From the NCBI GenBank assembly GCA_009829735.1, contig CM020620.1, positions 6,032,593 to 6,096,592 on the forward strand: a DNA stretch of 64,000 nt, given 5' to 3'. Shown piece after piece: positions 1-64,000 of the stretch; within the stretch, counting starts at the first letter, position 1, and each line of letters opens with the position of its first letter. Source of the DNA: Pyropia yezoensis (Eukaryota > Rhodophyta > Bangiophyceae > Bangiales > Bangiaceae). A model generated the notes under the pieces. That model was not told the origin of the DNA, did not search any database, and saw only the letters and a list, made by a program, of their open reading frames with translations. The position numbers and the translations under genes are program-made.

Positions 1-1201
1 AAGGGGAAGGGCGGGTGGCCCGCCTCCGCCAACGGGCATCCCCTCCGTCGTGGGTGTCCGCGAGCCAGCCGCGCCCGCGCCAGCACCCCCTCCCTGCACC
101 CACCGCCCCCCGCCCCCCCACGCTGCGTACAGTACAGGCACACAGCAGTACATATATACCCCAACGACCACCTCCCCCCACCCTTTGATGAGGGGATCAG
201 CATTGCATCGTCAACCCACCTCCCACCGACCTACCACCGTGACGGACAGGGCGCGCCTGTCCCTGCAGCACCAGCTGGTGAAGGAGGACTCTCACCGGGA
301 ACGCCCCTTCCACGCGTGTGCGTGGCCAATGGGTGATGCCGCGCTGTACAGTACATACATACAGCACATACAATATGTACATGCATGGCACAGAATATTG
401 TGCGTCCCGTAAAAAGTGGACGTGCACGGGTCGTGCAGTGTAGGTTTGATTGGTCCAGTGGCCGATGTTTGACATGATCACGACACGAGCACGTCCACTT
501 TTTAAATACAGGACGCACTATAGAATACAGTACTGTAGCACATGACAGACAGCGCTGTCTGGCGGGCCACTCGAGCGGGGGTGTGCCCGCGTCAGCGCGG
601 CGGGCGTGACGCGGCCTGTGGTGTTGGCGGCGAGGCGCGTGCGTCACGCGTGACGGTCGTTGTGGCTGTGGCGGGCGTGGGCGCGCGACCACAAGCAACG
701 TTCGGGCCGCCCGTGGGGTGAACCGCCCTACTAGGGTGCCTCTCATACGCGATTCCTCTCTCCCATAGATACATCCAGTTGTTTGTTCCCTGGTGTGTCG
801 CTCGTCTGCCAGCCCCGACGCGCCAGTCAGGCAGCTTGCCCACCCCTCGTCTGCCCGGCACACACCGCCTGGGTGTGCCTCGGCCGACGCAGACAGTGGC
901 GCGGCTGGGGGCGGCCGCGGGCGCGCGGCCGCCTCACCGGGGCAGTGTTACGCTGGTATACCCCTACGCCGTCCGGGTAACCAACCCCCCTCCTTTTCGG
1001 CACCCGCCCGCTACTCCCGTGCGTCGGGGCGGTTGCGGTCCACATCCACTGATCGCTTCCTCCCGCTCCTTCTTCCTTTCCCCACCCCCCCCCCCCCCCC
1101 CCCCCACTGCTCCCTGCCCTCTCCCACCTCCCTGTCCCCCTCCCCCCGAACCCGTCGTTACGGTGGCGGTGGCTCGGCGGCGACAGCGCGCCGCCAAGGG
1201 C
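1..1201. other. Intergenic region upstream of the PAP2 gene
   Basis: No convincing gene is visible. The interval holds three copies of a GTACAGTAC-like motif (127-135, 346-354, 526-533), an imperfect inverted repeat (394-425 against 489-526) and, close to the start codon, a C-rich pyrimidine tract (1082-1106). Open frames here are short and follow composition only. Confidence 0.6.
394..526. repeat. Imperfect inverted repeat (foldback), arms of about 32-38 bp
   Basis: The left arm (394-425) ends in AAAAAGTGGACGTGC. The right arm (489-526) begins with its reverse complement, GCACGTCCACTTTTT, and the pairing continues outward through TGCGTCC to ATTCT/AATAT. The loop is 63 bases. It could be a short MITE or a transcribed hairpin. 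No target-site duplication was identified. Confidence 0.65.
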
Positions 1202-2377
1202 ATGGCTTCCGACGCGCCCCTACCGCCCCCCCCCCCCCCCCCCGCCCCCCCCCGCCGCGGCCTGGCCGCCCGCCTGGCCGCCGCCGCTGCCGCGACGGGC
1301 CTCCCATCCACGGTCGCAACCATCACTGCGGCGGCGGTCGCCGCGGCGGTCGCCCGCGCGGCGGACCCCCCCGTGCGGCCCTTTTTCCCCGCCGACGCGT
1401 CCCTGTGGCGCGTGCCCGCCGAGGGCATTCCCTACACCCACCTGGTGCTGGTGGGGGTCTTAGCCGCCACCCCCATCGCGGCGGCGGCGACCGTGGCGGC
1501 AGCGGCGGGGGCGGGGGCGGCGGGGGCGGCGAGGGCCACCTCTACTCGCCCGGGCCGTCAGGGGGAGCCTTGGCGGCAACGCCGGCGGCGGTGGGTGCCG
1601 GCGGTCCGGGCCGCCCTGCGGGTGGTGGGCGCGACGCTGGGGGCGGCCGCCGCGTCGGGGGCGGTGGTGGAGGTGGTCAAGACGGCCACGGGGGCGCTGC
1701 GGCCCGACTTTGCGGCCCGCTGCCTCGGCGCCGCCGCGGCGCCGCCGTTTGGGGTTGGCGGCGGCGGCGGCGGTGGCGGCGGCGCCAACCCCCCCTCGCT
1801 GCCCGCCGTCTTTTCCGCCGACGCAGACTGCCCGACGCTGGTGGCGGCGGTCGCCGTATCGGCCGACGAGGCGGCGCGGGTGCGGCACCGGCTGCGGGAC
1901 GGGCGGAGGAGCTTCCCGTCGGGCCACGCGTCGCTCGCCGCCGCCTTTTCCACCGCCGCCGCCGTGGCGCTGGGGGGCCTGTCGGCCGCCGCGGCCGTCG
2001 CGGGGGGGGGGCTCGGCGGCGGTAGTGGGGGCGGCGGCGGCAGCCTGCGCTGGGCAGCGGTGGGGGAGGTTGCGGCGGTGGGGGTGCCGGCGGCGTTGGT
2101 GTACGGCGCGACCATGATGGGCAGCCGCGTGGCCGACGGGCGGCACCACGCTGGGGATGTCGCCGCGGGCGCGATGCTGGGCGCCGTCTTTGCGCTGGTT
2201 GGGGTGGTGCCCGCGGTGGTGGCGGCCGTGGCGGGCGGCCGCCCATGGAGGGAACGCGACGACGCTGTGGGGCGGGACCCTGCCGCCGCGGGCAGAGAGG
2301 ATGAGGGCGCGGTGGGTAAGGTTGGGGAAGGGGGGGGGGGACCAGACGGCGGGCTGCTGTTGCCGGGGGATGTGTAA
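1202..2377 (+). CDS. PAP2-family (type 2 phosphatidic acid phosphatase-like) membrane phosphatase
   Basis: Predicted 391-aa membrane enzyme of the PAP2/LPP superfamily, which removes phosphate from lipid phosphates such as phosphatidate or diphosphorylated isoprenoids, or acts on related substrates. All three signature motifs are visible: K160-x6-R167-P168 (motif 1), P239-S-G-H242 (motif 2) and S308-R-x5-H315-x3-D319 (motif 3). The two histidines and the last aspartate are the expected catalytic residues. Hydrophobic Ala/Val-rich segments lie between the motifs, and a low-complexity Gly-rich insert separates motifs 1 and 2. The ATG at 1202 is the first in-frame ATG; the longer open frame upstream has no ATG and reads as low-complexity sequence. 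The exact substrate cannot be inferred. The tail after motif 3 is Gly/Arg-rich and probably cytosolic. No intron is needed. Confidence 0.85.
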   Translation: MASDAPLPPPPPPPAPPRRGLAARLAAAAAATGLPSTVATITAAAVAAAVARAADPPVRPFFPADASLWRVPAEGIPYTHLVLVGVLAATPIAAAATVAAAAGAGAAGAARATSTRPGRQGEPWRQRRRRWVPAVRAALRVVGATLGAAAASGAVVEVVKTATGALRPDFAARCLGAAAAPPFGVGGGGGGGGGANPPSLPAVFSADADCPTLVAAVAVSADEAARVRHRLRDGRRSFPSGHASLAAAFSTAAAVALGGLSAAAAVAGGGLGGGSGGGGGSLRWAAVGEVAAVGVPAALVYGATMMGSRVADGRHHAGDVAAGAMLGAVFALVGVVPAVVAAVAGGRPWRERDDAVGRDPAAAGREDEGAVGKVGEGGGGPDGGLLLPGDV

Positions 2378-2837
2378 CCGCGATGGCATGGGCGGGTAGG
2401 ACTGCTTGCTGCTGGGCGGCAGTCTGGCGGGGGGTGATGACCCAGCGTCTGCGGGCGTGCTGGCACACCGCCAGTGGGGCGGGCGCTCCCGGCGGTCGCG
2501 ACGGTTCCGCAGCCGCGTGGACACCTCGTCGCGGGGATGGCGGGGGGGTGGGGGGGGGGGCGGAAGAGCGGGTGGGGGGCTGCCCCGCGGCGACGGGGCT
2601 GCGGCCGTCGCTGATGTGCGCACACACCCCGCTATGGGGGGGCGGGACCGGCCAGTCCGAAGACACGCGCTGCACAGCGACGCGGTCGGCCGCGCGCGCC
2701 GGGGCTTGACGTAACGGACACACGGACCGACGGCGGCGGCAGCGGCGCATAGACCCAGCGAAAACGGGTTTATGTATGTGCTTGTCGAAGAGCCCCCCGC
2801 GCTCTCCCTCCCCAGCTCCCCCTCCCATATACCCCCC
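2378..2837. other. Intergenic spacer between convergent genes
   Basis: This is a GC-rich spacer between the stops of the PAP2 gene (+) and the membrane-protein gene (-). It must hold both 3' UTRs. No further gene is supported. Confidence 0.6.
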
Positions 2838-4568
2838 TCATGTCTCCACAATGTTGGCAAAGCGGCAATCAGCAAAACTAGAAAAGACGCAATAGTGCTG
2901 CAGCAACATGCCAAGCGCGAGGATGAGGTTGTGCGTGAGGATGGCCACCACAAAGCCCACGTACGTGTACGAGCGGAACTCGTGGATTTGGATGGCACGG
3001 ACCTCGTGAAACGACGTGTGGTGCCACTTGTACAGCACAAAGTACCCCAGGGCGGTGACCATGGCGATAAAAACAAGGTTGCCACCCGCGTACAGCATGC
3101 TGTTGCGCCACCCGTTGAGGGGGAGGGTGGGCCCAAACGGGAAGCGCTCCTTGTTGAGCCCATACCGCAAGACGGGGGAGAGGACGAGGTAGAAGAGGTT
3201 GGCCACCGCCTGGGACACCACCTTCCAGATCCAAAACCGAAACTGACGCCGCCGGTAGGACCCCACATTGGCCGAGTGGCCTCGGTCCTCGGGTTTGAAG
3301 GTATAGTCCGGCTCGGGGATGGGCGGGATGGGGAAGTTGCCCTTGAACGCGTTGACCACGTACGTTTTGATGACAGGCCGCAGCTTAAAGATCCAGACGT
3401 CCGACACGAAAATCAGCAGGGCCACATTGCCAAACGACTGGGCCACCCACGCCGCCGCAAAGACCTTTGGGTTGGACACTTGAGGAAAGGAAAAGGTCTG
3501 GACCATGTCGGCGAGCGACTGGATCCACAGGCCCGAAAACAGCATGGTCAGCTCCAGGGGATAGGCGTCCAGGAGCGAAAGCATGATGCGCCGGAAGATA
3601 AAGGTGAACAGGTTGAGAGCAAACACCAATACGCCCTGCACAACCGCACTCGCCGACCGGTACACTACCATGTAGAGCGTCAGGGTGGTGATGTGGAACA
3701 GAAGGGGCAGCTGGAAGTGGGTGAAAAAGGCCCACACCTTGGCCCGTTCTTCTGGCCGCGTAGCCGCCAGGGTGCCGTACACGCCCAGGACGCACAGGCC
3801 CACGGCAAGGATACCCAGCAGGTTCTGCACGCCCCTGATCACATAAATCGGGAGCATGACGGCAAGCTGCAGGACCACTACGACCAGCCCCGGCAGCAAC
3901 GACACGCGAAACGGGCGGTTGTTCCTAGACATGCCCGAATAGGCAATGGCGTACAGGTACGCAATGGCCGCCGTGACGGCCAGGTTGGTGACCAACACAA
4001 ACACGGCCTGGCCGCTGAAACTGCGGTCAAAGGGGTTCCCAAACGGCACGATGGCAAACACCACCGCCACAAACAGGAGCGGGATAAATATGAAGACCGG
4101 ATACGCCCACACGCCCAACGACGCGGCCGCCTCCCCCGCGTGACCCTGCGGGGTGTCCTTGTGGACGGGGTCCACAATCAGCTCCTCATTGCGCATGTCA
4201 CGCTCCTCTGCTGCGGCCGCCGCCACCGCCTCGTCCACCGAAGAGGACGCCGCCCGCCGGTGGGATGGCAAGACGTGGTGGACGGCCTCCACCGGGCGAC
4301 CACCCTTCGTCCCCGCCGGCCGGTCGTCGGGCCGCGCGGCTGGGGGGGGCGCGGCGGGCGCGCCGTCTGCCCCCCCCTCCGCCGCCGCCGCCGCCCCGCC
4401 AACCGCCTCTTCATGTGCGCGGTTGAGCTCCTGCAGCGCCGCGGCCTCGAGGTCCCTCAGGTCGTCGCCGGCGCCCTCGCGGGCAGGCGCGGTGATGACC
4501 CCACCGACGGTGCGTGCCGTGCCGGCCACCGCCCGCACCGCCCCGGCGGGGGTTGGCCGGAGAGGCAT
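2838..4568 (-). CDS. Multi-pass membrane protein of unknown function (576 aa)
   Basis: I do not recognise the family. The N-terminal ~130 residues are Ala/Pro/Gly-rich and hydrophilic, and include an acidic stretch with the motif HKDTPQGHAGEA just before the membrane domain. The remaining ~430 residues hold about ten hydrophobic segments, starting at VWAYPVFIFIPLLFVAVVF and ending with a segment around VGFVVAILTHNLILALGMLL. Between the last segments are well-defined hydrophilic loops (for example FPIPPIPEPDYTFKPEDRGH and YRRRQFRFWIWK). The protein-like complexity of this part, unlike the shadow frames, makes the gene convincing. The ATG at 4568 is chosen because upstream codons are low complexity. 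It could be a transporter or a membrane scaffold; no transporter signature was seen. It is convergent with the PAP2 gene. Confidence 0.8.
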   Translation of the reverse strand: MPLRPTPAGAVRAVAGTARTVGGVITAPAREGAGDDLRDLEAAALQELNRAHEEAVGGAAAAAEGGADGAPAAPPPAARPDDRPAGTKGGRPVEAVHHVLPSHRRAASSSVDEAVAAAAAEERDMRNEELIVDPVHKDTPQGHAGEAAASLGVWAYPVFIFIPLLFVAVVFAIVPFGNPFDRSFSGQAVFVLVTNLAVTAAIAYLYAIAYSGMSRNNRPFRVSLLPGLVVVVLQLAVMLPIYVIRGVQNLLGILAVGLCVLGVYGTLAATRPEERAKVWAFFTHFQLPLLFHITTLTLYMVVYRSASAVVQGVLVFALNLFTFIFRRIMLSLLDAYPLELTMLFSGLWIQSLADMVQTFSFPQVSNPKVFAAAWVAQSFGNVALLIFVSDVWIFKLRPVIKTYVVNAFKGNFPIPPIPEPDYTFKPEDRGHSANVGSYRRRQFRFWIWKVVSQAVANLFYLVLSPVLRYGLNKERFPFGPTLPLNGWRNSMLYAGGNLVFIAMVTALGYFVLYKWHHTSFHEVRAIQIHEFRSYTYVGFVVAILTHNLILALGMLLQHYCVFSSFADCRFANIVET

Positions 4569-6401
4569 GGTGGTGGCCGCCGGCAGCAGCGGCGGCGGGT
4601 CAAAGGGAGGGAGAGAAAAGGAGGTTGGAGGGGGGGAGGGAACAAGACGCAAAGAGGGGCGCGAGCCCGGGGGGGTGGGGAAGAGGACGCTCAGCAAACA
4701 GAGAGGGGGGGGGGGGGGGGGGGGGAGACGGGAAGGGTGGCCACACCCGACACCGCTACCCGCGGGTGTGGCGGGCGCGAGGGAGGCGGCTCCACGCCGA
4801 CGGCCCGCACCCAGACACGGTGGCACCGCGGTGGACGTGCCGGTCGTCGCCGGGTGCGGGAGGGCGGCGTCGCGCACTGGCCGACCCGGCGTGTCCCGCC
4901 GCCCGCCAGACCGGCGAGTGTGCCCGCCGCCGTCGACGCGTGGGCGCCACGCCAAACGCCGAGGCCGCCCGCACGCGACGGGCACAAGGGGCGGCAGCGC
5001 ACGGGGTATCAGGTGGAGGGCTGCAGGGGCGCCCGCTTTGGCGGGGCAAGGCCGTCTCGCGGCAGATCCGTCGGGTCCGTGCGGGACCCGCCTGCGTTCA
5101 ACCGCAGTTGGCGGGGCGCTGGGAGCCTACTAGCTAGCGCTGATGAAGCACACCAAGTAAAAAGGCAAAGGAGGGGGGGGGGCCTGCTCGGGCTCGGTCT
5201 GCACATCAAGAAGTATCTCTGCTATTTTTTTTTTGCACGTTACAGCCCTCACAGGGCTGCTCCTGGTCGACCGGTGGCCCCCCCACCCTGCCCTCCTCCA
5301 GCAGGTGTCGTACTGTAGCGTTGCGGGTGGGTGTGGGAGCATACGCGCGCGCGGGGGCCACGTGCAAAGAGTGTCACAGGACTCATGGGACTATCCCATC
5401 GGAATCGGCGGCGGCACTGTCACAATTCACTCGAAATCCAACGAGGTCGACGGGCCATAGCAAGTCGTATGTAACTCCACTTGCTTCATCCAGAAGTCTC
5501 CTCACTTTGTGAAAATGCTCTGGGGTACTGGACTGTGTTGGATGGACGGGGCGCGCGGGGGATTTTTCACTCCCCACAGACGGGCGACGCGCCCCCAGCG
5601 CGCGGAGCCGGACGCCTGCCGCGGCTCGGCGAGCGACGGCGTGACACCTGCCCCGGACGGGCCCCCCGCTCCCCCTCGATACGGAGTGTCACACTCCACG
5701 GTGGTGGATCCTCGGCCTCCCTCGCGCTGGGCCAGTGCGACCTGCGGCTGGGCACCGGATCTCGGGGGGAGCGGGCGTGCGCCGGGTCCCCGTCGGCCGG
5801 CGCGACCCGCTAACCGACAGTGGTCCACGGGGTCATCCTCGCAGGGTCGCCCATCATGATTTTTTGCCCGCCCCCCCCCCCCCCCCCGCGCTGATGGGTG
5901 GCCCCACGGGACACGCGCTGTCAGACATGAAGAATCGACGGCCGCGGGGCAAGGTCGGCTGTCCCCCCTCAGCGGGGCCAGCCCTCCCCCCCCCCCCCCC
6001 CCGCCCCCGCCCCCGCCCCCCACCACACCCCCCGACGAGGCCTCCGACAGCTGCCGCGGATTTTTTGGTCCTCCCACACACTCCCGCCGGCGTCGACAAC
6101 AGCAACGGACACGCCACGGGTGGCGGCGTCGGCGACAGCTGTGTGCCGACCGCGGTGGGGGGGGGGGGGTGGGGTGGGGTGCGCGCCCGTGGAGAGGTGC
6201 TCGCCGCAGGGGCTGTTCGCCGCCTGCGGCGTGGGTTCTCCCGCCACGCACCCCCCCAGCACCACCCACCCCCCCTCCCCCCTTCAAGACACACCCCTCT
6301 CCAAAGGCGCACCTGCCTCGACCACGGGTCCACAGGTCACCCACCCAGGCGGGGGGGGGGGCCCGTATGAACACTCAACGAGAGCACCCGGCGGTGCTGT
6401 T

Positions 6402-6433
<32 letters not shown>

Positions 6434-7902
6434 TGGACGCCCACGGGCTGGCGCGGCGCCCGCCAGCAGCAGCAGCGCGCCTCCGCGCGCGCCTCCACGA
6501 CCGCGACGACCGCGACCGCGCGCGCGCGCGCGCACACCCCCCAAACTCCATACAACCGACTGGGGCCGAGGCCAGAGGCCGAGGCGAGAGCGCCTCGCCT
6601 TAGTCAGCTGTTGTCCGTCTCTCGCCCGCACGCACGCACGCGCGCGCGGCCGCCCGCGCGCACGCGCCCGCCCGCCCCACGCGCGCGCGCGCGCGCGCGC
6701 GTCGCCCATCGACTGGCACCCCCCGCCGGTCGCCCGGCCTGCGGTCCCGCTCCTGGCCAAGGCAACCGGAAGGGCGGGGGGGGTGGCCCCCTGTCAAGCC
6801 GCGCACCCCCACCGCGTCTCCCCCCCCCCACACAAACACCAGGCCGCCGGTGGTGGTGTGGGTGTGTGTGTGTGGGTGTAGGTAGTACGCGGGGGCGCGC
6901 GCGTCGTCACCCGCCCCGTCGCTCTCTCTCTGCCCCCCCCCCCCCCCCCCCCCCTGTTGAGCTTCTCAGCGCACGTTCTCGCGCCGCCCGCACCACCTGC
7001 TGTAGCCTGCCAAGCTTGAAGGCTGAGAGGGTGAGTGGGTGGGTGGGTGGGCGTGTGGGTGTGTGGTTTGCGACAGAGGCAGAGGTGCGACCGCCGCCAG
7101 CCACCCCGCCGGTCGACCGTCGTCGGCGGCGAGGCGGCCTACGGTGGCGGTGGGGAATTGGGCGCGCGCGGGCTCTCCCTGCGGCTCCCGCTGCAGCCGC
7201 CACCACCCCCCCCTCCCTTCTCACCTCCCGGGCACACGGCCCTCGCGCCGCTCCCGCCCCTCGCCCCCCGCTCCGCCGTCGACCCCTCGTCCCCGTTGAC
7301 CCGCGCCCCCCCGATCTGGGCGGGCTAGCGAAGCGCTCGTCCGTCACCGGGGGGCTCCCCCCCCCCCCCCCCCCCCACCCCCCCGCCCCGCCCCAACCCC
7401 CCGCCCCGCCCCGGCGCCGCGGCGCCGCCCCTCCGCGGCCACCCGCCTGCCCGACTGTGTGTGCCGCCTGCATCCTCTGACGGCGACCGCCCGCCCGCTA
7501 CCGCGGCGGTCAACATCACCCGCGGCGGGGCGGGGTGGTGGGGTTGTGCGGCTCACTGTTCCGGTGGGCGCTCCCTCTCCCTCCCGCGCCTGCCTGCCAC
7601 CCCGCGCCTGCTCTTCCCGCCCCCGCCGCTGCCGTCGGCTGGCCGCCGCGCGCTCCCACCGCTCTGCCGCGCGACGGCCGGCCGGCCGCTGCTGTGGGTG
7701 CACACCGACGGCTGACGACGACGACGGCCAAGGACGACGGTGCGCGCACGCCCCCCCCGCCCCCCACACAAGGCTCGTCCCAGCTTTGGAGCCTGGCCAC
7801 CCGAGGGTCATCATCCCCCCCACCCACCCCAAGGTTTAGCCAACCCGCAGAGACCGACAGCCACCGCCCCCCGCCCCCCCCTCCCCGTGGGCGGGGCGGG
7901 GC
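4569..7902. other. Long low-complexity intergenic region
   Basis: About 3.3 kb with no convincing gene. It contains G runs (4697-4724), C runs (5871-5887, 5987-6002, 6407-6432, 6930-6954), (GC)n dinucleotide tracts (about 6519-6534 and 6681-6701), GTGGGTG tracts (about 6850-6880 and 7030-7065) and one TACTGTA motif at 5311. Open frames on both strands are produced by the lack of stop codons in GC-rich DNA and have no domain character. Confidence 0.55.
6519..6701. repeat. Alternating (GC)n tracts, potential Z-DNA
   Basis: Two alternating CG/GC tracts, near 6519-6534 and 6681-6701, are linked by further CGCACG-rich sequence at 6628-6665. Alternating purine-pyrimidine GC tracts are the classic Z-DNA-prone sequence. 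Any function here is inference only. Confidence 0.6.
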
Positions 7903-10301
7903 ATGGCCACACCCGCCCCGGCGCCCTCCCCTTCCCACCCGCCACCGGCCGACGGCGCCGGCCCATCACCCGCTGCTGGACCTCCTGCGGCGGCGGCGGC
8001 CATGGGCAGCGGCGGCGGCCGCCGTCGCGCCACCGGCGGCGCCACCGGCGGAGGCGGTGGTGGTGGCGGCGGCGGCGGTGGCGGTGGCGGTGGTGGTGGT
8101 GGTGGCGGCGGCGGCGGCACGGCCACCCCCTCCCCACGGTCGGCGGCACGCACGGCCGCCACCCCTACCGGCGCGGCGCCGGCGCCGTCCCCCCCCCGGC
8201 CGCCATCGTCGGCGGGCAGTGCGGGCACCGCGTCGCCCGGCTCGGCGGGCACCCACCCGTCCCTGCCCCCATCGGCGGGCACGGTAGGGGCGGCGGCGGC
8301 GGCGGCGGCCGCCGCCGCCGCCGCCGCCCGTGCCAACCGCCGGCGGGCACGGCAGGGGGCGGCGGCGGCCGCCGCCGCGGCAGCGTCTGCCGCTCTTGGC
8401 GGTGCCGGCCCTGCGGGCGGCGGCGGCGGCGCGGCGACCATGACCAGACGGCCATCCCCGCCGTCCGCGTCCCCGCCACCACCCCCTCCCGGCAGCCGCG
8501 GAGGCGGCGCGGCGGCGGCGGCGCCGCCGCCGCGTCGTGCCGCCGGCGGGCGGGGGGGCGGCAGGACCGGCGCCCCCCCCCCCGCCGCGTCACCGCCGCC
8601 ACCCCGGGGGCGGGCCCGCAAGGCGGCGGCGGCGGCGGGGGGCGGCGCGCGGCCGCCCGCCGGCCGGCGGGCGTCCCCGCCAGCGTCGGCGGCGGCGGCG
8701 GCGGCGGCGGCGGCCGCAGGCGCCGCCGCCGCCGCTGCCGCCCGCGGGGGGGGGGGTGGGGGCACCCCCGCCGCCACCCCCCCCGCCAGCAGTAGCGGTG
8801 GGCGTGGGAGCCCCGTGGGGCTGGCGCCGCCGCCGGTGGCGCCGATGCCGTATGGCTTTTCCGCTCAGGGCGGGGGGGCGGCGGCGGTCGACGGGACCGC
8901 CGGCGGGGGGGTTGGGGGGGGGGGCGGTGGTGCCTATGGGCGGCCGCCGCCCTATGCCGCCGCCGACCCGTCGGCGGCGGCAACCGCGGCGGCGGCGGCG
9001 GCGGCGGCAGAGGCCATGGCGGCGGCCGCCTCGTACGTCCAAGGCCACGCGGGGGGCGGCGGCGGGCAGCAGCGGCCGCCGGGGTCGGCGGGCGGTCCCG
9101 GCGGGGGTGGAGGTAGTGGTGGTGGTGGGGGGGGGGGCGCCGTGCTGGCGCCACGTGGCGGGTACGCCGCTGCGCCCCCCCCGCCCTTACCGGCGGGCGT
9201 GTCCATGGCCTGGTCCCGCCCCCCGCCCACCGACGCGGCGTACGCGGGCGGCGGCTACCGTGCCAACGCGTACGGGACGGCGGGCGGCGGCGGCGGCGGT
9301 GGTGGCGGTGGCGGCGGCGGGAGCGGCGGCTACGCCGCGGCCCTGCCCCTGTCCTCGGCGGCGGGGCTGTCGCTGCCGCCCGTTGGGAGTGCCGCCGCCG
9401 CCGGCGGGGGGCTGCCATATGGGGGCGCCGGGGGGGGGGGGGGGGGGGGGGCGGGTATGGGGCTGGGGGGGGGGTCGGCTACGCGCCGCCCCCGCCGGCG
9501 CCGGGGCCGGGGCCGGGACCGCGGCTGCAGCCGCTGGGCCGTGACGGCGGCGGCGGCGGCGGCGGCGGTGGGGGCGGCGGTGGGGGCTGCGGTGGGGGCG
9601 GGGGCGGCGGTGGGGGCGACGACTTTCCCCCGGCGCTGGGCGCCCCCCCCCCTTCGTACCTGCCGCCGCTGCCGGCGCTCCCCCCCACGGGGGCGACCCC
9701 CCCCCAGCCCCCCGCGGGCGCCGGCCGGCGCAGCCACTTCCGCCCCACCCCCCCGACGCTTGCAGCAGCGGGGCGTCTGCCCGCAGGCGGCGCCCTGCCC
9801 CCACCCCCCCACCCGCCATCCCAACCGCAACCGCAACTGCAGGCGCAGCTGCCAGGCCAACCGCCTCTGCCCCCGGCCCCGCCCCCGGCGCTGGACCGCG
9901 CGCGGGTGCAGTCGCTGGAGGCGCGCGTCGGCGCCTCCTCGCTGCTGCCGTCCATGCGCACGCTCGTTGAGGCCAAGATGATGGCGTTTATGGCGGCCAC
10001 CGCCGCCGCGGCGGCCGCGTCGGGGGTGGCGGGGGGGGGGGGCGGGGAGGGGGGCGGCGAGGGGGCGCCCGACGGGTGGGGTGGGGGTGGGGGTGGGGGT
10101 GTGGGGGGGCGGGGGGGGGGGGGAGGGGCACGCCCGGGCTCCTTGGCTGCCAAGCTGGAAGGGGGGGGGGGGGGGGGGGGGACGCCAGCCACCGACCACC
10201 GCATCAAGTCCCCGTATGGCCGCGCCGCCCGCAGCACCGCCAGCCTGGGCGGCGGCGGCGGCGGCGGTGGCGGCGGTGGGGGCGGGGGTGGCGGCGGCGG
10301 G

Positions 10302-10343
<42 letters not shown>

Positions 10344-11102
10344 TCCACCCCCCCTCCCCCCCCCCCCGCGGCGGCGGCGGTCATTGGGGGCTCCCCGGCG
10401 TCGTCGGTGATCCCCATTGCGCAGTACCCCCTCAGTGACGATGACGTGGAGCTGGTCTTTGACGAGGCCGCCGGCCTCGACGAGGACGCGTACCGGACGC
10501 TCAAGGGGGCCCTCCTGGGCCGCCTCGCCGCCGTCCGCCGCGTCGCCGCCCGCTACGTGGACGCCGTGGAGCGGGAGCTGACCGACGAGGGCCGCTTCCG
10601 CCCCGTGCCGACGGACGAGCTCGCCCTCCGCCGGTCGTACGTGCTCGCCCGCTGCCTCAACGCGCGGGCCGACATTATCGGCAAGTACGTGGCGTTTCAA
10701 AAGAACCTCCGCCAGTTAAACGCGGCGGCCGCGCCGCCGACGGGCGCGGCGGCTGCCGCCGTGGCGGCATCGGCGGGCTCCCCCGCCGCGGGTGGCGGCG
10801 GCGCCAACGGTGGGGATGGGGGTGGTGGGAATGGTGGTGGTGGTGGTGGTGGTGGTGGTGGTGGTGGTGGTAGTGGTGGTGGTGGTGGTGGTGGTGACGG
10901 TGGTGGTGGTGACGGCACGTCGTCGGCGGCCGCCGCCGCGGCGGCGGCGGCGGCGGCGGCGGCGCCCACCCGGCGGGGCGCCCTGTCGGCGCGGGCCAAC
11001 TGCTACCTCCGCCTGTGGCTGTTTGACCACTTCCTCTCCCCGTACCCGTCCGAGGCGGACAAGGCGCGCCTCGCAGCCCGCGCGGGCCTGTCGCTGGTGC
11101 AG
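7903..11102 (+). CDS. TALE-class homeobox protein, exon 1 (with homopolymer frameshift)
   Basis: First exon of a homeodomain transcription factor. The frame starting at the ATG at 7903 reads Ala/Gly/Pro-rich sequence with Tyr-containing islands (for example PPPYAAADPS) to a run of G at about 9431-9451. Past the run the sensible reading continues one frame over (GYGAGGGVGYAPPPPAPGPG, then GDDFPPALGAPPPSYL) to 11102, so a missing or extra G is the simplest explanation. The C-terminal part is ordered: helical segments around VQSLEARVGASSLLPSMRTL and a ~100-residue block starting PIAQYPLSDDDVELVF, then the first two helices of the homeodomain with the TALE loop P-Y-P (LSPYPSEADK). The exon ends at CAG before GTGCGT. 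The class (KNOX or BELL) is unresolved; no clear KNOX/BELL domain was recognised. Confidence 0.8.
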
Positions 11103-11397
11103 GTGCGTTCTTTTTTCCCCCGCTCTGCCCTTTCATCCGTCTCACCTGACCCGCCCCCGCGCCTCACCTCTGGCTCTCTTTTTTCCCTGGTTTTCCCCCC
11201 GCCCGACTTGACAGCTGACGCCCCATCGCCCGCCCGTGTGTCGACGTCTGACCCGTGCCGCCGCCCGCTGCCTGCCCCCCCGCTTCCTCTTTCCCCACCC
11301 CCCTCTTCTTCTGTCCGCCCATTTTCCACCCTGCTATGCTTCCCCCCCCTTCAATCACACTCCTCCCCCCCCCCCCCCGCCCCCCAAAAAAACACAG
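11103..11397 (+). other. Intron within the homeodomain codons
   Basis: A 295-bp GT-AG intron with donor CAG|GTGCGT at 11102/11103 and acceptor ACACAG|GTAAAC at 11397/11398. It is phase 0. Splicing joins LSLVQ to VNNWFINARVRLW and rebuilds a continuous helix 3, which confirms the boundaries. The intron is pyrimidine-rich over its second half. Confidence 0.92.
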
Positions 11398-12764
11398 GTA
11401 AACAACTGGTTCATCAACGCGCGGGTGCGGCTGTGGAAGCCGACCGTCGACGCGCTGCACACGGGCGGCGCGGACACCGGCGCGGCGGCGGCGGCGGCGG
11501 CCGCTGCCGCCGCCGCTGCTGCGGGGATGGAGGACGTGGCGGGGGGGGAGCTGCTCGGAATCCCGGCGCCCACAGCGGGCGGTGGGGGGGATGGTGGCGG
11601 GGGAGGAGGAGGAGGAGGAGGGGGGGGGGGGGGGGAGGGGGGCGTATGGCGGGGGGGTGCTGGGGGGGGAGCCGCCGGTGGGGGTGGGACGCCTGCTGGC
11701 GCTGGCCGCGGCGGCGGTGGCGGCGTCGGCGGCGGCGGCGGCGGGCATGGCAGGGCGGCGGCGGGCGGCGGCGGTGGCGGCGCCGTCGCGCCCGCCACCG
11801 CCGCGGCGGCGGCGCCCCCCCCCCCCCCGCAGCCGCGACCACCTCCCCGCGCCCGCCGTCGCAGCGGCGGTGGGTCTGCACCCGTGGCGACGGCGGCGGC
11901 GGCGGGGCCGGGGCCGGGGCCGGGGTCCTACGCGGTGGTGCCGCCCCCCCCGCTCCCCCTGCCCGAACCCCCGTCGGCGGCGGGCGGCGGCGGCGGTGGC
12001 GGCGGCGGCGGCGGGCCGCCGCTCGCGTCGCCGCCCCCGTACGCCATGTACTTGGCGTCGCAGCACGGCGGCGGCGGCGGCGGCCGGGATGGTGGTGGTG
12101 GGGGGGGGGGGGGGGGGGGGAGGGGGGTGGCGGCTTTGACGGCGGCGCCGGGGGTGGTGGCGCAGGTGTGGGGAATGGGGGGGGGGGGGGGGGGGGTGGG
12201 ATGGGCGGCGGCGGCGGCGGGGGGGGGGTGGCCTCCCGCTGGGCGGCGCCCTGCCGCGGGGAGGAGGAGGGGAGCTGGGGGGGGGGGGCACCCCCGACGG
12301 CAGCGGCGCCCTCCTCCCGCCGGGCAGTGGGGCCCCCGGCGGGCCGCCGCGCCACACCAGCGGCGGCGGTGGTGGCGGTGGGGGGGGGTGGGGGGAGGAC
12401 TCGGCCCCGCCGCTGCTGCCGCCGCCGCTGCGGCGGCGGCGGCCTACGCGCCGCCACTGCCACTGCCGCTGTATGGGGACCCGTACGGACCCGCCGGGGG
12501 GGCGGCCGGTGGGCCTGGCGGCGGTGGAGGGGGGGGGGGCGCCGGCGGCGGTGGCGGCGGCGGCGCGGGGGGGGGGGTGGGGGGGGCACCGGCGGTGGCC
12601 CCGCCACGGCCGGCCGACGCGGCGGGATGGGCGGCGGCGGCGGCGGCGGCGGCGGCGAGCCGCCACCGCCTGCGCCCGCGCTCTTTCCCTCGTGGGCGTA
12701 TGGCCCGCATGCTGGCGGCGGTGGCGGCGGCGGCGCGCCGCCGCTGCCGCCCGTCCCCCGCGGT

Positions 12765-12808
<44 letters not shown>

Positions 12809-14103
12809 GGTGGGCGCGGAGCCGCCGCCGGGTGCCGACGGGNNNNNNNNNNNNNNNNNNNNNNNNNNNNNNNNNNNNNNNNNNNNNNNNNNNNNNNNNN
12901 NNNNNNNNNNNNNNNNNNNNNNNNNNNNNNNNNNNNNNNNNNNNNNNNNNNNNNNNNNNNNNNNNNNNNNNNNNNNNNNNNNNNNNNNNNNNNNNNNNNN
13001 NNNNNNNNNNNNNNNNNNNNNNNNNNNNNNNNNNNNNNNNNNNNNNNNNNNNNNNNNNNNNNNNNNNNNNNNNNNNNNNNNNNNNNNNNNNNNNNNNNNN
13101 NNNNNNNNNNNNNNNNNNNNNNNNNNNNNNNNNNNNNNNNNNNNNNNNNNNNNNNNNNNNNNNNNNNNNNNNNNNNNNNNNNNNNNNNNNNNNNNNNNNN
13201 NNNNNNNNNNNNNNNNNNNNNNNNNNNNNNNNNNNNNNNNNNNNNNNNNNNNNNNNNNNNNNNNNNNNNNNNNNNNNNNNNNNNNNNNNNNNNNNNNNNN
13301 NNNNNNNNNNNNNNNNNNNNNNNNNNNNNNNNNNNNNNNNNNGGCGGCGGCGCGGCGGGCCGCCGCTCGCGTCGCCGCCCCCGTACGCCATGTACTTGGC
13401 GTCGCAGCACGGCGGCGGCGGCGGCGGCCGGGATGGTGGTGGTGGGGGGGGGGGGGGGGGGAGGGGTGGCGGCTTTGACGGCGGCGCCGGGGTGGTGGCG
13501 CAGGTGTTGGGAATGGGGGGGGGGGGGGGGGGTGGGATGGGCGGCGGCGGCGGCGGGGGGGGGGGTGGCCTCCCGCTGGGCGGCGCCCTGCCGCGGGGAG
13601 GAGGAGGGGAGCTGGGGGGGGGGGGCACCCCCGACGGCAGCGGCGCCCTCCTCCCGCCCGGGCAGTGGGGCCCCCGGCGGGCCGCCGCGCCACACCAGCG
13701 GCGGCGGTGGTGGCGGTGGGGGGGGGTGGGGGGAGGACTCGGCCCCGCCGCTGCTGCCGCCGCCGCTGCGGCGGCGGCGGCCTACGCGCCGCCACTGCCA
13801 CTGCCGCTGTATGGGGACCCGTACGGACCCGCCGGGGGGGCGGCCGGTGGGCCTGGCGGCGGTGGAGGGGGGGGGGGCGCCGGCGGCGGTGGCGGCGGCG
13901 GCGCGGGGGGGGGGGGTGGGGGGGGCACCGGCGGTGGCCCCGCCACGGCCGGCCGACGCGGCGGGATGGGCGGCGGCGGCGGCGGCGGCGGCGGCGAGCC
14001 GCCACCGCCTGCGCCCGCGCTCTTTCCCTCGTGGGCGTATGGCCCGCATGCTGGCGGCGGTGGCGGCGGCGGCGCGCCGCCGCTGCCGCCCGTCCCCCGC
14101 GGT

Positions 14104-14147
<44 letters not shown>

Positions 14148-14391
14148 GGTGGGCGCGGAGCCGCCGCCGGGTGCCGACGGGGCCGCCCCCCCTGGTGGGG
14201 GCGGCGGCGGGAATGGGGGTGGCGGTGGGGGTGGCGGTGGCGGTGGGATGGGCGGCGGGGGGGGGGCGGCGGTGGTGGCTGGCCGCCGCCGCCCCCCCCG
14301 CCGGGCGTGTGGGGGGGGGGGCGGGCGGGGGGGGGGCGGGGGGGAGCTGGCGGGGAGTGACCTCCTCTTCCAGCCGCTGGCGACGGGTTGA
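11398..14391 (+). CDS. TALE homeobox protein, exon 2 (interrupted by assembly gap)
   Basis: This exon opens with the recognition helix VNNWFINARVRLWKPTV. WFINARVR is the TALE signature: isoleucine at homeodomain position 50, with asparagine at 51 and arginine at 53. The rest is a Gly/Ala/Pro-rich tail, probably disordered and probably an activation or phase-separating region, ending LFQPLATG-stop. The tail is interrupted by 500 N and by a duplicated block (see the repeat entry), and the frame wanders at several G runs, so its true length is uncertain. Collapsing the duplicate would leave a tail of roughly 550 residues. In red and green algae and plants, TALE proteins control life-phase identity. 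That role is known for the family and only inferred here. Confidence 0.8.
12003..14180 (+). repeat. Duplicated block flanking a 500-N gap
   Basis: The sequence from about 12,003 to 12,842 recurs from 13,343 to about 14,180. Shared anchors include GCCATGTACTTGGCGTCGCA (12043 and 13387), TATGGGGACCCGTACGGACC and GCCGCCGGGTGCCGACGG at both ends. Differences are almost all in homopolymer length. The first copy ends exactly at the gap, and the second begins just after it with the same sequence. This is best read as two overlapping contig ends that were not merged; a true tandem duplication is the alternative. Confidence 0.85.
12843..13342. other. Assembly gap (500 N)
   Basis: Exactly 500 undetermined bases, a typical placeholder size, lie inside the second exon of the homeobox gene. 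Because the flanks are copies of each other, the true gap is probably zero or negative. Confidence 0.95.
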
Positions 14392-15162
14392 GAGGGGCGG
14401 CGGGCGGGGTGGGGGGTGGGGGGGGGGGTGAGTGTTGTGCACGGGCATGAAGGGGAACCGCGGGGGGGGGGGGGGGAGGTGCCGGGGGGGCGCGTCAATA
14501 CACGACGGGGTAGAGCTGCGCTGGGGGTGACTCGTGCCGGCGCCCGCCGCCGTCGGCGGCGGGGCGGTCCTGGCAACAGGTGGGGGGTGTGGGGAGCGGG
14601 CGGCAACGGGGAGGGGAAGAGCGTATGTACAAAAGACGGGGCGCCAACGCACCCAGGGTGGTCGACGGTACTGCTGTTCCTACTCCTTGGCGGGTCTCCA
14701 TGGACAGGAACCGTTTTTAAGAGAGACGCGCCAACCAGTGGCATTTCGTGCGTTCCCCAGAGAGCGCCGCGGTGGCGCGCCGCGGCTGTGGGGGCAAGGC
14801 CGCCGGGGGAAGGGCGGGCGGGAGGCCGCTCTCCCCTTCCTCCTCTGTGGGAACCCGAGGGGGCCCGCCCCAGGGGGTGCGCGACGCCACACGCGCCCGC
14901 CCGTTTCTGTTGCGTCCCGTCGCTGTGGATGGCGGGCCGGGGCAAGGCCGCAGGGAGGAAGGACGGGCGGGAGGCGCCGCCCACTTCTCCCTCTGTCGGA
15001 TCCCTACCGAGGGGGCCCGAATGGGGAAGAAATCCAGGGTGCCCGCGCGGCTATATAGGTACACGCCCCGCCCGGTCTCCGTCAAGTCTTGTGTCTAGAT
15101 TGCCATGACCATTTTATGCAGCTGCCAAAGCTTTAGATGGTGCCTCCTCCCCCCCCCCGCAC
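14392..15162. other. Intergenic spacer with a diverged 148-bp direct repeat
   Basis: This is the spacer between the convergent homeobox and CDF genes. A segment beginning GGGGCAAGGCCGC at 14791 recurs at 14939. Both copies share CGGGCGGGAGGC, a CTCCCTCTGT-like tract and GAGGGGGCCCG, with diverged sequence between. A TATA-like CTATATAGG lies at 15050-15058 without an obvious gene to its right on the + strand. Confidence 0.55.
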
Positions 15163-15847
15163 TCACACCCCACACGCCGCGTCGTCGTCGTCACCGTCGG
15201 TGAGACACCGCCTCCCCCGTCGCCTCCCCCCCACGGGCGCACAGGCGTCTACGCCCGCCACCTCCACCTGTACGGTGACGGCGGCGTAGCCGGCGTCGCG
15301 CAGCAGCCGCGTCGCCGCGGCGCGTACCGCCGCCGCGACCGACCGCGGGGCGGGGGCGGGCGCCGCCGCCGCGGCGCGCCGCGGCGGCAGCGGCGGCCGC
15401 GGGGGGGGCACCACCAGGTGCACCGACGCGACGGCGACCGTGTCGGACAGCTGCCACAGCCGCAGGTCGTGGACGGCGGCGGGGGACGGGGACACCCCCG
15501 GCAGCCGCCGCAGGGCGGCGGCCACGCCCGCAACGCCGGCGTCGTCGTCAGCGTCGTTTCCGCCGCCCCCAGCCGCACCGTCGCCACCGTCGGGGGTGGC
15601 GCACGTGAGGGCGCCCCACGGGGGCACCCCGCACAGGAGCACCCGCCCCGATCGGACGGCCAGCGGCACGGCGGTGGCGAGGAGGATGGCCACCAGGCAA
15701 AAGCTCGCCGCCGGGTCCAGCGCCCACCCGTACCGGAAGGACGGTCGCAGCCACAGCGTGGTGCACGACGCGGAAATGAGGGCGGCGCCCGCAAAGTCGC
15801 CAGCAATGTGCAAAAAGACGGCCTGCATGTTGAGGGAGCCCCCCCCC

Positions 15848-15879
<32 letters not shown>

Positions 15880-16569
15880 TTCCGCCGCGGCCGCAGGACC
15901 ACCCCGGGAGCCGCCGACGGTGGGGCTGTCGCCGCCCCAATCCGACCCGCTGCGGCTGTCGTCGGTGGAGCTGCCGTCGCTGGCGCCGTCGCACAGGGGC
16001 GCCAGCTCCACGTCGTCGGCCTTGGCGGCCGCCGCCCCGTCCCCCCCGCCCGCCTCCTCCGTCCAGTCTGTAAACAGCACCATCCCCGACGCGTTGACGA
16101 CCATGCCGCCCAGGGCGGCGGCGAGCGCCAGCCGCGGCCTCGTCACCGGCTCGGCGGTGGCCAGCCGCTCCACCGCCTCGGCCGCCATGTTGAGCGCCAC
16201 CGCAATGAGAAAGACCGCGTTGGCAAACGCAGCGAGCACCTCGGCGCGGGCGGCGCCCCAGGTGTTGGGGCCGACCAGGTGGCGCCACCACCACCCGCCC
16301 CCGCCCCCGCCGCCGCCGCCGTCCTTGTCGTCGACGGCGTCGTCCAAGGCCCGTGCATCGTGGTCACCCCCCTCGGTAGCGGCGGTGGCGGCGGCGGCGG
16401 CGGTGGCGGCCGCCGACAGGAGGAGCGTCAGCACGTCCGAGCCGAGGTGCACCGAGTCGACGACCAGCGCCAGGCTGCCCGACCGGATGCCGACGGTGAG
16501 CTCGGTGAGGCAGAGGCAGGTGGAGAGGGTCGTCATGCCGAGCAGGCGCTGGGTACGGGTGAGCCCCAT
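15163..16569 (-). CDS. Cation diffusion facilitator (CDF/ZnT) transporter
   Basis: A 468-aa CDF-family transporter, which exchanges divalent cations (usually Zn2+) for protons across an endomembrane or plasma membrane. Family landmarks run in order: TM1-TM2 with the metal site D38-S-V-H41-L-G-S-D45; the conserved RAEVLAAFANAVFLI block at TM3; TM4 (ALGGMVVNASGMVLF); a long acidic/Ser/Gly-rich cytosolic loop between TM4 and TM5 in place of the usual His-rich loop; NMQAVFLHIAGDFAGA with the second HxxxD site in TM5; TM6; and the cytosolic C-terminal domain with HDLRLWQLS and VAVASVHL. This pattern is closest to SLC30A1/ZRC1-type transporters. The ATG at 16569 starts just before TM1 (MGLTRTQRLLG), as in homologues. 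The loop carries a long poly-Gly run. The shortage of His in the loop is unusual for the family. Confidence 0.9.
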
Positions 16570-18351
16570 GGCTGGAAGGGGGGGGGAGGTTCCCAATACC
16601 TTCAAGGTGGGACAACGGATGTGGGCGGGGCGGGGGGGGGGGGAGAGGGTGGCGCACCGCGATGGCCCCGTCGGCCCCCGCCTTGACCCACCCGCTGCAA
16701 GACGACGGGGAGGCAGCGCGCGCCCACGTCCCCGCCCTGTGCCGGTCCGCTGACTCTGCGTCTTTTGACGATGCGGGCGTGGCGTAGCGCGCAACACAAA
16801 GAAGAAACGATGAAGCGATGAGGGGAGGCAAGCCCTGCCCCCCGTCGAACCCCCCCACGCCCCCGCTCGCCTGCAATGCCACCGTCGGCACAGCCCCTCC
16901 CCCCCGCGGGTGCGCGCGGGGGCCACGCGCGGCGTCGCCCCACCTGCATCTCGGCGCCCTGCCGCGCTCCTACGATCTCTTCCTGTGGAGACGGCCGTGA
17001 CGTATCTTCATAGACGGGCGCGCCGGCGGGATTGCCCCGCTCCACTCCCCCACCGCCGCGCGGCGGGCCCGCGGGGGGCGCGCGTCGTTCTACGTAGGCC
17101 TGCCAGCCGCCGTCACACGCTGGGGGGCGACCGGCAGCGCGGGGCACCCACTGCTGCATACCTACAGTACAGCAGGCAGTGTGCCCTGGGGGGGGAGTGT
17201 CCCGGCGAGGGCTGAGTGGTTGGTGGGTGGATGGTGGGGTGGGTACCGTGTGAGCTGAGGGCGCCCTACGTCAGCGCTGTGGGACCGTCCGGGTGGACGA
17301 GGGCACCCCGCCCGCCTCTCGCGCGGGGGGGGAAGGGGGGTGTCGCCCGCCCGAGGGCGCCGGCCGTCCTCTACGTAGCGCTCGACGCGAGAATAAATTG
17401 CGCTCTTGGATGATTTTTTGTATCTCCATGGAGTTGAAGTTCTCGTCGAGTCATGATTAACTAAATGGATGAAATTTCCGTACGTGTACAGTACAGAAAA
17501 CCTCAGTTGCCCTGTGGTTGACACGCCCGTTTCGTGTCGGGTGGCACTCATCCATCGCTCCTCCCCCCCATCCCTCGTCTGGCTGGGATATTTAGGGTGG
17601 GGGAGGGTCACTTCACCAAGGCGGAAAGGACCCGCACCCCGCCAGCGGAAGCCTGGCTCTGGTCGCCGGGAAGACCCGCGCACCCTCGCGGCCGAGGGGA
17701 CACTGACCCCTGCCATCGCAGGGGCGAACCAGGCCTCACACGCTGGGCAGGGCGGGAAGCCGCCGGCTTGAATGAAGCCGGCTCTACTGAAGCCAGATCA
17801 GCAAAGCCACCGGCTTCAATGAAGCCTGGTCAATGAAGCCGGCGGCGGCTTCATTTGATGGTGACGGCAAATAGGGGGGAGCGGGAAGAAAGGGAAGGGG
17901 AAGGGCGGAAGAAGGGTGACGAGAGGGTGGGAGAGCCGAGCAGAGGTGACAATGTGCGGAACAAGGGGCTGGACAGGCAAGGAGGGGGGTGGCCGTAGAG
18001 GATGTGCGGCTCAGCAGCTCACGGACCTCGGGACGGGCAGCAGATCTGGCGCGGCGAGACCACCGGGGACCAAAAAAGAGAGTAAAGAGAATACCCAGAG
18101 AGGGGGTGGCATGGGCGGGCGAAAAAAGAGAACGTAAACGGAGGAAGAAAAAAAGTACAGGTAAACGCCACGCCGCCACTACCGCCACCCCCCCCCCCCC
18201 CACCCACCACACGCAACGCAAGCCACGTCACGGTGAACGTCAACGGGGTCGGCGTGCGCGCCCCGCGTGCCGGCCACTTCCTCAGCCGCCACGCGACGCG
18301 TTGCCCGCCCGCTGCCCGCCAGCCCCGCCCGATTCGACGGTGGGGGGGGGC
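16570..18351. other. Intergenic region with short inverted repeats
   Basis: No gene is supported. It lies upstream of the CDF gene and downstream of the next minus-strand gene. It contains two TACAGTAC motifs (17163-17170, 17486-17494), an AT-richer stretch at 17390-17480, a cluster of GAAGCCGGC hairpins at 17762-17855 and purine-rich sequence at 17870-18150. Confidence 0.5.
17762..17855. repeat. Cluster of small GGCTTC/GAAGCC hairpins
   Basis: A perfect 8-bp inverted repeat GCCGGCTT-GAATG-AAGCCGGC (17762-17782) is followed by GGCTTC-AAT-GAAGCC at about 17812 and by further CAATGAAGCC copies up to GGCGGCTTCATT. At least five AAGCC/GGCTT half-sites fall within 95 bp. It could be a structured RNA, a terminator-like element or a decayed repeat. 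Confidence 0.6.
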
Positions 18352-18733
18352 TCACGACGACGACTGCCACGCCACGGCGCCGTTACCCGACAGGGATAGG
18401 AGCGCCGACAGCACCGCCGCCCGGCCGGGGCTGTGGACGAGCCGCCGACGGCTGATAGCCCCATCCAATGGGGGCGGCGTCTTCACCTCTGCTTGGCCGC
18501 CCGCCATCGGCCGAGCGCTGCCGCTGCCGCTGCCCCCGTCGCCGTGGCCGCCGGGCGCCGGCCCCACAACACCGCCGCTGCCGCCGCCGCCGCCGCCACC
18601 GCCGCCGCCACGACCACCCCCACCGCCGCCGCGACTACCCCCACACACGCCGCCACCACCCACCGCGCCGCGAGCCGTCACGACCGACGTGTCCGACGTC
18701 AAGTAGCTCACCAACTGTGGCAGTAGCGGTGGG

Positions 18734-18773
<40 letters not shown>

Positions 18774-21700
18774 GTGGTGGTGGCAGGGACGACCGGTAGT
18801 CCATGTGCCCGCCGTACGCCGCAGCCGCAACGGCGCTGGTGGTCGTGCGGCGAGACACCGCGGCGGGTCGGCGCTTGGCGAACGCCTCGCCGCCGGCGGG
18901 GGCCACCCCCCAGCCAAAGACGGGGCGCAACGGCGGCGGCGAAGGCGGCAGCCGCCGCCGTGGAGCCGCCCCACCCGCGCCCGCGCCCCTTGCCGCCGCC
19001 ACGTTGGCAGCCATCGCCGCCGCCGACGCGACAGCCGCAGTGGCCGACGCGGCAGCCGCCACCGCCGACGCGGCAGCCGCCGATGCCGACGCGGCAGCCG
19101 CCGATGCCACCACCGCGGCGGCAGACGGGCGGCCCGCCCCGTCGTTGTCCCCCCGCCGCCGCCGCCGGCTGGTCGCCCCCGTCGCCGCCGCTGCGCGTGT
19201 CGCGGGGGGCCCGTTGAAGACGAGCGCCACCACCAGCGGCGGCGGCGGCGGTGGGGACAGGGATGGCAACGTCGTCGGCCGGCGGCCGGCGGCCAACGCG
19301 GGGTGTGGTGGCGGCAGGGGGCTCCGCCCGACGACGCGACGGCGGCGGCTCGACGCTGCTGCCGCCACCGTCGACGGCGGAGTCGCGGCGCCGGTGCCGG
19401 GTGATCGAGACCGACCCATCCACCCGCGACCGCCGTGGCGCCCACCGCCTCCGCTGCCGCTGCCGTCGTCACCCATGCCGCCGTCGCGGCTGCCGCCGCC
19501 GACCGTCGCGGTGGCGGTCGACGTGGAGGGCGTTGGGAGGGGCACTGGCAGCGACCGCACGGCCAACGTTGGCGCCGCGGCCGAGTGCATGAGGCGGGGC
19601 CGTTTGGCAGGCGCAACATAGTCCACCGACGTCATCGTTGCTGTCGTCGCCGTTGCCGTGTCCGCCGTCGACATGGTCGCCGCCGTTGTCGTTGCCTCTG
19701 CTGTCTCCGTCACAGCCTCTGTGGCGGTGGCGCCCGTCTGCATGGCGTCCATGGCGGCGGGCAGCGACGCGCGGCGCAACGACGCGGGCCGTGACCGGCG
19801 CGTCACCGCGGCGGGTGCCCCCATCGGGTGGCCCACCCGGACCAGCAGCAGCCGCGACGCGCTGACCCCGTGGGGCCGCAACGCCCCCGCCGTCAATGGC
19901 GCGGGGGACTGGGGGGTGTAGGAGAAGAGGGCCACCGGCGGTGGAGGCGGCAGCCCGCAACGGTCGGGGGTGCCCACGGCGGCGGCTCCGGTCGGCGTGG
20001 GCGCGCGGACGAGCCCCGACGGCAGGAGCGTCCCCCCCTCCTGCGTGGCGGCCGACACGAGCAGCGCGTCGGGCAGCGCGTCGGCCGACGGGCGGATGGT
20101 GAGGAGCACCACCGAGCCGTTGGCGTACGTGACAAACACCCCGTCCGCGCGCTCGGGCGCCTGGTCCCCCAGCACTACGGGGACGGCCAGAGCGGCCGCA
20201 CCGGGGGGGGCGGTCACGCCCGCCACCCCCCAATCTACCGACGATAGGGTCGCGGGGGGGAGGTTGCGGCTGCTGCCGTCATGGCCATCACCACTGGGTG
20301 CCGTGGTGGGTGGTGGCGATGGCGCCGCAGCCTTGAGCACCTCAAAGCCCGCGGTGAGCAACTTGAGCACGCGCTCCCGGACGCCCGCGTCGGCTGCGGC
20401 GGGGACAGGGGTCGCGGTCGCGGTGGCGGGGGGGGTGGCGCTCGCGGGCGGGATCCCATCCGCCGCGCCCTCCCCGCGATAGGGGAGCTCCACAACGCAG
20501 CAGATGCCCGGTACCGACACCGCCAGCAGGCGGGCGAGCAGGGGAAGCACCATCCCGCACGCCATGGCCGCCCGTGCCTTGTCAGCCCACCGCATTTCCC
20601 GGTCGAGGGTCACCACCACAGGCCGGCCGCGGCATCCTGTCCCCTCTGCCGCCTCGTCGTCGCCTTTGCCGTCGTCGCTGCCGATGCCGCCGTCGCCGTC
20701 GCCGTCGCGGTCGCCGTCACCATCTCCGTCCCCGTCGCTCTCCACCGAGATAATCGCTTCGAGCATCTGGCGGCACATAATCTCTTCTGGGTCGCCGCCG
20801 CCGCCACCGCCTGGCCGCCGGCTGGACGCCGACTCTCGCCGCGACGAGCGGCGGCCCGACCGGCCGCCGCCACCGCCCACCGCGTCAGCGTCCCCGCCAG
20901 TGCGGCGACGCTTGGAAGCACCGCCGCTGGTGCTACCCCGCCGAGCCGTCGCCGCGGCCGCCGCCGCCGACGCCGACGCGGCGGCCATCGCGTCAAGGAG
21001 GGATACGTTGCGTGCCGTTGCGGGGCGGGCGCGCCGGAGGAGGTCCCGCATCGATGGCAGGGGGGGGGGGGGGGGGGTGGGGGGGGCGGGGGGGGGGTCG
21101 GGCAGACGGTGCCACCGCCGCATGCTGCGACGGCGCCAATGGTGGCACTGGCGCCGGCGGCAGCCACGACAATGGGGAGAGCATGGCAAGGGGGTTGGCG
21201 GGGTGGCCACCAAACGCCACCCCCTCCATGGAGGACCCCGACGTGACGGGCAGCCCCAGCGGGGGCGCCACCGTAGGACCCCCGCAGCCGCCCGGCACCA
21301 TCGCCGGCAGCGGCAGCGGCGGCAGCGCAATGCCACCGACGCTGCCGACGCCGCCGGCGGCAACCAGCGCCGCCGGCGGTGGCAGCGGCGGCGGCGGCAT
21401 CGCTGGTGGCAGCGGCAGCGGCGGCAGCGGCGGCAGACGCACCGCCGGTACCGGCGGTGGCGGGGGGGCGCCCAGCGACAGCGGCCGCAACGCGTCCATA
21501 AACGACCGCGGGACGACCCGCCGGAGCGGGCGGGGCGTCGTGCCAGGCGGTGGGCCGCCGCTCATGAACGGCGTCGCCGCCATCACCGACGTGGGGGGGG
21601 GGGGGGGGGGTTGGCCGCGAAGGGGGGGGGTGGGCACCGCCGCTGCGACTGCCGCTGCCGCCGCTGCCGATGCTGCCGCCGCCGCCGCCGCCGCTGCTGA

Positions 21701-21788
21701 TGCTGCTGTTGTCGCCGCTGCCGCTGCCGCTGAGGGTCGCGGCAGACGGGAGCGGCGGCACCAGACAGGAGCGGAGGGGTAAGTCCAT
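18352..21788 (-). CDS. Unrecognised low-complexity protein gene with apparent homopolymer frameshifts
   Basis: Function not recognised. Reading leftwards, the most protein-like path starts at the ATG at 21788 (MDLPLRSCLVPPLPS). It changes frame at the C run seen as G at 21595-21610, and runs on as VMAATPFMSGGPPPG and SFMDALRPLSLGAPPP. It changes frame again at 21061-21077, and then continues for ~900 codons (MRDLLRRARPATARNVSLLD) to the stop at 18352. Ordered islands include DPEEIMCRQMLEAIISVESD, RPVVVTLDREMRWADKARAA and a beta-rich segment (FVTYANGSVVLLTIRP, VALFSYTPQS). Basic clusters (KRRRTG, APAKRPRL) could be nuclear signals. Much of the rest is poly-Ala, poly-Pro or Thr-rich. The two frame changes are inferred, so the protein length (about 1,140) is approximate. 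There is no domain assignment. Confidence 0.5.
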
Positions 21789-24700
21789 GGGGGCGGGGGT
21801 CGACGGGGGCGCGGATGGGCGTCGCGGGGGTGGGAAAGGCCGGCGACCACTCACCGCCACCGCCACCGCCGCCACCACCACCACGAACCCGCCGGGGTGT
21901 GGTGGGAGCTGTGGTACACTCAGCCGGCCAGGGGAGACAGGAGTGCGGGCACCTGCTCGTCAGGGCTCCGCCGCACGTTGCCTGGAGTGAGAGGCGGGGG
22001 AAGGACAGCCCGGCGGCGACGGCGGCGGCAGCAGCGGCGGCGGCGTCGGCGGCGGCCGCCGTCCAGCAGCCTTGCCAGCAGGGGGGGGAGTGTGCTGGCC
22101 ACGTGCGGGGGGAGGCCGGGTTGGCCGCGACCACTACGGTCACCCGTCACGTCGTTGCACGATCTCCCCCCACCCCGCCACGGGTGTGGATTGGCGGCGG
22201 CGGCGGAAAGGGAGCCTCGGGTGGTTTGGTCGGTGGGGGGTGGCCGCCCGCCACGGGGGCTGAGCCGCTGGAAGGCGGCGCGCGGCGGTGGCACTCGGCC
22301 GCAGAGCAACGGCCGCCTCACACGCCGGCGTGGGGGGTGCGGGAACCAAAAAAAATCCCCCCGCCGCCGGCTCGTGGCAGATGCCGGCCGTCCACCGGTT
22401 GGGGCACCCGTCCGGCGGCGATGGGTCCGCCACCTGCAAGACGGCTTGCGCGGGGGTTGGGGGGGGGAGGGGGAAGGTAGGCTTCCGCGACCAAGCCCTC
22501 CTGTATGATAGCGTGTCCGCGGCACACGCGGGGGCGCGGCCAGCCCAGCGCCAAGGGGAACAGCCTCTGCCGGGGGAGTATGTAGTAGGCCGCCGCCGAC
22601 GATGCCTATGCAAGCAGGCGCCTCTGGGGAGAAGACAAGAAAAAAAAGAGCTGGCTCCGTCCAGAGCGGGCGGGGCAGTGTCCGCGTTCGCGCCGAACCG
22701 GCGTGGAGTGCTTGTGCTGCCAAACGGCACACAGCGAGGAGCGTGGCGGGCGAGGAAGGGAGAGGGGGGCGGGTGAGGGTGGAGAGGGGAAGGGCCAGCC
22801 GGCGTTGGCGATGCCGTGGAAGGCGCGTTGCGGCGGGGGCCTTTGCGGGGGCGTCCGCGCGGTCACGCGGTGCAGACCAGGAGGTCGATGGCAAGGAAGG
22901 GTGAGCGGCGGGGGTGTGGCGGCTCACCGGGGGGATGGATGCCAAGGGGCGTGTACCAGTGTGGCTGTGCAGGGAGGGTGTGGGTGCCAAGGGATGATGG
23001 GGGTGGGGTGGGGAGGACCACCAATGGTGGCAGGGGGTGGTTTTCGCATGGGGGTGGGGGGGGGGGGCGTGGCCGCAGCTGGCTAGCACGCGGGAAGTCG
23101 CGCGGGGAGGCCAAGTGGGAATATGGTGGGTGCGGCCACCCGCCGCGACGCGCGGCAGGCGCAGGGCGCTGGCACACGGGGGTCCCACATGCGCGCACCC
23201 CTGCTGAGCCAGCAGGCGTCGGGGCCCACCAGCGGTCGCCCGCCGCAGGCCGCACGTCACGCTGGTCGTGGTGGCGGCGACAAGGGTGGGGGGGAGGTGG
23301 TGCGTGCGCGTCGGCTCCCCCGCTCGTATCTTGGTGCCGACGCGGCTGTCGCCCCTGTGATTGCGGGGGGGCACCCTCCCCTCAACTGCCAAGCGAAGGA
23401 AAAAAAAAAAACAGGGAAGAGGGCAGAGCGCGTCCATGGCGGCAGCGGCGGGACAGGGACCGCCGGGGGGGCGCGGTAGGAGCGCGGGGGTGTGGGGATG
23501 GGGACTGGGTGTGATGGGGGGGGGGGCGAGAGGGGCAGAGGTCCACGCCGGTTGTCCACGAACCAGCCATCCCCGTCCCACTGACCGGTGGAAAAGCGTA
23601 GGATTTTTTCCACTTCGGTCTCCAGCCCCGCGTCACTGAGCCACAAGCGTGGCTCGGTGGGGGAGGGGAGGGTGGGGGGGGCGGCCCCGCCGGCAAGGCG
23701 GACAGGCACACTCCCCGTCCTGGCAGACCCGCCCTTGACGGAACGACCAGCAAGACGGTGTGGGAGGACCCTCCCTCGGAACAGCCAGCCCGGCGGAAGG
23801 GGGGGGTGCCACCGGTGGTGTGCCCACACAGTTTGTAGACCCGCGGGCAGAGACCCCTCTCGGCTCTTGGCGGGAGTTGGGGCGGTGGGGGGGGGGGGGG
23901 GGGGGGGGGTGCGGGGTGATTGTGAGCCCCGCGATCACGCGTGCTGGAGGAGAAGCGCGGTGGCCTCCCACCCTCTTCGACGGGGAGGGGCGCGCATGTG
24001 ACCCGCGGGCCCCCCACCCCCTTGCGCAAAAAGGGCCGACGCTCCCCGGCCGCGTGGGTGCCCTCGAGTGTCCACCGGCGGCTGGCGGGGGGTGGCGGCG
24101 CCCGGCCGCCTCTGGGACAATGACCTCCCACGGCGGGTTCCAGGGGATTGGGGTGGGGCGGAGCGGGCCGCCAAAGGAGGCATGTCCATGTGTTCCGCGC
24201 TTCTGTGCGTGTGGCCCGGGGCCGGGCCGCGTGAGCCAATTTCGTTGGAGGGTACCGGCACCGCAGCCAGCAGACTTTTGAAAAAGAGGACCCTCGGCGA
24301 GCGCTTCACAAAGGCGGCAGCGTGTCGAAGACGATCACGTTTTTTCGTGCACCCCACTTGACCCCATTTGGCACAAAGGCAAGAGCAACACCCGGCGACG
24401 TCCAAACCCCGCCACACTGCATCGAGAACAGAGGAGGGTTTTGGTGGTCCCGCACTTCCCGCACCCCTCTTGTGCGTACGCTACAAGCAGAGCCGCTGAA
24501 GGCCTTCAAAAGAGCATATGTATATGTTTTGTTTCCAGACGCCCCATCTGTGGCGGCAGAGTCCAGAAGGCCCAACCAATCGAAACACGCTGGCGGATGA
24601 GAGAGAGGCGGGAGGCAGGAGGCTGTGTACCACTCGGATGCGTACTGTCCGCGTTCTGTGACCTCGGGGCTGGCGACGGGTTGGGCTGGGGACAAAGGGC

Positions 24701-25040
24701 AACGGTGAAGCTCAGGGCAGTCGCCTTCCGTGGGCAGCGGGGGCGCTTCTTAGCAGCGAGCCGTGCGGGGAGACGTGCGGCTTGGGAAGCATCAAAAAAC
24801 GAGGTGAAGCACCATGGTAAACATGCCCCTTTTTCTCCCTCTTTTCTCGTCGATATTCTCCACCGCCCCGGCAGATTGCCAACTGCAATGGCGAGGAAAG
24901 GTCGGGCCCAGCTGGGCAAAAGAGCTCGACAGGGAAGAGAGGGCACCAGGCCAGCCGCGGCAGCGGTCAGCACAGCCAATAGGTAAACGACTCACGGCGC
25001 ATGAGCCATGGACATGGGGCTGCGATCGAGAGTGTAGGAG
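21789..25040. other. Gene-poor G-rich intergenic region
   Basis: No gene is supported on either strand. The sequence is rich in G runs (for example 23883-23910) and TGGGGGG blocks. Open frames have atypical composition (Pro/Arg/Gly) and no domain. Complexity rises from about 24,300 on, but no family was recognised. Confidence 0.5.
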
Positions 25041-27474
25041 AGTGTAGCTCCGTTTGTACAGGGGCTCCCGTGTAGTGTTGAAACCTGTTGAATACAGCTA
25101 TTTTCCAAGCAGTCCTAGAAATATGTATAATTATAATTCATATCCAGCAGACATCAATAAATTCATTGTTTGAGAAACGGTGTTCGTGGGCACCTGCCAA
25201 CATGTGGCACGTCCCCACACTGACTGTTTTTCTGGATAACTGGATCTCCAATGACTACTGAGGACTTTTCATTCCCTCTTACCAAGCCCTGGGGTATGTG
25301 CTCGGGTCAAAAAATTCAAGTGGCAGTGCACGCCCGTCGCCGGGCACTCTGACTCACTGAGCACGCCCTTCGAGGTTTTGTGTATATTGTGTTAACCCTC
25401 GCATTGCCCTACATACGCCGGTGGAGCAGCCAGCGAATACGGCCGTATCGAGCTCGCGCCCATCGGGTTGGAAAGGAGACTGACAGCATCCGGCACGTAC
25501 GGGACGCGGTGTCATATCGAGATCAGCAACGACTCTGCCTCCATCCGCTTCATTGCAATGGCCACCATGCCCGCCTTGTACAGTTACGCCTGAGCCTTCT
25601 ATTCGCCATAGGGGTGGAAGGTGTGCACGCCAGACGCGTCAAATAAGTCCATCTCGGTGAGGCCCATTCGCCAAGCAGCGGTGGCATTGGCCAGATTCGA
25701 CTTTCCCGCGGCGCCGTCCGCTGCGCTGACGCCACTCATGGACCTGGTGGCTTCTTCCGGCTCCGTAGACCCGGCTGCCCGGTCCCCGTTAACGGTTGCA
25801 GCCTCCACGTTGGGCACGATCGCCGTCGCCTGCGCGCGTGCACGGCGTTTGTCGGTCCACTCCTTTGCCGAACCCATACATGGCTGCTATTGGCATCAAA
25901 AGACACCCAGCACCCCCGTCCATGTGGCGCTGCAATTGGCTGCACATTGCACCCCCCCACCCTCCCCTCCACTGGTCGGTTAACGCAGCAACCCCCTTGG
26001 GGCGAGCCCCCGTGGTCCCCGTTCCAGGTATCCCTCTTGAGCGGCACCCGCCCGCTTCCACCAGGCGTCTCCCTCAGCGCTTTCATGGAGGTGCCCTCCT
26101 CCACTCACTCGTCGCCCCTCGACAGATGGATGCTCCTTAGATGTCCATCTAGATTGACATCTAGATAATTTAGTACAAAGTATGTGAGATGCGTCTTTTG
26201 AAGCTCGCTAATTGGGTAGATAGGTAATTTATATCTACGTACATAGATATGATCGAACACTTGTTGCATGGGTTCTTGGCGTGATTGAAGTGTCAGTAAC
26301 TTTCATCCTTTAATGTGCTGCAATCTGGCTTGGTTGTGATGTGTGCTGGCAGTACAGATGTCACTACACGATATGTGTGACGGAATGGAACATTGTTTTT
26401 AAAAAGGAAACGACGGAAACAGCCCTCTCACTTTCTGCGTGCCCCCGTGCTGGTCAGAGATGGTTTTGAAACAGCGCCTACATGACTTTCTGCTTGAAAG
26501 AGGTCAGGCCGACGCCTGGCGGGAGAAAGGGCACCGGCCGCTGTCTGCGAGGCTCGCGTTACGGACCATTTTAGGCCAAGGCTTGCCGTTGAGCACTCAG
26601 CATTCGGCTCTCAAGCTGTGGATTTTGCTGCGGGCCCGGCTGCCGGCGAGATGGTTACGACCTGGTTGCGTGAGATAGCCGCCAGAGGCGCGTGGCCCGA
26701 TGGCCAGCTAACCTCGTCGCGTTGGCTGGAGTAGAAGGGAATGGGCTCTTTGGCCGACATCCCGTGCGGAATGAGTGGGAGTAATCACTGGGCCGCTCAC
26801 GAGGGAAAGGTGGGAATAGCCAACGGGGGACAGTGTCCTTCAGGGGCCATCTCCACCGCAGCTGCCCCCGGTCGAGGCGGTCAGGCGGTTGGACCACGTA
26901 TTCCTGCCTACCCCCACCACTGAGTTGCATCCCGTCCGATCAGGTGCATCGCGAGCACAATGAGCTCAATCTCCCGACAGGCTTGACCTGAATCTGTTGG
27001 GGAGCGCAGGAGGGTGAACGAACAAATGTCATTCTCCTTCCTGTCCCTACATATCCTGCTGGCCCCCACCGGCTGCAATCGCACAGATGGTCTTTATTGG
27101 TTTTTCCCAAGATCTCCTCAGATGGAGATACTGTAAGGCGACCTCGAAGAAGGACCTCGGGAACTTCTGCGAGTCATGTAGCCCCTCTGTGTTCCTTATG
27201 ATTCTTGTTTGGGGTACGCCACTGGACAAGAAATCGGGCGAGTATTTGACATGGGATTATGTTATTTACCGGTTTCTTCTCTGTGTGGACAAAACTAGCC
27301 TCCACGGCTCGGTGGCCATCAGCCAATGGGCGACGAGAGATCTCGTCTCGCTACCGGAAGCCTCCAACCAGGTTAATAGCCACCGACTGCGGCGGCGGTA
27401 GGACCGCGCACCGGCACAGGCCCCAGCACCATCCGTCTCCACCAGGTGCCCGCGTGCCACCCCCACTTTCCACC
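25041..27474. other. AT-richer transposon-like intergenic region
   Basis: The base composition shifts clearly to AT-rich at about 25,050-25,400 and 26,130-26,430, unlike the flanking DNA. A palindrome lies at 26138-26163 (TAGATGTC...GACATCTA). A 92-codon minus-strand frame at 25599-25877 reads with ordinary amino-acid usage (MGSAKEWTDKRRARAQATAI) and could be a fragment of a mobile-element gene, but no family was recognised. This is probably old insertion sequence flanking the pogo element. Confidence 0.4.
26138..26163. repeat. Short perfect inverted repeat TAGATGTC/GACATCTA
   Basis: Eight-base arms with a 10-base spacer that itself contains CATCTAGAT. It sits at the edge of an AT-rich segment, so it may mark a transposon end. 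Confidence 0.55.
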
Positions 27475-28950
27475 ATGAGCGCTGCTGGACGGGCTACCCC
27501 CGCCATAGCGCGAGTCGCGCCCGGAGGTGCTACCCGATCGATTGTGCGGCGCCCGGCGCTCGCTCTGCAGCAGCGCCTTCTGATCATCACCCAAGTGGCG
27601 GACGGCATCCCCCTGGATATCCTCGCGACGCGGTACGGGGTCTCGCGGCGTGCCATCAGCCGCATCCACTCCTGCCGGGAGCAGACGTGGCGCGCCGCCG
27701 ACGCTGGCGTGCCTTACAGCAGCCTGTGTGCCCACCCCGCCCACTTCCCCCTCGTTGACGAGACGCTTCTCGCTGAGTTTTTGAGACTGCGGAGCGCGGG
27801 GTTGCCTGTCTCTCGCCTGGCCCTGCAAGTCAAGGCCGTGGCCCTGGCGGGGGTGCACTACCCAGGGGCGCCCTTCCGGGCCTCTAACGGGTACATCCAG
27901 CGCTGGCGGACGCGCAGCGGGGTGCGCAGCATCCGCCTGCACGGAGCTGGTGGAGCTGTCAACGTCGAGACGGCGGAGATGCAGATGAAGGAGCTCCGGG
28001 ACAAGCTCATTGGCGTGGACCCGGATTTGCTGCTCAACATGGACGAGGCCGCCCTGTACTACCAGCTTGCCCCCACCAACTCGTACGTGTTGGCACGCCA
28101 TGCACGGGAGACGAGGGGCACGGCGCTGCAGCACGCCAAGGCACGCCTGACGGTTATCTTTTGCGTGAACGCCACCAGCACGTTCAAGTTCCTGGCCGTC
28201 ATTGGCAAAGCGGCCAAGCCAGTTTGCTTCCGCTACTGCCCCGGGAACCTGCCAGTCAAGTACTACAGCCAGCGCAATGGGTGGATGGACCAGGTGGTTT
28301 ACCGGGAATGGCGCAAGGACTTATGTGCACTTTTTCGAAATTTCTCGTCGAGGGACGCTGTGCTCCTGGTGGACAACGCCAGTTGTCACGACCTGTCTGA
28401 CGCCCTGCCTGGGCTCGCAGTCGAGCCCCTCCCCCCCAACACGACGTCGAAGCACCAGCCCTGCGACCAGGGCATCATCAACGCGTCCAAGTCCGTGTAC
28501 AAGCGCGGGCTGATGGGGAAGATGTTGAAGGCCTTCGAGGAGCGGCTGGACGAGACGCCCGACCAGTCGACTGCGCGAGGAGCCCGGGAGGCGGCGGCAA
28601 AGTCTGGGTCATTGGGGCTGGCGGACGGGCGAAGCGCCAACGTGCTCGACGCCATGGAGCTGATCAAGGAGTCGTTTGATCAGGTCACGCCTGACAGCAT
28701 TGGGCGGTGCTGGCTGCGGGCCAAGTGCCTGCCCGAGGACGTGGAGACGTCCCTCACCGCGCGCCTCGAGACCGGCGACGGCGTTGTGGAGCAGCCGGCC
28801 GACGAGCACGCCCGAGCCATTGTGGACATGCTGCGAACTACGCGTAGCCTGGGCGTGGGTCATAGTGTGGAGGGTGTGGTGAATGGCGGGCCTCCCTTTA
28901 TGGATCTGCTTGTGTCGGGGAGCAGCCCGGACGCGCTTCCTGCCGTCTAG
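27475..28950 (+). CDS. Pogo/Tigger-type DDE transposase (CENP-B/DDE_1 family)
   Basis: A 491-aa transposase that appears intact. The N-terminal DNA-binding region has a psq-type helix-turn-helix (about 28-66, containing ATRYGVSRRAISRIHS), then a CENP-B-type HTH (about 90-150, ending YIQRWRTRSGV). The catalytic core has the DDE triad: D190 in LLNMDEAALYY, D300 in AVLLVDNASCHD and D331 in NTTSKHQPCDQGIINASK. The N-T-T-S-x-x-Q-P-x-D-Q-G motif is diagnostic of the pogo/Tigger/CENP-B group. The ATG at 27475 follows CCACC and begins just before the first HTH; the longer frame upstream looks non-coding. No premature stop is present, so it may be recently active or domesticated. Terminal inverted repeats were not identified by eye. 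Confidence 0.92.
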   Translation: MSAAGRATPAIARVAPGGATRSIVRRPALALQQRLLIITQVADGIPLDILATRYGVSRRAISRIHSCREQTWRAADAGVPYSSLCAHPAHFPLVDETLLAEFLRLRSAGLPVSRLALQVKAVALAGVHYPGAPFRASNGYIQRWRTRSGVRSIRLHGAGGAVNVETAEMQMKELRDKLIGVDPDLLLNMDEAALYYQLAPTNSYVLARHARETRGTALQHAKARLTVIFCVNATSTFKFLAVIGKAAKPVCFRYCPGNLPVKYYSQRNGWMDQVVYREWRKDLCALFRNFSSRDAVLLVDNASCHDLSDALPGLAVEPLPPNTTSKHQPCDQGIINASKSVYKRGLMGKMLKAFEERLDETPDQSTARGAREAAAKSGSLGLADGRSANVLDAMELIKESFDQVTPDSIGRCWLRAKCLPEDVETSLTARLETGDGVVEQPADEHARAIVDMLRTTRSLGVGHSVEGVVNGGPPFMDLLVSGSSPDALPAV

Positions 28951-30653
28951 CAGTGGCTGATGGAGGAAGAGGGCCTGCCTGCTGCTTCAGAGATTGAGTA
29001 GTGAACAACCTATCTGGGACTCGGTGGTCCCCGCACATGCCAGTCGGAGAGAAAAACAGTGGGAAAACTCGCATTGGCAAGGCCGCACAAAGCGCGACAC
29101 GCTCGGAAACACCTGCAGCAAATATTGCAGTGCTGTCCAAGCGCTTGTCCCTGCCTGACGAGCAACAGGAGCAATCAAAATCGCAGAGATGCAGAAACGG
29201 TCTTACTAAAGATGCAGTGGATACAAACACAAGCGGCATGACCGATAGCATACAAGATGCCGCACATTCCCATGTGCAGTGGATCATTCCTGTGGTGCGA
29301 CGCAAAAAACGCCATCGGAAAGCACACAGCATCCAAACAGACACGATGGTAAAGAGAGATCGCCACAATCAACATCACGAAAGCCCATCATGGTCAAGCA
29401 TGAGTGAAAGAGCATCATCGACAGTCCGTGTGCCGACAGTTGCCGGTGGGGACAGCCACAGGCGTCACGGACACACAGACCCTCACCCACTCGCCAAAAT
29501 CGCCCCCTCCCTCCCCCCCTCCTTCCCCACGCTCAGCCGAGTCCGCAGTCCCCACCCCTCCGTAAACACACGCAGTACGTAACCGTCGATAATTTCACAG
29601 GCCCACCACCACATGCCATACCTCACCTCCGCTCAGACCCTCCACCACCAAATTCTCCCTGTGCCCCCCCCGACCCCCGTGGCCCTCCCGCACACTCGAA
29701 GGACGACGGACGGCGCACGTGCGTGGCTTGGTCTATGGCGTGCACCTTGTACACTGGGACGGGCCCTGTACAGAAAGAAGAACGGAACGCGCATACACAC
29801 CAGTCCAGACAGCATCACCAGGAGGATGTGGCAGAGAAATAGGGTGGAGCGGCCAACGCACAGATATTGATGCCACAAGAGCAAACAGTTGGTCAGGACA
29901 TGCACACACAATGGGTAAAACAGCGCACCACGTGCATGTGCAGACAAAACAGCTAAGCATCGCACACACAGCGGACAAAAAACCGTAGCGGCTCGGTCCG
30001 GGGGGGTTGACAGCATGCGCCCAAAAAAAAGAAACGAGGGAAACAGCACGGACGCCGGCGCACAGCAGCACGAGAAAGTCACGTGGTCGCAACACGTACA
30101 TACAGCCGAGGAGCGTCGGCGCAAGGCAACAAGCGGCGGCCGGGGTGGTGCGGCCGGGTGGGGACGCGGGTCGTGCGGCAGGCCGGGGACCCGCGTAGTG
30201 CGGCGGGGCGGGGGCCGGGATCGTGTGGCGGGGGGTGGGGACCAGGATCGTGGGACGGGGTGGGGACCGCGATCGCGCGGCAGGGTGGGGGTCGCAGCAC
30301 CAGGGGGTGTAGGGGTGGTGCCGGGTGTGCGCGCGTCGCGCGCGCAGCGCTCGAACGACACGTGATTGATGCCAGCGGCGACTCTGCGGTCGACCCAGAA
30401 ATACATAGAATTTTTTGACGCCACCGCGAGGTGAGACGACAGATTCCCGATGTCTCGTGCGAAAGGGCTTTGATTTGAGTTATGAACCGTGTCCTAGGAA
30501 GGGGACTACCTTCTTGTCCTACCCCAGGATATGTGCGGGGCCGTACTGTAGATACGTATTAAGATACGTAGAAACATATATACAGCGGCCCAGAGTCGGT
30601 CAGACGGTGGACAGCAGAAGAACACGGTTTTCTCGCCAGGAGACATGGCTACA
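28951..30653. other. Intergenic region with a 25-bp minisatellite
   Basis: No convincing gene. Part of this is probably the 3' arm of the pogo-type element. A minisatellite lies at 30148-30299 (separate entry), and a TACTGTA motif at 30544-30550. Confidence 0.5.
30148..30299. repeat. Degenerate 25-bp minisatellite, about 6 copies
   Basis: Units start GTGCGGC, GTGCGGC, GTGCGGC, GTGTGGC, GTGGGAC and GCGCGGC at 30148, 30173, 30198, 30223, 30250 and 30275. Spacings are 25, 25, 25, 27 and 25. The consensus is roughly GTGCGGCGGGGTGGGGACC followed by GCGATC. Several units carry a GATCG core. Confidence 0.85.
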
Positions 30654-30655
30654 TA

Positions 30656-31117
30656 TTGCAGTTCTCCCAATTTTGGCCGATCCGGACAAGAACAAGAACA
30701 ACAGTCCCCTGACCAATGACATGCCTCACAGGATGCCTCTCTGACCAATGAGAGCTCCGAATCAGCCTCCATTGTTGTGCAAACAGTAAGATCTGCGACT
30801 TTCCCGGGACTCCGAGCACATGGAGGGGAGAACCTGAGTGGAACAGACACCAAGACAAGCTGGACAACTGTTCCGGAGAGGAACTAGCCGATGTGGGGGG
30901 AATCTTCGGCGATCTCAGCCGAGAGAACAACAGTGTTTCGACCAATCAGCGATTGGTAAGAGGCCCACTGTGGCTGCAGCCAATCATCTGCTCTGGGCGA
31001 TCGGGCCCCTAGAGCACGCGATTGGCTCGCCCTCACCTGCCAGCACGCGATTGGCTCCCACAGTTGTTCATGCAGTGTTGTTCTTGTCCGGATCGGCCAA
31101 AATTGGGAGAACAGCAA
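30656..31117. mobile_element. 462-bp MITE with near-perfect 42-bp terminal inverted repeats
   Basis: The segment 30654-30695 is the reverse complement of 31078-31119 with one mismatch in 42 positions. The shared arm runs TATTGC(A/T)GTTCTCCC, then AATTTTGGCCGATCCGG, then ACAAGAACAA. If the outermost TA on each side (30654-30655, 31118-31119) is the target duplication, the element is 30656-31117, as for a Tc1/mariner-type MITE. It has no coding capacity. Its interior is dense with CCAAT/ATTGG sites (for example 30712, 30742, 30938, 30950, 30980, 31019, 31050), some as tandem copies (CACGCGATTGGCTC twice, 31 bp apart). Confidence 0.88.
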
Positions 31118-31425
31118 TACCCCGTACTGGCTGCAAGTTAGGGATTTTAATTGGCTATCACATGTACGGACAGTGCGCTGTGGCCAACGGCAGCCCGAGA
31201 AAACGACTACGGTACGTTGCAGAAAAAAGATACACGGAGCGTTCTTTTCTCATTCCTCCGAGAACCTTCGGGCCACAGGCCGGAGCCAATCAGGTGCCTT
31301 GACGGTATGGCCCGGTGTAATGGGCCCCACATGAGCGGTGGTGGGTCCCTTTCGGGAAACCCTGCCAGCGTGCTCATTAAGTGAGACGGCGGGAGGGGGC
31401 TACACGCGGCGGGGTAGGCCACGAC
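31118..31425. other. Spacer between MITE and Gly/Asp-rich frame
   Basis: About 300 bp with ATTGGC at 31150 and GAGCCAATCAGG at about 31283, but no gene is visible. Confidence 0.4.
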
Positions 31426-32245
31426 ATGGGGGGTCGGACCGGTGCCGCGGGCAGCATCGACGACGGCGGGCTCAGCGACGACGACGGTGACGACGACGAC
31501 GACGATGGCGACGACGGCGGCGGCAGCAGCAGCGACGGCGGCGACGGCGGCTGCGGCGGCGGCGGCGGTGGCGGCGGCGGCGGCGGCGGTGGCGTCGGCG
31601 GTGGCGTCGGTGGCGGTGGCAACGTCGGCGGCAGCGGCGACGACGGCGAGTTCGGGGGGGGGAGGGGAGGGACGGCGGTGGCGGCGGTGGCAACGGCGAT
31701 GGCGGCGGCGGCAGTGGCGTCGCCGACGAAGAGTTTTGGGGGGGGGAGGGCGGGGATGGCGGCGGCGACGTCAGCGGCTTCGGCGAAATGGACGGCGGCA
31801 GCGACGACGGCGTGTCGGGGGGGGGGGCGGGGGAGGGCTCGGCGACGTCAGCGGCGGCGGCGGCATCAACGGCAGCAGCGACGACGGCGTGTTGGGGGGG
31901 GGGGGGGGGGGCGGCGGCGATGACGGCGGCGGCGGGGACGGCGACGACGCTGGTGGCGTCGGTTGCTGCGGCGGCCTGCCCGGCGGCCGAGGCGGAGGTC
32001 GTGGCCACCCTGCGTGTGCCGGTGCCCGGGGCGGCGGCGGCCCCGTGGGCCTGGGTGCCCATGGTGGCGGCCGCCGTGGTCGACGAGGCGGCCATGGTGA
32101 CCGCAGCTGCAGCGGCGGTGATGGCTACGATTTTTCGGGGCAGAGAGGGGCAGTGGTTGACGGCCTTTTTTGTTGTGGGGTAGGGGAGTGCGCCTTGTGG
32201 CGGCGGCGGGGATGGTTTTTGATCGAGGGAGGGTGCCCGCGATAG
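31426..32245 (+). CDS. Possible Gly/Asp-rich repetitive protein, frame disturbed at G runs
   Basis: Weak gene candidate. From the ATG at 31426 the frame reads MGGRTGAAGSIDDGG, then acidic DDDGDDDDDDGDDGGG and poly-Gly. By changing frame at three long G runs, one gets a repeated module of the form G-D/N-V-x-G...D-D-G-(E/V)-(F/S/L)-GGG: GNVGGSGDDGEFGGG, SGVADEEFWGGEG, GDVSGFGEMDGGSDDGVSG and GDVSGGGGINGSSDDGVLG. The DNA under the last two is a 77-bp tandem repeat. It could be an extracellular or structural Gly-rich protein, or a non-coding GAC/GGC microsatellite that happens to be open. No known domain. Confidence 0.25.
31765..31918. repeat. 77-bp tandem repeat, two copies plus diverged upstream units
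   Basis: GCGACGTCAGCGGC at 31765 recurs at 31842, and GCGACGACGGCGTGT at 31801 recurs at 31878, both offset by 77. Two more diverged units ending in (G)n are recognisable upstream, near 31625 and 31714. Confidence 0.75.
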
Positions 32246-33246
32246 CGACACGCGCTGTTCAATGGCGGTCGGGTTGATAGAGGGAGGGAGGGAGCGGGGG
32301 TATGGGGAGAGCTCTAGGCGGCCTGGGGGTACGGCAGCTGGGGTAAAGTAACCGTTGTACATGGAACGGGGTGGGCGACGGCGTCGACGGTGGCGGTGTT
32401 ACTGGCGCCGCCGGCGCTGATTTTTTGTCGTAGGAGGGGCAGGCTTGCCCGGCCGAGCTCAGGGTGGCTGCGCGGCCGACGCGGAGGTTCTCCCGGGCAA
32501 GCGGGAGCTGTTTGGCTTGGCTGAGCACTTGGCTTGGTGCGGGTGGGAAGAGAGGATGTGGGGTAAAGCAGGAGCAGGGCGTTGCTGGAGCTGTTTTCGG
32601 GGGGTCTCGGGAGAGACACAGTTTTCTTTACGGACAAAACATCAGCAAGGACCTTCGTGCTGCCCGCCTCTCCTCTAATACGAGGCATCAACACCCCCAT
32701 GCCACAGATGCGCGGGGAGCGGTCCCCATCGCCCCCGCTGGTCGCGCACGTTGGCGCGTGCGGTCAAGTATCCATCTGGGCCCTGGTCCCCTCTCGGCCG
32801 CCCTCTATGCACGGGAGGTGCCCCGCCGAAGTCCCGGCATCGGGGACCGCCGCGGCAGGCGTGGGGCGGGTCAGTTTTTGTCTCCCCAAGGCGTCCAGTC
32901 CAGAAGAGGGGTCCAGGAGGGGAAGGGGGGGGAGAGGCTCCTTCATCATGAGTCGGGGGGGGGCGTGCCAGAGACGCCTGAACCTGAACAGGCAAGGGGC
33001 ACATGAAGACCAGGCTTCTTCGTGGACCAATCAAACGAGCCCATGACATGGACCATTTCCCTCAAGGACAGCGTTCTCAAAAATAGGGACCCCCACACGG
33101 AAAAAAGTCCTCAGAACAATGGCCTCCAACCTTCCCCGGGCTCCTCCCGTAAATCGAGCACCCCTCTTCCAAGCCTCAGTTTGCACATGGGCCCGGACCG
33201 ACCCCCGAGCCGGGCAAAGAAGTGCGAAAAGGATGGCCCCGTTTCA
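32246..33246. other. Intergenic region upstream of the Harbinger element
   Basis: No gene is supported. Open frames of 60-180 codons exist on both strands but lack any domain or coherent composition. Confidence 0.45.
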
Positions 33247-33290
33247 GGCCCTTTCGCAGTTCCGCTTCGTATAAACCTAACGCCGTTATA
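33247..33290. repeat. Left terminal inverted repeat of the Harbinger element
   Basis: It is the inverse of 36789-36826. It is followed directly by the subterminal motif GTTATAACG (33284-33292). Confidence 0.9.
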
Positions 33291-33514
33291 ACGCCCTCTG
33301 GGCTGCGAAAGGACGCACGCATGGTCGTTACAGTGGACAGCATCAATTACGTAGTTATCTGAAACATTGCTGACAGTTCGCCTGCACAATACTACCAAAA
33401 AAAGGGGTTTGGCGTGTCCTGTGCTGTGTGGTGTGCGTGGCGGTGCTCGACCACCCGGGCGCCCCCGGTGTGACGCGCAGCTGCTCCCTTGTGCTTGATG
33501 TGCACATTACCATC

Positions 33515-34699
33515 ATGGACCCCCCATCCTTCCTTCACTTTGGTCACTTTGCTGCCTCTGTAGCAGGCGCGGTCTACTGCCAGAGAGGTGTCCTGTCTAC
33601 ACCGTTGCACCCCAACCCCCGGGTGTCTTTTGACGACGTAGAGGCAACGTATGGCCAGCAGTTTGCTCGTGCTATGGGCATGCCGGCACCCGCCTTCCAT
33701 GAGCTCACCAAAGTCCTGAAGCCCCGCCTCCCCCGTCGCGGTATTCCCCCTGAGGTGCGCACCGCCACTGCCCTTCGATACTTTGGCGGTGGGAGCTACA
33801 TCGACATCGGCGCGGCCCTCGGCGTTCACCCGTGTACGGTCTATCGTGCTCTGTGGGACGTAGTAGATGCAGTAAATGCTACGCCCTCTCTAGACCTGGA
33901 CTTCCAACTGGACAACCCCGCCCGTAGGCTGGCGTACGCATCTGGCTTCCAAAGCCGTCGCAACTCGCCGTTTGACAACGTGTGCGGCGCCCTCGACGGA
34001 ATTGCGGTGGAGCAAGAGCAACCTTTGGCTACCGACGTGCCCTGTGTCGCCGACTACTACTCGAGGAAAGGATTCTACGCCTTCAATGTCCAAGCCATAT
34101 GTGACTCCGACTACAAGTTTCGTTGGATGGCGTGCACCAGTCCGGGGGCGACGCATGACTCAACCGCATTTACAACAACCTCGCTCGGTCGGGCGCTGCT
34201 GGACCGGGGCAGTCAATTGACACGGGCAATGACTCGAGACGGGATCTGCATCGCGGCTGACGAGGCGTATGCAGCCAGTGAGGTCTTGGCGGTCCCGTGG
34301 CCAGGTGGCGGCAGAGGCGACCGATGGAAAGATGCCTACAACTTTTACCTGTCATCTCTGCGCATACACATAGAGCAGGCTTTCGGGATGCTGCTCTGGA
34401 GATGGGAGGTGTTTTGGCGCGCTCTTCGGGTCCCTTTTGGCAAGCGCCCCTGCCTCATTCGTGCTTGTTTTCGACTGCACAACTTTTGTCGATCGCAGTC
34501 CGGCACATCGTCAGCGCTCGTCGCTCCGTATGGTAACGATCGTGCTGGCGGTACTGTGTCATTCGCGAGGAACGATGATGTGAACGCTGGCCAGCGTGGC
34601 CGGCGCCGTGACTGTGAGCGCTCTGACCTGAGGGTCAAAATGACGCGTGTGGTGCAGGACCGCGGACTTTTGCGTCCTGGCGTGTCACCAATGTTTTGA
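33515..34699 (+). CDS. PIF/Harbinger transposase (DDE_Tnp_4 nuclease)
   Basis: A 394-aa Harbinger transposase that cuts and joins the element ends in the nucleus. The N-terminal half has an HTH-like region (ALRYFGGGSYIDIGAALGVH, about 87-106). The DDE core is complete: D161 in VCGALDGIAVEQEQ; the family block GATHDSTAF (211-219); D249 in ICIAADEAYAAS; and E287 in LSSLRIHIEQAFGMLLWRW. The YYSRKGFYAFNVQAICD block between the first two acids is also characteristic. The ATG at 33515 is the first in this frame and gives the usual family length. There are no internal stops. It converges with the SAP-domain gene; the stops are 206 bp apart. In characterised Harbinger elements a second, DNA-binding protein assists this nuclease. 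Confidence 0.93.
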   Translation: MDPPSFLHFGHFAASVAGAVYCQRGVLSTPLHPNPRVSFDDVEATYGQQFARAMGMPAPAFHELTKVLKPRLPRRGIPPEVRTATALRYFGGGSYIDIGAALGVHPCTVYRALWDVVDAVNATPSLDLDFQLDNPARRLAYASGFQSRRNSPFDNVCGALDGIAVEQEQPLATDVPCVADYYSRKGFYAFNVQAICDSDYKFRWMACTSPGATHDSTAFTTTSLGRALLDRGSQLTRAMTRDGICIAADEAYAASEVLAVPWPGGGRGDRWKDAYNFYLSSLRIHIEQAFGMLLWRWEVFWRALRVPFGKRPCLIRACFRLHNFCRSQSGTSSALVAPYGNDRAGGTVSFARNDDVNAGQRGRRRDCERSDLRVKMTRVVQDRGLLRPGVSPMF

Positions 34700-34905
34700 G
34701 AATGGAGGGAGTAGGTTTGCGCTTCTTTTTTGCTTTAACCTCGATAGCGTTTGCGCTTCACTTCAACGTTGCGTTTGGGAGGTGTACCATACATGTTTCA
34801 TTCATTCAGACGTGACGCGTCCAAGAAGGAAGCAGACATCAAAAAGAATCAAAGCTGTTCACGCAGTATCCGACTAGGTATGCACAAGGGACCCCCACGC
34901 AGACC

Positions 34906-35544
34906 TCACTCAAAGCTCTCATCACCGCCCTCCTCATCATCTACAGATATACCCTCACGAGCACTCACACTCACGCGCCAGGGCGCACCACTGGTCCCGC
35001 ACTCACCGTCAACTGCTAGCCCCCCCCGCTCCGCTATCTCAGGCTGCTGGCCCTCCCGCAGCCCGCTCGACTTGTCTCCAGTACTCACCGCGCGAGTCGT
35101 TGCGCGAGGAGAAAGAGCGTCCTCCAGTTGCTTCTCAACAATTGCAATGAGAGCGGGGGCCGCCTGACATTCGCGTAGATTCTTCAGGGTCGCAGAGAGC
35201 GACACCATCTCAGCGCAGCGCGTGTGCTTAGCTGCCGACGCGGCCATGCTCGCAGAGCTCTCCACCAATGATTGGAACGCCAGCTCCGCGGCGTCGCGCT
35301 TGCGCTTGCCCCTGTTGGTACTCATCGCCCGCGTACCTGTCACATTCTCGAGGGCGTCATCGCCCTCAACTCCGACAGGGCCCACCTCTGGATTCGCAAG
35401 CTCCAGCACCAGATTGTGGTCGCGAAAAAGAGCGAAGAGGTAGTCCAGCAACGTGTCTCCATCTGAAAAACTACCCCAGCGCGCGGGGTCATTCTGGCCT
35501 GAAGCGCAATACCGCTTGTACGTACGCCAAAATGAGGCACAGAT
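34906..35544 (-). CDS. Harbinger partner protein, exon 2
   Basis: Begins after GTGCAG|ATC at 35545/35544 and joins in phase to give KAKWSE-ICASFWRTYKRY. It continues through DGDTLLDYLFALFRDHNLVL and a basic NRGKRKRD cluster (a possible nuclear signal) to a predicted coiled coil (FQSLVESSASMAASAAKH, LKNLRECQAAPALIAIVEKQ) and an acidic end. The trailing coiled coil suggests dimerisation or contact with the transposase. The first exon-2 block (FWRTYKRY...W) does not match a Myb repeat that I can recognise. Confidence 0.78.
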   Translation of the reverse strand: MCASFWRTYKRYCASGQNDPARWGSFSDGDTLLDYLFALFRDHNLVLELANPEVGPVGVEGDDALENVTGTRAMSTNRGKRKRDAAELAFQSLVESSASMAASAAKHTRCAEMVSLSATLKNLRECQAAPALIAIVEKQLEDALSPRATTRAVSTGDKSSGLREGQQPEIAERGGLAVDGECGTSGAPWRVSVSAREGISVDDEEGGDESFE

Positions 35545-35788
35545 CTGCACCACAGAGAGAAAAGGCAAACAAAAGAAGGCTTCGTCAGATTCAATGTTGG
35601 TACCGACCGAATCAGTCGTGTGCCTGCAAGGGCAGAGACGCTCGCATGCACTCAGAAAACAGTGGAAGTAATGAAAAGAGGCGTAGGAAGCGCCACGTGC
35701 AACAGTCAAAGATATGAAAAGAAGCGCAGGAAGCGCCACGTACAAGACAGTGGAAGATATGAAAAGAAGCGTAGGAAGCGCAACGTAC
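35545..35788 (-). other. Intron of the SAP-domain gene with triplicated 5' splice site
   Basis: A 244-bp GT-AG intron. Its first 131 bases are three tandem 43-45-bp repeats (on the + strand 35744-35788, 35701-35743, 35658-35700). On the gene strand they begin GTACGTTGCGCTTCC, GTACGTGGCGCTTCC and GCACGTGGCGCTTCC, so the donor site itself is repeated. Use of the second donor would add 15 residues in frame; use of the third (a GC donor) would shift the frame. Confidence 0.8.
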
Positions 35789-36490
35789 CTCAGACCACTT
35801 GGCTTTCAGGAAAAGTCCAGTGCGTACGTGCGGGTGAACGTTCGGCTCCAGTTCACAATCAACGCACTCGGTAGGTACCGTGAATTGGTCCGCGCTGTTA
35901 AACATCTCCGCCACGACGACAACCCAGACCCGGTCTCGACTGACACGAGCGTCCTGCTGGCGACGGGACATGGGGCCTCGAGAGACCACCACGCCCGCCG
36001 CCACCTCCCCAGAGCACAGCACGTGCGCCAGCCGCACCTTCTCATGCTTTGAGAAAGGCGGGGCACGCCCGCTTGCTCCCCCCCCAGCAGCGGCGGCGGA
36101 ACGGGCAGCGGGAGGCGCTGGTTCCGCAGGTGCCGGCGACGACGCCGGCGGAACCAGGACAGTGGTACCGACCGGGCCGCGCTGCGCCGTAGGAGCTGCC
36201 GTCGGCCAACCAGCAGCATCCGCCTGGGTGTGCCCACCCACCCGAGCAGGGCCGCCCGCATTCGGTTGCCCCGCAGCTGGCACAATGGTGGACCCAGAGG
36301 CGGTCGGGCGATCTGGGACCTCCACACGGTTGTTAGGGGTCGCGGGCGATCCATCGGCTTCCGTTTCTGTAGAGCACGAGACCCCGTTCACGCGACACCG
36401 TTCCAGCAGCGCGCTTTTGTTGCCGTAAATGGGCAACCCACGACGCTTCAGCTCCTGCTGCATCCTCTTCACGGTCACGCGAGACGCCAT
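35789..36490 (-). CDS. Harbinger partner protein with SAP domain, exon 1
   Basis: The first 234 codons of a 446-aa protein. Residues 6-34 (TVKRMQQELKRRGLPIYGNK then SALLERCR) fit a SAP domain, a helix-extended-helix DNA-binding motif with the G-N-K turn. Next comes a Pro/Ala/Gly-rich linker, then an ordered domain (KHEKVRLAHVLCSGEVAAGV, VSRDRVWVVVVAEMFNS, VPTECVDCELEPNVHPH). In animal and plant Harbinger elements the second gene encodes a Myb/SANT-type protein that brings the transposase to the nucleus and to the ends. Here a SAP domain seems to take the DNA-binding role; this is inference from position. The exon ends TCTGAG|GTACGT at 35789/35788, phase 0. Confidence 0.8.
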
Positions 36491-36826
36491 TTCTTGTCGG
36501 CCGGCAGCACGAATCAACGGGTGAAGCGGGGTGTGGCGAGTGGCACAGAGTGCGATCTGGTGGGGTTGCAAGGTCCGTGGCCTCGGCGTTGTAGCTCTCG
36601 AGAGGATCGTGACTCCCCGTCCTCACCACACGCCGCCCATCGACGTGCGTAATTACTACAGAGATTGATGAAACATACACGAGAAAACTCGGGAATGCGC
36701 ATGGCGTTATAACGTTATGACAAACGCGAGCCGGCCGCGTATGTCATAACGTTATAACGCCCGTATAACGCGTTCGACCAATCAGAGCGACGTTATGTTT
36801 ATACGAAGCGGAACTGCGAAAGGGCC
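36491..36826. promoter_or_regulatory. Right end of Harbinger element: upstream region with subterminal repeats and TIR
   Basis: This is the 5' region of the SAP-domain gene. GTTATAACG-type palindromes recur at about 36705-36713 and 36750-36758, with related TCATAACG and GTATAACGCG copies up to 36770; the left end has the same motif at 33284. Subterminal repeats of this kind are usually transposase or partner-protein binding sites. The right inverted repeat occupies 36789-36826. Confidence 0.7.
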
Positions 36827-38209
36827 TCAGGGTCGACGGCACCCGGTCCACGCGGGGTGCCCCTGAGAGAGGTACACCGGCCGGGAGACACACGGACCTC
36901 ATGGGTTCTCGTGGGGCACTGTGATCCTTCTGTCAGCATGGCCGCCGCCAACCCCGTCATGGCCGGTCTCCTACCCGGGCCCGAGCCGAGAAGAACCTCC
37001 ATGTATCTTTTTTGTGCAACGCACCATATAAATGTCACAGTAGATAACCTGACGTCCGGGTTAGTGGGCTCACTACTGCGCCCCTGAGTATGTCTGCTGC
37101 GCTTCTTCAGAGCTGTCAAAAAGCCAGTTCCTCAGCAACCGAAGATTGAGGACTGGTACGATGTCAGGCCGAGCTGAGTACGAGAAACATGGCACTAGCA
37201 CCGCGTGGGGCATGCAGTGACCGTGCGTGCTGCATCTGAGCTTCCAGTGACTGCTGCAGTAGAAGAGGGCGTTCGTGTTGCGCAAAGCTCAGCCCAACCG
37301 GCTGTTTGATCATTGCCTGCCGCTCCACACGGCAACCAGGACACCACATGTACACTACTGAGGTGCACTGGGGGGAGGGGGAGAGAGGGGGGCGGCCTGT
37401 GCGCAGCTCCCCCCTCGTTCCCCCTGCTCCCTACCCGAGCGCTGCCGCGGCATCCGAGCCCCCGCAGCCCCGGTTGGACCGCCGTCGCCGTCGGATGGCG
37501 GTGGTCCGTCGCAACGGTCACGGCGCGGACAAAGCCCGTGGGTAGCGGCTAAGAAAGGCGGCCGACGCGGACGGGGATGGGCTGGGAAGGGGCTGGGAAC
37601 AACAGCGGTGACCTGCGAGGCCAGCGGGTGGTGGCCGGCCGCCACCGCCGCGGCGGCGGAGGTGGCCACAAGGGAGGGAGCTTCCCTGCCGACGGGCGGC
37701 GCTGCCCCAAACCACCGCCCCGTGTACGGCAAGGGCGGACAGCCGCGGCGGCTCGGCGGTTTCTGCCGACGCCGTCGCGCCCGCCCGTGCGGGCAGCGTG
37801 CCCTGCATGGACGGCGGGGATGGAGACCGACGACCGTCCGCCGCGGTAGTACAGTGGGTAGGGCCGGGGATGCGCTGGCGACCACCGGTTGGGGCAGTGG
37901 TGACGGCGGCGGGTGTGGGAGGATGGGGCAGCGACGGCAAGCAGGGGCGGCCGCCGCCGCCTCTTCGCTGGGCAGCGTCGGCGGCAGAGGCCAGGTACAT
38001 AGGCGGTTGCCCCTCTGCCGGCTGAACCTGTGAAAGTGGCCGCTCGGGGCCGCGCGCCGCCGCTGGGGGGGATGGGGGGGGGGTAGCAGCAGCTGGAGTG
38101 AGGTCAGGAGGGGGGGGGGGGGGGGGGGGGGGGGCACATGGGGAGGGAGGGAGTGCCCCCACCGCATGACGGCCACTGGTGCCGCGGCGAGAGGGGGACA
38201 AGGGCGGCT

Positions 38210-38400
38210 GGCACCCCCCTCCCAGCACCCCTTCCCAGCAACCCCGCCATTTGCTGCCGCCGGCACCTCCCTCCCAGCACCCCTTCCCAGCAACCCCGCC
38301 ATTGGCTGCCGCCGGCACCCCCCTCCCCCCTCCCCTTCCCAGCAACCCCGCCATTGGCTGCAGCCGGCACCCCCCTCCCCCTCGCCCCCCGGCCAACACG
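38210..38400. repeat. 52-bp minisatellite, three copies plus a partial fourth
   Basis: Copies begin GGCACC at 38210, 38262, 38314 and 38366, an exact 52-bp period. Each holds CTTCCCAGCAACCCCGCCAT then T(T/G)GCTGC. Because 52 is not a multiple of three, a coding role is unlikely even though frames are open across it. Confidence 0.9.
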
Positions 38401-38564
38401 GCCCCGCCGCGACATCGCGCCGCCGACGGGGGGCGCACACCAGGACGCGTACGTGACGTTATGGGAGGCCGGCCAGCACCCCCACCGCCACGAGTGTGTG
38501 CACAGGGGGGATGCCCGCGGCGGGCGCCACTGGGACCGCCAAGGAGCAGCGCCGCGTGGCCGCT

Positions 38565-38625
<61 letters not shown>
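38565..38625. repeat. (GGC)n trinucleotide microsatellite
   Basis: About 20 uninterrupted GGC/CGG triplets. It is not inside a supported gene. Confidence 0.9.
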
Positions 38626-39793
38626 AGGCCAAGCAGTGCTTTTGTTGCTGTGCCGTCCTCCATGCAAAGATCAGTTCCGCCAGCGGCGTACCCCCGTGTG
38701 CCTGCTGCAGCTGATGGAAGCGGACGCGCAGCGGCGGCGGCGCGCCCACGACGCCTGCCCATCCATACCAGGCACCCTCCCCCCCCCCCCCTCCTCGCCC
38801 GACACATCATGCATGCCAGCGGTCGCGGCCACCGGTGGGGCCCCCCCATCGTCGACCACCACTGGCCTACGGCTGGGTGCACACGCACGCCTGTGGGTAC
38901 TTTTCCCCAATCGCAGGGCTGCGTTGCCTGCACGGCATTGGAGGGTGGTGGCGGTGGGGTTGGCGGTAGTGGCGGCGGCGGCAGCAGCACCTGCCGCCTA
39001 TTACGTGCGTGTCACACCAGCGGGGGTGTGCGCTTGTCGACGGGGGGGGGGGGGGGGGGGGTGTCCGCTGCCAGGGGCCACCGCCAACGGGGTGGGGAAC
39101 TGGGGGCGCCGCCGGGGGGGGGGTGCCGCTGCTAGCGACGCTGTAGGTGCTGCGGCGTTGGCAGCGGGCCCCCGCGGGGGGTGGCGTTCATGCGGGTCGT
39201 CGCTGGCGAGCCAGTCCCCAAAGCTTTTGCTGAGGATGTTCGAAGAGGTGCACGCACTTTTATTTTCAGAATCACTCCCTGGAAAATGAGACAGACCCGC
39301 GGCGCTTGCGAGGCAACCGCGTGAAGCGGAAGGGGGGCCACTTTGTACGTACTGCAGCGGCAGTGGAATGTATACAAGTTTGGGCCGCGGACTGCACAAG
39401 CCGCCCCATTGTCCAGGATACCACGTGGACAGTGCAAAGGCAGAGGGGGTGAGGGTTGGTCAATGTTGCTGCGGAGGGGCCCCTCTTCTATTATCTTCCT
39501 CTCTCCGCCTCGTCGACGACGTCCCCTTGTGGTGGTCAAGGATGGGCCTCCCGCCTGCCGCCCGGCGCTCTCACCCTCGCCGGGCTGAACCTGTCGACCG
39601 CTGCCCGCTGTTGTGGCGGGCGTCGTCTCCTCTCGCCCCCCCCCCCGCCGCGCCTCTGCCCCGCGCCGCTGCGCCACCACAGCGGCCACGGCTACGGCCT
39701 CGGCCACGGCCTCGGCCGCGGGCATAGCCACGCGCGCCCAGTGCCCCCCCCATCTCCCGTCCCCCCTGAGCTGCCTGTGGGGTGGCGGTTGCC

Positions 39794-41098
39794 ATGAGCC
39801 GTCCGCCTGGACTGGTGGCGGCCGCCACTACCGGCACCACGGCGGCCTGGGCGACCGCGCGCAACGACGACCGGGACGACGCCGACCGGGGCGGGGGCTC
39901 CCCCTCCTTTTCTCCCGCCTCCTCTTTTGGAGATGATGCGGCCGCGTCTGTGCCGACGCCCTCCTCCGTCGCTTCCTCTGTCCAAAGCGTCACCTTCCCC
40001 GCCTCTGCGCTCGCCGCCGCCCGCGCCGCGTCGACACTTCCTGTGCTTGGTGAGGAGCGCAGCTGGGCCCCCGCGGCGGCTGGCGGGGAGCTGACCGGCG
40101 CCGCCCTCGAAGCCACCCTCCGCCACGTGGCGGTGGAGCTGTCCCTGTCGGCCAGTAAGCTCCCCCGCGCGGAGCTGCTGTCTAAAGTCGACGCCTTTGG
40201 GGTCCTCTTTGTGGGCGGCGTTGTTGGCGGCGCTTGGGACGAGCTCGGCCGCACCGAGACCATTCGGGACTGCCATGAGCCGCGGTGGGTGGCCAAGTTC
40301 CGGCTCCCCGGCGCGACCGCACTGGACCGGGCGGCCCCCATCCGCGTCGCCGTCTATGCGCAGGCGTCGACGGTCGAGGTACCGGGTACGGATGGAGTGG
40401 AGTCGCCGACCGTGACGTCTGCGCCCGACCTACGCGCCCATACACTACTGGGGTGGGTGGAACTGAGCTTGGACACAGTCTTGAGCGCACCAGGTCTGTG
40501 CTGGGACGCCCCGTTGCGGCTGCCCGTACCCCGGGGGGTACTCGGGTTGGTCACCGCTGCGGGGCCCCCGTCCTGGTCCTGGGGCGGCGACATGGGTGCG
40601 GGCGGCGGCGGCGGCAGCGGGCGCCCCCGCGGCGTCCTGACCATTGACGCGGACCTCATTCGCCACGTGCACCCCCCATCGACGGTGACGTTTGGGTTTG
40701 GGATTGGCGGCGGGGACAACCTTGCCCGCAACCGCTTCCAGTTTGTCATTAGCCGCGCTCTCCGCCGCGGCCGCTGGGCCGCCGTCTACCGCTCCGAGCC
40801 GCGGGTGCGCGCTGAGGCGTGCGCCTTTGCGCCCGCCGTGTTGCCGACCGACGTGTTGTGTGGTGGGGAGCTCGGGCGGCTGCTGCGCCTGGAATTGTAC
40901 CGCTACTACCTCAATGGGGAGACGGCGCTGCTTGGCTTTGTGCAGGTCAGCATGGAGAAGCTGGGAAGCATGGCTGAGGGGGGGGAGCTCTACTGGTGGC
41001 CCTCCATTGGGGGCATTACCCGCGCCAAAGTGCGGTTGGAGAGGTTGGCAGTGGGGGAGGGGGACAGCTACTTTGGACTGCGTCTGACAGATATGTGA
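39794..41098 (+). CDS. Copine-like protein with two C2 domains and no vWA domain
   Basis: A 434-aa protein. After a ~95-residue Ser/Ala-rich N-terminus, a first C2 domain reads VAVELSLSASKLPRAELLSK, then VDAFGVLF, and the copine-type block WDELGRTETIRDCHEPRW. A second C2-like domain has FQFVISRALRRGRWAAVYRS, ELGRLLRLELYRYYLNGE and ALLGFVQVSMEKL. Order and wording match the C2A-C2B pair of copines (Ca2+-dependent phospholipid-binding proteins), but the C-terminal von Willebrand A domain is absent; the stop follows the second C2. The Asp of the S-K-x-D loop is kept. Some other Ca2+-binding acids are not obvious, so Ca2+ dependence is uncertain. The likely role is membrane binding or signalling at the cytosolic face. 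The first ATG in frame is at 39794. Confidence 0.75.
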   Translation: MSRPPGLVAAATTGTTAAWATARNDDRDDADRGGGSPSFSPASSFGDDAAASVPTPSSVASSVQSVTFPASALAAARAASTLPVLGEERSWAPAAAGGELTGAALEATLRHVAVELSLSASKLPRAELLSKVDAFGVLFVGGVVGGAWDELGRTETIRDCHEPRWVAKFRLPGATALDRAAPIRVAVYAQASTVEVPGTDGVESPTVTSAPDLRAHTLLGWVELSLDTVLSAPGLCWDAPLRLPVPRGVLGLVTAAGPPSWSWGGDMGAGGGGGSGRPRGVLTIDADLIRHVHPPSTVTFGFGIGGGDNLARNRFQFVISRALRRGRWAAVYRSEPRVRAEACAFAPAVLPTDVLCGGELGRLLRLELYRYYLNGETALLGFVQVSMEKLGSMAEGGELYWWPSIGGITRAKVRLERLAVGEGDSYFGLRLTDM

Positions 41099-41648
41099 GG
41101 GGCATGGAGGTGTGGATGGCGGAGCGTCCACTACCGATTAGCCGCCACGCAAGTGTTATACATAGCTCAGGCGGTCGCTTCTGCCTCGGGACTCGTCAGT
41201 CGCAAGTAGGTCGGCGCACTGCTCCCTTTCTCGGCGGCAGCCCGCACACCCTCTGGAACACGACACATGAATGGTGAAGTTGAATGGGGCCACCAAGCGT
41301 GGGGGGGACGACTAACAACCAGAAGCCGATACACACACGTCACTCTGCTTTGTTCCTACCTGGGCGTACTCACCGCCACGTCCTATCCACCACAGGGGCC
41401 GCACCAGCCAGGCCCGGCAGCCATAGACGGCCTCCACCCGCCGCGGGTGCCCACCGCTCTATCGCTACACCACGCCAGACGCCAGCCAGCAATCCTGCGA
41501 AGCGCAGGGCGCGGCCATCATCGCCCCCCTTCTCATATCACCACGAGAGACCACCTGACCCGCCTCCCCCGCTGCTGGCACCCTAAATACAATCGCGCAC
41601 CCAACCGGGACCCGCAAGGGTTCCCCCACAGCTGCTCTTCTCCCCACC
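41099..41648. other. Spacer between convergent copine-like and Cpn10 genes
   Basis: It holds the 3' ends of two convergent genes. No further feature is seen. Confidence 0.5.
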
Positions 41649-41954
41649 CTACTCAGCCACCACTTTGCCCAGCAGGTCCTCATCTCGGAACAGCCACATC
41701 TCCTTCCCTTCGACCTCAACGGCAGCCCCGCCGTACTCGGGCAGCACCACGGTGTCGCCGGCCGACACCGATGGCGGGATCACTTCGCCCGACTTGCCAC
41801 GTGCGCCGGGCCCGACAGCTAGGACGGTGCCCTCGTTGAGCTTGGATACGGCCGACTCGGGCAGCAGGATACCCCCAGCAGAGGTCTTCTTAGGGGCCAC
41901 CTTCTCGACCAGCACCCTGTCAAGCAGGGGGACAATACGCCGCGCCAAGGCCAT
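41649..41954 (-). CDS. 10-kDa co-chaperonin (GroES/Cpn10)
   Basis: A 101-aa GroES-family co-chaperonin, which caps the Hsp60/GroEL barrel during ATP-driven protein folding in the mitochondrial matrix or plastid. It is the full family length and aligns end to end: RIVPLLDRVLVEKVAPKKTS, the mobile loop TSAGGILLPES that contacts GroEL, EGTVLAVGPGARG, the DTVVLPEYGG roof segment and the FRDEDLLGKVVAE end. The short N-terminus MALARRIVPL matches mitochondrial Cpn10, which is imported without a cleaved long presequence. A plastid form would usually be longer or doubled (Cpn20). Single exon. Confidence 0.96.
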   Translation of the reverse strand: MALARRIVPLLDRVLVEKVAPKKTSAGGILLPESAVSKLNEGTVLAVGPGARGKSGEVIPPSVSAGDTVVLPEYGGAAVEVEGKEMWLFRDEDLLGKVVAE

Positions 41955-42952
41955 GCCAGATGCCTTCTATCCAAGAGCGGAAGGAAGGAGGGGGGGGGGA
42001 AAGAGCGCCATGCGAGAGACGCAAACCAGACACCCGGCATCCACAAGACAACAGGAAAACGCAGCCGACACAATCCACCAAACTCAGGACGTGTCAGGAA
42101 AAAGAACACAAACAGCACCGCGCGGCGCAGCTGTCGTGGACATCAAACGAGCCAGCAGCGTACAAGCACCGCAGCAACTCTTTCGGCCCACACTGCGACC
42201 ACGCCGGTTGTACAGCGCGGGCGAGCGCCTTGTGGCTGACCCGCGGCTCCCACGTGGCGCGGGGATCCCCAAAGGCGGCGTCCAGAATCAAGCATCGAGA
42301 GCATACCATGATGGAGGGCGCGGATACGGGCTGCAACACAGCACGGAGAAACGGGGTGAGATGGCACGAGGGGGGTTGCTTCTTCAAAGGCGTGCTGGTG
42401 CGGTCAAGAGTATGCCGGCACAGTGAAGACACTCGGCATCCACGGATTAACGCGTCGCCGTCGATGCCGGCCACGTCGAAGAGTCTGGAACATGTCACAC
42501 AGTAATCGTGCAACATTTACATTTCGGCTGGAAATTTGCACTTTTCATCGCGCCGCCAATATCACGGTCGTGAGTGTCGGGAAGCTCCCCCTCACCCCGT
42601 CTCAAGCTCCGCTGAGGTCCTGACGGGGAGCATCACGACAGACAGACACTGTAGAAGGGGACAGGGTCGCACGTAGGGCGGCGACCGAGGTTCAGCAGCG
42701 ACGTTGAGACAGCAGCAGCGGCGGGCAGCTCGGTGTACAAAGCACATAGCATAGAGCACGACGCAGGCGCGTCTCTCATGAGCAAACAATCACGCAGCCT
42801 GGGCAATGTGAGTACCCTCCGACTCACCACCCATCCTTCGACAATGCGGATGTGGAAAAAAGCAAAGAAACACAAAAAAGGTTGCCGGAAGCGTATTCGA
42901 GCATGCACAAGGCGTCTCGGTGCGTACGGGCAGAGGTCCGAGGCTGTGTCTA
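41955..42952. other. Intergenic region between Cpn10 and acyl-CoA synthetase genes
   Basis: It holds the Cpn10 promoter and the 3' UTR of the acyl-CoA synthetase (both minus strand). No gene or clear regulatory site is seen. Confidence 0.5.
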
Positions 42953-44956
42953 TCACTTGCTGGATGCGTACATCGCCTCCAGGGATGCCTTGTACTTCTT
43001 CGACAGCTGCGGGCGCTTGTACTTGAACGTGGGCGTCAGCAGGTCGTTCTCCACGGTGAAGCCCTGCCCCAGATCGTTGACTTCCGTCTCAAACAACAGG
43101 TCGCGGATCTCCTCGTAGCGCTTGAACTTGGCAGTGACGGTCATGGCCTTCAGCTCTTCCAGTACCGCCTTCTTGAACGCGGGCAGCGCCGCAATGGCCG
43201 CCAACCCCGCCGACACCTTGTCCGGCGCGTTCTTGGCAGCCCAGGCCTTGGCAACGATCGGGTCGGGCACCACCACAGCAAGGAGGGTCGCCTCAAAGGA
43301 GGAGCCATACACCCAGATTTGGCTGACAAGCTTGCACTTGGCGTACTCTTGCTCAAGCGCCTCGGGCGACACGTACTCGCCCTGCGCAAGCTTGAACAGG
43401 TTCTTCTTGCGATCAATGATCTGTAGCGACCCGTCCTCATTCCAGCGGCCAATGTCGCCCGTCGCAAAGAAGCCATCCGAGTCAATGGCGGCCGCGGTCG
43501 CCTCCTCGTTCCGGTAGTAGGAGCGAGTCACAAACGGCCCCCGCACACAGATCTCGCCCCGCGGACATGGCTTGTCGGCGGCTGTGTATTCCATGTCGGG
43601 CACGTCCACCAGCTTGACTTCCGCACCAGGCAGAGGGCCCCCGCAAGTGCCGGTCGGGAAGTTGGGCGCCGTGCAGCACATGCCGCCCACCGTCTCAGTG
43701 AGGCCGTAGCCTTGCAGGACGGGACACTTGAGGCACACATTGAGGAAGTCGTTGGTTTGAGCCGACATGGGCGCGGAGCCAGTGATGACAAGACGGCAAT
43801 TGGGCAGGAGCTTGGCGCGCACCTTGTTGAAGATGAGCGTATCCCACAGCCCGCTCCGTGGCGTTGCATTCTGAACTGACGCCAGCACAGAGGAGTAGGC
43901 AATGTCAAAAAGCTTCCGCTTGAGCCACCCCGACGTCTCCACCGTCTCCATGATTCGCTGCTGAAAGCGTGCAAACACCCGCGGCACCCCCGCAAACACA
44001 GTGGGCTTGGCCACCTCCAGGTCATTCAGCAGCAGCTTGACGTCGCCCTGGTAGTAGGCCACCGAGCCGCCAGCGCAAAAAATGAGCGCCTCCCCCTGCT
44101 GCGCAAAAATGTGAGCCAGGGGGAGGAAGCTCAAAAGCGTGTCGGACGAATTCAACTCAATGTTGAAGTGCTTGAAGAAGCGAAGCGCGCTGGCCACCGA
44201 CGAGACAAAGGCGCGGTTCTGTAGCGTCACGCCCTTTGGATCCCCGGTCGTCCCGCTCGTGTACATGATGACAAAGAGATCTTCCCAGCCCGACGGCGAT
44301 GCAACCGCATCGGTCGCCCCCGTGGCCAGGAGAGCCTCCATAGTGACGACTTCCCCGGCCGCCACCGATGGCAGCTGCTTGGTAGTCGCCGCAGCGGGGA
44401 TGTCCCCAGACTCCATGACCACTACTTTGGTCACGGAGGGGCACTGTGGGCGAGCGGCCAGGAAGTTGGGCAGGTTGTCCACCGACGAGAAGACCACTTT
44501 CACCTCGGCGTGGTTGATCACGTACTCGACCGCATTCGGCCCCAGCGAGTCGTACAGCGGCACCAACACCAGGCCCTGAGAGGAGCACGCCAACTGCGCC
44601 ATGCTCCAGTTGGGGCAGTTCTTCCCGTATACCCCAACCCGGTCGCCCTTGACCAGACCGCCAGCCACCAGAGCCGAGCCGAGGCGCAGCGCCGTCTCGT
44701 TCACCTTGCTGTAGCTGTGAAAAACATAGTCGCCAGCCACACCCGCCGCGCTGATCGGCCGCCAGCCGAGGCAATTGGCGGTAGGCTGCCTCTTGGCGTA
44801 ACGGGCAATAAAGTCGTACGTGGTGCGGATCGTCTCGCCGGGGAAGGGCTGCTCATCTGCGGGTAAGTAGCCACAAGTGCGGACGGGCGACTCGCCTGCG
44901 CGCATTGGCTCGGCTGCCGCGGTCGACAGCTCCACCTTGGACCGCAGGGACGCCAT
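42953..44956 (-). CDS. Long-chain acyl-CoA synthetase
   Basis: A 667-aa adenylate-forming enzyme that activates fatty acids with ATP and CoA for lipid synthesis or beta-oxidation. Landmarks in order: P-loop-like YTSGTTGDPKG (about 232-242); LSFLPLAHIFAQQGE; ITGSAPMS; QGYGLTETVGG (about 414-424); GEICVRGPFVTRSYYRNEEA; TGDIGRWNEDGSLQIIDRKK (about 499-518) with the hinge aspartate in IIDRKK; and the LACS-type continuation FKLAQGEYVSPEALEQEY. The length and the E-Y-V-x-P-E motif are typical of eukaryotic long-chain synthetases. The ATG at 44956 (MASLRSKVELST) is chosen; the frame upstream has no ATG. There is no clear membrane anchor or targeting signal. The end (MYASSK) is not a canonical peroxisomal signal. 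Single exon. Confidence 0.95.
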   Translation of the reverse strand: MASLRSKVELSTAAAEPMRAGESPVRTCGYLPADEQPFPGETIRTTYDFIARYAKRQPTANCLGWRPISAAGVAGDYVFHSYSKVNETALRLGSALVAGGLVKGDRVGVYGKNCPNWSMAQLACSSQGLVLVPLYDSLGPNAVEYVINHAEVKVVFSSVDNLPNFLAARPQCPSVTKVVVMESGDIPAAATTKQLPSVAAGEVVTMEALLATGATDAVASPSGWEDLFVIMYTSGTTGDPKGVTLQNRAFVSSVASALRFFKHFNIELNSSDTLLSFLPLAHIFAQQGEALIFCAGGSVAYYQGDVKLLLNDLEVAKPTVFAGVPRVFARFQQRIMETVETSGWLKRKLFDIAYSSVLASVQNATPRSGLWDTLIFNKVRAKLLPNCRLVITGSAPMSAQTNDFLNVCLKCPVLQGYGLTETVGGMCCTAPNFPTGTCGGPLPGAEVKLVDVPDMEYTAADKPCPRGEICVRGPFVTRSYYRNEEATAAAIDSDGFFATGDIGRWNEDGSLQIIDRKKNLFKLAQGEYVSPEALEQEYAKCKLVSQIWVYGSSFEATLLAVVVPDPIVAKAWAAKNAPDKVSAGLAAIAALPAFKKAVLEELKAMTVTAKFKRYEEIRDLLFETEVNDLGQGFTVENDLLTPTFKYKRPQLSKKYKASLEAMYASSK

Positions 44957-46884
44957 CGCTGGGCAATTGGTGGGGACAGGGGAGACGGGCACGAGGGCGA
45001 CGCGACTGCAACGAAGGGGTCACTGTCGCAGACTTGCCGTCGTCGACGCAGGGATCGTATGACTTGGGCGAGGGAGACGCGCTCTTGGGGCTGAAACGGA
45101 ACACCAGGGTCCGATCACGAGCAGGCTCGATGGCGGGGGGGCACTCTCAGATACTCGCGCTACACTGACAGGACCGGACCTGCACGCAGTCGCTCGCGCC
45201 ACACAGACACAGCGTGTATCCGGATATCTCCACAGCGCACGATTCGCGCAGAGGTGTCCTCTCTCTCCTCTCCCGTGTCGTCCGCGGCGTGGTCCCGCCT
45301 GGGAGTGTTGACACAAGACGCTGTCACACTTGTGTCATACCTGCGCAAGGGCGACTCGAGAAGCAGGCTGCCATGAGTCCACCAACGCAGCATGGCTGTC
45401 AGCGCGAGGAGTGCGTTGAATGGAAGGCAAGCCTAGCGCGAGGCTGCGACCATTCGCTGGTTGATGAGCTCATAGCTGACTGACACTGGGGAGACGCCTG
45501 ATGACAAATGACAGCCTGTGTGAGGACCACAATGAGGTAGATATGCGGCACTTCTGTAAGTACGATGAACCATCAAAACGTCTATAGAATGGATTACTTA
45601 CTAGCAAAGCTACGTACGATGAGGGCGCGCTTAAGGCCAATACGCGGCCCTCAATCGCTCTGGGAATACCCCCAGTAGGGGCGCTGATTGGTCCATAGCA
45701 GGGTCGGCCCCGGGAAGCTCGAACAGCTGTGGGCCGCACGTTGAGCGGTATTGTGCCAAGATTGGTCGATGAATAGCAGGCGAATAGGCAAGTAAATTGT
45801 ATCGACTTAACTTTTATGCGATTGGAAGTACATGAGGTGCGTGTACCTATAGTGTGTGAAAGCTCGCGCCACTCGGCTGTGGCTCGCCTAAAAATTAGGT
45901 GGGGAGCGCGGCAGGAGTCAGTTGTCGGCGGCCGATGGCGCGCGCTGCTGGTTTCTTGGACGCGAAGTCGATTGCTGTCTACTGCACTTGGGCAATACGT
46001 CCATCGACATGGACCCGTCTTGTCCAGGACGGGACTTTTTGCGGACCGCTGCCCCATCTGTCGCCGTGCCCTCGACTCGTACGCTCCATGCCTTGTCCCC
46101 CAACGCCGCTCTCGTCCCTCTCCTTTCCCGCAAGACCCCCTGACCCTTACAACCTCCCCCTCACCAGCAGTTGCGGGACGCCTCGCTCTTGCCGAAGCCA
46201 CTTCAGCCGCTGGGGATGCCATATGTATCTCCCAGCGGCTCCGTAAAGTTGCCAGTGCGGGGCGCTGGTGCGCCCCCTGACGGTCCTGCGCCGCACTGGG
46301 AACAACAGCGGCGCTTGCCAGAACGACGCGGCTTCGTCATCGCACGCGGGGAAGGGGGTGGCGGGAGATGACAGGGCGTGAGAGGGCATAGGAGGGGAGA
46401 CGAGGCGGTTGATCAGTCGGGGAGCTGATGTGTTGGTTGTGCAACACGAGAAAGGGACGCGGAAGGATCTACGGCATCTGCACCAAAATGTGGGCCAGAG
46501 TTGGACCAGAGTATGTAATGGATACACGACTTGTTGAGATCCCGGTCAGACGGCGAGGACTTTGGGGCGTTTTTTGTAGTGCGCGTTCGGCCAAACGTTG
46601 GAGCGCGAAGCGCCCACCTTTTCCCCCGAATGCCGGACGTTCCAGCGTTCGTCGTTCGGGGGAAAACGGCGTGGTGCGGAACAAATCTGAGCAGTCGAGG
46701 TGGATTCGGAGGGGTGGGGTGCGTTCGAGCCGGCAGTGTTTTTTTTTGCTCTTTACCAGCAGACGAGCTACGTCATCCCTGCTGCCTACCCCCCCGAGTT
46801 CTTCCCAGCTCGCCCACACGTGTATACTGCGCGGCGGTCCCAGAGCGTGGCCGCGGTGGTTGTCGTCCCACCTCCCAGGCGTCC
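44957..46884. promoter_or_regulatory. Divergent upstream region of acyl-CoA synthetase and DnaE-like genes
   Basis: About 1.9 kb between two divergently transcribed genes. It has less extreme base composition than the rest of the window. ATTGG/CCAAT-type motifs are at about 45685, 45762 and 45820. No additional gene is convincing. Part of the right side may be 5' UTR or an N-terminal extension of the polymerase frame, which is open from 46531. Confidence 0.45.
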
Positions 46885-49800
46885 ATGTATTATTTGTTTG
46901 TTGCCCCTTTTGCGAGGTATTCGGCGCAACCCGTTGCTGTTGTACCGGGTGGTGCGTGCCGTCGGGTCCCTGCTGGTGGGGTCTCTGCCAGACAGGCTCT
47001 GTCGGCGTCGCGGCTGGCATTTTCGTCCTCCTTGCGAGGCCACTTAGGTCGCGGTCCGCCCGGCCGCTTGTCCTTCTTTTCCGACAGCCTGCGTCTTCCT
47101 GCCCATCCATGTGGGCCTGCGAATGAGGCACCCCCTGGGGTGGAAGACGCAGGGCACAGCTGTCGGCGTCATGGCGGCGCCTTTGTAATGCTGGCCTTCC
47201 CCGCGCGGGGTGTTGTTGCTGAAGCGGTGCCGTCTGCGGCTGACGGCGGGTCTGCTGCACCCCTCCCGTACGTTCCCCTTCACGTCCACTCTGACTACTC
47301 ACTGCTAGATGGCGCCAGCCGGCTGTCGGACTTGGTTGCCCGTGCGTCTGAGTTGGACACCCCCGCTCTGGCCTTGACCGATCATGGCGTTCTGTACGGT
47401 GCAATTGAGCTGGTCCGCACATGTACGGCGGCGGGGGTCAAACCCATTGTGGGCAACGAGATGTACGTGGTCAACGCGCCGCTGGGTGACGACGCTGTGG
47501 GCAAGAAGCGCTTCCACCTGACTGTCCTGGCCAAGAACACGACTGGCTACCGCTCCCTCGTGGCGCTAACGACCCGCTCTCACCTGGACGGGTGGCCAAA
47601 GCGAGGCGGTATGTTCTCTCGCCCAGCCATCAACAAGGAACTCCTCGCGAAGCATGCGGACGGGCTCATCATTGCATCGGGGTGCCTGAGCGGAGAAATT
47701 CCGCGCGCCCTGCTTGCCAACGACTGGGAGGAAGCGCGGCGGGTGGCCGCTTGGTACCGGGACACTTTTCCAGGTGACTTTTACCTGGAGCTCCAGGACC
47801 ATGGTTTGCCACAAGACGTGGTTGTCAACAAGGGCGTCGCGGCTTTGGCGAAGGAAATGGACCTGCCGTTGATCGCCACCAATGACTCTCACTTCACGTC
47901 TGCACAAGATGCTGCCGCCCACGACGCACTCATCTGCATGCGCACAGGGAAAAAGCTGGCGGACAAGGCGCGCCTCGTCTACACGGGCCACGAGTACTTC
48001 AAGTCCACCCCACAGCTGCTGGATGCGCTGGCCCGTACCCTCGACCCTGACGTGGCGCTCGAGGCTCTCCGCAACACGGTGGCGATTGCGGACAAGGTGT
48101 CGGCTTATGACATCCTGGGAGAGACGCGCATCCCCGACTTTCCCATTCCCGACTCGTTCGCGGTGGGGGCTGACGATGCTGCCCGCTCTCACTCCGCCTA
48201 CCTCCGCCACGTAACGCTCGAGGGGCTGGCTGCCCGGGCCCGACGCAGCAATATTTCCGAGGAGCGGTTGGCCAACGAGTATATGCCGCGTCTTACGTAC
48301 GAGCTGGACATGCTTGAGCGGATGGGCTTTCCCTCCTACTTTCTCGTCGTTTGGGACTTCATCCGCTTCGCGCGGGAGGAGGGCATCCCGGTTGGGCCCG
48401 GCCGCGGTTCCGCCGCTGGCTCCCTCGTGGCCTACGTCCTGAACATCACGACGGTGGACCCGCTGGTACACGGTCTCCTCTTCGAGCGTTTCCTCAACCC
48501 CGAGCGGGCGAGCATGCCTGACATTGACACGGACTTTTCTGTTGAGGGTCGCGAGAAGGTCATCCAGTACGTGACGAGAAAGTACGGGGAGGACCGCGTT
48601 GCGCAGATCATAACGTTTGCGCGCATGACGTCCAAGGCGCTTCTCAAGGACGTGGCGCGGGTGCACAATGTCAAGTACTCTGAGGCTGACCAGCTCGCCA
48701 AGCTCATCCCGGTTGTGCGGGGGAAGCCCGCCACTTTGGAGCAGCTATTGTCCAAAAACACCCCGTCGGCCGAGTTCAAGAAGGCCTACACGTCACAAAC
48801 CTACAAGGTGTGGGTGCCAGATGAAGAGGAAGCTGGTGTGATCGAAGGGGAAGACGGCGAGATTATTGAGTCCCATGCGGATGAGCTGCCCGCGCCGACG
48901 GCAGCGGTAGTACCGAAACGGCGGCGCGTCAAGGTGGAAACGTCTGGCGTAGACGGCGTCGGTGGCGTCTGGGAGACACGCAAATTCCGCGACCTGATTG
49001 ACAAGGCCAAGCGCATTGAGGGTACCAAGAAGTCTTACGGTGTTCATGCTGCGGGAGTCGTCATCTCATCGCGGCCGCTGGCTGAGATTGTTCCTCTGTC
49101 GCGGGGCAAGAATGGGGAGACCATCACCCAGTACGCGATGGAAGACGTTGAGGCGCTGGGGCTGCTGAAGATGGACTTTCTCGGCCTCAAAACGCTTTCC
49201 ATTATTGACGATGCCGTTAAGCTCATTAACTCACGGCGGGTTGCGCAGGGCCTGCCTGCCGACGTGGATGTGTCGGTGGACGCGTTGCCGATGGATGACC
49301 AGCCAACTTACGACCTGTTGGCCAGCGGGAAACTGTACGGCGTTTTTCAGCTGGACGCGTCGGCGGGCATGCGCTCCATTGTGCGGCAGCTGCGGCCGTC
49401 GTCGCTGGCCGACATCTCTTCCATCCTTGCGCTGTATCGGCCCGGCCCGCTTGACGCGGGGCTCATCCCCAAGTTTATTGCGCGCAAGCACGGGCGGGAA
49501 GCCATTGAAGTGGTCCACCCGCTGCTCAAGCCCATCCTAGAGGAGACTTACGGCATCCTAGTGTATCAGGAGCAAATCATGCGAGTAGCACGGGAGCTGG
49601 CTGGCTACTCCCTGGGTGAGGCTGACATTCTGCGTCGCGCCATGGGCAAGAAGAAGGTCGACGTGATGGAGCGGGAACAAGGTCGCTTTGTGGCTGGCTG
49701 CGTGTCCAACGGGGTACCCGAAGGCGTGGCGACCGACCTCTTTGCGCAGATGCTGCTGTTTGCGGAGTACTGCTTTAACAAGTCCCACTCGAGCTGCTAC

Positions 49801-52800
49801 GCCTACCTTACCTATCAGACGGCATGGCTCAAAGCCAACCACCCTGTTGAATTTTTCACCGCGCTCCTGCGCGCTAACGTGACGGCGTCGGACAAGTTGG
49901 GGCGCTACGTCGTCGACGCGGACGCTGCACATGTACGGGTTCGACCGCCCGACATTAATCGCAGTGAGCTCGGTTTCACCCCCGTCTATGACGAGGAAGA
50001 TGAGGGCGGTGGTCCCAAGCGCTACCGCGGCGCCATCCTGTTTGGTCTAGAGGCTGTGAAGACTGTTGGTGCTACGTCGGCGCTGCCGCTTATTGAAGAG
50101 CGGCGACGGGGCGGGCCGTTCCGCAATATCGCAGACATGCTCGCGCGGCTGCCGAGTAGCGTCATCAACAAACGTTCGCTGGAGGCTCTCGTTTCTTGCG
50201 GCGCCTTTGATAGCCTCCACGACAACCGGCGGGCACTGCTCGACGCGTTGCCTCACATGCTCGTTCTTCGCAAGCGCTCCACCGAGCGGGGGCGTCGGTT
50301 GGACAAGCGAGCCGTGACGGCGGCGGACAAGGCGGCGGTGGCGGCAGGCGGCACTGCCCCTGCAGGTCCCGAGGCGGTCGCTGCCGCTCGGGCGGACCTG
50401 ATGGCGGCAGCCAAGTGGGTGACTGATACGGCCAAGGAGCAGGAGTCATGGGATGAGCTGGAGCTGAGCATTTCTACCGCCGCCCGCGATACGCCCGACT
50501 TTCCCCTCCAGACGCGGTTGCAAATGGAGAAGGAGATGCTGGGCTTTTACGCCTCTGCCCATCCGCTTAGCAACCTGGGCCCCGTGACCGACCTACTGCG
50601 CCCCACCTCGCTGGTGGACATTGTCGGCTCGGACGAGACTTCGGAAGATGGTGTCGACCTAGATGTGGAGCCGGGCCTGAACGCTACGACGGGGGGCGAC
50701 GCTGTTGGTGGCGGCTCAGGGCGCCACGTGGTCGTCCGACGGACTGACGCGGCAGTGGGCAGTGATGTCGTCGACGCGAGGAGCGACGACCGGGCGTTGA
50801 CACCGTCCCCCCCGCCGCTCGCCGCAGTGCACACCGCTTCTGTGGTCAAGGAGGGCACAGAGGTGGTCACCCTCGGATTGGTGACGGGCCTCAAGATGCT
50901 CAAAACTTCTGCGCGCAAGCAGCTGATGGCTACGTGGACGCTGGAGGACGAATCGGCCACCCTCGCTGCGGTGGCTTTCCCATCCACCATGCCTGTTGTG
51001 CAGCCGGCGCTGGCTGACGAGGCGAGGGTGCTGTGCTGGGGCAAGGTGCAGCGCGACTCTGGCGGCTACACCCAGCTGATTGTCGACGACGTCCAGCGCG
51101 TCCGGTCTGCGTCAGTGTTGCTGCTGACCCGCACCCGCGATACGCCGCACTCGGGCATCGATGATCTGGGGGAGCAAGCGGGCTTTTTGGTGCGTGGTGT
51201 GACGGGCGCCCAGCCGAGCAGTGCGAGTGATCGAGGTGGTGGCAACCGCCGGACGTGGCGGAAAAAGGTGGACCTCGATACCCTGCCCCGCATCGCCGTG
51301 GTCCTGGACGCGGGTGACCCGGCAGGGGCAGCGGTGGGCGACGGTTCCCGTGAGCGCATCTACCTCGGCAACCACTGCCGTGTCCACGAGTCGCATTTGG
51401 GGCTGGTGGGGCGGGCGGTCGAAAAGATGGGCTGCACCGCCACTCTCATCCACCTGGGCGACCACTTTGCTGTCGACGCCGACGCGGACGAGGTGACCTC
51501 CGAGGCGGCCGCCGCGGCCGAGGCGGCCGACGCGGCCGAGGCGGCCGACGCGGTCGCGGCACCAGTGGCCGCGGTGGCGGGGCCGCGCGCTGCGGGGCCC
51601 TTGCCGTCCGACCATGCCGGACCTCCGTCGTCGCCGCCGCCACCGTCGTCGCCACCGCGGCAGCCTCCTCGCGGCGGCGGTGGCGGGTCGTCGGCCGCGG
51701 CGCTTCGGCGACCAGCGCCACCGCCCGCGGAACCGCCCGCCGCGTCCGTTGCACCAGTGGCCGCGACGGCGCCCGCCGTGGCGGCCACCGCGGCGGCACA
51801 GCCGGCGGTGACTCCCCCCTCCCCGGCGACAGCCTCGACGCCCGCGACTGGCGCCGCGCCCGTCCAGCCGGCGGGGGTGGCGGCGGCGCAGGCCCCCCTC
51901 GCCGTCGCGGGCGGCGTGGTGGCGTCGGCGGCCACGGTGGCGGCCAGCGTGTCTGTTGCCGCCCCCCCCTCGGCCGCTGCGGCGCCGCTGTCAGCGGTGC
52001 CGGCGGCCATGAGCTTTTGGGGCACCGCCACCCCCGCCCCTGCACCGTTGGCGGCGGCCGCCGCTCCCGCCGCTCCCGCCGCTCCGGCGGCGGCGGGAGC
52101 TGTGGCGGCGGGGACGGCCCCTTCCGCGGCGACCGCGGCCGGGGTGGCCCCGCCGGCCGGTGCGGCGGCCGCACCCCGCACGCGGGGCGCGCTGCCGCGG
52201 CGGCCGCGGCCAGCCACACGGTCGGCTGCAGAGGCGGCGGCGGCCATGCCGCCGCCGTCGCTACCACCACCGGCGGCCGCTGCCGCCGCCCCTCGTGGCA
52301 CCCTGCCCCGGCGTCGCGCCTCTGCGGCCGCCGCCGCGGCTGCCCCGCTGCAGCCGCTGAATGTCGCGTCGCCCGCCCCCGTCCCAGCGTCAGCTTTGAC
52401 AACGGCGGCGGTGCCCCCCCCCACGGCGGCCGTGTCGTCGGCGGCGCCGCCGGCGTCGCGACCACCGCCACCGTCACCCCCGCCGCCCGTGACGGCGGCG
52501 TCGTCTCTGTCAATGCCGCAGGACGTCCCCCTCCCGGTACCCCCCCCTGTGGTACCCTCCCCCACAGAGGTGGGCGCCCTCCCCCCCACCCTCTCCCTCA
52601 ACGCCGTCCTTGCCGCCGCGGGCTCTGCGCCCGCCGCCGCCGCCGTTGCGGCCGCCGACGCGGCCGTCGCCGCCGCGGCCGCCGCCGGCACGGGCGCCGA
52701 CGCGCCGTCGCCCGCCCAGGCGGCAGCCGCCGAGCTGCGGGCGCTCGACGCAGAGAACGCGCGCCAGCGGCTCGCCGCGACTGTCCGCCCCGCGGCGGAG

Positions 52801-53229
52801 CGGACAGCGGCCGAGGCCGCCGCCGCCGCTGCCGCCGCGTCTGACGCTGCCAATGACGCTGCCGCCGACGCGGTGGCGGCGGCGGCGGCGGGGGTGGACC
52901 GCCCCTTTCGGTACATGGCCGCCGCGACGCTCCTCGAGCTGGACCGAGCCGCACGGTTGGCCGACACGCGCGCCGAGGCGGCAGCCGCCGCCACCGCCGA
53001 GGGGGACGTGGTGACCATGCGCGCGCGGCTGGTGGCGATCCGCGCCGCCGCCGCGGAGACGCGGTCTGCGGGTGGCCCGCCGGGGGGGGCGGGGGGGGTG
53101 GCGCCCGGGCAACCGGGGGGGGGGACCCCCGCCGAGGTGCCGCTCGTGGCGCGCCAGGCGGCGGCGCGCGAGCCGGGGGGGGGGGGAGGGCAGCCGGTGC
53201 GGTCATCGCCGTCGACGCCGCCGGCGTGA
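46885..53229 (+). CDS. Bacterial-type DNA polymerase III alpha subunit (DnaE-like) with long Ala/Pro-rich tail
   Basis: Predicted 2,114 aa. A family-C replicative polymerase core is complete: PHP domain (PLHVHSDYSLLDG, ALTDHG, GNEMYV, ATNDSHF); palm with GPGRGSAAGSLVAYVL and the catalytic pair D548/D550 in MPDIDTDF; the third acid D764 in KMDFLGLKTL; GVFQLDASAGMRSIV and ALYRPGPLDAGL; GILVYQEQIM; the NKSHSSCYAYLTYQTAWLKA block; tandem HhH region; and an OB fold (VTLGLVTGLKMLKTSARKQL). The core ends near residue 1,535. About 580 Ala/Pro-rich residues follow, with a coiled-coil-like end. An insert at about 655-690 contains PKRRRVK. Start choice: the ATG at 46885 gives an Arg/Ser/Ala-rich leader like an organelle presequence; 46630 and 47188 are alternatives. 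Nuclear DnaE genes are unusual; an organellar role is inferred. Confidence 0.9.
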   Translation: MYYLFVAPFARYSAQPVAVVPGGACRRVPAGGVSARQALSASRLAFSSSLRGHLGRGPPGRLSFFSDSLRLPAHPCGPANEAPPGVEDAGHSCRRHGGAFVMLAFPARGVVAEAVPSAADGGSAAPLPYVPLHVHSDYSLLDGASRLSDLVARASELDTPALALTDHGVLYGAIELVRTCTAAGVKPIVGNEMYVVNAPLGDDAVGKKRFHLTVLAKNTTGYRSLVALTTRSHLDGWPKRGGMFSRPAINKELLAKHADGLIIASGCLSGEIPRALLANDWEEARRVAAWYRDTFPGDFYLELQDHGLPQDVVVNKGVAALAKEMDLPLIATNDSHFTSAQDAAAHDALICMRTGKKLADKARLVYTGHEYFKSTPQLLDALARTLDPDVALEALRNTVAIADKVSAYDILGETRIPDFPIPDSFAVGADDAARSHSAYLRHVTLEGLAARARRSNISEERLANEYMPRLTYELDMLERMGFPSYFLVVWDFIRFAREEGIPVGPGRGSAAGSLVAYVLNITTVDPLVHGLLFERFLNPERASMPDIDTDFSVEGREKVIQYVTRKYGEDRVAQIITFARMTSKALLKDVARVHNVKYSEADQLAKLIPVVRGKPATLEQLLSKNTPSAEFKKAYTSQTYKVWVPDEEEAGVIEGEDGEIIESHADELPAPTAAVVPKRRRVKVETSGVDGVGGVWETRKFRDLIDKAKRIEGTKKSYGVHAAGVVISSRPLAEIVPLSRGKNGETITQYAMEDVEALGLLKMDFLGLKTLSIIDDAVKLINSRRVAQGLPADVDVSVDALPMDDQPTYDLLASGKLYGVFQLDASAGMRSIVRQLRPSSLADISSILALYRPGPLDAGLIPKFIARKHGREAIEVVHPLLKPILEETYGILVYQEQIMRVARELAGYSLGEADILRRAMGKKKVDVMEREQGRFVAGCVSNGVPEGVATDLFAQMLLFAEYCFNKSHSSCYAYLTYQTAWLKANHPVEFFTALLRANVTASDKLGRYVVDADAAHVRVRPPDINRSELGFTPVYDEEDEGGGPKRYRGAILFGLEAVKTVGATSALPLIEERRRGGPFRNIADMLARLPSSVINKRSLEALVSCGAFDSLHDNRRALLDALPHMLVLRKRSTERGRRLDKRAVTAADKAAVAAGGTAPAGPEAVAAARADLMAAAKWVTDTAKEQESWDELELSISTAARDTPDFPLQTRLQMEKEMLGFYASAHPLSNLGPVTDLLRPTSLVDIVGSDETSEDGVDLDVEPGLNATTGGDAVGGGSGRHVVVRRTDAAVGSDVVDARSDDRALTPSPPPLAAVHTASVVKEGTEVVTLGLVTGLKMLKTSARKQLMATWTLEDESATLAAVAFPSTMPVVQPALADEARVLCWGKVQRDSGGYTQLIVDDVQRVRSASVLLLTRTRDTPHSGIDDLGEQAGFLVRGVTGAQPSSASDRGGGNRRTWRKKVDLDTLPRIAVVLDAGDPAGAAVGDGSRERIYLGNHCRVHESHLGLVGRAVEKMGCTATLIHLGDHFAVDADADEVTSEAAAAAEAADAAEAADAVAAPVAAVAGPRAAGPLPSDHAGPPSSPPPPSSPPRQPPRGGGGGSSAAALRRPAPPPAEPPAASVAPVAATAPAVAATAAAQPAVTPPSPATASTPATGAAPVQPAGVAAAQAPLAVAGGVVASAATVAASVSVAAPPSAAAAPLSAVPAAMSFWGTATPAPAPLAAAAAPAAPAAPAAAGAVAAGTAPSAATAAGVAPPAGAAAAPRTRGALPRRPRPATRSAAEAAAAMPPPSLPPPAAAAAAPRGTLPRRRASAAAAAAAPLQPLNVASPAPVPASALTTAAVPPPTAAVSSAAPPASRPPPPSPPPPVTAASSLSMPQDVPLPVPPPVVPSPTEVGALPPTLSLNAVLAAAGSAPAAAAVAAADAAVAAAAAAGTGADAPSPAQAAAAELRALDAENARQRLAATVRPAAERTAAEAAAAAAAASDAANDAAADAVAAAAAGVDRPFRYMAAATLLELDRAARLADTRAEAAAAATAEGDVVTMRARLVAIRAAAAETRSAGGPPGGAGGVAPGQPGGGTPAEVPLVARQAAAREPGGGGGQPVRSSPSTPPA

Positions 53230-54252
53230 GGGCGGCCGCCCCCCGCGTTTTTGGGCTTTGCATTGACAATGAACGGGGCACCCCAGATCAACACCGCTGA
53301 CCTTGTGTGCTAGGTCGTGGAGGGGGTGGCGGGGAAGAAAACGGGTCGCTTGGGGCCTCTCATTGACATTAACTTTGTCCGTGCCATGTGGCGGCCGACG
53401 GCTAGCCTAGGCGGCTAGCCGGCCACATCTGGCTCGTGCGGGTGAGACTGCAGCGGCGCCTCGCGGCGCGGCCGCCTTTGCTCACCCGCAGCCAACACCC
53501 CCAGAGAGTCGAGGTAGTCTGACGTTTTGGTGTGCATGCACTGTACAGTATTGGTACGTTGCCAGTTCTTGAACAATGGGACCGCGCCACTCCCGCGACC
53601 ATGGATGGGTATCAGGGCAGAGCCACAACGCCAGCCGCACCCCAGGAGGCAGCTCTGCGCACCCTTGTGGGCCTGTTTTGCACAATGGCTGTTTCAAGTA
53701 GAGACCTCGTCCACAGAGCGCGTGCCACCGACGTGGGCGGGGGGGATGAAGCACCACCCCCCCAGCGCGCGCGAAGCGACAGACACATGGCGCTACCACA
53801 TCACACCAGCCGTGCTGCCGTAATAGATAGTATACTTGGCCGCCGCCGTCTGCAGGCAGCGGTCCCCCAACATTCCCGCTCCCCCCCACCCCCTCCCCGC
53901 GGCGCGGCGCACCCGCGCCCGCCCGCCGCCGCTGCCGACGCGGGGGGGGGGGCGCCCGTGCCATTGCCACTAGCCGCACACCCCACAACGCACGCACCCT
54001 CTCACGGGTGCGCCGTCCCGCCCAACGAGTTAAAAAAAAGAGGAGGCAGGGGGGCACAGCGGGCCCCGCCCAGCTCCTCCACGTCCACTCTGCTTCCTTC
54101 TCTGCCTCTGTGCCCCCGCCAGCCCCTCGACCCCGCCGCTCCCCATACCATCAAGCGTACCGTGCTTCCCGCCCCCCCCCCTTCCCTCCCCGCACCACCG
54201 CACCACGTCGCCACCACCACAAGCGTCACCACCACCACCGTCACCCAGTCCT
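53230..54252. other. Intergenic spacer
   Basis: The spacer between convergent DnaE-like (+) and tyrosinase-like (-) genes. It contains a GTACAGTA motif at 53543-53550 and an inverted CTAGCC/GGCTAG repeat (CTAGCCTAGGCGGCTAG, 53403-53419) that could pair as a small hairpin. No gene is supported. Confidence 0.45.
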
Positions 54253-54675
54253 TTAGATGATCCCCTTCTGGGCGGCCGAGATGGTGACCTCCTTGCCAAC
54301 GGCGAGGCCCTTGTCTCTCGTCGACGCCGGCAGGCCGCCCTTGTTGGCCCACGCCGCCGCCGCGCGCTGGCGCCTGGACAGCTTGGACGCCACCACCCGC
54401 ACCGCATCCGACCGGCTGCGCGCCCGCCGGCCGCGGGCCGAGCGCGCCGACCGGCTCGTCGGGCCGCCCGTGTAGGACACGCACGGCAGGGAAAAGGTGG
54501 CCGACACCTGGACGCCAAACGGTGGCAGCGTGTCAGACGCGGCCACGTTGCGGTCGCGGTGCTGGCCGCCATAGTCGGCGGCGTTGTGCTTGGCCTGCCA
54601 GTCGGCGTAGGTCTTGTCGATAAAAGCCTGGTGCAGAAAGTAGATGGGGTCGTTGGCGCCCGTCTTGGGATCACC
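54253..54675 (-). CDS. Tyrosinase-like secreted protein, exon 2
   Basis: The last 140 codons. It starts after CCACAG|GGTGAT and joins in phase to exon 1. It carries the C-terminal part of the CuB helix: NDPIYFLHQAFIDKTYADWQ, where canonical enzymes have DPIFFLHHxxxDRxWxxWQ. H447 is kept, the second His is Gln, and the D-K-x-Y-x-x-W pattern is retained. Then a basic, Arg/Ser/Ala-rich extension (RSARSARGRRARSRSDAVRV) runs to the end. The total protein is 572 aa. Confidence 0.85.
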   Translation of the reverse strand, partial: GDPKTGANDPIYFLHQAFIDKTYADWQAKHNAADYGGQHRDRNVAASDTLPPFGVQVSATFSLPCVSYTGGPTSRSARSARGRRARSRSDAVRVVASKLSRRQRAAAAWANKGGLPASTRDKGLAVGKEVTISAAQKGII

Positions 54676-54982
54676 CTGTGGAGGAGAAAATGGCGGGAGA
54701 TGGAGAGGAAAAGGGGGAGGGAGACAAGAGCGGGGAGCCAACGCAATGATCCCAGGCACAGCAGAGAAGCAGAGAGCACGACAATGCAACGGGGCGCGGG
54801 TGGTCAGTCTCAACCCTGGACGCTCTCGACGACAGACGCTGCGCCCACCAGCGCAACCCCCCCAGCCGCGCCAGACCCACACCCTCACTCTCAACCCTCC
54901 ACGCCGGGCATGTGCGCGCACTCGCCTCCCCCGGCGCGGCGTGTGCGCACTCACCCCCCCACTTGGTGCCGCTAAAACGTAC
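54676..54982 (-). other. Intron of the tyrosinase-like gene
   Basis: A 307-bp GT-AG intron in phase 0. The donor is GATATG|GTACGT at 54983/54982 and the acceptor CCACAG|GGTGAT at 54676/54675. Its removal restores the tyrosinase CuB region (SPGDM-GDPKTGANDPIYFLH). Confidence 0.88.
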
Positions 54983-56278
54983 CATATCTCCCGGCGACTC
55001 GGTAAAGAGGCCGCCAACGCCGACAAACACAAACGAGGAGGACACCTCAATGGTGGCCTCAAAGTCGGCATAGGTGTCAATTTCATCCACAAAGCCGTCG
55101 AGCACCCCCTGCTCGTCGAGGAAGGTGTCTTCCATCCCCATCTCGACCCGCGCGTCAAAGCCGCGGGTCACGCAGCCGCCCCCACCCACCGACTTTTGGA
55201 TGCCCGCAAACGGCCCGTCGGGGATGCACTGGCCGCGCTTAGCACCGCCGGCCAGGTCGGTACCCCACACGGGGTCAATGGCCGGGTCAAAGCCGTCGGT
55301 GGACCACGCCCAAAAGGGGAGCGCCACCGACGGGTCCACGTAGCGGAGGGCGTCCTCCAGCTCCAGCAGGAACAGCCGGTGCCACGGCAGGTACTGGGAG
55401 CCCCCGTGGGCGGCCTGCACATTGTTAAACAGCGCCTGGGCAATCGTCTTGTACGCGCCGCTGGCAATGATGGCCTTAAAGGCGGCGGCCAGGCGGCTCT
55501 TCTCCCCCGCGTTCAGGGCGGTGGTGGCCTTGCGCACCCGCTTGTTCCCCGCGTTGCAGTTTTTCAGCCCGTCCCCAAACGCCCACGGCTTGCGCGCCGG
55601 GGTGGGCGACGGCGTCGGCTTGGGCGTCGGCTTGGGCGTCGGCTTCGGCGTCGGCTTGGGCGTTGCCGGCACACCGCCGCCCCCCACCGGCGGCTTGGGC
55701 GGGATGGTGTCCAGGCCGCACTTGACCTTACCACACCACTTGACGTTGCACGAGTACTTTTGCACCCACCTCTTGTAGCAGTTGCTCCTGCCGCCGTTCC
55801 CGCCGTTCCCACCATTCCCGCCATTGCCGCCATTGCCACCACCGCCCCCGTTGCCGCCATTCCCCCCATTCCCACCGTTGCCGCCATTCCCACCACCGCC
55901 ACCATTGCCACCATTGCCGCCATTGCCGCCATTGCCGCCATTCCCCCCATTGCCACCATTGCCGCCATTGCCGCCATTGCCGCCATTGCCACCGTTGCCA
56001 CCCCCCCCGCCACCGGGGCACACGTCGTCCTGCACCCACCTGTTGCGGCAGTCCTGGCCACACGGTTCGGTCACCCAGCAACAAAACTGGCGCTTGGGCG
56101 TGCCGTAGCCCCCCCAGCAGGTGGGTGCCCGGTACTGCTTGGCCGCCGTCGCCAGGTCGCCGCCCGACGTGACACCGACCGCCGCGGCCGCCGTCAGCGA
56201 CGCGGTCGCGGCGGCAGCGGCGGCGGCGGCGGCGGCGGCAGCGGCGACCAGCGTCGCTGCCATGGGGTGGCACCCCAT
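54983..56278 (-). CDS. Tyrosinase-like secreted protein, exon 1: signal, Cys modules, (GGN)n array, CuA-like region
   Basis: The first 432 codons. An Ala-rich hydrophobic N-terminus (MGCHPMAATLVAAAAAA...) looks like a signal peptide. Two related Cys-rich modules (CRNRWVQDDVCPG and CYKRWVQKYSCN) flank a long Gly-Gly-Asn array. Then comes a (KPTP)n linker and the tyrosinase domain (from LNAGEKSRLAAAFKAIIASG). The CuA region has AAHGGSQYLPWHRLFLLELE with H291 and H300, spaced as in tyrosinases, but the first CuA His is not found. The CuB HxxxH is replaced by SSSFVFVGVGG. So the copper sites look incomplete and phenol oxidase activity is doubtful. The repeats suggest a cell-wall or extracellular-matrix protein (inference). 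The ATG at 56278 is followed by a second, at 56263. Confidence 0.85.
55790..56003. repeat. 9-bp coding minisatellite encoding Gly-Gly-Asn
   Basis: CCGCCATTG-type units (sense GGNAAYGGN) repeat about 23 times, with occasional loss of Asn giving longer Gly runs. It lies inside the tyrosinase-like gene, in frame. Confidence 0.92.
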
Positions 56279-58303
56279 GATGAGGATGAGGCTGCTGGGG
56301 GTGGACGGAGAGGAGGGGGGGCGCGGGCGAGGGGGGAGGGGGAGACCAGTGCGTAGAAGGGGGGAGCGCGGGCGGGGGGGGAGGAGGGGGAACCACAAGG
56401 TCACCAAGAGGGGTTGGGGGCAGAGGCCCACACGCCTTGCCGGCAGAGTGGGGGTCGCAGCGGCCGCCTCGTGAGGCGTCCCGGGACAATGACAGGTGTG
56501 GGGGGGGGGGGGGGGGGGGGGGGATCCACCGCTGCCGGCGGCGGTGCTGCTGGCGGATGTGACGGCAGGGTGGGGCGCCGTGTGGCAGCCGTCCCCCCCG
56601 CTGGTAATGTATTGTACGTGCGCGCCGCGGGGTGTGCGCGGCGAGGGGGGAGGCGCCCGGCGGGCAGTGCAGGCAGGCAGCTCCGGGCAACCGGCGGGGG
56701 CGCAGTGCCGTCTGCCGGCAGGCGGCCGGGCGGCCGGGCGGGCCGGCTGGCGGGGGGCGGACGTGCGTAGGGGGGGGGGGGGGGTGCCGTATGCCACCGC
56801 GCATACCCGGCCGGCCGGGGGGAGACTGTCACTGTCGCTGCCCCCCCCACCCCCCCCCCCCCCCCCCCCCAGGGGGGGGGGGCCGCCGCGCCCCCCCCGC
56901 GGGGGGGCCCGCGCCGGGCGCCCCGCCCGGGGCCCGCGGGGGGGGGGGGGGGGGGGTTGGGTGGGGGGAGGGGGTGGAGGTGGGCGGTGGTGGGGGTGGC
57001 GGTGGACGGTGGCGGACCCAGTGGCGGGGGGCCTCCCTCCCCGCCCCTGCCACGGCCTTGCTCCCTCTCCCTCCACCCGCAACCTCCCCCCCGCCCCCTG
57101 CCTCGTGAGGCGGCGGCGGCGGGGGTAGGGGACGCACAGCGGGGGGGGGGGGGGGTTGCCACAAAACGGGGCGGCCAACAGGGGGCTATCCCCCGCCACG
57201 TGGCGGCTGTCGCGCCGCCGCCGCGCCGCCGCTCGCCGGCGGCGGCCGCCCCACGGCGGCAGGCACCTAGGCGCGCGGGAAGGGGGGGGGGGGGGGGGGG
57301 GGGGGGCGGATCAGCCGGGCGCGGCGGCCCTTCTCCCCCCCCTCCACCTCCCGCCGCGTCGTCGCTCCCCGCCTACAGCCCGCGTCTCCCCCCTCCCGGC
57401 CCCCTTCCAGTGGTGGAGCGCCTTGCACGCCGCATTGCTGGCAGCGGGGGTGGCAGGCCCCAACAACGCGGCACAGCACCCCCCCCGCGCCCCCCCTCTC
57501 CCCACCACCCTCGGCGGCGGCGGCGGCCGCCCCGCCCCCCCTTTGCCCGTGGCGATTGCCTCTGTGGCACAGTGAGGGTGGTGGTGGTGGTGGTGGTGGG
57601 GGTGGTGGTGGTGGTCGGGTGGGTGGGGCGGGGGTGGGTGGGGTGGGTCGGGTCACCCTACGGTGGTGGGGTGGGGGGGAGCTGTGGAGCGGCCGGCCAG
57701 CGGGCTCTGCCTGCAGCGGCCCCGACGGGCACAAGCCTGCGCGCGCGGCCGGCGGGCGGCTGGCCAGACGAGTGGCGGCTCACGCTTGACACCACCGATA
57801 GAGCAGACGATGGGGGCGCTGGGGCCGATGGGGGTGCCGTCAATCCCGGGACAGCGCATCCGGGGGGGGGGGGGGGGCGGCCCTGCACGGCGCGCCGACG
57901 CCCGTTGCGAGGCACCCCACCACCCCAGCCCAGCCCACCCCTTCCCCACGCACGCCCAGGCGAGGCAGAGAAACACGCAGACACCCACCCACGTCGCCAC
58001 GACAACGACTGCTGGCAGCGACGAGGGGCTGACGACACCATGGATCGGCAGTTCAATGCAATCCGTGAGCATTTTTTTCCTTTTCCGTAGTTGAGTCCAC
58101 AGGGAACTGCCGGCCTTTGAGATCAACTCTTTTCACGGGCTGCCGTTGCTTCCCAGACGATTCTCCCTGGCGATGGACTCGGCCGTACGAGCCTGTGCTC
58201 GCGGGCGCTCCAACCCCCCGCGTCCCCGACGCGTCCCCCACCCCCCGGGCACCTTCCGCACGCCCTCGTCCCTCCCTTCCCCCCCGCAACACTCCCCAAA
58301 GGC
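56279..58303. other. Divergent upstream region, homopolymer-rich
   Basis: About 2 kb between the divergent tyrosinase-like and pseudouridine-synthase genes. It holds long G or C runs (56500-56523, 56777-56787, 56846-56870, 57142-57155, 57283-57306) and GTGGTGG tracts (57570-57615). No gene is supported; the large open frames are compositional. Confidence 0.5.
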
Positions 58304-59690
58304 ATGCCCACCCACTTCCACCCCGCGTTTTCCGCCCCCGCCCCCGCCCCCGCCTCTCTCCACGCGGCGGCCGCCTCGCGGCGGTCGTCGTCGGGGCCGC
58401 CGCCGCCCCCAACGCCGGTCCGGCCGGCCGCCGCCGCCGCGCCCCCCGCCGGCCTGGTCACCCCCCCCACGGCTCGGCGGCGGCAGCGGGCGCCACCAGC
58501 ACGGATGGCCGCCGCGGCCGCCGCCCCACCACCCCACCCTACCCCCCCGGCCGCCGCCGCTGCCGCTGCTCGTCCCCAGGCGGCCAGCGGCCGTGACGGC
58601 GGCGTCACCGCTGCGGTCGCGGCGGGGACCCCCCCCCCCCCCCCCCCCCCCCCAACGCCCCCCCCCGGGGTGGGGGCGCCCCCCCCCCCTCCCCCCGGCC
58701 GCCCTCTCCCCGACCGCCGCGTCGGCCCGTGGGCGGTGACGCGGAGCACCTACTCGCCGACGTGGCCGCTGCCGGCGCTGCCGGCCGACCTGGCCCGCCG
58801 CCCCGACCCGCCGGTGCCGCCCATTGTGCACCACCTGCTAGTGCGGTGGGTGGGGGAGGAGGGGGCGGGCGGGGCGGGCGGGGGGGGGGCGCAGCGCCGC
58901 TCCCCCGCCGCCGCCGCTGCCGCCGCCACTGCCGCCACCGGCAGCGGCGACAGCGCACACAGCAGCGGCAGCCCGCCGCCGCCGCCGCTGCCGCCGCCGC
59001 CGCCGCCACCGCTGCAGCTGTCGACGCTGATCGCGGCCGCCACCGACGGCCACGTGCCGGCGGCGCTGGCCGCCGCGCTCATCCCGTTTGGCGCCGTCTA
59101 CGCGCGGGTGGAGGCGCCGTCGGCGCCCCCGCCGACGGGCCGAGCCGGCGGCGGCGGCGGCGGGCGCCCGCCGCCGCCGCGGCCACCACGGCCGACGCGC
59201 CTGGCCGCCGACGCGCCCGTCGGGGAGGTGGTGGCCGCCGCCGTCGCCGCGGCGGTGCCGCCCAGCCGTCGCCGCAGCGGCCACGCCCACGGTGGGGGGC
59301 GGGGGGGGGACGGTGGCCGCCCCGGCGGCGACGGCGGCCGCGGCGTTGGGCGCGGCCGTGCCGGCCGGGGCGGTGGCCCAGCTGCGGATGTGGCCGCCGC
59401 GGGTGCGGTGCGGCCCCCTCCCCCGTCTCCCCCCCCCCCCGTGCTCTACGTGCGGGTGCACGCGTCGCCCAAGCGCTACGCCCTCCCCCCCGTGCCCGTG
59501 GCGCTGCTGCCGGGGGTGCCCCTCGACGCGGGGGTGGTGGCGGTGGACAAGGCGGGGGGGCTCCCGACGGTGCCGTCGGTGAGCAACGGGGTGGAAAACG
59601 CCCTGGCCGCCACGCGGGTTCTGCTCGCGCAGCGCGACGCTGCCGCCGCCCCCGACGACCGTAACGGTGCCACCAAGGATGGGTGGCTGG

Positions 59691-59721
<31 letters not shown>

Positions 59722-60629
59722 GTCGCGGCGCCCCCTGCCCCCGCTGTGGCCCGGCGGCCGCCTCGACGTGGGTACCTCTGGGGTGGTCCTCTTTGGCACC
59801 ACCCCCGCCGGCGCGGCGACGCTGGGCCGCCTCCTCCGCACGCGGGCGCTGGACAAGACCTACCTGGTGCTGGCCACCGCCCCCGTCCCGGTCGGCCCCC
59901 TCCGCCACTGGTACAACGCGTCGGCGGGGGGCGCCGCGGTGGGGGCGGTGCCCGCCCGCCGGCCGCTGCTGCTGCCGTGGCACCCGCACGGGCGGGACGG
60001 GGACGGCGTGGGGGGGGGGGGGTGCGGAGGGCTACGCCGCCTGGGCCGCCGCCGTCGAGGCGGTGGACCCCTCCCTGGGGCCCCCACCGCCCTACTACGC
60101 GCCCCCGCCGGGGTGTGCTGTGGGAGGTGGGGCAGCCGGCGGCGGCGGCGGCAGTGGCGACAGGGAGGGCGGTGAGCGCGGTGGCGCCCCCCCCACCACC
60201 CTACCCCCCTCGCCGCCAGAGGTGGCCAAAGGCGACCGCACCCCCTGGGTGCCCGCCACCCTCACCGTCCTGGCCGTCACGCCCACTCCGACCGCCGCGA
60301 CGCCGGGCGCGCACGAGGCGCTAGTCGCGCTGGGCAGCGGCCGCACCCACCAAATCCGGCTGCAGTTTGCGGCCGCCGCCGCGCCGGTCGTTGGGGACAC
60401 CCGCTACGCGCCGCTGGCGGGCGTTGCCGCCGCCGTGTCGGCGGCGGCGCAGCGTCTAGGGCCCGAGGTGGGGGAGGGGGGGGGGGGGCGCCTCGGCCTC
60501 CACGCCCACCGCCTGGGCTGGACGGGCGGAGACGGGGCGGCGGTGGCGGTGGAGAGCGCGTGGGGGCCCTGGTGGCGCCGGGGTGGGGGGGGGGTGACGG
60601 GGGGGGTTGACCCTGTGCAGGGGGGTTGA
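58304..60629 (+). CDS. RluA-family pseudouridine synthase, interrupted by homopolymer frameshift(s)
   Basis: An enzyme that isomerises uridine to pseudouridine in rRNA or tRNA. After a long Pro/Ala-rich N-terminus and a region with VPPIVHHLLVRWV, the catalytic domain begins VVAVDKAGGLPTVPS. It holds the signature GGRLDVGTSGVVLFG with catalytic D488, then LGRLLRTRALDKTYLVLA. At a run of ten G (60012-60021) the frame breaks; the next frame carries AEGYAAWAAAVEAVDPSLGP, the RluA block GSGRTHQIRLQFAAAAAPVV and GDTRYAPLAG, then LGLHAHRLGW to the stop at 60629. Without correction, the first frame ends at 60175. A possible compensating pair of shifts at about 59297 and 59435 would give a more ordered linker (AGAVAQLRMWPPRVRCGPLP). 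Sequencing error is the likelier cause. It may be organelle-targeted; this is not shown. Confidence 0.8.
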
Positions 60630-60725
60630 TGGAAGGGGGTAGAGTGGGAGGGGGGGCGCCCTACCGGCACCGGCAACCTGCTGCCACCACGCCAAACCGC
60701 ACGGGGGGACCAAACCGTCACCTAT
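60630..60725. other. Short spacer between convergent genes
   Basis: Only 96 bp separate the stops of the pseudouridine synthase and the TFIIIC-like gene. Confidence 0.6.
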
Positions 60726-61032
60726 TTACTGGTCTTCTCTTGGCGCCCCTTCCGTAGCAGCCACCTCTGCAGACGCCACCCCAGGCAACGCGGCGGCGGC
60801 GGCCGCGTGACCGGCTGCAGCGCCTGGCGCGTCGCCGACCGCCACGGTGGGTGCCGCCGCTGCCGGCGCAGCCTCCGCCCCTGCCGCCGCTTCGGCGGCG
60901 TCGGCGGCGGCGGCGGTTTCCCACGCGTCGAGCGGGATGGGCGAAAACACCACCCGCTGGGTGCAGGCGCCGACCAGTGCCGACCGCGCTACGGCAGTGG
61001 GCGGCGGCGCGGCGCCGCCGACAGCGGCCGCA

Positions 61033-61079
<47 letters not shown>

Positions 61080-61202
61080 AGGCGTGCCCGACTGGGGCAG
61101 ACGCGCCGGGTCAAACAGCAGGTGCGTGCCGGGGATGGGCGCGTAGGTGCCCACGAAGGCGCGGTCGTCGAGGCGGAGGAGGGGGTGGAGGGTGTCCGAC
61201 CG
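60726..61202 (-). CDS. Probable TFIIIC small subunit (GTF3C6/tau55-like), exon 2
   Basis: It starts after CCCCAG|CGGTCG at 61203/61202. The opening block HPLLRLDDRAFVGTYAPIPG-THLLFDP has the pattern of the TFIIIC tau55/sub6 triple-barrel domain (P-x-L-x-L/I-x3-x-F-x-G-x-Y/W-x4-G-T-x-L-x-F), a component of the RNA polymerase III factor TFIIIC. A poly-Ala stretch follows, then RSALVGACTQRVVFSPIPLD (the last strands), and an Ala-rich acidic end PREDQ. Assignment rests on this motif pattern alone. Total predicted protein 186 aa. Confidence 0.55.
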
Positions 61203-61629
61203 CTGGGGAGGGCGGAAAGACAACGTGGCGGGTGGGTGGGGGGTGGTTTGGCAGGCGAGCGGGGGTGGGGGGAATGGTGCGGGAGAAGAGGGGAGGGAGG
61301 GCAGGAGGAGGAGAGGGGGGGAGGAGGCAAGCAGACCATCCAATGCCAACCAGGGAGGTAATGGAGCGGGGTGCGCAGCGGCACAGGCGCCGGCGCACGG
61401 GCACGGCCAGGAATAGCGGGTGGGACACGCACAAGCGGTTGTTAGGAGCAACTCAGGGGCGCGGCAAGCTGCCCACGGTCAGGGACGCGGCACGGGCGCG
61501 GCAGGGACGCGGCACGGGCGCGGCCGCCCACCCAGCACTGGGGCAAACCACCCACGCAATCCACCCCCCCCCCGCCCCCCCCCCCTACCTCTCTCCCCAT
61601 CCCTTCCCCTCCCGTAGGTGGCAGCATAC
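61203..61629 (-). other. Intron of the TFIIIC-like gene
   Basis: A 427-bp GT-AG intron, phase 0: donor CTTCTG|GTATGC at 61630/61629, acceptor CCCCAG|CGGTCG at 61203/61202. Splicing gives FRTVQLL-RSDTLHPLLRL. Confidence 0.6.
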
Positions 61630-61713
61630 CAGAAGTTGGACGGTGCGGAAGTCGGTGTGGAGGTCACAGCCCTTGAGGGAGGGGATGTCGAGGAAGACGG
61701 TCACCCGCGGCAT
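61630..61713 (-). CDS. Probable TFIIIC small subunit, exon 1
   Basis: 28 codons (MPRVTVFLDIPSLKGCDLHT then DFRTVQLL) from the ATG at 61713. The V-x-V-x-L-D-I/L and V-x-L-L pattern corresponds to the first strands of the TFIIIC sub6 barrel. A GTACAGTA-type motif lies about 140 bp upstream. An additional upstream exon cannot be excluded. Confidence 0.5.
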
Positions 61714-62220
61714 GGTCGGGCGGCGGCCGGCGCGGTGCGCTGTGGGTGGGCCCCACGTCCCGACGACCAGCCGCCGGCCACAGCCGAGACACCCACGGGG
61801 CGGGAGGGGGGGTGAATGTGGGGGTTGGGGACGCGGAGGCAGGGCGGGGGGGGTACAGTAGAGGGCACGGTTGGCAAACACGTACAGTCTTTCTCCATTG
61901 TTGGGCACCCTTTGTGGCGACCGTGAGCCCAAGGATTGTAACTTGATTCCGCCCTCTGATTGGTCGGTGACAACGATCGATTGCTGACACATTCGATGAT
62001 CGCACCGTAAAGGTCGGTCGACCTGCATTGGTTACTAGACACCGTGCCCAAGAAAGGATGTCACAGCAATGGAGAAAGACTGTAACGTTTTTTGATTTTG
62101 ACTTGATTAATCTATAGATTAAATCCATACGTTTTTTTTAGTTTTTTTAGTTTTATTACGTTTAATCAACGTTGATAAGTATGAAAATAAGACACGTCCA
62201 GGATCGACTGAATTCGCGCT
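61714..62220. other. Upstream region of the TFIIIC-like gene, becoming AT-rich
   Basis: It contains TACAGTA (61854-61860), GATTGG (61957) and, from 62085, an AT-rich stretch with the palindrome TAATCTATAGATTA (62108-62121) and T-rich tracts, probably the left part of a hAT-derived insertion. Confidence 0.5.
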
Positions 62221-62700
62221 GTGGAGAGGCCCTTCTCAACGCAAGAGTCTTTCCACCCCCTCAACCGGAACAGGTTGACCCATGACAAGGTGGCCAAGCT
62301 AAAGTTTGTGCACATGAACCTCAAGCTCCTGGACGGCGTCAACATGAGCGAGGACGACCTCGCCTTCTTGGGTTCACTTGGTGCAGACGATTGGGAGAGT
62401 GGTGGTGCGACCGATTGTGTGGGTGAGGGCGGGCGCGGTAAGAATGAGCAGGAGGAAGAATGAGTTCCTTGTGTCACCTGGAGCCTCCCCGTGACTCCGA
62501 CAATGTTGGCCCGCTGGCGCTCCGAGGGGGGACTTTCGTGCGATGAGGAGAAGGGTTCAGGTGAGACAACAGGTAGTCTCAGTCGAACAATTGTGGCCGC
62601 AATGGCCTCAGAAATCAGGAATGTACGTGGTATCAATATAGGAATTGTTATTTGATTACTATAAAAGCGCAGAGCCCCAGATAGATTAATCTATAGATTA
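62105..62700. mobile_element. hAT-derived transposon remnant
   Basis: The 17-bp sequence GATTAATCTATAGATTA occurs at 62105-62121 and 62684-62700, bracketing a fragment of a hAT transposase gene and AT-rich DNA. Because the core is self-complementary, the two copies are both direct and inverted repeats. True element ends and the expected 8-bp target duplication were not identified. Confidence 0.5.
62221..62463 (+). pseudogene. hAT transposase C-terminal fragment
   Basis: 80 codons starting ERPFSTQESFHPLNRNRLTH then DKVAKLKFVHMNLKLLDGVN. This matches the C-terminal dimerisation region of hAT transposases (E-R-x-F-S-x..., K/R-R-N-R-L-x-x-x-x-V-x-x-L-x-F-x-x-x-N-L). The fragment begins just after a TGA in the same frame and the catalytic core is absent, so it is a 5'-truncated remnant. 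An acidic tail of about 35 residues follows. Confidence 0.75.
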
Positions 62701-63226
62701 GTAGAAGATTACTTGAAACTATTTAACGTATGCGTTTTTCTCGTGACAACGCTGATGGAGGGGCGTGGGGGGAGGGAAGCGCCGGCAGGAGTAGGAGGAG
62801 GACGGCGAGGGCAGGAGGGAGCGGAGACCTCAACTGGGGCGGCCATCGAGGATGGTCGACCGGCTTGACGTCACTGGGGGCTACAAGGGATGGTGGATCC
62901 CAGTCCAAGGGGCGCGCCGAAGGCGCGGCGCCGTCCACGCCTTGGCCTACGACCGCGCGCGCGTTCTGGGCGCGCGGGGCACGGGGCGCGCGGGGCACGT
63001 AGCGCGCGGGGCACGGGGCGCGCGGGGCACGGGGCGCGCGGGGCGCGGGGCGCGCCCACGGCAACGAGGGGCCCCTGCGCCCTCCTCCACGCGGCGGTGG
63101 GCCCGCGCCACGACACCACCCCCCCCGTGCGCGCCCCACTTTCAGCTGTTTGTCGTTGCAAAACGGACAATGCCAGCTCGGCTTTTCTGTTATTCTTTTC
63201 GGTAGAGGCACCTGCGGTCGTGTCAG
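62464..63226. other. Intergenic region with 16-bp minisatellite
   Basis: No gene is supported. It has AT-rich sequence with TATAAAAG (62661) to about 62,730, then very GC-rich DNA with the minisatellite at 62970-63056. Confidence 0.5.
62970..63056. repeat. 16-bp minisatellite (GCGCGCGGGGCACGGG)n, about 5 copies
   Basis: GCGCGC recurs at 62970, 62986, 63002, 63018 and 63034, an exact 16-bp period, with a shortened unit afterwards. Open frames across it are an artefact. Confidence 0.92.
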
Positions 63227-63430
63227 TTGCGGACGGAAGGGACGGCAGCTGCGACGGTGGCCGACGTGGCCATGCCGACAGACATGAAAGGGGGGGGAGG
63301 CCCCCGCCCCTACGGCGGCGCCGCGCCACCCACCGCCAAGCGGGGAGTGGGCGGCAGCCGCGCGAAGGCAGCGGGTCCCCCGCCCCGCGACGATACCTGT
63401 CGCGCAGCCTCCCGGCACCACCCCTCCCCC

Positions 63431-63679
63431 ATGGCGGCTGGGCGTTTTTCCATCCCGTATGTAGCAAAAACCACTCGCACACACAACACCCAAGTTGGGG
63501 TGGTGTACAAGAGCTGCCTCCCGTGTCGGAAGAACCGGAAGAAGTGCAAGTCGCACACACGCTATCCCTGTTGTGGGGCAATCCCCCCACCACGATACAA
63601 GATGATGGTCTGTGGGCCAACAGCTTCTTGGTCGGGATCCATGTTAGATTTACTATCAAGCGAAGTATCCCTGACTTAA
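63431..63679 (+). CDS. Small ORF with a Zn-cluster-like cysteine motif
   Basis: Weak candidate of 82 codons from the ATG at 63431 (MAAGRFSIPYVAKTTRTHNT). It has the motif C-LP-C-RKNRKK-C-KSHTRYP-C-C, which resembles the first half of a fungal-type Zn2Cys6 cluster (C-x2-C-x6-C) with its basic loop. The second half is not canonical. An in-frame upstream extension to 63227 has no ATG as its first codon but contains one at 63272. Could be a transcription-factor exon, or chance. Confidence 0.35.
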   Translation: MAAGRFSIPYVAKTTRTHNTQVGVVYKSCLPCRKNRKKCKSHTRYPCCGAIPPPRYKMMVCGPTASWSGSMLDLLSSEVSLT

Positions 63680-63828
63680 GGAAATTTGAGATCAAACGCA
63701 TAGGAAAAAACGGGTCAGACCAGCTGTCTCCCGCCCCCGTGTGGCGCGCCCTGTCCCCTGCGTGGGGCCAGTTCTGCCACACTCCCCCCTCCTCGGTTCC
63801 GACCGACCCGGTCGGCCCTGCGAGGGGG

Positions 63829-63834
63829 TATAAG
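63829..63834 (+). promoter_or_regulatory. TATA-box-like core promoter pointing out of the window
   Basis: GAGGGGGTATAAGAGCGCG at about 63822-63840 stands out in GC-rich DNA and resembles a TATA promoter for a rightward transcript starting near 63,860. A gene beyond 64,000 (or a transposon long terminal repeat) would be expected. Just upstream is a small CCGAC/GTCGG inverted repeat (63803-63815). Confidence 0.45.
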
Positions 63835-64000
63835 AGCGCGTGTTGCGCTTGCCGGGGGCGCGACTCCCTGTCCCCCGGCACTTCACGTTGACGTGGAGGC
63901 CGTCACGTCGACCACACCTCTCCTCAAGCTTGCCCAATTGGCAGCTTGCACTCACCTTAGCGCACCTTACCACCACCTTACCCCTACACATGCGCTGCCC

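Follow-up and report, generated by a model that had tools for sequence, protein, structure and literature searches.

A cyanobacterial-type DNA polymerase III alpha gene without its clamp-binding motif in the nuclear genome of the red alga Pyropia yezoensis

A complete family-C polymerase gene in a red algal chromosome

The window analysed here is a stretch of 64,000 nt of Pyropia yezoensis contig CM020620.1, and all coordinates are positions within it. From 47188 to about 51550 on the plus strand it holds the full coding sequence of a family-C DNA polymerase (DnaE), with the domain order PHP, palm, fingers, HhH, OB and C-terminal domain, inside an open frame that runs from 46531 to 53229 (+) and closes with the stop codon 53227-53229. 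The features of the locus are the following:

42953..44992, minus strand: AMP-binding (acyl-CoA synthetase-like) neighbour (PF00501, 1.3e-84)
46885..47187, plus strand: in-frame leader proposed in an earlier note on this DNA; codon bias negative, candidate splice sites read by eye
47188..51550, plus strand: best-supported DnaE coding body (Pfam/NCBIfam, codon bias, C-terminal homology)
47188..47268, plus strand: N-terminal extension of 27 residues, MLAFPARGVV...APLP, before PHP (sequence)
47278..47802, plus strand: PHP domain (Pfam, alignment)
48199..49185, plus strand: polymerase core DNA_pol3_alpha (Pfam), with the palm aspartates in MPDIDTDF and LKMDFLG (from 49165)
48805..48969, plus strand: acidic, predicted disordered insert specific to the alga (alignment, structure model)
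49192..49713, plus strand: fingers domain (Pfam)
49759..49791, plus strand: FAEYCFNKSHS, uninterrupted; N-half matches of interrupted genes stop at query residue 840, other rows are continuous
49933..50238, plus strand: HHH_6 helix-hairpin-helix domain (Pfam)
50407..50475, plus strand: lost beta-clamp-binding site, before OB; AKEQESWDELELSI in the alga versus, e.g., AKDRASGQGNLFDL in cyanobacteria (alignment)
50917..51096, plus strand: OB-fold domain (Pfam just under cut-off; alignment)
51551..53229, plus strand: tail in which the open frame is low in complexity and rich in Ala and Pro (composition); translation ambiguous
54256..57199, minus strand: tyrosinase-domain neighbour in two frames (PF00264, 7.4e-13 in the first; 0.00045, just under cut-off, in the second)

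The frame matched PHP, DNA_pol3_alpha (2.4e-90), finger (3.2e-57) and HHH_6 above the Pfam cut-offs, with the OB domain marginal (25.3 bits against a cut-off of 27; 1.4e-05). Among NCBIfam models PRK07374 ('DNA polymerase III subunit alpha') scored highest, with 1357 bits, short of its own cut-off of 1653; the cut-offs of PRK05673 (1137 bits) and of the superfamily model TIGR00594 (1138 bits) were passed. We take PRK07374 and the split forms PRK09532 and PRK07373 to be the models of cyanobacterial DnaE. The earlier note had claimed the hallmarks of family C, and all the motifs it named were located: MPDIDTDF at 48514-48537, LKMDFLGLKTL at 49165-49197, RPGPLDAG at 49438-49461 and YQEQIM at 49564-49581. 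All 48 compared rows carry the three catalytic aspartates unchanged, as does the alga, and the nine tested PHP positions of ligand type are all intact. The predicted structure (pLDDT 76.7, pTM 0.72) resembles bacterial Pol III alpha (2hpi, E 1.5e-77; 2hnh, TM 0.90 by target length), and in the alignment similarity to the bacterial C-terminus extends to about 51450.

ATG 47188 is a likelier start than 46885, since a codon-bias model built from further genes of this genome gives negative scores upstream (-30.4, -29.8 and -12.5 in the windows over 46581-47280). For placing a start this test is blunt, since the score at 47181-47480 is also slightly negative (-7.4) although the PHP domain certainly begins inside it. 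Judged by this noisy test, the leader 46885..47187 is probably non-coding, or partly an intron, and splicing of a candidate intron from GT 46917 to AG 47087 would keep the frame. Codon bias gives no support to the leader as a transit peptide, although this in-frame intron is possible. At the other end, the final 560 residues of the frame include 201 Ala and 99 Pro, and beyond about 51900 the sequence is very GC-rich and codon bias fades to no consistent signal. The view that the leader and the Ala-rich tail argue for a nuclear gene is therefore weak, the former scoring as non-coding and the latter being ambiguous.

That DnaE is nevertheless a nuclear gene in a red algal chromosome, as had been proposed, is supported by the flanking eukaryotic-type genes, in one of which the tyrosinase domain is probably split across frames by introns, and by host-like codons: the DnaE frame ranked first of the three reading frames in all 22 windows between 47381 and 51880 and was positive in 19 of them. 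Bacterial contamination or a chimeric assembly join, which the earlier note had listed as an option, would suit a gene that is bacterial by type in an alga whose kind carries epiphytic bacteria (PMC8752119), but it is very unlikely because of the chromosome context, the host-like codon bias and the divergence of the gene. DnaE, the sole family-C locus found in the 107.5-Mb assembly, sits 6 Mb inside a 29.4-Mb contig; it has inserts specific to the alga, and clamp and loader genes were not found alongside. Near-identity of the core to a bacterial relative was also checked, and identity to any compared bacterial row was at most 59% over 858 tree columns. The published scaffolds are described as derived from isolated nuclei and decontaminated.

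Phylogenetic origin

A phylogeny, one of the checks named in the earlier note, placed the alga DnaE in the photosynthetic-cyanobacterial clade, as against Melainabacteria, with support of 100/100 and on a very long branch, whereas its position within the clade shifted with recoding. The standard tree made it sister to Synechococcus/Prochlorococcus (94/93), and after SR4 recoding it was the deepest branch of the photosynthetic cyanobacteria; since the sister relation is lost in this way it looks compositional, and we distrust it as a sign of late transfer. AU tests (n=4) did not fix the position of the alga, the p-AU for grouping it with other crown cyanobacteria instead being 0.047, and placement outside photosynthetic cyanobacteria not being rejected (p 0.27).

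From these comparisons the likeliest origin is descent from the plastid ancestor via endosymbiotic gene transfer. Among the origins considered in the earlier note, the plastid-ancestor gene thus stands as the most likely and contamination falls away, while a separate ancient cyanobacterial transfer is compatible with the tree. One such scenario is that the donor was not the plastid ancestor but another cyanobacterium, from which red algae or Bangiales later received the gene, after which the clamp contact was lost and an accessory role gained. We regard this as rather unlikely: the sisterhood in the standard tree and the low p-AU of the crown alternative favour it, but the recoded tree, the host-like codons and the very long branch, with no near donor among the compared rows, speak against it. 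It would also fit the DNA-polymerase row of the table for C. merolae, which gives POP only (PMC3914683), and the 51 Bangiales-specific prokaryotic transfers counted in P. yezoensis, a figure not specific to DnaE (PMC7423979).

Viral contigs do carry family-C polymerases, and the alga could in principle have captured one from a phage or virus. The probability of this is negligible, and a viral origin was ruled out, because 28 viral matches reached only 27-41% identity (best segment) versus 42-55% for the 80 loci kept from the GTDB scan; the tree rows included no viral sequence.

The uninterrupted FAEYCFNKSHS stretch lies at what we take to be the split-intein insertion point of many cyanobacterial DnaE proteins. 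We rejected the AEYCFN site as proof of an intein-bearing ancestry, since it is also present in uninterrupted Melainabacteria rows.

Clamp motif, clamp and clamp loader

The clamp-binding pentapeptide QxxLF occurs in 105 of the 106 bacterial rows spanning the site (36 of 37 after dereplication) and is missing from the alga DnaE, where an Ala-rich expansion lies just before the lost site. In the 107.5-Mb nuclear assembly, a search space that lacks the plastid sequence and the greater part of the 5.5 Mbp left in unplaced contigs according to the genome paper, dnaN gave no match to PF00712 or TIGR00663, each of which was positive in 10 of 14 control genomes. For the bacterial clamp-loader gene dnaX there were six matches in the nuclear assembly, none over the cut-off. 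Four of these, when scanned, had RFC small subunits as their best NCBIfam match, with Pfam DNA_pol3_delta2 also matching three; as RFC-like sequences, the dnaX matches were rejected as a bacterial clamp loader. The loss of the clamp motif, together with the apparent absence of the bacterial clamp and loader genes, is new here, and the best reading of the sequence is that the alga DnaE would be a clamp-independent Pol III alpha.

Cyanobacterial DnaE shares with the alga protein the domain order, the catalytic and PHP residues, the FAEYCFNKSHS site and the C-terminal domain. The alga gene differs in being nuclear with host-like codon usage, in having lost QxxLF, in carrying inserts within the polymerase core and ahead of the clamp site, in a possible Ala/Pro tail, and in that dnaN and bacterial dnaX were not found in the nuclear assembly. 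The Paulinella chromatophore likewise has a cyanobacterial DnaE within a eukaryote, but there the gene is organelle-encoded, as the beta, delta, delta-prime and gamma/tau subunits still are (PMC9450145). Another bacterial Pol III component in a red-lineage alga, the dnaX of Rhodomonas salina, lies in plastid DNA and is ascribed to lateral transfer (PMC3667073). Unlike DnaE it is a clamp-loader gene.

Compartment and proposed role

DnaG is nuclear-encoded in the P. yezoensis assembly, which also holds a GyrB-model match over the cut-off and Pol I-like and POP-like genes. The POP-like gene (POP is an inferred name) is of family A and has a 3'-5' exonuclease domain. With these polymerases present, the plastid may be replicated by an enzyme other than DnaE; POP, a separate gene of an unrelated family, would share with DnaE the proposed role in organelle DNA synthesis. 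Two DnaB_C matches were rejected as DnaB, Pfam preferring AAA_25 and TIP49, with DnaB-type models the best in NCBIfam but far under their cut-offs. For C. merolae, DnaB is described as plastid-encoded, and DnaG and the gyrases as targeted to the plastid (PMC3914683).

The region of the acidic insert is 110 residues long in the alga versus 47-64 in 17 aligned rows, and pLDDT falls below 50 at model residues 516-570. It contains PKRRRVKV (48913-48936), which we take to resemble a nuclear localisation signal and which could direct nuclear import of DnaE. At the N-terminus, the 27-residue extension, with Phe at position 4, is a possible short transit peptide, a Phe motif having been described for P. 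yezoensis plastid precursors (PMC2222254). It is short for targeting if the start is ATG 47188, and the longer leader is without coding bias. The internal motif, the weak N-terminal targeting evidence and the other organelle-type polymerases in the genome would all suit a nuclear or mitochondrial repair or translesion polymerase that lost its clamp contact through a change of compartment. We consider this unlikely, since the PCNA-type PIP box pattern is not matched anywhere in the frame, the error-prone-polymerase model scores far lower than PRK07374 (574 versus 1357 bits), and the likely partners DnaG and GyrB belong to enzyme types that are assigned to the plastid in C. merolae (PMC3914683).

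The reading we prefer, and hold with moderate confidence, is of a nuclear DnaE of photosynthetic-cyanobacterial descent via the plastid ancestor that would be imported into the plastid and act there without a clamp beside POP. The gene would have been inherited from that ancestor and moved to the nucleus, and its product is probably located in the plastid with POP, DnaG, gyrase and the plastid-encoded DnaB. Behind this DnaB it may extend the primers of the nuclear-encoded DnaG, with proofreading by its own PHP domain, working distributively and without a clamp next to POP, unlike the processive bacterial holoenzyme. A bolder and only tentative proposal is that red algal plastids never fully exchanged Pol III for POP, and that a clamp-free, loader-free family-C enzyme with PHP proofreading would still copy their DNA with DnaB, DnaG and gyrase. 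We know of no such minimal Pol III replisome from any bacterium.

Among the matches listed, as titles and abstract openings, with subscription papers, supplements and GenBank annotations outside that scope, we found no report of DnaE in a red algal nucleus, and published accounts have it replaced in plastids long ago. A cyanobacterial-type Pol III alpha that is encoded intact in the nucleus of a red alga would therefore mean that this replacement was incomplete, or was in part undone afterwards. Loss of the clamp gene along with the clamp motif predicts a clamp-independent family-C polymerase, testable in a cultivable seaweed.

The DnaE frame and its setting

The alga's enzyme has kept its sites and lost its clamp contact, and clamp genes were not found in the assembly searched. 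The open frame codes for a complete DnaE-type DNA polymerase III alpha, and the motif blocks that the earlier note had named (MPDIDTDF, KMDFLGLKTL, RPGPLDAG and YQEQIM) were all recovered in it and assigned coordinates.

46531-53229 (+), open frame coding for DnaE
47188-51550 (+), best-supported body of the gene
46917-47087, GT-AG pair
48913-48936, PKRRRVKV, in an alga-specific insert
54256-57199 (-), tyrosinase domain

All three catalytic aspartates are intact, as are all nine of the positions that we take to be PHP ligand-type, whereas five of these nine differ in the E. coli DnaE row. The AlphaFold2 model (1197 residues, mean pLDDT 76.7, pTM 0.72) matched solved bacterial Pol III alpha chains in a structure search, and a sequence search of the PDB also returned bacterial Pol III alpha chains. 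By these catalytic and structural tests the protein is DnaE.

The gene lies 6 Mb into a 29.4-Mb contig, flanked by an AMP-binding gene on one side and a tyrosinase-domain gene on the other. The three largest contigs of the genome measure 43.59, 34.33 and 29.39 Mb, in agreement with the published P. yezoensis scaffolds of 43.6, 34.3 and 29.4 Mbp; the same source describes an assembly made from isolated-nuclei DNA with PacBio, BioNano and Hi-C, with bacterial scaffolds removed and 5.5 Mbp in unplaced contigs (PMC7423979). The genome searched here comprises 107.5 Mb, of which 107.3 Mb is in three large contigs, most of the unplaced sequence lying outside it. The neighbouring tyrosinase domain runs through two open frames that overlap, and it ends in another frame than it begins, which suggests introns.

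Ends of the gene

Codon usage was followed with a score of synonymous codon choice, trained on 1720 codons from four other regions of this genome and read in 300-base windows at steps of 200. All 22 windows between 47381 and 51880 ranked the DnaE frame top of the three forward frames, and 19 gave it a positive score, the others giving -1.5, -0.7 and -2.8. Upstream, the scores were -30.4, -29.8 and -12.5 (windows 46581, 46781 and 46981). Since window 47181-47480, which spans the certain PHP start, was also negative (-7.4), the method gives no precise start. The simplest start is ATG 47188; an in-frame splice to ATG 46885, the earlier note's choice, could occur through the GT-AG pair. ATG 47188 would leave a 27-residue N-terminal extension with Phe at position 4, and an N-terminal Phe motif is described for P. 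yezoensis plastid precursors in PMC2222254; a single short extension hints only weakly at plastid targeting. Beyond ~51550 an Ala/Pro tail stays open until the stop at 53227, and beyond ~51900 it has no clear codon bias, a test with little power there because GC is ~76-82%.

Relationship to bacterial DnaE

Among the 80 loci kept from at least 587 relatives in a GTDB scan, cyanobacterial names account for 75 and Melainabacteria titles for three; one further locus is titled Actinobacteria and another 'bacterium', these last two falling with Melainabacteria in the DnaE tree. Viral relatives were further from the alga by identity than bacterial ones. The 135 bacterial rows were reduced to 48 below 78% identity, the alga was added and 11 far outgroup rows were removed, giving a main tree of 38 rows and 858 columns. 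This tree united the alga with photosynthetic cyanobacteria at 100/100, placed it above the early-branching L036 at 98/96 and made Synechococcus/Prochlorococcus its sister at 94/93; the branch of the alga measures 1.59 and is of unusual composition. AU tests did not reject a position of the alga outside the photosynthetic cyanobacteria as a whole (p 0.27) or the crown (p 0.10), or one with L131 (p 0.076), and were borderline for the alga with the non-Synechococcus crown (p 0.047). Under SR4 recoding the alga instead branched at the base of the photosynthetic group, all remaining cyanobacterial rows, L036 among them, uniting at 96.6/97. We read these results as pointing to a deep divergence whose position within the tree is not settled, as would be expected of a plastid-age gene, short of proof.

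Two database names also drew attention. The contig titled Actinobacteria (L071) bears a Melainabacteria-like DnaE and is probably a mislabelled genome bin. 'Microcystis elabens' FACHB-917 (L023) clusters with Synechococcus lacustris on the DnaE tree, and its species name may be wrong.

Clamp contact, partner genes and possible role

The clamp-binding pattern Qxx[LIMF][FLYM] was kept in 105 of the 106 bacterial rows spanning the site, and the stricter Qxx[LIM]F in 100; this count takes in near-duplicate rows and more than one locus from some genomes, and the other 29 of 135 rows were too short to score. After dereplication the pentapeptide was present in 36 of 37 bacterial rows. The lone exception, L063 (Roseofilum halophilum), reads SGPNLFD against SGQGNLFD in its relatives. 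In place of the pentapeptide the alga carries WDELELSI and an Ala-rich expansion; elsewhere in the frame only QMLLF, which adjoins the conserved FAEYCFN site, matches Q..[LIM][FY], and a search for PIP box patterns gave none.

For the sliding clamp gene dnaN, an exon-by-exon search of the nuclear assembly, which excludes the plastid genome and most unplaced contigs, gave no match to PF00712 or TIGR00663, models that were each found in 10 of 14 control genomes. The same search for the clamp loader dnaX gave six matches in the nuclear assembly, none above the cut-off; in all four that were scanned the best NCBIfam model was an RFC small subunit, the remaining two adjoin scanned ones, and Pfam DNA_pol3_delta2 likewise matches three of the four. 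The main text of the plastid-genome paper names dnaB and does not contain the word dnaN (PMC3667073). By the three tests made, the alga's DnaE is outside the clamp-dependent holoenzyme class. The Paulinella chromatophore is described as retaining DnaE with beta, delta, delta-prime and gamma/tau (PMC9450145).

Other replication genes are nuclear: a long DnaG frame with zinc finger, core and Toprim, a GyrB-model match above cut-off, and two family-A polymerases, apparently Pol I-like (L086) and POP-like with an exonuclease domain (L087). The intact DnaG at C3:7366724 has a decayed or frameshifted duplicate at C3:18723294-18723661 (-) (L084/L085), a second DnaG-like locus that is split across several frames and looks nearly identical to it by eye.

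In C. merolae, DnaG and gyrases are listed as plastid-targeted and DnaB as plastid-encoded, with dual-targeted POP the sole entry in the DNA-polymerase row (PMC3914683), and published accounts have Pol III replaced by POP (PMC3914683, PMC6523293, PMC8227023). Among the open-access papers listed in literature searches, none was seen to describe a DnaE gene in the nucleus of a red alga.

Without clamp and loader the enzyme would be distributive, and its intact PHP domain might permit self-proofreading. It may serve as a repair or gap-filling polymerase beside POP. It may also act in another compartment, and caution on this point comes from PKRRRVKV, which we take to resemble a classical nuclear localisation signal. 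Since DnaB and DnaG are also reported to be cyanobacterial in origin, a plastid role alongside them would be the most economical setting for this DnaE.
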